From Nanobdellota archaeon (GTDB taxonomy: Archaea; Nanobdellota; Nanobdellia; Parvarchaeales; Parvarchaeaceae), in assembly GCA_021811735.1 (NCBI GenBank), contig JAJZNK010000007.1, positions 1-35,792 of the forward strand: a stretch of DNA of 35,792 nucleotides, given 5' to 3'. Within the stretch, counting starts at the first letter, position 1, and every line of letters starts with the position of its first letter. The position numbers and the translations under genes were made by a program. Of this stretch, positions 1-35,792 are shown one piece after another. The notes under the pieces are model-generated. The model was given only the letters and a program-made list of their open reading frames with translations, was not told the DNA's origin and did no database searches.

Positions 1-2
1 CA

Positions 3-1034
3 ATAATACAGTATACTTATAGCGTCCCAAGCATAGGAAACCAGATAATAAACACATCAGGCACAGTGGCAGGCACGTCAATATCAGGAAAACCCTCCAT
101 CCTAACCTCATATGAACCCTTGACGATAACCAATACTCAGACATCAGCCACACCCTCACCCTTCCAGCAGATGGTAAACATGACAAGCACAGATCCAGGC
201 TGGTCCTCAATAGCAACCTCAAATTTCGCACAGAACGTGGAGTTCTTCTACTACAACGGCAGTATAATCCCTAGCTGGCTGGAAAGCTATACAACCTCCG
301 GAGCGATCTGGTGGCTAAAGCTTCCTTCTATCTCTAATTCTATGGTAATCTACATGGGCTTCGCCCCACTCACAACCTCTCTTTTCAATAACGTAAATAC
401 CGGCGAGGCTCCACAGCTTTCCGCAACCTATGGGCAGTACGATGACGGAGCAGGAGTATTTAGTGGAATAAACTCTTATTATAACAATTTTAAAACTTCT
501 GTGTCTCTTTCTAATTGGGGGACAGGTTCGGCTTTGGCCGGTGGAAATCCGAATAAACCTTGTGCAAATAATGGAATGGTTTTCAATTCTACTTGCACAG
601 ATGTAGGTATAACTCTTCCATATCTAATTAATTGGACTTACGCTAGAGAACTTACTTATGGGTATTGGTCTGGAACCACATCTTATGGTAGATTCGGATG
701 GGGGTATCTACCAGCTGGGATTACAGAATATATAGCATCAGGTACTAACTACCCTTCTTTGGTAGCGGGAAATATTTCTGGAGGTGTACAGCAAGTGGGT
801 GCTCAAATTGCCAATAACAATAATAATTATACTTACCAACTTTATTATTCTGATAAAAGTTTTTATGAGATAGGTCCTACAGGCACAAAAATAATTTCTT
901 TTCCAACAATTTCCACTCTTTATCCCAGCACAGATCTTGCGATTCAAATGAATTCTGGTAATGCATACTGGGCTTATATCGCGGTAGCCACCGTACCGAT
1001 TGGAGGATATATGCCTTCAGTATCCTTTAGCTAG
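3..1034 (+). CDS. C-terminal part of a large secreted surface protein with a DUF2341-like domain; gene continues past the left edge
   Basis: Frame is open from nt 3 (IIQYTYSVPSIGNQIINTSGTVAGTS...), so the GTG at 66 is probably not the true start. 'NVEFFYYNGSIIPSWLESYTTSGAIWWLKLPSI...MVIYMGF...YDDGAGVF' resembles DUF2341; Thr/Ser/Asn rich. Confidence 0.7.
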   Translation: MIQYTYSVPSIGNQIINTSGTVAGTSISGKPSILTSYEPLTITNTQTSATPSPFQQMVNMTSTDPGWSSIATSNFAQNVEFFYYNGSIIPSWLESYTTSGAIWWLKLPSISNSMVIYMGFAPLTTSLFNNVNTGEAPQLSATYGQYDDGAGVFSGINSYYNNFKTSVSLSNWGTGSALAGGNPNKPCANNGMVFNSTCTDVGITLPYLINWTYARELTYGYWSGTTSYGRFGWGYLPAGITEYIASGTNYPSLVAGNISGGVQQVGAQIANNNNNYTYQLYYSDKSFYEIGPTGTKIISFPTISTLYPSTDLAIQMNSGNAYWAYIAVATVPIGGYMPSVSFS

Positions 1035-1099
1035 CCTCTTTTAACAGCAAACTCACAGATAGACTACAAAATTTTTGGCATAGCAATATTCGCCGAATA

Positions 1100-1107
1100 T
1101 TTATAAA
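1100..1107 (+). promoter_or_regulatory. TATA box of pilin-like gene at 1130 (leaderless arrangement)
   Basis: tttataaa located 23-30 nt upstream of the ATG, the spacing expected for leaderless archaeal transcripts. Confidence 0.55.
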
Positions 1108-1129
1108 CACCGTTTCCTTTATTTTATCT

Positions 1130-2320
1130 ATGCGAGTCAATCAGCATGATAAAGATAATTCCACAGCATTCTTGATGACCAAGTCAGGTCAATCAGCGCT
1201 AGAGTACATGATGACGTATGGTTGGGCCATCTTAATCATAGTCATCGTAGCAGTAATCCTATACAGCATGGGCATATTCAATCCAGCATCAAGCATCTCA
1301 TCCACGATAACAGGATTCTCAGCAACTCCCGTAAGCAATGCAATCTGCACTGCAAACGGAGTGTTAAGGATAGCAGTAGGAGATACCGTAGGACATAGGA
1401 TATTGATAAAGAACATTTCCGCAACGTCAAACGGAAAAACAGAAGTGTTCACCCCAACTTCAACAGTCGATCCAAATCCGATCATAACCTCTGGAAACAC
1501 ATACATATTCTCAATCCCGAACGTTTGTCCTGCTGCAGGCACACGATTTTCCGCTAATGTAAACATAAATTACACCGAGCCGACTACTTCATTTTCCACT
1601 TCGCAATACACTTCAACAGGAACAGTAACTGGAACAGTATCATCAACCATTATGTTTCCTTTTATGAGTTTTTTTGATGGTGTTAGTAGCAATATAAATT
1701 CTACAGTTACTTCAGGAACAGTCTCTTATATTACTTTGTCTGCTTGGATTAACATACGTAGTGTAGATCCTTGCTGGAAAAACATAGCAACACTTGTTCA
1801 AAGTTCTCCTTTGAATATTTTTGGAGAGTATACTGGGTGTAGTGCGTATGTAGTTTATAGAGCTAATTCTACTTTATCATATTCACCAGCACAGGGAAGT
1901 GTTGGAAGCGGAATAGGGAAGTTCGTATTTATTGTCGTAGAATGGAATGGAAATAATAAAGATGTATACATTTTTGACAATTCATCTACAGTTTACAATT
2001 CTCAGAATACTCTGTTTCCAGCGCAATTCTCCATAAATTATATAGATATTGGGGGTGCAACAACGTCAATTCATTTTGACAACACATGGGGTTTCAATGG
2101 CACTATATCTAACGTTCAACTTTATTCGGACGGACTTTCACCTTCGCAAATGTCGCAAATTCACAAAGAAGGAATATTCGGCAGGCCATTAAGTGGTGTA
2201 GGGCTTATTGGCTGGTGGCCATTAAATGGTACGGCAAAAGATTACAGCGGCAATGGTAATAATGGCGTCGCAACGAACATAGTATATACAAGCAATTATC
2301 CTACTACAGGGTTGTCATAG
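1130..2320 (+). CDS. Prepilin-like (class III signal peptide) surface protein with C-terminal LamG/concanavalin A-like domain, copy A
   Basis: N-terminal 'KSGQSALEYMMTYGWAILIIVIVAVILYSMGIF' (G^Q cleavage site plus hydrophobic helix); C-terminal 'LIGWWPLNGTAKDYSGNGNNG' typical of LamG-like domains. Confidence 0.8.
   Translation: MRVNQHDKDNSTAFLMTKSGQSALEYMMTYGWAILIIVIVAVILYSMGIFNPASSISSTITGFSATPVSNAICTANGVLRIAVGDTVGHRILIKNISATSNGKTEVFTPTSTVDPNPIITSGNTYIFSIPNVCPAAGTRFSANVNINYTEPTTSFSTSQYTSTGTVTGTVSSTIMFPFMSFFDGVSSNINSTVTSGTVSYITLSAWINIRSVDPCWKNIATLVQSSPLNIFGEYTGCSAYVVYRANSTLSYSPAQGSVGSGIGKFVFIVVEWNGNNKDVYIFDNSSTVYNSQNTLFPAQFSINYIDIGGATTSIHFDNTWGFNGTISNVQLYSDGLSPSQMSQIHKEGIFGRPLSGVGLIGWWPLNGTAKDYSGNGNNGVATNIVYTSNYPTTGLS
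1175..1629 (+). repeat. Constant-head repeat, copy A (partner 9098-9552)
   Basis: 455-nt ungapped near-identical match to 9098-9552, about 16 mismatches counted by eye. Confidence 0.85.
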
Positions 2321-2400
2321 TTCTTTTCTATAATACGTAAATTAAATAGCTTTAAACTATTTTTAGCAATTGTTAAATAGTTTTGGATTTTATCATCCAT

Positions 2401-3501
2401 ATGGTTGATCTGTTAGAGCACGAAGGAAAGAAGTTGTTTAAAAAGTATGGTATACCAATTCCTTCAGGATATCTAATAAACTCTACAGACGATTTGAAAG
2501 AAATAAACAAAGAGTCCATAATAAAAGCTCAGGTTCCTGCAGGTCATAGAGGTTTAAATGGCGGTGTAAAAAAAATAAAAAATAAAAACGAGGCGATATT
2601 AGTCGTAAACAGAATTAAGAAGTTAAGTTTTAACGGTTTTAATGCAAAATCCTTTTTGGTCGAGGAGGCGATAAAGCACAAAAAAGAACTGTACTTGGGA
2701 TTAACATTAGATAGAAGCCTAAAAATGCCGGTTTTAATAGTTTCTCCTTACGGAGGGGTTGAAATAGAAAAAATTCCGGCAAAGAATCTTGGTAAATTCC
2801 ACTTGGATATATTTTTAGGAATGTCAGAACATGTTAAAAGGGATGCATTTTCATTTGTTAAAATCGATGAAGCTCTACGTGATAAATTTTATTCAATTCT
2901 TGACAGTTTGTGGGATATATTCACAGGAGAGGATGCTGAATTGGTAGAGATAAATCCTCTTGCAGTGACCGATATCAATCTCATCGCCCTGGATTCTAAG
3001 ATTACTATTGAAGATGATGCGTTGTTTAGGCACCCAGAATATAAGAAAACTAACGATTATTTGGATCCGATAGAAGCAGAGGCTAAAAGTAAGGGAATAT
3101 CCTTTGTCAGATTAAGTGGGAATATAGGTTTAATTGCAAACGGAGCAGGTTTAACATTGGCTACCATCGATCAGATAAAGCTTGCAGGGGGCGAAGCCGG
3201 CGATTTTCTAGACCTTGGAGGAACGGATGATCCTTCTAAAGTAGCGGAAGCGATAAATCTTGTGAAAAAATCAAAACCGAAAGTCTTATTTATAAATATT
3301 TTTGGAGGAGTAACAAAAGCGGATACAGTAGCCGAAGGTATTGTCCAAGCTATAAAAAGTTCAGACATGCAGTTTAAAATCATCGTCAGGCTGAAAGGAG
3401 TAAACGATGAAAAAGGTAGAAAAATACTCACAGATAATCATATAGACGCTTTTACTGACATATCCGAAGCCATTAAAAAAGCAGTGGAGGCATCGAAATA
3501 A
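2401..3501 (+). CDS. sucC: Succinyl-CoA synthetase (ADP-forming) beta subunit
   Basis: MVDLLEHEGKKLFKKYGIPIPSGYL..., 'EINPLAV', 'FLDLGGTDDPSKV', 'LFINIFGGVTKADTVAEGIV'. ORF track start at 2383 is TTG; ATG at 2401 preferred, with ttaaata about 22-28 nt upstream. Confidence 0.93.
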   Translation: MVDLLEHEGKKLFKKYGIPIPSGYLINSTDDLKEINKESIIKAQVPAGHRGLNGGVKKIKNKNEAILVVNRIKKLSFNGFNAKSFLVEEAIKHKKELYLGLTLDRSLKMPVLIVSPYGGVEIEKIPAKNLGKFHLDIFLGMSEHVKRDAFSFVKIDEALRDKFYSILDSLWDIFTGEDAELVEINPLAVTDINLIALDSKITIEDDALFRHPEYKKTNDYLDPIEAEAKSKGISFVRLSGNIGLIANGAGLTLATIDQIKLAGGEAGDFLDLGGTDDPSKVAEAINLVKKSKPKVLFINIFGGVTKADTVAEGIVQAIKSSDMQFKIIVRLKGVNDEKGRKILTDNHIDAFTDISEAIKKAVEASK

Positions 3502-3502
3502 T

Positions 3503-4369
3503 ATGGCTATATTGATGGATAAAAAAACAAGTGTACTTATTCAAGGGATAACCGGTCACCAAGGAAAATTTCATAGTAAAGAAATGTTAGATTTAGGCAC
3601 TAGAGTTGTTGCCGGAGTGACCCCTGGAAAAGGAGGACAAAAAGTTAACGGTATCAAAGTGTTTGATTCTGTATACGAAGCTGTGGAAAAGACTGGTGCC
3701 AATTCATCGGTTGTATTTGTACCTGCTAATTTCACAAAGGATTCTGTAATAGAAGCTATCGACTCAGGAATAAAACTTATATCCATAATTACAGAACATG
3801 TTCCCTTTCAAGACATGTTGAAAATAAATGACTATGCAAATATGAAAGGTGTCACTATAATCGGTCCGAATTGTCCCGGGCTAGCGGTTCCAGGTATTGG
3901 CAAGATGGGAATAATCCCAAATTCAACGCTTCGGAAAGGAAACATAGGGGTGATTTCAAGAAGCGGGACACTGACTTATGAAATAGTAAATGTTATAACA
4001 GAAAATGGGATGGGCGAGAGCACCGTATTAGGTATAGGTGGAGACAAAGTAACTGGTTTGAGTTTTACGGATGCCCTAAAAATGTTTGAGAGTGATGACC
4101 AGACTAAAGCAGTCGTGTTAGTCGGGGAGATAGGTGGGAATGAAGAAGAAAAGGCCGCGGACTTCATAAAGAATGAATTTGGCAAGCCTGTAGTAGCATT
4201 TATTGATGGGATATACGCTCCCCCTGGAAAGAGGATGGGTCATGCAGGAGCGATAATATCTGGAAAAACTGGAACGGCAAAAAGCAAATTAGACGCATTC
4301 AAAAACGCAGGAGTTAGAGTAGCGAAAAATTTCAATGAACTATCGGAGTTCTTAATCAACAAATACTAA
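3503..4369 (+). CDS. sucD: Succinyl-CoA synthetase alpha subunit
   Basis: 'LIQGITGHQGKFHSKEMLDLGTRVVAGVTPGKGG', 'GPNCPGLAVPG', phosphohistidine region 'GHAGAIISGKTGTAKSK'. Confidence 0.95.
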   Translation: MAILMDKKTSVLIQGITGHQGKFHSKEMLDLGTRVVAGVTPGKGGQKVNGIKVFDSVYEAVEKTGANSSVVFVPANFTKDSVIEAIDSGIKLISIITEHVPFQDMLKINDYANMKGVTIIGPNCPGLAVPGIGKMGIIPNSTLRKGNIGVISRSGTLTYEIVNVITENGMGESTVLGIGGDKVTGLSFTDALKMFESDDQTKAVVLVGEIGGNEEEKAADFIKNEFGKPVVAFIDGIYAPPGKRMGHAGAIISGKTGTAKSKLDAFKNAGVRVAKNFNELSEFLINKY

Positions 4370-4460
4370 ATATCGTATGAGTTATATATAAAAATACAAA
4401 ATTTTAAATAGTATTAAAAACAAACCCTATTATAAACATTATTTTATATAGGAGGTAAAA

Positions 4461-4778
4461 ATGGAAGATATCAAAGGAATGGAACAATTCGATAAAAGAG
4501 TTTTAAAATCTACTAAGCCTGTTTTAGTCGATTTATGGGCGCCTTGGTGCATGCCGTGCAGATGGTATTCTCCAGTAATAGAAAAAGTTTCCGAAGAGAT
4601 GAAGGCCAAATTTGACCTTGTAAAAATCAATGTTGATGAAAACCAGGAAATCGCAGCTAAATACGGTGTAGAGGCTATACCCACAACTTTGCTTGTGGAA
4701 AAGGGCAGCGTAAAGTCTAGCGTCGTTGGTGCGATGCAGGCTGATCAGCTGAAGAGTTGGCTAAATAAGAACTTATAA
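4461..4778 (+). CDS. Thioredoxin
   Basis: 'VDLWAPWCMPCRWYSPVIEKVS' with CxxC (WCMPC); 'VEAIPTTLLVEKG' cis-Pro loop; Shine-Dalgarno ggaggt at 4451-4456. Confidence 0.93.
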   Translation: MEDIKGMEQFDKRVLKSTKPVLVDLWAPWCMPCRWYSPVIEKVSEEMKAKFDLVKINVDENQEIAAKYGVEAIPTTLLVEKGSVKSSVVGAMQADQLKSWLNKNL

Positions 4779-6628
4779 TGGTAGAATTTACTTGGATGAC
4801 CGGCGGTAAACAGGGCAGCGGCATCGATGCAGCATTGGGTCTTTTTTCGAGAGTACTGATGTCTTTTGGGTATAATATCTACGGTTATAGAGAATATTTC
4901 TCAAATATAAAAGGAATGCACAGTTTCTTTACGGTTCGGGTTTCTGATAAAAAGGTAGCCTCCATACCTAGCACTGTGGATATGGCAGTTTTTTTTGATA
5001 ATGAGTCGGTTTTAGGTGAAAAAAATGAAAGAGGCGAAATAGTCCATGACGGTCATGTCAGAGATGTAAAGGCAGGAGGATTATTGATTGTTGATAGCAA
5101 ATTGGACAAGAGCAAGATAAACAGAAATGATATAAACGTTCTAGATATTGACTTCGATTATATTATAACCAATGTCGCTAAAAAACTTGGAAAACAGACG
5201 AGCGAAGTCCTAATAGCTAAGAATATAATCTGTGTGGCGGCTTCATGCTATATCTTAGGATTAGATGAAAGCGCAACTATAGAGGCAATAAAGAAGGAAT
5301 TTTCAAAGAAACCTCAGACAGTCATAGATCTTGACGTATCAGTATCTAATGAAACTATAGATTATCTTAAACAAAGGAACGAAGTCGTAACTAAAGAAAC
5401 GTTGGATCACATTAAGAGCAAGGGAATTCCAGTCATAAAAAAATTGGAAAATTCTGGTAAGAGTCAGCAACTTTACATGGAGGGCTTTGCATCTACAGCA
5501 ATAGGAAAGGCAATAGCCGGCTGTAAAATGCAAATTTACTACCCCATAACTCCAGCGAGTGATGAAAGTGTGTTTATAGAGTCTCATCCAGAATTGGGTA
5601 TAAGAGTAGTACAACCAGAAAGCGAGTTGGCAGTTTTAGCAATGACAACAGGAGCTGCAATAGCAGGTGCCAGGGCATCAAGCTCAACGTCTGGTCCAGG
5701 ATTATCGCTTATGTCAGAAACTGTAACATGGGCAGGTATGAATGAAACCCCAATAGTCTTAGTTGATCATCAAAGAGGAGCTCCAGCAACCGGTCAGCCA
5801 ACAAGAACAGAACAGCCAGATTTAATGTTTGCAGTTCACCAAGGGCACGGCGATTTTGGAAGGATTATAATCGCACCAGGAGACGTGGAAGAAAGTATAC
5901 AGATGACTGCAGAGGCTTTCAACTACGCCGAAGTTTACCAGCTGCCAGTCATAGTGCTGGGAGAGAAAGCGATTTCCCAAGGATCCATGAACATGGATAA
6001 AAAAACAATAACTGACATAAAAGATAATTACAAAATCAAACGAGGCAAACTTGTTGAAAAAGTCGATAGTAACTATAAAAGATTCAAATTTACTGAAGAC
6101 AATATATCAGAGAGGATAGTGCCTGGTAATCCAAATGCAATATTCTGGTTAACGGGAGACGAACATGATGAATGGGGACACGTTTCTGAGGATCCCAACA
6201 ACAGGATAAAGATGATGGACAAGAGAAATGGTAAGTACCAGCAAATACTGAAGGATTTGACTCCAAATGAGAAGTTCACACTTACAGGAAAATTAGAAGA
6301 TGCAGATCTACTTTTAATAACTTGGGGTGGTCCGTCGGCGGCTGCAAGGGAAGCAATATCTGGTAAAAACGTTGCACTGTTGCAGATTAAGTTAATCCAT
6401 CCACTGCCAACCGAAGTCTTGGATATTCTTAAAAAGGCGAAGAAGGTTGCAATTTTGGAAGAAAATATAACTGCGCAACTAAAACAACACATTGCCTCCG
6501 TGACTGGGTTCGTAATACAAAATGAGATATTGAAGTATAATGGAAGATTAGTAAGGTACGACGAAGTCGCGGATGCGCTTGACAAAGTAATGAAAGGGGA
6601 AAACAAGGTGATATTAAATGGCTACTGA
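4778..6628 (+). CDS. korA: 2-oxoacid:ferredoxin oxidoreductase, fused gamma-alpha subunit
   Basis: N-terminal gamma-like domain 'GGKQGSGIDAALGLFSRVL' plus alpha domain 'YYPITPASDESVFIE...SSSTSGPGLSLMSETVTWAGMNETPIVLVDHQRGAPATGQPTRTEQPDL'. Start overlaps the thioredoxin stop. Confidence 0.93.
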   Translation: MVEFTWMTGGKQGSGIDAALGLFSRVLMSFGYNIYGYREYFSNIKGMHSFFTVRVSDKKVASIPSTVDMAVFFDNESVLGEKNERGEIVHDGHVRDVKAGGLLIVDSKLDKSKINRNDINVLDIDFDYIITNVAKKLGKQTSEVLIAKNIICVAASCYILGLDESATIEAIKKEFSKKPQTVIDLDVSVSNETIDYLKQRNEVVTKETLDHIKSKGIPVIKKLENSGKSQQLYMEGFASTAIGKAIAGCKMQIYYPITPASDESVFIESHPELGIRVVQPESELAVLAMTTGAAIAGARASSSTSGPGLSLMSETVTWAGMNETPIVLVDHQRGAPATGQPTRTEQPDLMFAVHQGHGDFGRIIIAPGDVEESIQMTAEAFNYAEVYQLPVIVLGEKAISQGSMNMDKKTITDIKDNYKIKRGKLVEKVDSNYKRFKFTEDNISERIVPGNPNAIFWLTGDEHDEWGHVSEDPNNRIKMMDKRNGKYQQILKDLTPNEKFTLTGKLEDADLLLITWGGPSAAAREAISGKNVALLQIKLIHPLPTEVLDILKKAKKVAILEENITAQLKQHIASVTGFVIQNEILKYNGRLVRYDEVADALDKVMKGENKVILNGY

Positions 6629-7541
6629 TGTTAAGAGTTTGACTTCGAATGAATTCAACGATTGGTGCGGAGGATGTGGGGACAGTGGAATAGTTCTTGC
6701 TGTAAAGAATGCAATAGTAAAAGCCAATTTAGATCCTCATAAAACAGTCCTAGTTTCGGGAATAGGGTGCTCGTCAAAACTGCCACACTTGGTTAACATT
6801 AATGGCGTGCATACACTGCACGGCAGACCAATACCATTTGCAGAAGGCATAAAATTAGCCAATCCAGAGCTTACGGTTTTGTTGGACAGCGGAGATGGAG
6901 ATACTTATGGTATAGGCGTTGGACATTTTATTAGTGCTGGCAGAAGAAACGTGGATATAAAATTATTTATACATGATAATGGGGTTTATTCTCTGACAAA
7001 GGGACAAGCAAGCCCTACATTGCCAGAAGGGAGAAAAACAAAATCTCTTCCAGCTCCAAATATAAACGGTGCATTAAATCCATTAGCATTAGCCATAATG
7101 TCTGGTTATAATTTCGTGGCAAGAGCACAAAGTTTTAAGGTAAACGAACTCGCAGATATAATGGTAAAAGCCATACAACACAAGGGATTAGCATTGGTAG
7201 ATATAATGCAAGGATGCCCAACTTATAATCCAGAGTTCACATCTTCAGCATGGTTCAACACTCATCTTAAGCCTATACCAGACGGATACGATGGATCTGT
7301 AAAAGACCCTTTTAATAGGGAAGAAGTAAATCAGAAGAAAATAGATGCGATTAAACTGTTGTTAAGTGAGGACCAAGATAACATGCATACTGGAGTATTT
7401 TTCCAAAATGAAGACCCAGATACTTTTGAAACTAGGCTTCAAAAAAGGAACATTCCGCCTCCTTCATCCCAAAAAATAACGGATGACAATGGAAATTCGC
7501 TTACTGATATAGAACCTTTACTCAAATCCCTGGAGGTATAG
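6618..7541 (+). CDS. korB: 2-oxoacid:ferredoxin oxidoreductase beta subunit (TPP-binding)
   Basis: 'WCGGCGDSGI', 'GIGCSSKLPHLVNINGVHTLHGRPIPFAEGIKLANP', 'GDGDTYGIGVGHFI', 'YSLTKGQASPT'. Confidence 0.95.
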   Translation: MATDVKSLTSNEFNDWCGGCGDSGIVLAVKNAIVKANLDPHKTVLVSGIGCSSKLPHLVNINGVHTLHGRPIPFAEGIKLANPELTVLLDSGDGDTYGIGVGHFISAGRRNVDIKLFIHDNGVYSLTKGQASPTLPEGRKTKSLPAPNINGALNPLALAIMSGYNFVARAQSFKVNELADIMVKAIQHKGLALVDIMQGCPTYNPEFTSSAWFNTHLKPIPDGYDGSVKDPFNREEVNQKKIDAIKLLLSEDQDNMHTGVFFQNEDPDTFETRLQKRNIPPPSSQKITDDNGNSLTDIEPLLKSLEV

Positions 7542-7543
7542 TA

Positions 7544-8692
7544 ATGACGGAACAAGTCGAGATAAAGGAAGGGTTGGATGGAGTATACATAACAAGATCT
7601 ACCATATGCAAAGTCGACGGCCAACAGGGGAAATTATATTACAGAGGTTATAAAATAGAAGATTTGGCAGAAAAATCATCCTATGAGGAAGTATGTTTTC
7701 TTTTACTGTATGGAAAATTGCCAAATAAAACGGAACTAGAGGATTTCAATAAAAAGCTAAAAGGAGAGAGAAAAATATCTGAAAACCTAAAGATGTTGAT
7801 TAAAGGGTTTTCAACTGCTAATACACTTGATGTTTTAAGAACTGCAATGTCAGCCATTTCTTATGACGACAACCAGCCTTACAGTGCAGATGAGACTGAG
7901 AACATAGAAAAAGCGATAAGGATAATTTCCAAAACACCCACAATCGCAGCAGCGATAGGCAGGTTAAAACAAGGAAAGGAGATAATAGAGCCAGACGACT
8001 CTTTAGGTCATGCCGAGAATTTTCTCTATATGTTGATTGGGTCTAAACCTGACAAAGAGAAGTCAAAGCTTATGGACGTCATGTTTATACTTCACGCGGA
8101 ACACAGTTCCAATGCGTCGACATTTGCTACACTAGTTGCATGCTCAACACTTGCTGATATATACGCTGGAGTCACAGCAGGTATGGCTGCGTTAAAAGGG
8201 CCTTTGCATGGTGGAGCGGATGAGGCTGCAATAAGAATGATGAGAGAGATTGGAAATCCGGAAAACACCGAGACTTATATAGAAGAGGCATTGGCAGGCA
8301 AGAGGAAGATTATGGGGTTTGGGCACAGAGTTTACAAAACATACGATCCGAGAGCTAGGATACTTAAAACTTACCTCGATAAAATAAAAGCAAACTCTGG
8401 AGAAGAAATAAACAACTTCATTTCGATATCTCTGCGTGCAGAAAAGATGATGATAGAGAAGCTAGGTAAAAGTCATGGGATATGGCCAAACGTGGATTTT
8501 TTCTCAGGTCCTTTATATCTTTATTTAGGCATTCGAATAGAACTATTTGATACAGTATTTGCATCTGCCAGGACTGTCGGGTGGTGTTCTCATGTGATAG
8601 AATACTGGAAAAACAACAAACTTTTCAGGCCTTTAGAAGAGTATATTGGCGAGCTGGATCTTGGTTATACACCTATTGAGGAAAGAACTTAG
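7544..8692 (+). CDS. gltA: Citrate synthase
   Basis: 'HAEHSSNASTFATLVACSTLADIYAGVTAGMAALKGPLHGGADEAAIRMM', 'KIMGFGHRVYKTYDPRA', 'FSGPLYLYLGI'; SD ggaggt upstream. Confidence 0.95.
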   Translation: MTEQVEIKEGLDGVYITRSTICKVDGQQGKLYYRGYKIEDLAEKSSYEEVCFLLLYGKLPNKTELEDFNKKLKGERKISENLKMLIKGFSTANTLDVLRTAMSAISYDDNQPYSADETENIEKAIRIISKTPTIAAAIGRLKQGKEIIEPDDSLGHAENFLYMLIGSKPDKEKSKLMDVMFILHAEHSSNASTFATLVACSTLADIYAGVTAGMAALKGPLHGGADEAAIRMMREIGNPENTETYIEEALAGKRKIMGFGHRVYKTYDPRARILKTYLDKIKANSGEEINNFISISLRAEKMMIEKLGKSHGIWPNVDFFSGPLYLYLGIRIELFDTVFASARTVGWCSHVIEYWKNNKLFRPLEEYIGELDLGYTPIEERT

Positions 8693-8998
8693 TGTCTATA
8701 GGTACTTGAAAATCTAAATCGTATCTAGATTTTATTAAAATGTTGCTAAACTCTTTTGGCAACTATCAATAGGTTACCTCCTCACTGAAAATAAAGGTCA
8801 TGAAATACCAATCCTTATTTTTCTATAATTCAAAGCTGGCTGTGGTTTATTCTATACAATTTATAGTCCTTGTCTTGACATCTCCAGTCTTGCTATTATA
8901 TCATAAAGCATGTCTTGCAGAGGCACTCTGTATTTTCTTATGAATGTGATAAACATTGGTGGGGCTACGAGTGAGCAAAATTATTTTATGCAATGTGA

Positions 8999-9008
8999 GG
9001 TTATAACC
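8999..9008. promoter_or_regulatory. 10-bp perfect palindrome GGTTATAACC upstream of the pilin copy B promoter (candidate operator)
   Basis: ggttataacc about 14 nt upstream of the TATA-like gcttaaat at 9023-9030. Confidence 0.25.
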
Positions 9009-9022
9009 AAATTTTGCTAAAT

Positions 9023-9030
9023 GCTTAAAT
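9023..9030 (+). promoter_or_regulatory. TATA-like element of pilin-like gene copy B
   Basis: gcttaaat, 23-30 nt upstream of the ATG at 9053; same spacing as copy A. Confidence 0.45.
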
Positions 9031-9052
9031 CCTCTATTTACTTATTTTATTT

Positions 9053-10270
9053 ATGCAAGTCAACAGGCACAATAAAGAGAAATCCGCAATTTCCTCAATG
9101 ACCAAGTCAGGTCAATCAGCGCTAGAGTACATGATGACGTATGGTTGGGCAATCCTGATCATAGTCATCGTAGCAGTAATCCTCTACAGCATGGGCATAT
9201 TCAATCCAGCATCAAGCATCTCATCCACGATAACAGGATTCTCAGCAACTCCCGTAAGCAATGCAATCTGCACTGCAAACGGAGTACTAAGGCTGGCAGT
9301 AGGAGATACCGTAGGACATAGGATATTGATAAAGAACATTTCCGCAACGTCAAACGGAAAGACGGAAGTGTTCACCCCAACTTCAACAGTCGATCCAAAT
9401 CCAATCATAACCTCTGGAAACACATACATATTCTCAATCCCGAACGTATGTCCCGCCGCAGGCACACGATTTTCCGCTAATGTAAACATAAATTACACCG
9501 AGCCGACTACTTCATTTTCCACTTCGCAATATACATCAACAGGAACAGTAACCGGTACTGTTTCTGCCACAGTTTTACCCTCTCAAGCAGCAGTGTTCGT
9601 CCAAAGTAATAGTACTGCTTCATATCTCTCAGCAAGCGTCCCAAACTCATTTTCTAATGGAGTCACGGTTTCTTTTTGGATAGATCCGATTAATAACGGT
9701 CGGTGGGGTGTTTATGGGAATTATTGGGAAGATGCTGTAAGTTATGGGTCTTGTGGTGGACCATTTTACTTTTTTATTGAAGCGGGTGCAAATCCACCAG
9801 TGGAGTCTTGGTCTGTAACTAATTCAACAGGATACAATTTCAGAGAATTTCCAGGTGTTCATTTGCATCCAAATGAATTCCAACAGTTAGTTGGTACATG
9901 GAATGGAAATCATTTGGCAGTATATCTTAATGGCAATTTAATCGGGACAAACGTATCTACAACCGGCCCAATAGTGCCCTCAATAAACCAGCTTTATATG
10001 AGTGGTACATCTTCCCTTTCTAGCCCAGCGTGTAATGCGCTTTCTAATAATTTAGCAGACGTACAAATTTATAATGCCTCTCTCACAACAACTCAGATAA
10101 AAGCACTTTACTCAGAGGGGATATCTGGCGGTCCTGTAATTTCTAATAAAGATTTGATAGGGTGGTGGCCTATGAATGCTACTGTGAATAATCAAGCGAG
10201 AGACTATAGCGGAAATAGTTATAATGCACAACTAACAAACGTTCAGATAACTAGTAACTATCCTAGTTGA
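9053..10270 (+). CDS. Prepilin-like surface protein with C-terminal LamG-like domain, copy B
   Basis: Same class III signal peptide and about 150-aa constant head as copy A; different body 'NGVTVSFWIDPINNGRWGVYGNYW...FQQLVGTWNGNHLAVYLNGNLIGTN...DLIGWWPMNATVNNQARDYSGNSYN'. Confidence 0.82.
   Translation: MQVNRHNKEKSAISSMTKSGQSALEYMMTYGWAILIIVIVAVILYSMGIFNPASSISSTITGFSATPVSNAICTANGVLRLAVGDTVGHRILIKNISATSNGKTEVFTPTSTVDPNPIITSGNTYIFSIPNVCPAAGTRFSANVNINYTEPTTSFSTSQYTSTGTVTGTVSATVLPSQAAVFVQSNSTASYLSASVPNSFSNGVTVSFWIDPINNGRWGVYGNYWEDAVSYGSCGGPFYFFIEAGANPPVESWSVTNSTGYNFREFPGVHLHPNEFQQLVGTWNGNHLAVYLNGNLIGTNVSTTGPIVPSINQLYMSGTSSLSSPACNALSNNLADVQIYNASLTTTQIKALYSEGISGGPVISNKDLIGWWPMNATVNNQARDYSGNSYNAQLTNVQITSNYPS
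9098..9552 (+). repeat. Constant-head repeat, copy B (partner 1175-1629)
   Basis: See copy A; a shorter part (accaagtcaggtcaatcagcgctagagtacatgatgac and atcatagtcatcgtagcagtaatcctctacag) is also in copy C near 35610-35700. Confidence 0.85.
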
Positions 10271-10283
10271 ACTTTACAATAAC

Positions 10284-10874
10284 TTAATATTTTTCCAATA
10301 ATTTATGTAGTTTTTCTAGGGTTTCTTCTCTTTCTGGCTTTGGTATGTTTAGTAATTTTTTAGCTATATCATATGCAAAGAAAGGAGGTTCTATAACTAT
10401 TGGAGCCTCGTCGGTTCCTCGTTCGCTGTATGCTTGTTCAGATGGAACTATCGCTACGAGTTGTTTGCCCTTATTCTTTTCATAAGCCCAGTCTTTAGCC
10501 AACCTAGATGAATGGTCTTTGCTACTTATAGCCACGATAAGTGAGTTTCTTTTAAGTGCCCATTTCAGTATTTGATCGACGTTCTCTTGTGTATTTTTAG
10601 ATTCGCGCTCAAGCAATACATCATCCACAATTTTGAACATGTCCGGAGCAGTCCTTTTTGCTAGTTCATATACAGAGTCAGCTTCTACTTTTCCATCTAC
10701 AATGGTGCCGCCAGATATTACAAGGTAAACTTCTGCACCTACTTCCTTTGCAAATTTTGCGAATCTGTAAGCAGTGTTTATCCGATCTATTGTCACCTCC
10801 TCCCAAGAACGCTCTCCTACAAGCGGGTCTTGTGTATATCCGTGTAAACATAATAGAATACTTTTTAGTGCCAT
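10284..10874 (-). CDS. DUF218 / YdcF-like protein
   Basis: 'VYLVISGGTIVDGKVEADSVYELAKR', 'VLLERESKNTQENV' (DUF218-like), 'AISSKDHSSRLAKDWAYEK'. Starts directly after the upstream small ORF, so likely cotranscribed. Confidence 0.65.
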   Translation of the reverse strand: MALKSILLCLHGYTQDPLVGERSWEEVTIDRINTAYRFAKFAKEVGAEVYLVISGGTIVDGKVEADSVYELAKRTAPDMFKIVDDVLLERESKNTQENVDQILKWALKRNSLIVAISSKDHSSRLAKDWAYEKNKGKQLVAIVPSEQAYSERGTDEAPIVIEPPFFAYDIAKKLLNIPKPEREETLEKLHKLLEKY

Positions 10875-10875
10875 G

Positions 10876-11055
10876 TTATACCTTTTCTTTTCGAATCCTA
10901 GGAATCATCGAAATTACAAATAAAGATGCTCCAATTGCAACTGCTATTTCCCCTGCATCTAATGGTAACCCTGCATATTTGTATAAAAGTGCCGCAAGTA
11001 TCATAATAAGCATGCCTGACGCAAATATTGGATACCTATATCGATCTTTTATCAT
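10876..11055 (-). CDS. Small (59 aa) two-helix membrane protein, candidate additional membrane subunit of the succinate dehydrogenase
   Basis: MIKDRYRYPIFASGMLIMILAALLYKYAGLPLDAGEIAVAIGASLFVISMIPRIRKEKV; its ATG overlaps the SdhC TGA (ATGA, 11052-11055), arguing against the longer 92-aa ORF in the track. Confidence 0.6.
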   Translation of the reverse strand: MIKDRYRYPIFASGMLIMILAALLYKYAGLPLDAGEIAVAIGASLFVISMIPRIRKEKV

Positions 11056-11762
11056 AGTAACCTCAAAATTGTGAAATCTACAGGGAAACCTGCAACAAGA
11101 GCCCTTAAGTATAAATCTACCAGCACTATAACGACTAGACTTATAAATGCCCATTCTTCATGGTGTCGGTTTAGCATTGATTGGGCATTGAAAAAACCTT
11201 TTCTTGCAGTTGGATTTAAACCGCAATCATAGCATTTTACGTTTCCACCAGCAAATACATGTCTAAATGCATGACATGAGAAGACCCAAAGAGTAAGAAG
11301 AACCGCATTCAAGAGTATAAGCAGACTTGCGAACCTGAGTAAGAATCCTCCAAAATAAGTCACGGAAACATAAAAATCATAATAAAAAAACGGAAGTAAC
11401 GCTATCCCTGCGTAAAGCAAGTATCTATGAAGATTGTTGAATGCGAAAAGCGATGTTTCTCCCGAATAGCCTCTGTTCTTATCATCTGCTCTTTCATCCG
11501 CTGCACAACTTTGTGGGTGGTTGAATATATGTCTGTAGTAATCCTTTCTGTAAGCATAGCATGTCAATCTGAAAAGTCCGGCAATTGGCACAACTAGGAT
11601 TGTTGGAGAATAAAAAGGATCTATTAAACCTTTGTACTCTTTCACCGGAAAAATAAATAGCGCGGCTATGGAAAATACCAATATTGCAATAAATGACCAT
11701 AAACGCCAGTTAGGTTCAAACAGCTCCGGTATCGTTCTCTTGATGTTCTGGAAAGCGTTCAT
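11052..11762 (-). CDS. sdhC: Succinate dehydrogenase membrane (cytochrome b-like) subunit, resembling actinobacterial type-F SdhC
   Basis: About five hydrophobic helices; 'RLTCYAYRKDYYRHIFNHPQSCA', 'FSCHAFRHVFAGGNVKCYDCG', 'LNRHHEEWAFISL'; directly downstream of sdhB. Confidence 0.75.
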   Translation of the reverse strand: MNAFQNIKRTIPELFEPNWRLWSFIAILVFSIAALFIFPVKEYKGLIDPFYSPTILVVPIAGLFRLTCYAYRKDYYRHIFNHPQSCAADERADDKNRGYSGETSLFAFNNLHRYLLYAGIALLPFFYYDFYVSVTYFGGFLLRFASLLILLNAVLLTLWVFSCHAFRHVFAGGNVKCYDCGLNPTARKGFFNAQSMLNRHHEEWAFISLVVIVLVDLYLRALVAGFPVDFTILRLL

Positions 11763-11766
11763 ATTT

Positions 11767-12513
11767 TCACTTCTCGTTTTTTCCCCTTAATTTTTTAATG
11801 AGCATCGTCAATGGGTCGTAGTAACTATCAACAATGTTCTCTTTCTCTGGGATTATTGCATTATCTGTTATTGCTATGTGTTCTGGACATACTGATTGGC
11901 AACATTTTGTTATATTACAATAGCCGGCTCCCCCCTCTTCGTGCAGGAATTTCGATCGGTTTATTCCATCCAATGGATGCATATCGAGTGACGCGGCTTT
12001 TACCATAAACCGTGGGCCGATGTAATTCTTATCATGTTCCCTTATGACATGACATACATCTTGGCACAGGAAACATTCTATACAGTTTCTAAATTCTTGT
12101 GACCGCGTTACATCTAGCTCAGCGATACTCCAAGGCTCCTTTAGTCTTGGTTTTGGCGTAAATTCAGGTATTCTCCTAGCTATTTCCCAGTTTCTGGAAA
12201 CATCAGTAACTAAATCTTTCACAACTGGGAAGGCTTTCATAGGGCTTACGTTTATTTTTTCCCCGAGGGAATCTATCCTGGTTTTGCACATTAACTTAGG
12301 CACGCCATTTATCTCCGCCGAGCATGAGCCGCACCTAGCAGCTTTACAGTTCCATCTCACGGCTAGTGAAGGATCCAAATTGTTTTCAATATAATGAATG
12401 GCATCCAGCACAACCATCCCTTCTTGCACAGGCACAGCGAAATCCTGGAAATGCCCCTCTTTCTCGTTTTCCGGGTCAAATCTGTAAACGCTTAAGTTTA
12501 TTTCCTTAATCAT
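11767..12513 (-). CDS. sdhB: Succinate dehydrogenase/fumarate reductase iron-sulfur subunit
   Basis: 'RWNCKAARCGSCSAEINGVPKLMC' [2Fe-2S], 'CIECFLCQDVC' and 'CNITKCCQSVCPEHI' clusters; SD ggaggag upstream. Confidence 0.93.
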   Translation of the reverse strand: MIKEINLSVYRFDPENEKEGHFQDFAVPVQEGMVVLDAIHYIENNLDPSLAVRWNCKAARCGSCSAEINGVPKLMCKTRIDSLGEKINVSPMKAFPVVKDLVTDVSRNWEIARRIPEFTPKPRLKEPWSIAELDVTRSQEFRNCIECFLCQDVCHVIREHDKNYIGPRFMVKAASLDMHPLDGINRSKFLHEEGGAGYCNITKCCQSVCPEHIAITDNAIIPEKENIVDSYYDPLTMLIKKLRGKNEK

Positions 12514-14233
12514 ATTTCTCCTCCGGCAGAATTTCTTTTAGATGAGGAGGCATTTCCGGCGGGGAAAAGGTGTAACTTTCTAGCTTTTCGCCGTTCTTTT
12601 TGAAGACTATGTTCTTTAGCAAATTTTTATCTTTTTTAGGGAAATCGGTTCTAAAATGTGCCCCTCTACTCTCTTTCCGAAGAATGGCACCTTTGACAAG
12701 AAGTTCCGAGACGGTGAACATGTTATATAATTCAAGACATTGCAATAGTCCAGGGTTGTACTTTAAACTGCCATCCACACCGATTTTCCCATATTCTTTT
12801 TTTATTTCCTCTATTACAGACAACGTTTTCTTGAGGCCGCTTTCTTCTCTTGCGATGCCGACATTTTCTGACATGCTTTTTCTGAGTTTTTCTGTCAATG
12901 AGTATGGATTTATACCTTCTTTATTAAGGAAATTTTTTATTCTCTCTTTTTCATTTACTATAACTTCCTCAGAAATGTTTTCCTCCTTTGCCTGTTTTAC
13001 GTAAACCGACGCGCTCTCCCCGACATATTTACCAAACACCAGTAGGTCTGCCAAAGAGTTACCGCCGAGTCTGTTGGCGCCATGCACACCAGATGCGGCT
13101 TCGCCTACTGCAAATAGGCCTTCAATATTCGTTGAATTGGTATCGGAGTCAACTTTTATTCCGCCCATATAATAATGCGTTGTAGGGGCCACTTCCATCT
13201 TTTCCTTTGTTATGTCTATTCCGGCAAACTCTTTGAACTGCATGTACATCCCTGGAAGTTTTTTCATTATGAAATCTTTCCCTTTATAAGATATATCTAA
13301 ATATACTCCTCCATGTTCGGTGCCCCTACCTTCTTGTATCTCTTTGTATATTGATCTTGCTACAACATCTCTGGCATCAAGTTCTTTTTTAGTTGGAGAG
13401 TAATTCAGCATAAATCTTTCTCCTTTCGAGTTATACAGTAAACCACCTTCGCCTCTTACACCTTCTGTAACAAGAAGTCCTCTTACTCCTTGCGGCCATA
13501 CCATTCCAGTCGGATGAAATTGCATCATTTCCATGTCCATCATTTCTGCGCCGGCGTCGAATGCTAGGGCAATTCCATCTCCAGTGCTCTCCCAAGAATT
13601 TGATGTTACTTCATATATCCTTCCGCATCCCCCTCCGGCGATTATTGTGGCTTTTGAATTTATCGCAATGAAATCCCCGCTCTTCATATCGAGTGCAATT
13701 GCCCCTATTACCTTGTTATCCCTTTTTACGAGCTTAGTTACAAAGATTTCATCCATTACAGTTACATTTTTACTATGCAGTATCTTGTCTTCGAGTGTCC
13801 TCAATAATTCTAGCCCTGTCTTATCACCTACATGGCATAGTCTCCGATAAGTATGCGCACCGAATGCCCTTTGCATTATCTTTTTTTCAGGAGTCCTATC
13901 GAAAAGTGCGCCCATTTTTTCTAATTCATAAACTCTGTCAGGAGCTTCTTTCGTCAGTTTTTCTACGAGACGCCAATCTGACAGATATACTCCTTCAACC
14001 ATAGTGTCCTTGAAGTGAACTTTCCAGTTATCATCAGGATCAACGTCGCCCAAAGAGGCAGCTATTCCTCCTTCCGCCATGACAGTATGGGCTTTCCCAA
14101 GCAAAGACTTTGAAACTATCGTTACATTTATGCCGGTTTTTATGGCTTCCACCGCAGCTCTCAATCCTGAGCCACCGGCACCGATTATCAATAAATCTGT
14201 CTTTATTACTTTGTGCTCTTCTCTTTGCTGCAT
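12506..14233 (-). CDS. sdhA: Succinate dehydrogenase/fumarate reductase flavoprotein subunit
   Basis: 'LLIIGAGGSGLRAAVEA', 'KAHTVMAEGGIAASLG' (flavinylation-type His), 'HPTGMVWPQGVRGLLVTEGVRGEGG', 'GVHGANRLGGNSLADLLVFG'. Confidence 0.95.
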   Translation of the reverse strand: MQQREEHKVIKTDLLIIGAGGSGLRAAVEAIKTGINVTIVSKSLLGKAHTVMAEGGIAASLGDVDPDDNWKVHFKDTMVEGVYLSDWRLVEKLTKEAPDRVYELEKMGALFDRTPEKKIMQRAFGAHTYRRLCHVGDKTGLELLRTLEDKILHSKNVTVMDEIFVTKLVKRDNKVIGAIALDMKSGDFIAINSKATIIAGGGCGRIYEVTSNSWESTGDGIALAFDAGAEMMDMEMMQFHPTGMVWPQGVRGLLVTEGVRGEGGLLYNSKGERFMLNYSPTKKELDARDVVARSIYKEIQEGRGTEHGGVYLDISYKGKDFIMKKLPGMYMQFKEFAGIDITKEKMEVAPTTHYYMGGIKVDSDTNSTNIEGLFAVGEAASGVHGANRLGGNSLADLLVFGKYVGESASVYVKQAKEENISEEVIVNEKERIKNFLNKEGINPYSLTEKLRKSMSENVGIAREESGLKKTLSVIEEIKKEYGKIGVDGSLKYNPGLLQCLELYNMFTVSELLVKGAILRKESRGAHFRTDFPKKDKNLLKNIVFKKNGEKLESYTFSPPEMPPHLKEILPEEKYD

Positions 14234-14270
14234 GAATAAATTTAAGTAAGCATAATTTAAATTAGTATGT

Positions 14271-16001
14271 ATGAGATTTGAGGAGTTCTGTAATTATCTG
14301 GTAGAATTAGAGAAAACACCAAAAAGACTTGAAATGATCAACATATTATCTGAGGTCTTTTCAAAGACGAACAAAGAGGAAATAAATAGCACGGTAAATT
14401 TTGTTCAGGAGCAGCTTCTTCCTCCGTTTTACAATGTTCAGCTGGGAATAGCAGATAAGATGGCAGCAAAGGCAGTTGCATTGGCCTATGATAAAGCACC
14501 TAATAAGATATTGGAGGAATATAAAAAAATCGGAGACATGGGAGAGGTTGCCGAAAAGGAGTGTACAATTAAACAAGGGGCGAACACATCAGTTAAAAAA
14601 ATATATGACAGTTTATTTGAAATAGCAAAAATCTCTGGAGAAGGAAGCGTAGAGCAAAAGATAAGGGGGCTGTCCGATATCCTTAAGGAGTGTTCATCTC
14701 TAGGGGCCAGGTTTATAATGCGTTTTGTTATGGGCAAGCTTAGGTTGGGCGTTGGAGAGGCTACAATAATGGAGGCGCTTTCAAAGGCCAAAACAGGAAG
14801 CAGGGCGTTTAAGGCAGATATAGAGAGGGCATTCAACCTGTGTTCCGACTTGGGTTACGTTTCTGACGTGCTTTACTCACATGGCAAGGAAGGCATAGAA
14901 CGGTTTAAGATCACCGCTATGAAACCGATAAGACCTGCCCTCGCAGAAAGAGTTGGATCAACTGAGGAAATAATCAAGAAGTTAGGAGAATGCGCCATAG
15001 ATCAGAAACTTGATGGGTTCAGAGCACAGGTACATAAAAAAGGGAATGAAGTAAAGGTGTTCTCACGGAACCTCGAGGATATAACCCATTTCATGCCGGA
15101 GATAGTGAAAGAGATACAAAAAATGGACTTTGAAAGCATTATACTGGATGGGGAAGCGCTAACATACGATGAGAACACAGGTACGCTTTATCCTTTTCAG
15201 ATAACCATACAACGAAAAAGAAAGCACAACATAGAGGAGGTTTCACAGGATTTACCGCTAAGGCTGTTTGTATTCGATATAATGCTTCTTGATGGTAAAA
15301 GTCTTATAAACGAGCCGTATGTGAGCCGGAGATCAGAAATAGATAGGGTTTTCTCCAATACAAAGACTATCACAAAAACCAACATGATAATAACAGATAA
15401 GGCAGATGAAATAGACAAGTTCTTCGACTCTGCGCTAGAATCCGGTCTGGAAGGCATAGTTGCAAAAAGGCTGGAATCTCCTTATTCTGCCGGCGCCAGG
15501 AATTTCAACTGGATAAAGATGAAAAGATCCTACAACTCGCAATTAACCGATACAATTGATTTAGTTATATTGGGTTATTTTAAAGGAAGAGGACACAGGG
15601 CTGATTTCGGCATCGGTGCCGTGCTCGCTGGTGTCTACGATACAAAAGAGGATAAATTCAAGAGTATAACTAAAGTTGGTTCCGGATTTTCCGAAGAGCA
15701 GTTCAAGGAACTTTATAAGATTCTTAATGATATTAAGGTTGATTCTAAACCCGCAAGGGTCGACACTATACTTCAACCGGATGTATGGGTCATCCCTAAA
15801 TATGTAATAACTGTGAAGGCCGATGAGATAACGAGAAGCCCGACGCATACAGCTGGCATGAAAGAAGGTATAGGTTACGCATTGCGTTTTCCTCGGGCAG
15901 TTACATTTATAAGAACGGATAAAAAAGCCGAGGACTCTAACAGCGTTAAGGACATATTAGAGATGTATGAGCAACAAAAAAACACAAAAGTTAAAAGCTG
16001 A
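14271..16001 (+). CDS. lig: ATP-dependent DNA ligase
   Basis: Motif I 'DQKLDGFRAQVHKKG', 'ILDGEALTYDENTGTLYPFQ', 'GLEGIVAKRLESPYSAGARNFNWIKMK', 'DLVILGYFKGRGHR'. Confidence 0.95.
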   Translation: MRFEEFCNYLVELEKTPKRLEMINILSEVFSKTNKEEINSTVNFVQEQLLPPFYNVQLGIADKMAAKAVALAYDKAPNKILEEYKKIGDMGEVAEKECTIKQGANTSVKKIYDSLFEIAKISGEGSVEQKIRGLSDILKECSSLGARFIMRFVMGKLRLGVGEATIMEALSKAKTGSRAFKADIERAFNLCSDLGYVSDVLYSHGKEGIERFKITAMKPIRPALAERVGSTEEIIKKLGECAIDQKLDGFRAQVHKKGNEVKVFSRNLEDITHFMPEIVKEIQKMDFESIILDGEALTYDENTGTLYPFQITIQRKRKHNIEEVSQDLPLRLFVFDIMLLDGKSLINEPYVSRRSEIDRVFSNTKTITKTNMIITDKADEIDKFFDSALESGLEGIVAKRLESPYSAGARNFNWIKMKRSYNSQLTDTIDLVILGYFKGRGHRADFGIGAVLAGVYDTKEDKFKSITKVGSGFSEEQFKELYKILNDIKVDSKPARVDTILQPDVWVIPKYVITVKADEITRSPTHTAGMKEGIGYALRFPRAVTFIRTDKKAEDSNSVKDILEMYEQQKNTKVKS

Positions 16002-16018
16002 CATGGTAATAATCTTTT

Positions 16019-16876
16019 ATGCTATTGAATGAAGGTAAGGACTCGTTTCTTGAGGAGGAAGTGAGCTTTGAAAACGCCAAGTATGCAGTTATACCGGTGC
16101 CCTTAGACGTGACAACGTCATATCTTAAGGGTACAAAGTTCGGGCCAAGATCCATTATAGAGGCGTCCAGGTCGCTGGAAAATTACGATTCGGAAGTCGA
16201 TTACGAACTTAAAAACAAGATATTCACCCTGAATGAACTTAATCTAAACGGGGACATAAGAAATGCAATGGAAATTATCAGGCTCAGTATCTCAGATATA
16301 CTGTCTGCGGGTAAAATACCGATAATGCTAGGAGGAGAGCATACCGCGACATATGCAGCCTCGTTATCGTTCGACGATAATGTGGAGTTCGTGATATTTG
16401 ATGCACATGCAGACTTTAAACATGATTTTCTGGGTTTAGAGATAAACCATGCCAGTAATTCAAGATTGGTTAATCTAAGAAACAAGGTTCATTTGATAGG
16501 GATAAGGAGTTTTAACTTGGAAGAAAAAGAAGATATCAAGAAAAAGAGCATATTAGCTATTCGAAGGGAAGACACGGAAAAGCCGGAAATCGGTGAAAAA
16601 CTTCTAAATTCATTGAAGGGAAAGAAGGTTTACATAAGCGTTGACATGGATGTTTTTGATCCAGGTATAGCGCCGGGCGTCGGAACTCCTCAGCCAAACG
16701 GGATATCCTACAGAGATTTCTTGAATTTCGCCAGGAAGATAATTTCAGGTTCTGATTTGGTGGGCATGGACGTGATGGAAACAAGGCCGTTAGGCGACAA
16801 CAACATAACGGAAATACTGGCCTCAAAGATAATAATCGATGTAATTTCTCTAAATGAATCAAAAACAGATAGATGA
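16019..16876 (+). CDS. speB: Agmatinase / ureohydrolase family protein
   Basis: 'MLGGEHTATYAASLSF', 'FDAHADFKHDFLG', 'SVDMDVFDPGIAPGVGTPQPNG'. Confidence 0.85.
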   Translation: MLLNEGKDSFLEEEVSFENAKYAVIPVPLDVTTSYLKGTKFGPRSIIEASRSLENYDSEVDYELKNKIFTLNELNLNGDIRNAMEIIRLSISDILSAGKIPIMLGGEHTATYAASLSFDDNVEFVIFDAHADFKHDFLGLEINHASNSRLVNLRNKVHLIGIRSFNLEEKEDIKKKSILAIRREDTEKPEIGEKLLNSLKGKKVYISVDMDVFDPGIAPGVGTPQPNGISYRDFLNFARKIISGSDLVGMDVMETRPLGDNNITEILASKIIIDVISLNESKTDR

Positions 16877-16894
16877 TCGCACAGTATCCTATCG

Positions 16895-19012
16895 TTATAT
16901 ATGGGTGGCGCTTATTACCAATCCACCAACTGAAGCGAATATCAGCGTTACTATAAACGCTATGAGTATGTAGAGTATTAGAGATATCATAAGCATGGAC
17001 GCCATAGTATCCCTCATAAGGATTCTGTCTCCAGGCTGAGAAATCGTCGAAACGGCGTATCCGATAATCAGGCTCAAGCTTATTAGATACATACCTATTA
17101 TGACTTGGAATGTATAGAGTGGTATTGCACCACCGCTTAGATTAAACATGCTGAATGCAAAAGGCACAACAGAAGAGACGCCTCCGCTTGATGAAGTGCT
17201 TGCTGCGCTTTGTATTGAGTTTATGCTTCCTGACAAGGATGTAAGTACAGTTCCTATTAGTGTAGTTAGACCCACTACAATACCTGCCATGGCTGGACTT
17301 ATCAATCCTACTTCAACTCTCATTCCAGAGGTGACTTCTTCGAGCATCGAGCGGACTTGTTCCTCTATCCTTCTTAAGTTGGCAAGATGTTTCGATACGT
17401 ACAATGTTGCCACGGATGCATTCCTTACGCTTTTTGCTGCGGAGGATAGGAATATTTTTGTCGAAGCAAGTATCATGGGGGAAGGGAAAAATCTCGTCGA
17501 GCCACTGGTTGCATTGAAAAAGGCGTCTTTTAGTGACAGCCCCAGTTTTCGTATGTTGTTTACAGTTATCTCAAAGAAATCAGACACAGGTGTTCCTTTC
17601 ATGTTCTCCCCTACTTTGACCAAAGTGGCTTCTGGAGGGTAACCTTGCGCAAGAAAAGAACTCATCTGTGACATAGCGGCCCCGAATGAGGACTCCACGG
17701 CATTCAGCTCTTCTTCAGTTTCCTTTAACTGTATCACCGAGAGTTTAAGATAAACAACCATTGCGAACCCTACAGCTGCAGTTACAAACATTGAGATGTA
17801 TATTTGCGTGGGCCCGAACGTCAGGAGCATCGGGTAAAGAAGATAGACTGGGACTAAAAATAGAATGAATACCATAGCGGCCGGAACTAAAGCACTTAAG
17901 CTCACTTTCTTCTTTCCGATGTTTATGAAAAACCTACCAATTTTTGGAATATTAGGTATATTATCAAGGTTAGGTGCACCGAATCCGCTCGGTCTGGTAA
18001 GCAATTTGTTTCTTATAAGGAAATACACCATAAGCGGCAAGCCTACGTCATACATAAGTGCCAATAGGAGTCCGAAGTCCGGTACTGCTACAAAAGCCAT
18101 AAGCATCGGTGCAAGTACCAATCCTAGCACTGGCAATACCATACCTATCATATATATGGTGTTAAGCGGTTCTTTCAGGGATGAAGCATATTTTGTCATT
18201 GCCTCAAATGTTCCGCCAAGTATCCTGTCGGATGCCTCGTCAAGCAGTCCGAGCCGAGCTTCTTCAGTCTCCTGGGATGTGGAACTTTCAATCAAGAACA
18301 TCGCATCCGTGAATGCTGGGCTGGATTTTGACCATCTTTTCGAATAATCATCAAGCGCGTCCTTTATGTTTGGATATTTTCTTGCAGCGGTGTCCCATAT
18401 GATTTTCTTAAGGTCCAAAGCAAGGTAGCTTGTAAGGTTATCGGAAGCGAATTGCACGGCACCTTCAAGATTCGGTGTTTGCCTCATAAATATTACCATA
18501 TAGAGAATCATAGTTACCAAGTCACTTGACGCCTTGCTTAATCTTACTGTCATTTGCCGTTGTGGGAACATTTGTATCCCTACAAAGGAGATCACTCCGA
18601 GAAACATCAGGGCCACCCCTACCATTACCTGTCCAATTATAAGAGTCACTATCCCCACGAGCATCAACGCGACCAGTAAAAATATGCCGAAACCATACAA
18701 CTGCCTTGCATCAAAGTCATAACCCAAAAGATACAGGATAGTGTTTATCTTTTTTTCCTGTTCCTTGTTTATGTTAAACTTAATGGCTCTACCTATTGTC
18801 TTTGCACCAAAGTTTATTATTTTTGACACAGTCGTCGGATTCTTTTCCTTGAATATCTTGTACTCTAGCGACCGCAATTCCTCTCGGATATTCTCATCCT
18901 TTTTGTAAAGCTCTGAGGATACTACACTGTCCTTAGCATAGTAGTTATCTATGAAGTCCTTATCGATTTTTGTTCCGGGCACAGAGCTCCCTATTTTTTG
19001 CTTTTTAGCCAT
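16895..19012 (-). CDS. Type IV pilus / Tad-like inner-membrane assembly protein (TadC/FlaJ-like) with duplicated T2SF-like region
   Basis: 705 aa, multiple TM helices, 'SSDLVTMILYMVIFMRQTPNLEGAVQFASDNL' and 'MSSFLAQGYPPEATLVKVGENM'-type T2SF segments; overlaps and follows the TadA-like ATPase. Confidence 0.8.
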   Translation of the reverse strand: MAKKQKIGSSVPGTKIDKDFIDNYYAKDSVVSSELYKKDENIREELRSLEYKIFKEKNPTTVSKIINFGAKTIGRAIKFNINKEQEKKINTILYLLGYDFDARQLYGFGIFLLVALMLVGIVTLIIGQVMVGVALMFLGVISFVGIQMFPQRQMTVRLSKASSDLVTMILYMVIFMRQTPNLEGAVQFASDNLTSYLALDLKKIIWDTAARKYPNIKDALDDYSKRWSKSSPAFTDAMFLIESSTSQETEEARLGLLDEASDRILGGTFEAMTKYASSLKEPLNTIYMIGMVLPVLGLVLAPMLMAFVAVPDFGLLLALMYDVGLPLMVYFLIRNKLLTRPSGFGAPNLDNIPNIPKIGRFFINIGKKKVSLSALVPAAMVFILFLVPVYLLYPMLLTFGPTQIYISMFVTAAVGFAMVVYLKLSVIQLKETEEELNAVESSFGAAMSQMSSFLAQGYPPEATLVKVGENMKGTPVSDFFEITVNNIRKLGLSLKDAFFNATSGSTRFFPSPMILASTKIFLSSAAKSVRNASVATLYVSKHLANLRRIEEQVRSMLEEVTSGMRVEVGLISPAMAGIVVGLTTLIGTVLTSLSGSINSIQSAASTSSSGGVSSVVPFAFSMFNLSGGAIPLYTFQVIIGMYLISLSLIIGYAVSTISQPGDRILMRDTMASMLMISLILYILIAFIVTLIFASVGGLVISATHI

Positions 19013-21231
19013 AAATCAAACATGCTCTTTATATTGTTTCTTTCTGCTACGCCATATTCTTCTCTCAGTCTGCTCACTATATCATAATACTGGTCAATAG
19101 CAGATGAGGAGAATTCAGCTTCGAGCAACGATGGGTTCCTGATAGCACTTGCGCGGTCGGATATTGCTTTTAGTATATCGCCTCTGGCCCTTATATTTTC
19201 TAGCACTGCATCCCAGTTCCCTGCCCAATCTTCGACCCTAGACGCTATCTCCTTTACAATATAGCTGTTTCCTTCCAAGAGGTCATTCGAAGGGTTCAGT
19301 GTATCTTTATGTATGTCATATTTCACCAGATCTACAAATCCGTTTTCATATTGTGGATCGTCAGTCCAATCCTTCCTGACTTCCGTTATGTTAAGAACTC
19401 TTCTCTTTTCAGTCAATCTGTCCTCTGTTCTTATCTTATTAACTGACACTATCAGGTCGGTTGCCTTGAAGCTCGTCCTAGGAACGTTCAAGTCGTTTAC
19501 AACCCTATCAAATACACCATACGGGTTTTCACCATGTATTGTACCCATTACTGCGTTTGACAATGCCCCTACACGCATTGCTTCATAAAGTGCCTTGGCT
19601 TCAGTACTTCTCACCTCTCCAACTATAAGGGAGCTGTCTCCAAGTCTTAACGTCGTCCTTATCCCTTCATCTGCGCTCATTTCCGCTCTTTCTCCCGTTA
19701 TCGCGCTTTGAACCTTCAGGGACAGCATATCATATCCTAATTTTGTAAAGGAATCTGTAGGTATTTCTAGAGTGTCTTCGACAGTGATCACACGGTATCT
19801 TTTCATTAGCAGCAACATGAGTGCCGTAAGCATGGATGTTTTCCCTGCTCCACGCGTCCCGCTTATCAATATTGTCCTTGCTCCTTCTACACAAAACCAA
19901 AGCAGCCCCGCAGAAAACGGAGACAACATATTGTTATTTATAAACAAAGGGATAGTCCATGGTTTTTCCCTATGTCTCCTGAATGCTATGCTTAATCCCT
20001 CTGGTGACAATGGCCTCTGGGCAATGGCGACCCTAGATCTAAATGCGTCAGTTATAAGTTCTGTATCCAATACTGGGTGTCCTTCGTCAAGGGCCCGTCC
20101 GGACATAAGCCTGAATCTTGAGGCCCATGCGTCAACTTCCTTTGCGTTTGGTATTATATTGGATGCGCATTCTCCGTATTTTGAATGTTTTACGAATATC
20201 GGTGATTTACTTATTGGTGAGTTTATGTACACATCCTCAACCATATTATCTGAAAGCACTATTTCAGTCATTCCGAATCCAACTGTCAGTCTTACAAGTA
20301 TTCTTGCGAGTCTGTCCATATCCTTGAAGCTCATGTTATACTTGTTTTTTGTGCTTATCTCCTCAGTCATGTCTCTGCTTATCTTGAAGAACACGTCCCT
20401 CATCCTCAATGGATCGGTAAATTCATTTTCCTGCGGCCTGTAGTCTATAAGGCTATTTCTGACTTGATCTAGCACATCATATTCTTCTACGTTCAGTAAC
20501 AATTCCGGTGGCGACAAGTGATACAGGTATTGTGACATTCCTGGTATTCTATATATTGTTACTTCTGTTTCGTCTGCATCGTTTATCTTGTAATTCTCTA
20601 TCTCTACTGCAGACAGCGGAGGTTCGGCCATTATTCTAGTGTAGGTGAAATTAGGTCGTATAAGTGGTTTGAATATTGAGCGATATGGCTGCCTGTCTCC
20701 TATTTTGTATCCGAGTATAAGGTTCAGGTTTTTATTTACTATTTTTATGTCAGCTATCTCAGAGATCAACTGCTGGAATTTTTCCACAATAACGGTTAAT
20801 TGTTCAGAATCTACGTTTTCTTTTTTTACTTTCAGTTCTCTCAGAAATCTTAGACCAGACACATACGCTCCAAGAGGGTCTCTTTTAAGACGATTAAAAA
20901 GGACGTAATTAAACTTAGATACTGCATCTGGAAAGTTCTTCTGCGAATCACTGTCAAAGGGCTTAGCCACATCCGATTCAAGTATTATTTTGTATTTGTT
21001 TGCAAGATCATCCAACAAGTCAACCTGGTCTTTAGTGTATATGTAATTTCTATCGCTTACTATCACCAAAGACGTGATATTTCCCGATTCGAGTATCGCA
21101 TTTATTATCTTTTCAAAGACATCCTCGTTATCTTCCGGGTTGGGATAAAGAACATCCAATGGCACCTTAAAAGTAAGGGTTATCTCCCCCTCTTCTCTCG
21201 ATATAGAATAGTTCCTATTCTTTAGTTCCAT
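18991..21231 (-). CDS. Type II/IV secretion system ATPase (TadA/VirB11-like)
   Basis: Walker A 'ILISGTRGAGKTSMLTALM', 'VITVEDTLEIPT', 'LRLGDSSLIVGEVRSTEAKALYEAMRVGALSNAVMGTIHGENP'. Confidence 0.92.
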   Translation of the reverse strand: MELKNRNYSISREEGEITLTFKVPLDVLYPNPEDNEDVFEKIINAILESGNITSLVIVSDRNYIYTKDQVDLLDDLANKYKIILESDVAKPFDSDSQKNFPDAVSKFNYVLFNRLKRDPLGAYVSGLRFLRELKVKKENVDSEQLTVIVEKFQQLISEIADIKIVNKNLNLILGYKIGDRQPYRSIFKPLIRPNFTYTRIMAEPPLSAVEIENYKINDADETEVTIYRIPGMSQYLYHLSPPELLLNVEEYDVLDQVRNSLIDYRPQENEFTDPLRMRDVFFKISRDMTEEISTKNKYNMSFKDMDRLARILVRLTVGFGMTEIVLSDNMVEDVYINSPISKSPIFVKHSKYGECASNIIPNAKEVDAWASRFRLMSGRALDEGHPVLDTELITDAFRSRVAIAQRPLSPEGLSIAFRRHREKPWTIPLFINNNMLSPFSAGLLWFCVEGARTILISGTRGAGKTSMLTALMLLLMKRYRVITVEDTLEIPTDSFTKLGYDMLSLKVQSAITGERAEMSADEGIRTTLRLGDSSLIVGEVRSTEAKALYEAMRVGALSNAVMGTIHGENPYGVFDRVVNDLNVPRTSFKATDLIVSVNKIRTEDRLTEKRRVLNITEVRKDWTDDPQYENGFVDLVKYDIHKDTLNPSNDLLEGNSYIVKEIASRVEDWAGNWDAVLENIRARGDILKAISDRASAIRNPSLLEAEFSSSAIDQYYDIVSRLREEYGVAERNNIKSMFDLWLKSKK

Positions 21232-21255
21232 TACTACTATTGTATTCTCTGGCTT

Positions 21256-23664
21256 TTATTTATGTTTTTTATGCCTTACGCTTTCGTATAATACAAGGAT
21301 TAAAAGAATCACCATTACGATTCCTACAATTATGTAAAGTTCATAAAGGCCGGCAGTTATAGAAAATGTATTAGACAGAGAGCTTAGGTCCTGGAAGGAA
21401 AATTTAGAGTTGTATGCATCTATGGTGGCATTGTACGGCTTTTCAGGTAAATTCAAGAACGTTACGCCTCCTAGCAAGTTCGTGGAATTTTTGAACGAAA
21501 TATTATTCATGTTCAGTGTGACTTTTGCACCGGCTACTGGTAATCCAAGTATAGTTACCACTTTTATGGTCACGTCTGAAACTGGCAACGTTACATTTAT
21601 CTGGTTGTTCACTCCAGTATAAAATGTGTCACTTTCATTGAGGGTAATGTTATCATAATGTACACTATATAGTGTGATTTTCATGTTTTGAGGAGCCCAT
21701 ATACTATTTCCAGTGAATACCTCTGATATGTTATCAAAATTTACACTGAAATACATTGGTTTTATGTTTGAACTTTGTTTGGATAGAAACCTTATAGTAT
21801 AATTCTCCTCCTTTGTGAACCCGATAGAAATATCTTTTGCAAATGCCTTAGTCGTATTTTCTGTTGTATATCTGCTATTATTTATTATCTTAGGTATCGC
21901 ATTGATGTAAAAAGTCGAGTTAGAAAGAGAATATACATACCCATCATTGGATATAACTTCCGAGAATTTGCCGATGGAATTAGATAAAGGGATATTAGCA
22001 TAGTAGGAAACTTTTGTTGTCATTCCATCGGTCGAATTTATAAAATGAAATGTTGTCTTTGACTCGTTGAACCAGAAATAGCTTACGTTGAGAGGATACA
22101 GCACCTCTATAGAATAATTTGATTTCTGTATAAGGGTTCCATTGTCTATATTAAATCCTCTCAGGACTTCCTGATAGTATGAATAATTTTCCCTTTTTAG
22201 GGCGGATATTTTCAGAATGCTGCCGTTTTCGACGTAATAGCTTTTGTTTGCGATTCCATTGTAATCCTGCTCTTTTATCCTGAGATACTTTAGGAAGTTT
22301 ATACTCACAGTACCGCTTTGGTTCACGAAAAAATAAACGTTGCTGTTATTACCAGTTACTAATCCCGAGAACGAATTAAACAGTTCTTTCTGGCCAGAGT
22401 TACTGCTATTGCTGGAATATGCTTCGAGAGTGACTCTTTCTCCAAAAGATAACTTTAAGCTGACAGAATTCGAATAGTTTTTGCCATTTATGCTAAATGT
22501 CCCAGCTGCAGGATCGCTGAACTTTATATAATAACTGGCATTGGAAATTGCCTGCACAAGCTGGAAAGCTTTTGGGGACCCTAAACCCGTTACTTCATTG
22601 TAATTGCCATTTGCACAGTAGAGTCCGTTGCATCCGCTTGTTATATTGTTAAAAACCAAATCTCCCATACTGTTGTAGATTCTGTAAAAATTACTGTCTA
22701 TATATCCAATATCTCCATTCGCTTTTTGATTAACTAGAGCATCCAATGCGGCCATGGATGGAGCGGCAACGCTAGTTCCATAAAAACCGCCCCATTTAGA
22801 GTTTACATATATACATATTGGGGTTCCAGCATTGAATGCAACATCCGGTACCATCCTATAAGAACCTGTGTTTGGCTGAAAAGAAGGTCTTTGGAAAAAT
22901 TGGCTTTGGCCCCCTCCACTTCCGTTCCAACCCGTTTCCGATTCATACTGCCCACTGGAGTATACAGAAAGAGTGGTTCCTCCGACTGCGATGACATTCG
23001 GACTGGACGCCGGAAAATTTACGTTTGGAGTGCTATATGAATTGTACGCCCCGTTATCACCGCTCGCCACAAATATGTTTATACCTTTTGACTGGCCGTT
23101 GGATAATATTTGGTTAAAGTAATCTATGCTCTGTTGACTGTACCCCAATTCTGATGATCCCCAGCTTAATGAGATTATGTCCGTTTTTACATTTTTTATA
23201 GCATAGCTTACGGTATTAAATAGAAATGAGTCATTCGGGGCCACTATAACATATATGTTGGCACCAGGCGCAAGCGAATGGGCAACTTCTACATCAAGAG
23301 CAGTTTCATCCGTCCAATTAAGATAAGATGAAGCAGGTTTACCAAAAGGGTATTTTATGAAGATATTTGAATTATTTGTCAATGCCGGCAGATTATAATA
23401 CGAATCATATGCGTTTATGTCCTGCAGCAAATTCGGATCTCCATACGCTACTACGATAGTGATGTTCTGCCCGCTACCTTCTACTCCTCCATTGTATAGT
23501 GGATTAAAGTTATATGCGGTTTGTATATTCTGCGGTGTAAGAAAACTGCAGGTTTGCGATTGCATAGGTATCTGGTTAAAGTTAAGTTTTATGTTTTGTG
23601 CATGTGATGTAGATACTGCAATTAATACTGCTATAAGTGCCAATGCTAAAACGGTTTTATACAT
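21256..23664 (-). CDS. Secreted, membrane-anchored S53 (sedolisin-like) serine-carboxyl protease
   Basis: Signal peptide; 'ETALDVEVAHSLAPGANIYVIVAP' (ExxxD), 'ISLSWGSSE', 'IFVASGDNGAYN', 'VIAVGGTTLSVY', 'FYGTSVAAPSMAAL', 'YNEVTGLGSPKAF'; C-terminal TM plus basic tail. Confidence 0.8.
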   Translation of the reverse strand: MYKTVLALALIAVLIAVSTSHAQNIKLNFNQIPMQSQTCSFLTPQNIQTAYNFNPLYNGGVEGSGQNITIVVAYGDPNLLQDINAYDSYYNLPALTNNSNIFIKYPFGKPASSYLNWTDETALDVEVAHSLAPGANIYVIVAPNDSFLFNTVSYAIKNVKTDIISLSWGSSELGYSQQSIDYFNQILSNGQSKGINIFVASGDNGAYNSYSTPNVNFPASSPNVIAVGGTTLSVYSSGQYESETGWNGSGGGQSQFFQRPSFQPNTGSYRMVPDVAFNAGTPICIYVNSKWGGFYGTSVAAPSMAALDALVNQKANGDIGYIDSNFYRIYNSMGDLVFNNITSGCNGLYCANGNYNEVTGLGSPKAFQLVQAISNASYYIKFSDPAAGTFSINGKNYSNSVSLKLSFGERVTLEAYSSNSSNSGQKELFNSFSGLVTGNNSNVYFFVNQSGTVSINFLKYLRIKEQDYNGIANKSYYVENGSILKISALKRENYSYYQEVLRGFNIDNGTLIQKSNYSIEVLYPLNVSYFWFNESKTTFHFINSTDGMTTKVSYYANIPLSNSIGKFSEVISNDGYVYSLSNSTFYINAIPKIINNSRYTTENTTKAFAKDISIGFTKEENYTIRFLSKQSSNIKPMYFSVNFDNISEVFTGNSIWAPQNMKITLYSVHYDNITLNESDTFYTGVNNQINVTLPVSDVTIKVVTILGLPVAGAKVTLNMNNISFKNSTNLLGGVTFLNLPEKPYNATIDAYNSKFSFQDLSSLSNTFSITAGLYELYIIVGIVMVILLILVLYESVRHKKHK

Positions 23665-23750
23665 ACGGTATGGAGCCAGTGTATAAATTTAAAATTATTG
23701 TAATTTTTGTGATAGAAAAAGTTAAATACTAAGCGTTTTATTCAAACTAA

Positions 23751-24044
23751 ATGAAATTACCTAGTCAAGTAAAAAGATACTGTAAATTTTGTAAAGAGCA
23801 TACTCTTCAGAAAGTCGTACAGGTCAAGGGCGGACAGAGAGGTACTTTGACCGCAGGTAGCCGAAGGAAAGGTTGGAACCTAGAGCACGGTTACGGTTCA
23901 ACCCCATATCCAATGTTTGAGCACGCTAAGAGGCTTGGTATCAAGCAGTCAAAGAGGATAGACTTAAGATATAAATGCACAAAGTGCGGTAAGATGACTA
24001 CACAAAAAAGGGGCAAAAAAGCCAAAAAGGTGGAAATTAAATAA
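23751..24044 (+). CDS. rpl44e: Ribosomal protein eL42 (L44e)
   Basis: 'MKLPSQVKRYCKFCKEHTLQKV...KRIDLRYKCTKCGK' zinc protein with typical length. Confidence 0.93.
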   Translation: MKLPSQVKRYCKFCKEHTLQKVVQVKGGQRGTLTAGSRRKGWNLEHGYGSTPYPMFEHAKRLGIKQSKRIDLRYKCTKCGKMTTQKRGKKAKKVEIK

Positions 24045-24235
24045 TGGAAGATATAATTTTTAGACCGTCAGAAGGTAAATTCTCAAAGGTAAGATGCACA
24101 AAGTGTAAGAATGAACAGGTCATATTTACAAGGGCATCAACAGAGGTCAAGTGCTTAGTCTGTGATCAGGTTCTAGCAAAGCCAACCGGCGGAAAGGTTG
24201 AGATGCTGGCAGAAGTAATAGAAAACTATTCGTAA
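24044..24235 (+). CDS. rps27e: Ribosomal protein eS27
   Basis: 'SKVRCTKCKNEQVIFTRASTEVKCLVCDQVLAKPTGGKVEM'; overlaps eL42 stop. Confidence 0.93.
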   Translation: MEDIIFRPSEGKFSKVRCTKCKNEQVIFTRASTEVKCLVCDQVLAKPTGGKVEMLAEVIENYS

Positions 24236-24305
24236 ACCTTGTAATCACTTAATTCTTCCAGTATTAGCCTATAATCTTTATATTTGTAAGTTTTCTTAGA
24301 AAATC

Positions 24306-24848
24306 ATGGATGTACAGAGTGCTATAGAGAACAGGAAGACAGTGTTTCGCTTTTCCGAAAAAGATGTGAGTGAGGAGACGGTTGTAAACCTGATAGGTTC
24401 AGCAGTCAAGGCCCCCGCAGCCGGAGGCATACGAGAATATGAGTTCATAGCGGTTACGGATAAAGATACAAAAGCGCAACTGAGTAAACTGTCTTCGACC
24501 CCTAATATAGATTCTGCGCCGTTTATGATAGTTTTAGTATGCGATAAATCAAAGATAGATGCAGTTTTCGACGAGGAAGAAAGTGGAGTTTTCTGCGTTG
24601 AAAACGCCGCCTTAGCGATAGAAAATATACTTCTGACGGCTACGAGTTATGGTCTCGGGAGTGCATGGGTTGCGACACTTCAACAGGAATCAATTAAAAA
24701 GCTACTGAATATACCTGGAAAGTACGCTGTAAGAGGAGTAATAGCGATTGGATACCCTGAGAAGGAAGAGGCCATTGGAAAAATAAGCTCTCCGCTTGAC
24801 ATGAGTAAGATAGTTCACATAGAAAAGTTTAATAACAATGCCGAGTGA
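24306..24848 (+). CDS. Nitroreductase family protein
   Basis: 'AIENRKTVFRFSEKDVSEETVVNLIGSAVKAPAAGG', 'NAALAIENILLTATSYGLGSAWVATLQQESIKKLLNIP', 'VIAIGYPEKE'. Confidence 0.88.
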   Translation: MDVQSAIENRKTVFRFSEKDVSEETVVNLIGSAVKAPAAGGIREYEFIAVTDKDTKAQLSKLSSTPNIDSAPFMIVLVCDKSKIDAVFDEEESGVFCVENAALAIENILLTATSYGLGSAWVATLQQESIKKLLNIPGKYAVRGVIAIGYPEKEEAIGKISSPLDMSKIVHIEKFNNNAE

Positions 24849-25026
24849 TTCTAAGAATATGTTAAACAAGAAAGCGCAGACTAGGATGCCTTCGTCTTTT
24901 GGTGGACTTGTGCAGTATTATTCTGATTATAAAAGTAAGATAACCATAAAACCAAGAACGATTATAATATTTGGAATAGTTTTGGTAATTGTAGTAGTAG
25001 GGTTAAAGATAGCTTTTGTGAGTTAA
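24838..25026 (+). CDS. Preprotein translocase subunit Sec61beta (SecG/SecBeta)
   Basis: 62 aa, 'MPSSFGGLVQYYSDYKSKITIKPRTIIIFGIVLVIVVVGLKIAF', single C-terminal TM. Confidence 0.82.
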   Translation: MPSDSKNMLNKKAQTRMPSSFGGLVQYYSDYKSKITIKPRTIIIFGIVLVIVVVGLKIAFVS

Positions 25027-25068
25027 AAAAACAAAAGCAGTTTTTGAGTCCGAGTATTCAAAAACTGC
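25025..25068 (-). terminator. Hairpin followed by U-rich tract on the minus strand: intrinsic-terminator-like signal between convergent hjc and secG
   Basis: GCAGTTTTTGA (25037-25047), 10-nt loop, TCAAAAACTGC (25058-25068), perfect 11-bp stem; minus strand continues ...ctgcttttgttttttt. Confidence 0.6.
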
Positions 25069-25130
25069 CTTCTAATTAAAAAACTCATAATCCAACTAAA
25101 TATTAGTGATATTAAAATATTTGTTGGAAA

Positions 25131-25475
25131 CTATTGGAAACTATTCCCATCCCATCTTAGAAGAAAATCATCCAGACCAACGCCGTCTTCTTCAGATACT
25201 ATTTTTTGTGGTGGTAGTATAACGGTTTTTCCGCGGTCAAAATGCACTACTAAGCGGAAAGGGAAACCTTCATATTGGTCATCCATATAACCATAATAAT
25301 AGAATTTTTTCCTGTTTGTAGATTTTATCTGTATAAAGATGCATCTTCCATCCTTAAATGCTATTATGTCATACTCTCCGAGGCTTCCTCCGGCCCTTAT
25401 GACTTTCCACCCGTTTTTTACAAAATTTATCTTTACGTTTCTCTCGGCCCTATATCCTTTCATTTTGTTTAGCAT
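25131..25475 (-). CDS. hjc: Holliday junction resolvase Hjc
   Basis: 'KGYRAERNVKINFVKNGWKVIRAGGSLGEYDIIAFKDGRCIFIQIKST' matches archaeal Hjc active-site pattern. Confidence 0.88.
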   Translation of the reverse strand: MLNKMKGYRAERNVKINFVKNGWKVIRAGGSLGEYDIIAFKDGRCIFIQIKSTNRKKFYYYGYMDDQYEGFPFRLVVHFDRGKTVILPPQKIVSEEDGVGLDDFLLRWDGNSFQ

Positions 25476-25476
25476 G

Positions 25477-26490
25477 CTAGAACCTTTTTATTTTATTTAT
25501 TCTTCCTTCTTGTTTTATTTTTATGAAGTGATATCTCGATAATTTTGCTATGATCTTGCTCACTTTTATCTTTGAAAAACCAGTTTTTTGTATTATGTCC
25601 GACTGATATGTGAATCCTTTTTTGCTTATTACAGATAATACTGTCTTTTCATCCGTGTTTAGTAAATCATAGAGGAAACCGGCCTTTTTACTCTTTTTCT
25701 TATGGTTTATCGGTTTTGATCTTTTTCTTTTATATACGTAATAATATGAGACAGCTAGAATTATCGCTGCTAGTATAAGGATAGGAATTACAATGTCGTT
25801 GTAATTGGGAGAGGTGGTCTTATTATACTTCAGTTTTATATCGTAACCTACCGTAAATGGCAGGTTTATATAATAACCAGCTACATTGGGATAACTTTGA
25901 TTTATAAGTTTCCATTCGACTACCAATCTGTTGTTTGCAGGTATAATTGCCAATATCGATGGTTCATTGTAGTCATTGTTAGGGATGTAAGCTCCCTCCG
26001 GTAGTATCATATTAATATTTAGTGATTCAGTGAAACTCGAGGGTATAAAGTAAATTGTAGAATTGAAAGAATCATTAAGGTTGCTGTAATTTTGATAATA
26101 GGAGTAAGATATCTGTATAGTTTCTCCATTTTTTACTCCACTCAATTGCAGTATTTCACATCCAGTCGACACGGAAAATGTATGGCATGCGTTCTCTGGA
26201 TAGAGGATAGATGATAAATTCAGCGACTTGAGATTCGTTACAGTTACATTTTTTATCCCAGATGGTAAGTTTACGTTGAATTGGGAGGAAGTTATATTGT
26301 AGAGGCTTATATTGTAATACACGGATGAATAGGAATAAAAGGGAGAAGTCTGTGTCATATTACTGGTTATGTTTACACGCGAGTAGGATGCCGCGTTTAC
26401 GTTTCCCACTACTACCAGTATAACTAGTAGCGGCAAAAGCGTTATGCACGTTTTAAACTTATTTATCCTCATAAATATTGTATAAATCAA
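25477..26490 (-). CDS. Membrane protein with N-terminal signal, extracellular region, one TM and C-terminal cytoplasmic winged-helix domain
   Basis: Leader 'CITLLPLLVILVVVGNVNA', TM 'IVIPILILAAIILAVSYYYVYKRKR', C-terminal wHTH 'LLNTDEKTVLSVISKKGFTYQSDIIQKTGFSKIKVSKIIAKLSRYHFIKIKQEGRINKIKRF'. Confidence 0.7.
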   Translation of the reverse strand: MIYTIFMRINKFKTCITLLPLLVILVVVGNVNAASYSRVNITSNMTQTSPFYSYSSVYYNISLYNITSSQFNVNLPSGIKNVTVTNLKSLNLSSILYPENACHTFSVSTGCEILQLSGVKNGETIQISYSYYQNYSNLNDSFNSTIYFIPSSFTESLNINMILPEGAYIPNNDYNEPSILAIIPANNRLVVEWKLINQSYPNVAGYYINLPFTVGYDIKLKYNKTTSPNYNDIVIPILILAAIILAVSYYYVYKRKRSKPINHKKKSKKAGFLYDLLNTDEKTVLSVISKKGFTYQSDIIQKTGFSKIKVSKIIAKLSRYHFIKIKQEGRINKIKRF

Positions 26491-26536
26491 TATATTATTA
26501 ATAAACTAACTTTTAAATATTAAAAAATAGTAAAGG

Positions 26537-26752
26537 ATGGGTATGAGAACTGCAAAATATGGTGTAGGGGTAAGGAAAAGGGTCGACGCTGTGAAAGCGC
26601 TCAGAGCCAAAAAATATGAATGTCCCAGATGTAAAAAGACCGCTATAAAAAGACAGGCTGCAGGAATATGGAAATGCAACCACTGCGGTTTGGTTATTGC
26701 GGATAACGCTTACAGTCTGAGTTCTAAAGAGGTAAGTTATGTCAAAATATAA
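26537..26752 (+). CDS. rpl37ae: Ribosomal protein eL43 (L37Ae)
   Basis: 'MRTAKYGVGVRKRVDAVKALRAKKYECPRCKKTAIKRQAAGIWKCNHCGLVIADNAY'; start could be ATG 26543. Confidence 0.9.
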   Translation: MGMRTAKYGVGVRKRVDAVKALRAKKYECPRCKKTAIKRQAAGIWKCNHCGLVIADNAYSLSSKEVSYVKI

Positions 26753-26879
26753 GTGCTTTAATTGCGGGGCAACAGTAGACTCTTCCGAAATAGGTGACAT
26801 AGTAAGGTGTCCATATTGTGGCGGCAGAGTCTTGGTTAAGAAAAAGCCAGAAGGCAGTCATCATGTCAAGGCTAGGTAG
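26739..26879 (+). CDS. rpoP: DNA-directed RNA polymerase subunit P (Rpo12/RpoP), 46 aa, absent from the supplied ORF track
   Basis: MSKYKCFNCGATVDSSEIGDIVRCPYCGGRVLVKKKPEGSHHVKAR; zinc ribbon CxxC...CxxC; overlaps eL43 by 14 nt. Confidence 0.88.
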   Translation: MSKYKCFNCGATVDSSEIGDIVRCPYCGGRVLVKKKPEGSHHVKAR

Positions 26880-27105
26880 CCCATTTGAATTAACCATCAA
26901 AATAAGAGGAGACGAAGGATTTTTGAAAAATATTTCAAGTTTTTTGTCCAATAGCTCAAGTCAAAGAGTGAAAATCAACGTAAGGCATTCAAATAGTTTG
27001 TTAAGCATAGCTATTAAAGCGGCTGATTTTAATATACTATTGGCTGTAAATAATAGCATAATGCAGTCTTTAAAAATGATTGAGGAGGTAAATCTGTATG
27101 GATGA
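26863..27105 (+). CDS. KEOPS complex Pcc1-like subunit
   Basis: MSRLGSPFELTIKIRGDEGFLKNISSFLSNSSSQRVKINVRHSNSLLSIAIKAADFNILLAVNNSIMQSLKMIEEVNLYG; size and position between rpoP and prefoldin beta fit Pcc1. Start revised from the 26818 ORF call. Confidence 0.68.
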   Translation: MSRLGSPFELTIKIRGDEGFLKNISSFLSNSSSQRVKINVRHSNSLLSIAIKAADFNILLAVNNSIMQSLKMIEEVNLYG

Positions 27106-27391
27106 GAATGAATTTGAAGAAACGAGACAGCGCTTGCAGATTGAGACTACTCAAAAGCAGACTTTTCAGATACAGTACAATGAACTAAAAAGGACTGTTG
27201 AAGAAGTAGAAAAATCAGGAAACGAATCCGAGCTTTTCCAGCTTTCAGGCCAGATACTTATACGTAAAAATAAAGAAGAGATCCTAAAAGATTTAAAAGA
27301 AAAGATGGAAATAGTTGATTTTAGGATAAAGTCCTCAAGTAAATCTATAGATGAGCTTACTAAAAAGGTTCAAAGCATGCAGGGCAAGTAA
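27098..27391 (+). CDS. pfdB: Prefoldin beta subunit
   Basis: Coiled-coil/beta-hairpin layout 'QIQYNELKRTVEEVEKSGNESELFQLSGQILIRKNKEEILKDLKEKMEIVDFRIKSSSKSIDELTKKVQ'; SD ggaggt upstream. Confidence 0.85.
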   Translation: MDENEFEETRQRLQIETTQKQTFQIQYNELKRTVEEVEKSGNESELFQLSGQILIRKNKEEILKDLKEKMEIVDFRIKSSSKSIDELTKKVQSMQGK

Positions 27392-27447
27392 AACGGCAGA
27401 ATTCTTATTCAGGTAAAATTTTTATTTGTATATATACATAGAATATC

Positions 27448-28413
27448 ATGTTTGATTTCGTTACTTTGGGTTCTGCAACAAAAGATATGTTTTTGTTTCT
27501 GAATAAGGTAACGCTAAAACCAGGTGTAAACAGGCATTTTCTAGAGATACCTGTTGATAAAAAAATAGACGTCAGCAAGGTGTTGGCATTCAGTGGTGGA
27601 AGCGCTACAAATTCAGCGGCAACTTTCTCTTCGTTTGGTAAAAAATGTGCAGTTATATCTAAAATAGGCAACGATGAGTACGGTAATTTTATACTATCTG
27701 ACCTGAATAAACTAAAGATTAACACTGATTTTATAAAAGTTGCAGATGGAGAAACCCCTTTCTCTGATATCATAGTCTCATCCGAAGGCAGTATGGTCTT
27801 GTTAATCCATCGTGGGATAGAAAGCACCCTTTCAACCGAGGATGTTAACCTTAATTTTAAATCAAAATGGCTTTTCATAGGGCCTCTACCTCAGAAAAAC
27901 ACAGAATTTCTTTATGATATATTGCAGTTTGCAGACAAGTCCGGTATGAAGGTAGTGCTTAATCCAGGCTCAACAGAACTGAATTTGAAGCTGAAAAAAA
28001 TGGAACCTCTTCTGAAATACGTCGACATAATAAGTATGAACGATGATGAAGCAAGAAAGTTCGTAGGATATTCTAATGATGTCAACAACCTGTCAAAGCT
28101 TTCAAAATCAGTTAGGGAAACAGCCATAATAACAAAAGGAGATAAAGGTGCCTTAGTGCAATCCAATGGGACTCTTTACATTGCAAACACATTCAAGACC
28201 AAACAAGTAAATTTTGTCGGAGCCGGCGACGCTTTCTTATCAGGATTCGTAAATGCCATAGACGATAGTAAAGGTATAGAAGATGCAATCACTCTAGGGA
28301 GCTTTAATGCAAGCAATGTCATACAGAAATTTGGCGCAAAAAGCGGTATAAAAGGAAAGTACCCTCCAGAAAATATGAAACTTAGAATAGTCAAAAACAA
28401 GTTAAATATATAA
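27448..28413 (+). CDS. PfkB-family carbohydrate kinase
   Basis: 'FSGGSATNSAATFSSFGKKCAVISKIGNDEYG', 'NFVGAGDAFLSGFVNAI' PfkB signature. Confidence 0.88.
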   Translation: MFDFVTLGSATKDMFLFLNKVTLKPGVNRHFLEIPVDKKIDVSKVLAFSGGSATNSAATFSSFGKKCAVISKIGNDEYGNFILSDLNKLKINTDFIKVADGETPFSDIIVSSEGSMVLLIHRGIESTLSTEDVNLNFKSKWLFIGPLPQKNTEFLYDILQFADKSGMKVVLNPGSTELNLKLKKMEPLLKYVDIISMNDDEARKFVGYSNDVNNLSKLSKSVRETAIITKGDKGALVQSNGTLYIANTFKTKQVNFVGAGDAFLSGFVNAIDDSKGIEDAITLGSFNASNVIQKFGAKSGIKGKYPPENMKLRIVKNKLNI

Positions 28414-28435
28414 TAAACAAATTGCTATAGAGATA

Positions 28436-29167
28436 ATGGAAAAGTTGCCTTTGAGTGGGGTTTTCTTGGCATACGATCACGGTCTAGAGCACGGGCCTAC
28501 AGATTTCAACGAGGTTAACGTTTCTCCAAAATACATAATTGACTTGGCAAACAAAGCAGAGGTCGACGCTATAATACTGCTGAAAGGAAGTGCAATTCAT
28601 TATTATAATAAAAAAAATGTTAACATGCCTCTTATACTAAAGTTAAACGGGAAAACACGACTTTATGAGGGCGAACCATTCTCCACCCAAAATACAAGCG
28701 TCGAGGAAGCAGTAAAATTGGGCGCATCTGCAGTCGGCTACACGGTTTATTGGGGAAGTAAATACGAGAAGTATATGCTGAGGGAATTTGGCAAAATTGA
28801 AGAAAAAGCACATTCTTTGGGACTGCCAGTTATCATGTGGTCATACCCCAGGGGTAAAAACATACAAGATGACGAATCTTTAGAGATAGTGTCATACGCT
28901 GCTAGGGCTGCATTCGAGATGGGGGCCGATATAGTAAAACTGAAATACCCCGATGACGATTCTAAACTCGACTGGGTGGTTAAATCTGCAGATAAAACAA
29001 AAGTTTTCTTGGCAGGAGGCAAAAAGCTAGATTCAGAGAACATAGAACAGCACGTTAAAAAAGCTATAGACGCTGGGTTCAGTGGAATGGCTATAGGCAG
29101 GAACATCTGGCAGAGCGACAACCCTGTCGAAAGGATAAGAGAGATAAAAAGTATAATTAAAGGCTGA
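28436..29167 (+). CDS. fba: Class I fructose-bisphosphate aldolase, archaeal (DhnA) type
   Basis: 'VFLAYDHGLEHGPTDF', 'MGADIVKLKYPDDDSK' (Schiff-base Lys region), 'VFLAGGKK', 'GFSGMAIGRNIWQ'. Confidence 0.9.
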   Translation: MEKLPLSGVFLAYDHGLEHGPTDFNEVNVSPKYIIDLANKAEVDAIILLKGSAIHYYNKKNVNMPLILKLNGKTRLYEGEPFSTQNTSVEEAVKLGASAVGYTVYWGSKYEKYMLREFGKIEEKAHSLGLPVIMWSYPRGKNIQDDESLEIVSYAARAAFEMGADIVKLKYPDDDSKLDWVVKSADKTKVFLAGGKKLDSENIEQHVKKAIDAGFSGMAIGRNIWQSDNPVERIREIKSIIKG

Positions 29168-30009
29168 TGGAAAGCGGTAAACTATGTATAGACATAGGTG
29201 GCACGAAGACGATATTCGCCTTAATCGATAAAAAAGGAATTGTAAAAAGCAAAAGGATAGATACTGCAATTACAAAGCAGGCTTTCCTGGAAGACATGAA
29301 GCGAAATATAGAAGAGTATCTTCCCTTATCTAATGGAATTATAAACATATCAATCGCTGGGAGAGTAAATCATAAAGGTAAGGTAATTTTCTGCCCTAAC
29401 CTACCAATAAAAGGAGTCAACTTTCTCGATTTTTTAAGAAAGTTTTCTAATAACGTAAATATAGAAAATGATGGAAATTGTTTTGGTCTGTATCAGCTCT
29501 ACAAAGGATATTTACGCGGTGCGAATAGCGGATTGATAGTCGTATGGGGAACGGGAATAGGTAATTCTATAATATATAAAAATAGAATTTATGAAGGCGG
29601 TGGTTTTGCCACTGAATCTGGTCACATAATCGTGGATTATAAAACAGGTAAAAGCGCAGAGGATATGATTGGCGGCAAGTCAATAATAAAGCGCTACAAA
29701 ATGAATGGACTTGAAATGCATAATCTAGCTGAAAAGGGAAACAAAAAGGCAATAGCTTCATTTAATAGCATAGGAAAGATGTTCGGGTATTATTTATCTT
29801 CTATGTGTTTTGTTATAGATCCTGAAACGATTGTAATAGGCGGAAGTTTTGTAAATTCATGGAAATTCATGGAAAGAAGTGTGTACGAAATTTTAAGAAG
29901 TAACCCACTGAGAAAGAACATAAAGGTAAAGATCGTAAAAGGGAAGTTTTATGTAATAAGAGGGTGTTATTTTATTGATGAGCACAAAAGTTTTAATAAT
30001 AAATTATAA
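29167..30009 (+). CDS. ROK family sugar kinase (glucokinase-like)
   Basis: 'LCIDIGGTKTIFALIDKKG', 'VVWGTGIGNSIIYKNRIYEGGGFATESGHI', 'DPETIVIGGSF'. Confidence 0.82.
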   Translation: MESGKLCIDIGGTKTIFALIDKKGIVKSKRIDTAITKQAFLEDMKRNIEEYLPLSNGIINISIAGRVNHKGKVIFCPNLPIKGVNFLDFLRKFSNNVNIENDGNCFGLYQLYKGYLRGANSGLIVVWGTGIGNSIIYKNRIYEGGGFATESGHIIVDYKTGKSAEDMIGGKSIIKRYKMNGLEMHNLAEKGNKKAIASFNSIGKMFGYYLSSMCFVIDPETIVIGGSFVNSWKFMERSVYEILRSNPLRKNIKVKIVKGKFYVIRGCYFIDEHKSFNNKL

Positions 30010-30664
30010 AGCCTATAAGGAAGCGTTTTCAAAAGGTCTGGATATTGCAACTTACGCGAAGCAGGTTTCTACTGAAACAAATGTGGAGGTAATAGTCGCT
30101 CCTCCATTTACAATGCTCAGTGAAACAAACAAAATCGCAAAAACAATAGCGCAAGGCGTCGATGAAGTGGATCCTGGGGCGTTCACAGCGCACATAACAT
30201 GGTTTGAACTTAAAGCGGTCGGAGTTTCAGGAACCTTATTGAATCATTCTGAGGAAAGGTATGCCTATTCAAGAGGGGGTCCTTTGGATTATGACAAGAT
30301 AAAGGAAGCCGTAGATAAATGCAAAGCCGCCGGCCTTGAAACATATGTCTGTGTCCAAAATACACAGGAGGCGGAAGAAATAGCAAAAATCAATCCAACT
30401 GGGATAGCATATGAGCCTCCCGAACTTATCGGCGGAGATATTTCGGTGGCCAATTCAAAACCTGACATTGTGAAAGAATTCTGTGAAGTCGTCAAAAAGA
30501 GTTCAAGTTGTCTTGCATTGATAGGAGCTGGAATAAAAGGGAAAGAAGATGCAATAAAAAGCGTAGAGCTTGGAAGTGACGGCCTGTTGGTAGCCTCTGG
30601 GATACTCAAAGAGGAAAATTATAAGGCAGTTATAGATGAACTTGTAAGCGGGTTAAGTCAGTGA
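29978..30664 (+). CDS. tpiA: Triosephosphate isomerase, archaeal type
   Basis: 'VLIINYKAYKEA', 'VIVAPPFTML', 'LLNHSEERY', 'IAYEPPELIGG', 'GAGIKGKEDAIKSVELGSDGLLVASGI'. Confidence 0.93.
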   Translation: MSTKVLIINYKAYKEAFSKGLDIATYAKQVSTETNVEVIVAPPFTMLSETNKIAKTIAQGVDEVDPGAFTAHITWFELKAVGVSGTLLNHSEERYAYSRGGPLDYDKIKEAVDKCKAAGLETYVCVQNTQEAEEIAKINPTGIAYEPPELIGGDISVANSKPDIVKEFCEVVKKSSSCLALIGAGIKGKEDAIKSVELGSDGLLVASGILKEENYKAVIDELVSGLSQ

Positions 30665-31780
30665 ATTTATATTCAAGATGTCATTTTTGATAGCACTGGT
30701 ATTGCACGCTGCATTGCTGTAGCCAATATAACTGCATAGCATAGTTCTCATGAAATTTACACTGTTATTGAATGCAATTCCATATGTTTTATTGTCCGCT
30801 ATTAACTGTTTTATCTCTTGTATATTTTTATCATTGAACAGCCTTGGATTTAGCATGGAGGATACCTCAACATATCTGCCTCCAATATCTAAAAAAGGCA
30901 TAAAGTTACCTATATTGTTAAAAAATGGGTAAGCAGAGTTTTGGTCGAACTCAAACAACTGCTTTTCAAGTGTGTTAATGTATGGACTCGAGCTAAGATT
31001 CTGTAAACTTGACGATTCGATGTTAAAATACTTGCTGTTATAATTGTTTCCGTTTATCGTATAAAATTGAATATTACCGAGCGTTTTTCCAGCAGAAAAC
31101 GAAACCGATGGTGAAGTCATTACACTAAGGTTACTGAAATTTCCAAAAGGTAGCAAAGCATTGTAAAGTATGAAGCTCTGGACTGCGCTGAAGCTAGAAT
31201 TGCTGTATACAAAACTTATCTCAGTTTTATTTTTATACACATAATTTGTGTCGTTAACTAGATACAGTACTTCAGATGGGTTGATTACGGAACTATTTAA
31301 ATTTTGATAGACATATGACTGATTGAATATATCAAATGAAGTTATAGTTCTATTTTGTATTAAGTCGAAATAAGTAATGCCTTTTGCTAACCCCGCTAGG
31401 AAAGGAGTATTAAGAACAAAATTATTTCCTTCAACATTGAACCCATTAAGGTATATAAGACCATTTAGGGCTTTCGATGAAATAGTAGTTTCATTCAGTA
31501 TAAGTGTCGGCAACGCAGTTACAGAAAAGTTCGACACCAGTGACAACCCTTTCGATGTATTGAAAGATATATTTTTTGAGTTAAATGGTATATTTTCAGA
31601 TTTAAACAGCGAATTGATTATTCCAAGTGCTCCGTTACTGCAACTGCTGCAATCGTTATACAATATTTCTGTAACATCCGTGTTCTGTTTTAAACTATTC
31701 GAATGGTTAAAAAATAAAAAATATATCATTACAATAACTATAACAGCTCCTAAAGCCAAAATCAGATTTTTTTTATCCAC
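30653..31780 (-). CDS. Membrane-anchored extracytoplasmic protein with N-terminal thioredoxin-like CxxC region and C-terminal DUF929-like region
   Basis: N-terminal TM; 'ILYNDCSSCSNGALGIINSLF' (CSSC); 'FILYNALLPFGNFSNL...GNIQFYTINGNNYNSKYFNIE...FMPFLDIGGRYV' resembles DUF929. Confidence 0.55.
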   Translation of the reverse strand: MDKKNLILALGAVIVIVMIYFLFFNHSNSLKQNTDVTEILYNDCSSCSNGALGIINSLFKSENIPFNSKNISFNTSKGLSLVSNFSVTALPTLILNETTISSKALNGLIYLNGFNVEGNNFVLNTPFLAGLAKGITYFDLIQNRTITSFDIFNQSYVYQNLNSSVINPSEVLYLVNDTNYVYKNKTEISFVYSNSSFSAVQSFILYNALLPFGNFSNLSVMTSPSVSFSAGKTLGNIQFYTINGNNYNSKYFNIESSSLQNLSSSPYINTLEKQLFEFDQNSAYPFFNNIGNFMPFLDIGGRYVEVSSMLNPRLFNDKNIQEIKQLIADNKTYGIAFNNSVNFMRTMLCSYIGYSNAACNTSAIKNDILNINSLT

Positions 31781-31819
31781 TGTAACATTAAATTATTTCT
31801 TCTATTAATAATTACCAAC

Positions 31820-32596
31820 TTATTTGAAAATATCTTGTAGGTTTTTTAAATGCGTTTCTTCTACAGTCGAAAGCTTTATCGGTGTTATCGTTATGTTTCC
31901 TGCAAATAAATTGTAAAGGTCTGCGGTTTTATCGAGATTTTTTTTCAGTGTGCCGTACAACCAATAATAATCTCTGCCATTTGGATCTTTCTTTTTTATT
32001 ACGATGTTGTCAAATACGCTTTTATCAGTTTTAACTATCTTTACCTCAGTCTTTACCGTTGTTTTGAATGGCAGATTTACGTTTACCATATCGACGTTTT
32101 TTGGAAAGCCGCGTGTCTTTATTTTTTTAAGTATATTAATTATGCTACCATAGGAGGTTTTCATATTTTGGTCTATCTTAGTCTGGTTCATACCTGGAGA
32201 CAGGTTCTTTGAAAAAGCAATACTTGGTATCTCAGATATCGCCGAAAACATTGCAGCGGATATCGTTCCGGATGAATAAACCGTTTCCAGACCTGCATTC
32301 ATCCCTTCATTTATTCCTGATAAAATCATAGAAACTTTGCCTTCGAAGAGGTGGTAGATTGACATGAAAACACAGTCTGCTGGAGTACCTGAAACAGTAT
32401 AGCATGGCATTCCGTTATATCTTATCTTTTCTACTCTTAGTGGTTTATGAAACGTAAAACTCATCCCACTTGAACTTTGAAGTCTATCTGGTGAAACGAC
32501 TACAACCTGCGACCCAAAAACAGCTTTCGCGGCCAGGTACAACGTATTTAGTCCGCCGGTTTTATATCCGTCATCGTTAGTTACGACTATTACCAT
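31820..32596 (-). CDS. surE: 5'-nucleotidase SurE
   Basis: 'VVTNDDGYKTGGLNTLY', 'VVSPDRLQSSSGMSFTFHKPLR', 'TVSGTPADCVFMSIYHLF', 'LILSGINEGMNAGLETVYSGTISAAM'-type signatures. Confidence 0.93.
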   Translation of the reverse strand: MVIVVTNDDGYKTGGLNTLYLAAKAVFGSQVVVVSPDRLQSSSGMSFTFHKPLRVEKIRYNGMPCYTVSGTPADCVFMSIYHLFEGKVSMILSGINEGMNAGLETVYSSGTISAAMFSAISEIPSIAFSKNLSPGMNQTKIDQNMKTSYGSIINILKKIKTRGFPKNVDMVNVNLPFKTTVKTEVKIVKTDKSVFDNIVIKKKDPNGRDYYWLYGTLKKNLDKTADLYNLFAGNITITPIKLSTVEETHLKNLQDIFK

Positions 32597-32637
32597 TATA
32601 TATTTCTAGCCAACCCTTGTATTTATCTTATTATAGT

Positions 32638-32943
32638 CTATCCAAACAGACTGCTAAGACCCGCTGCTGCTTCTTCTGCACTCTTTCCCTCTTCTTTATG
32701 GGATTCTTCTTTTTTGTTTTCTTTACTTTCATGTGCAGCCGGCGCTTGAGCCTGAGCAATTTGTGCATTCTGCGCGTCCTCTATTATTTTGTTTATATCA
32801 ACACCTTTTAGGGCAGAAACAACTACTTTTATTTGAGCATCATCTGGTTGTGCACCAGTTGCAGATATAACACTCTTTAGAGTGTCCTCTGTTACTTCTT
32901 TACCTAAACTGTTTAGCAACATTGCAGCGTATACGTACTCCAT
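32638..32943 (-). CDS. rpl12: Ribosomal protein P1 (archaeal L12)
   Basis: 'MEYVYAAMLLNSLGKEVTEDTLKSVISATGAQPDDAQIKVVVSAL...EEAAAGLSSLFG'. Confidence 0.93.
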   Translation of the reverse strand: MEYVYAAMLLNSLGKEVTEDTLKSVISATGAQPDDAQIKVVVSALKGVDINKIIEDAQNAQIAQAQAPAAHESKENKKEESHKEEGKSAEEAAAGLSSLFG

Positions 32944-32946
32944 ACT

Positions 32947-33792
32947 TTATTTTCCTCCAACTATTTTATTTAATGCATCGGCGTTATAAACTGCCTTTGC
33001 TAATATGTCCCTTGCATTTGAACTTGAGACTATATTTCTATTTACAGATAGAAATCTTACTCCTATATAAATCTTTTTAATCAGCTCTTTTATGGAATAT
33101 TTGTTTATAATACCACCTTTTAGCGATATTTGGAGTGCTGCAGTAAAAGCTTTACCGACGCCTTCGATATAGGTTTCTTTCTTTGTGTATAATAATTGCT
33201 TACCGAACATGTTTTTTCCATCGTATGCATAGGCTACGGACAGTACTAACTCTTTCGGTCTTATATCCATACTTGACAATATCGAGGCTATCTTTTCGCT
33301 TATTTTCTCGCCTTTTTTCGCAATAGTAGTGTCTGATATTATGCTAATCTTTCCCGCTTCATTCTTTGTTTTAACTCCTATTGATGAAAACTGCGAAAGC
33401 ATCGGTCCCGGTGGGAAAGGTGTAGGTCCTGCGGGTAAGGTAATATCATTATCTAAGGTTTCACCAGTCTTCAGTTTTGCAAAAGTACTATTTTTCATTG
33501 CTTCGCTGGCAATATCAAACGGATCTTCATTTGATAGCATAAGAACAGGCATTTTTACCCCCTCTATTTTGTCCTTTAATGGCAAATTTATTTTATTGAG
33601 CGCATTGAAAATTACTACTTTATTTGCATACACAAACTCAGCTTTTCCCCTAAAGATTCTTTTCAATCTTTCGAAACTTTCTGAAGGGTATCCAAGCATT
33701 TCTACAAGTCCTATTGTTTTATATTTTTTTATCCTTTGCTGTAACTCTGCTGACTGTTTCTCTTTCTGTAAAGACCCTCTTGATTTTTTCAT
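32947..33792 (-). CDS. rplP0: Ribosomal protein uL10 (P0), lacking the usual acidic C-terminal tail
   Basis: 'IKKYKTIGLVEMLGYPSESFERLKRIFRGKAEFVYANKVV', 'LPAGPTPFPPGPMLSQFSSIGVKTK'; located between L1 and L12; ends '...DALNKIVGGK*'. Confidence 0.88.
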   Translation of the reverse strand: MKKSRGSLQKEKQSAELQQRIKKYKTIGLVEMLGYPSESFERLKRIFRGKAEFVYANKVVIFNALNKINLPLKDKIEGVKMPVLMLSNEDPFDIASEAMKNSTFAKLKTGETLDNDITLPAGPTPFPPGPMLSQFSSIGVKTKNEAGKISIISDTTIAKKGEKISEKIASILSSMDIRPKELVLSVAYAYDGKNMFGKQLLYTKKETYIEGVGKAFTAALQISLKGGIINKYSIKELIKKIYIGVRFLSVNRNIVSSSNARDILAKAVYNADALNKIVGGK

Positions 33793-34433
33793 ATAGCTAT
33801 TTTCTTCCCCATCGTTGGTTTAAGATACATATGTTTAATGCCGGCATCTCCGTTTAAAATATTCGCTTTCATGAATGAGTAAACAGTCATTACATTTTCC
33901 ACTATTTTATCAGATGGATCATTTTCATTACCAACCTTTACATTTACTGCATTTGTTTTTTTGGTGTTTATTTTAATTAGATTGTTTACCTTTTGGGCCT
34001 GCGCTTTAAGATCCGATGCGGGGGTTATTATGGTGTTTGTCTTTGGGTTTGGCATTTTGTTAGCTGCGGTAAGTTGTTTACCGAATTTTGCGGCCATCTG
34101 TGCCATTATGGAGGCCTCTGCGAAAAAGTAATCATGCGTTTTTATAAGTTTTCTTATGCTTTTTTTGTCAAATGTCTGGAAATCATCCTTTAAGATAGCT
34201 TTTGAAAAAGCATCAGTTGCCTTTACAACCAAGTCTTTATCTACAAAGGCGCATGTTTTTATATCCTTAACATGATTTGGCAGTGCAAGTACGCCATCTA
34301 CAGGCACATCTGATTTTGTTTTTCTAGGTCTTAATACCATTATAAAGTCTACGGACTGTGTGAATTTTCTCTTATTTTCACTTACCTCTTTGACCACTTC
34401 CTCTAAGGCTTTCTTAATGCTTTCTTTATCCAT
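33789..34433 (-). CDS. rpl1: Ribosomal protein uL1
   Basis: 'FTQSVDFIMVLRPRKTKSDVPVDGVLALPNHVKDIKTCAFVDKDLV', 'KFGKQLTAANKMPNPKTNTIITPASDLK', 'NGDAGIKHMYLKPTMGKKIAI'. Confidence 0.92.
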   Translation of the reverse strand: MDKESIKKALEEVVKEVSENKRKFTQSVDFIMVLRPRKTKSDVPVDGVLALPNHVKDIKTCAFVDKDLVVKATDAFSKAILKDDFQTFDKKSIRKLIKTHDYFFAEASIMAQMAAKFGKQLTAANKMPNPKTNTIITPASDLKAQAQKVNNLIKINTKKTNAVNVKVGNENDPSDKIVENVMTVYSFMKANILNGDAGIKHMYLKPTMGKKIAI

Positions 34434-34572
34434 ATTGATTCGAATATAAAGAAACCTAATGTTTTTAAAGCTTTTTAACTTTTCTATAGTATTGCTTTGT
34501 AGAAAATTTGTTATAACAATGTGAGCAAATTACTACAATATCGATTTAAGTAGTAAAATAATTGCTGATTGA

Positions 34573-34872
34573 GCTACTTATGTTAAAACTGATGGCTCAT
34601 GGATGGACATATTTTCTTTATCTCCAGAATCATTAATGTCTGAAAAAATCGCAGCTTACCAATCAAGAAGATCAGTAAAAGATATATATGATATTTTTAT
34701 ACTTGCGCATACAGTAAAATTGACCGAAACACGTCAGATTATGGATAGATTTTTATCCGAAATTAAAAAACCGGTAGATGAAAATACATTAGCACAACTA
34801 ATTTACGACGGACCAATACCAAATGTAAAGGAAATTATAGATTATATCAGAAAACGATATAAAATACGTTGA
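34573..34872 (+). pseudogene. N-terminally truncated AbiEii-like nucleotidyltransferase (C-terminal part only)
   Basis: Frame open from after TGA 34570-34572: 'ATYVKTDGSWMDIFSLSPESLMSEKIAAYQSRRSVKDIYDIFILAHTV...'; typical AbiEii 'speelmaeKi.A...R...KDiyDl' region, but no upstream GSxxxDxD catalytic motif in any nearby frame. Confidence 0.5.
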
Positions 34873-34903
34873 CATTTTTCTTGACCATTTTGATGGAACT
34901 CCT

Positions 34904-35443
34904 GTGTTCTCCGCTGGTGATGCTAGAAGATTTTTGCTATATAATAAATCGGGAAAAACGTATCCTAAAAGGTTCATACAAAATATGGTTGTAAAGAAGA
35001 AAATTTTTAGAGTTTCTAAAGGGGTTTATACTACACATGATAATTCGGAAGTAGTAGGATTTGCATTTTCCCCTTTTTATTATGGTCTGACGTATGCGTT
35101 ATCATATTATAATATATGGGAGGAAAGAGCAAACTCAGTTATAATGACAACACGAGTAGTTAGAAGTGGGCAGAGAAAGTCCTTGGGCACTAATATCTCA
35201 GTATTTAGATTACCCCATTACTTATTTTTTGGGTATACTTCGGTTAGAGGAAATTTATTTTATTATCCAATTTCTGATTTGGAGAAAGTATTGATAGACA
35301 TCGTTTATTTTAATATAAATTTAAGAGAGGAAATTATCGAAAGACTGGTTTCTAAATTAAACAAACAAAAATTTTATAATTACTTAGACAAATGCCCAGA
35401 AAAGTTAAGGAGAAAAGTCATTTTATTTGTGCGTGGAAAATAA
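34904..35443 (+). CDS. AbiEi-like antitoxin / transcriptional regulator (possible TA remnant)
   Basis: 'KTYPKRFIQNMVVKKKIFRVSKGVYTTHDNSEVVGFAFSPFYYGLTYALSYYNIWEE...VFRLPHYLFFGYTSVRGNLFYYPISDLEKVLIDIVYF'; winged-helix then AbiEi-like core. GTG start; frame is open further upstream without ATG/GTG/TTG. Confidence 0.6.
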   Translation: MFSAGDARRFLLYNKSGKTYPKRFIQNMVVKKKIFRVSKGVYTTHDNSEVVGFAFSPFYYGLTYALSYYNIWEERANSVIMTTRVVRSGQRKSLGTNISVFRLPHYLFFGYTSVRGNLFYYPISDLEKVLIDIVYFNINLREEIIERLVSKLNKQKFYNYLDKCPEKLRRKVILFVRGK

Positions 35444-35530
35444 GTATGTGTGTAGCATATTGAAGGGTTATCAATCTGCTGTTGAAGTGTTTATTCGTGC
35501 TAAAAAAGAGTACAAAGAACAGATAATAAT

Positions 35531-35538
35531 ACTTAAAT
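35531..35538 (+). promoter_or_regulatory. TATA-like element of pilin-like gene copy C
   Basis: acttaaat, 25-32 nt upstream of the ATG at 35563, same layout as copies A and B. Confidence 0.4.
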
Positions 35539-35562
35539 TCTATGTTAGGTATTATTTTATTC

Positions 35563-35792
35563 ATGCGAGTCAATCAGCATGGTGACAATAAATCTATAAT
35601 GTTTCCTATAACCAAGTCAGGTCAATCAGCGCTAGAGTACATGATGACCTACGGCTGGGCTATCCTGATCATAGTCATCGTAGCAGTAATCCTCTACAGT
35701 ATGGGTATCTTCAGCCCATCCTCGTCCATAACAACATCCTCCTCAGGCTTCTCCCCGTTCATAGTGTCATCAGCAGTATGCAGCCAGGCAGG
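35563..35792 (+). CDS. Prepilin-like surface protein copy C, truncated by right edge of window
   Basis: MRVNQHGDNKSIMFPITKSGQSALEYMMTYGWAILIIVIVAVILYSMGIFSPSSSITTSSSGFSPFIVSSAVCSQAG; same signal peptide as copies A and B. Confidence 0.82.
   Translation, partial: MRVNQHGDNKSIMFPITKSGQSALEYMMTYGWAILIIVIVAVILYSMGIFSPSSSITTSSSGFSPFIVSSAVCSQA

Follow-up and report, generated by a model that had tools for sequence, protein, structure and literature searches.

Dispersed modular type IV pilin-like genes with shared heads and distinct bodies in a Parvarchaeota archaeon

Introduction

In the Neisseria pilE/pilS system, gene conversion drives change in the C-terminal part of the pilin, and the N-terminal part stays constant. 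Type IV pilins can also carry additional modules, as in S. sanguinis, whose modular pilins include PilB with a vWA module and PilC with a ConA-like lectin module (PMC8179133, PMC9934059). In H. pylori, segment-wise concerted evolution of babA/babB and homA/homB has been attributed to intragenomic gene conversion (PMC3960876). By the rule for class III signal peptides, the leader ends in G/A/S and precedes ~20 hydrophobic residues, and position +5 is often charged (PMC4371748). In the DPANN archaea, LamG-domain secreted proteins of Nanohaloarchaeota have been proposed for cell-cell contact (PMC9563170). The family described here bears on the attachment of very small, host-dependent archaea to their partners, and no literature description of a mosaic adhesin set of the kind presented here was found for archaea.

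The window analyzed here is one whole contig (C16; 35,792 nucleotides) of a 52-contig draft of the 877-kb genome of an acid-mine Parvarchaeota archaeon, and the sample throughout consists of draft metagenome bins. Two of its genes, A and B, probably encode dispersed modular type IV pilin-like adhesins, the heads of which appear to have been homogenized by gene conversion, with turnover of the loci in addition.

Organization of Genes A and B

Gene A (1130–2320, + strand; 396 aa) and gene B (9053–10270, + strand; 405 aa) are open reading frames for class III prepilin-like proteins with LamG-type bodies, the Laminin_G_3 match lying under the curated cut-off in A (E=1.8e-4) and reaching E=1.3e-15 in B. 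The signal helix of A, QSALEYMMTYGWAILIIVIVAVILYSMGIF (1190–1279, + strand), was placed by alignment and model, with the mature N-terminus expected at Q; it follows the prepilin site KSG/QSALEYMMTYGWAILIIVIVAVILYSMGIF, where the copies examined have G, S, or A at −1 and E at +5, and its 30 residues are the same in 10 of the 10 own-genome heads aligned. Signal helix and head of A, of type H1, occupy 1175–1642 (+ strand), comprising a putatively homogenized tract to about 1609 and then the end of the head domain. The body that follows (1643–2317, + strand) is a ConA-like (LamG/pentraxin) beta-sandwich according to profile match, model, and Foldseek, and no full-length counterpart of it was found among the other genomes sampled. 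Signal helix and head of B (9098–9565, + strand), likewise of type H1, align with those of A at 99% protein identity, and the body of B (9566–10267, + strand) has a counterpart in G004_07.

The AlphaFold model of A (pLDDT 79.8) contains a helix at residues 6–29 and a beta-sandwich at 42–152, and Foldseek matches the model to CRP, laminin LG, and the Pyrobaculum pilus 8fk7, the last at E 7.4e-4 with a low TM-score (0.39 on the target). Structure prediction of the body, suggested in the initial annotation, yields a predicted LamG/pentraxin fold, and the body is predicted to be of a ligand-binding type by its fold-level similarity to pentraxin/LamG. Domain folds are given throughout by prediction; for the DUF2341 type, AlphaFold gave a weak model (pLDDT 70.9, pTM 0.47), on which no claims rest. 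Judged from sequence, the proteins combine a leader, an N-terminal helix, and a beta-rich head with processing and assembly genes in the same genome, as expected of type IV pilin-like proteins, and end in a further domain that is not peculiar to pilus biology, as expected of modular pilins. The machinery comprises a type II/IV secretion-type assembly ATPase in the window (18991–21231, − strand; PF00437 T2SSE, E=1.9e-16) and a prepilin peptidase A24 (PF01478) at C47. The neighboring gene (16895–19012, − strand), which overlaps the ATPase gene, encodes a multi-pass hydrophobic product without a Pfam match, which position and a reading of its sequence make the probable membrane platform (TadC/PilC-like) of a type IV pilus-type system.

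A and B are not the sole family members in the window, since a third head, of type H4 by head match (35563–35790, + strand), and a headless DUF2341-type body with a variable tail (3–1034, + strand) are also present. Both are truncated by contig ends, the latter having lost its head at the contig start; its DUF2341 match (E=0.0013) is below the cut-off in a Pfam-type profile search, and the constant part of this body matches the C18:25606 copy at 90% identity.

The initial annotation had described a 455-nt ungapped block common to A and B with about 16 differences, and comparison of 1175–1629 in A with 9098–9552 in B gives a count of 16, with an I/L exchange (ATA/CTG) as the single amino-acid change. 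Similarity stops as abruptly as had been described, at the TGTVTGTVS linker, beyond which identity is at chance level, with gaps. A and B differ by 33.3% in the leader, 3.4% in the tract, and 18.2% in the last 33 nt of the head; the tract edges are sharp on both sides (Fisher p = 2e-9 and 2e-3) and sit on both sides in homologous but diverged sequence. When heads and bodies are compared apart, as the initial annotation had proposed, the heads are close (dN 0.004, dS 0.186) and the bodies far apart; for bodies compared between species, dN is below dS. Both bodies are LamG/pentraxin in type and cannot be aligned between A and B, although they are not free of homology. The block that covers the leader of gene A and its promoter-proximal region (1096–1179, + strand), with a TATA-like TTTATAAA and the codons MRVNQHDKDNSTAFLMT, is 94–95% identical over 80–84 nt to the corresponding region of C3:32168 and C41, genes bearing other heads, and just 79% identical over 47 nt to B; promoter and leader form a third separately shared block, beside head and body.

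Distribution of the Family

Heads are far more numerous than the two first noticed, with 22 matches at the DNA level and 30 at the protein level in the own genome, 5–35 copies per genome in the genus (Ca. Parvarchaeota), and 0–5 in relatives outside it. Heads and bodies do not diverge equally: nucleotide difference steps from mostly 0–20% in the shared part to 50–65% in the body, and this profile is repeated in G000, G003, G004, G005, G006, G012, and G016 (at least six other species). Profile searches found Laminin_G_3 in 55 of 63 LamG-type members and DUF2341 in 24 of the 43 members of a second set, and beta-propeller bodies occur in some members, in some other species. Neither of the two refuting conditions named in the initial annotation (only two heads, or bodies diverging like the heads) therefore holds, and the modular surface-display repertoire suspected at the outset, with shared pilin-type heads and varied ligand-binding-type bodies, appears to be both genome-wide and genus-wide. 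A head-profile search of viral contigs returned no relatives and so gave no hint that viruses carry the family.

Histories of Heads and Bodies

Body counterparts in different species are 50–77% identical, with dN well below dS, and citrate synthase in the same genomes is 60–80% identical; being about as conserved as citrate synthase, the bodies are older than the shared heads. The counterparts sit on different or species-specific heads: body and head identities are 59% (over 222 aa) and 46% between B and G004_07, 75% and 54% between C52 and G006_10, and 50% and 52% between C40 and G006_02. The bodies can therefore be called exchangeable over evolutionary time, as had been claimed, but each is old and separately conserved, with counterparts in other species, and they are not hypervariable. 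Outside the invariant signal helix, identity between heads of different types and species is only about 40–75%, and the extreme long-term constraint read into the head is not borne out.

In AU tests, head data reject the body topology and body data the head topology, though not in every quartet. In the G004/G012 quartet, heads group by species (dlnL 95) and bodies by counterpart (dlnL 110), and the quartet of C52/C18 with G006_10/G021_04 gives dlnL 35.6 for heads and 121 for bodies. Heads follow bodies in the G016_01/02 quartet, head data favor neither topology decisively in the C28 and G004_11 quartets, and body data do not reject the alternative in the C40 quartet (AU p 0.10); in the B and C40 quartets the head type differs in the other species, making the head results weak tests. 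The head tree contains tight within-genome clusters in many species. Among 73 genes with a cross-genome body counterpart, 19 have a head that is nearer, by 10 points or more, to a paralogue in the same genome, and 21 show the reverse, their heads being closer to those of the body counterparts, which indicates that homogenization is patchy.

At the level of sequence, mosaic structure, conflict between heads and bodies, and conservation of the bodies are shown, and gene conversion is the favored, though not proven, mechanism. Each protein would begin with a prepilin leader and an invariant signal helix, continue as a beta-sandwich pilin head, and end in a body of ligand-binding type, which is LamG/pentraxin, DUF2341 followed by a variable beta domain, or in some other species a beta-propeller. 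The body repertoire is old and every body is conserved independently, while ectopic homologous recombination (gene conversion) among dispersed copies would repeatedly homogenize the heads of a species, with tracts ending near the head-body junction and within the leader. Promoter and leader blocks would be swapped separately from heads, and copies would be gained and lost at particular genomic sites. Identical-looking heads would then reflect repeated homogenization within the genome together with purifying selection, and not an inability to change. Heads may dock into one or a few common filaments or membrane sites, so that their interfaces must match, and bodies may supply distinct binding specificities, with host archaea or community polymers as the probable targets; we infer co-assembly as the reason and adhesion as the function, and host recognition by the bodies is plausible.

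Alternative Explanations

The best surviving alternative, unlikely as it is, holds that a resident head was duplicated onto bodies captured from elsewhere, including by interspecies transfer, with little gene conversion. Most body-counterpart pairs share no flanking ORF within a few kb (one close pair does), near relatives have no pilin gene at the sites of A and B, and the C7 body shares 66% identity with G012, against 60% for citrate synthase. Because body counterparts mostly lack shared flanks, in-place conversion is not separable from relocation or interspecies transfer. However, two body lineages are present in both G004 and G012 with heads homogenized per species, for which fusion alone offers no simple explanation, and A/B tract edges inside homologous diverged sequence also argue against it. 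It is rather doubtful that, in populations of a host-dependent archaeon, the three modules (promoter/leader, head, and body) recombine quickly enough to switch the partners or host surface glycans bound, as a pilin-built equivalent in archaea of the phase and antigenic variation of adhesins.

Switching of the pilE/pilS type, with silent body cassettes copied behind an expressed head, would match the constant N-terminal part and many C-terminal parts but is quite improbable, as full copies have their own start codon and upstream region and bodies are conserved between species. No intact headless cassette was found in the own draft genome, where every LamG or DUF2341 match that was checked is headed, truncated by a contig end or N gap, or joined to other N-terminal sequence. 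Recent whole-gene duplication, followed by very fast body divergence under diversifying selection, could account for close A/B heads and distant bodies; it is largely refuted by the cross-species body counterparts, which predate the shared heads and have dN well below dS, and the mutual rejection of head and body topologies leaves it very improbable. There is scarcely any chance that extreme purifying selection alone explains the heads: the invariant signal helix and low head dN agree with it, but synonymous sites are near-identical within a genome (dS 0.12–0.28) and near saturation between species (1.4 for G004_02/G012_10, for example), and head types differ by 40–60% in protein. Constraint alone is thus refuted for the beta-sandwich head and may apply to the protein sequence of the signal helix. 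Collapse or misjoining of repeats during assembly, which about a dozen contig ends within family genes and N gaps inside or at the head of three own-genome copies could suggest, deserves hardly any credence, since differences at 3–10% of sites show that the heads are not collapsed reads, the window contains no N, and independently assembled genomes have the same pattern.

A genome of less than 1 Mb devotes more than twenty genes to one putative modular adhesin family, in which the assembly part would be held alike by recombination and the binding parts stay distinct and conserved. The outcome is a concrete candidate list of attachment proteins; shared heads are predicted to co-assemble, and a link between body repertoires and host range is now testable. 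Short-read bins of Parvarchaeota break, and may misjoin, at these genes.

Comparison With Known Systems

The modular pilins of S. sanguinis resemble those described here in that a class III signal peptide and pilin module are joined, by way of a short linker, to a binding module at the C-terminus, and PF13385 (LamG/ConA-like) is listed among their grafted modules, as here (PMC8179133, PMC9934059). However, the S. sanguinis pil locus contains five prepilins, two of them modular, whereas 20–35 dispersed copies are found per small archaeal genome, with heads that appear homogenized within species and bodies that remain distinct. The Haloferax volcanii adhesion pilins PilA1-6 are similarly archaeal, with an almost completely conserved N-terminal H-domain (PMC4371748); their conservation concerns the hydrophobic segment, whereas here it includes a roughly 110-residue beta-sandwich head, at the DNA level, and large separate C-terminal modules are present. 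For the LamG proteins of Nanohaloarchaeota, the available sections of the source describe no head-body mosaic or concerted evolution (PMC9563170). Unlike Neisseria pilE/pilS, the own draft genome yielded no silent cassettes, and conversion here appears to affect the head and not the body, bodies being conserved between species. The babA/babB adhesins of H. pylori are similar in that one part is alike within a strain and the other alike between strains (PMC3960876). In contrast to those bacterial outer-membrane proteins, which have few paralogues and are homogenized at the 3-prime end, the genes described here carry pilin heads at the 5-prime end, in many copies and with several body folds.

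Shared heads and family size

The block shared by the class III prepilin-like genes A (1130–2320, forward strand) and B (9053–10270, forward strand) is as the initial annotation described it, extending ungapped over 1175–1629 and 9098–9552 (455 nt, of which 16 differ, altering a single amino acid), and its abrupt end at the linker was likewise borne out, the DNA being unalignable past TGTVTGTVS. The head is not limited to these two copies, since it matches 22 places in the genome at the DNA level and 30 at the protein level; each of the 27 other genomes in the genus has 5–35 matches, and relatives outside the genus have 0–5. The copies in the genome (named by contig) form at least four groups with near-identical heads, H1 (A, B, C28, C40, C7), H2 (C8, C52, C18:33643, C4), H3 (C41, C18:25606, C15 end, C20, C26), and H4 (two copies on C36, C16 end, C46 end), in addition to single types. 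The window is the complete contig C16 of a draft of 877,581 bases (52 contigs, 88.8% complete), and its ends truncate a third head (35563–35790) and a headless DUF2341-type body (3–1034). About a dozen contig ends of this draft lie inside family genes (both ends of C16, C7, and C46, as well as C20, C36, C4, C23, C15, C26, and others), and the pilin family itself therefore probably breaks up the assembly. Head-only members without a body also occur (L062, C3:54921–55400, and genes of 150–170 aa in several relatives) and could be the main pilus subunit.

Among 155 family genes sampled from own and related loci, within-genome pairs with 85–97% DNA identity over the first 380–480 nt (LamG type) or 820–920 nt (DUF2341 type), unalignable thereafter, were found in this genome (G000) and in six relatives (G003, G004, G005, G006, G012, and G016). 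Differences per 20 codons are mostly 0–20% in the shared part versus 50–65% in the body. In one pair (L160/L162; G004_08/G004_09), both ends are 94–96% identical and the middle part differs, resembling a cassette-like exchange.

Tract edges and the promoter module

Site differences between A and B amount to 33.3% in the leader, 3.4% in the tract, and 18.2% in its final 33 nt at the end of the head, where the protein is nevertheless identical (p = 2e-9 for the leader/tract edge and 0.002 for the tract/head-end edge). Such edges inside homologous diverged sequence would be the mark expected of a conversion tract. The 80–84 nt upstream of the signal helix of A, comprising a TATA-like box and leader, are 94–95% identical to those of C41 and C3:32168, which carry other heads, and only 79% identical to B over 47 nt. 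Similarly, C28 and C18:25606 have a leader and signal helix in common, followed by unrelated heads. Judging from these alignments, the promoter/leader appears to be a third module beside head and body.

Conflicting histories of heads and bodies

Heads and bodies support different trees in a quartet of G004 and G012 genes, where heads favor grouping by species (alternative topologies score 95 log units lower, AU p < 1e-60) and bodies favor grouping by counterpart (110 log units, AU p < 0.001). The values were 35.6 (heads) and 121 (bodies) log units for C52/C18 versus G006_10/G021_04, and 70.8 and 11.8 for C52/C8 versus G006. In the B quartet, grouping by genome is rejected by the bodies (AU p 0.007), and the outcome for the heads is trivial, as the other species carries a different head type. 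Head data favor no topology decisively in the C28 and G004_11 quartets, body data do not reject the alternative topology in the C40 quartet, and heads track their bodies in the G016_01/02 quartet, opposite to the conflict pattern. Among 73 genes having a cross-genome body counterpart, the head is nearer to a paralogue in the same genome by 10 points or more in 19, and in 21 the opposite holds, with the head closer to that of the body counterpart; homogenisation of heads is thus frequent but patchy. The H1 head may originally have belonged to C28, whose head (73%) and body (69%) both match a single gene, G026_01.

The body of B shares 59% identity over 222 aa with its counterpart in G004_07 from another species, whereas their heads are only 46% identical and the heads of B and A 99%. 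Bodies and heads are, respectively, 75% and 54% identical between C52 and G006_10, 66% and 50% (over the 44 head residues left) between C7 and G012_04, and 50% and 52% between C40 and G006_02. Citrate synthase is 60–75% identical among the same genomes, so conservation of these bodies is roughly on the level of a core enzyme; in comparisons of closer species, bodies have dN of 0.03–0.11 and dS of 0.13–0.85. The bodies are old, separate, conserved modules and not hypervariable regions. No full-length counterpart of the A body was found among the genomes sampled. The G004 counterpart of the B body (L133; compare 7544–10270) also lies near citrate synthase, on the opposite side, by chance or through old linkage.

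Locus turnover and silent cassettes

At the B site, downstream of citrate synthase, no pilin gene was found in G003, where the next conserved gene follows after 80 nt, or in G025, which has a transporter-like gene instead. At the A site, upstream of sucC, a DUF2341-type body gene directly adjoins sucC in G009 and G003, with A absent between them, and, short stretches apart, the tails of these genes do not align with that of the gene in G000. Flanking genes common to body counterparts in other genomes were mostly not found within the flanking sequence compared, so relocation or transfer between species may have acted alongside conversion. No intact headless cassette was found among the LamG and DUF2341 matches of the draft assembly: LamG matches lie on genes with the head or another class III-type start or are truncated by contig ends or N gaps, the DUF2341 matches on C23, C46, and C7 are truncated by contig ends, and that on C33 has a different N-terminal sequence.

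Predicted architecture and pilus machinery

An AlphaFold model of A, built on 63 relatives, comprises a helix (residues 6–29), a well-predicted beta-sandwich head (42–152), and a second beta-sandwich as the body, with a low-confidence region at 197–238. Foldseek matched the body to pentraxins and laminin LG domains, and the matches of A include 8fk7, a flagellar-like pilus of Pyrobaculum (E 7.4e-4, with a low TM-score). Laminin_G_3 was found in 55 of 63 LamG-type members; in the second set, DUF2341 was found in 24 of 43 proteins, and some match beta-propellers. The C-terminal motif WWPLxGxxxDYSGNxNNG of LamG-type members (2210–2317 in A, 10150–10267 in B) resembles the stretch usually preceding a LamG domain, suggesting that the lectin fold of these bodies may be circularly permuted. 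The window encodes a pilus-type assembly ATPase, which together with probable platform genes adjoins a large, predicted secreted subtilase-family protease (21256–23664), and a prepilin peptidase gene lies elsewhere in the genome.

Comparison with known systems

The single parts are of known kinds. Bacteria have modular pilins bearing ConA-like and other bodies (PMC8179133; PMC9934059), the H-domain is nearly identical among Haloferax PilA1-6 (PMC4371748), and segment-wise concerted evolution has been reported for the Helicobacter pylori adhesins babA/babB and homA/homB (PMC3960876). No account of such a pilin mosaic in archaea was found in the open literature, most subscription papers lying outside the search, and in the accessible text of a Parvarchaeales study from 2023, pilin genes come up in general terms only (PMC10134863). 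Mechanism and function are what we infer beyond the sequence pattern itself. What appears to be new is the combination: a tiny archaeon with numerous modular pilins at scattered sites, whose heads are homogenised within each species, whose bodies are conserved between species, and whose promoters are swapped separately.
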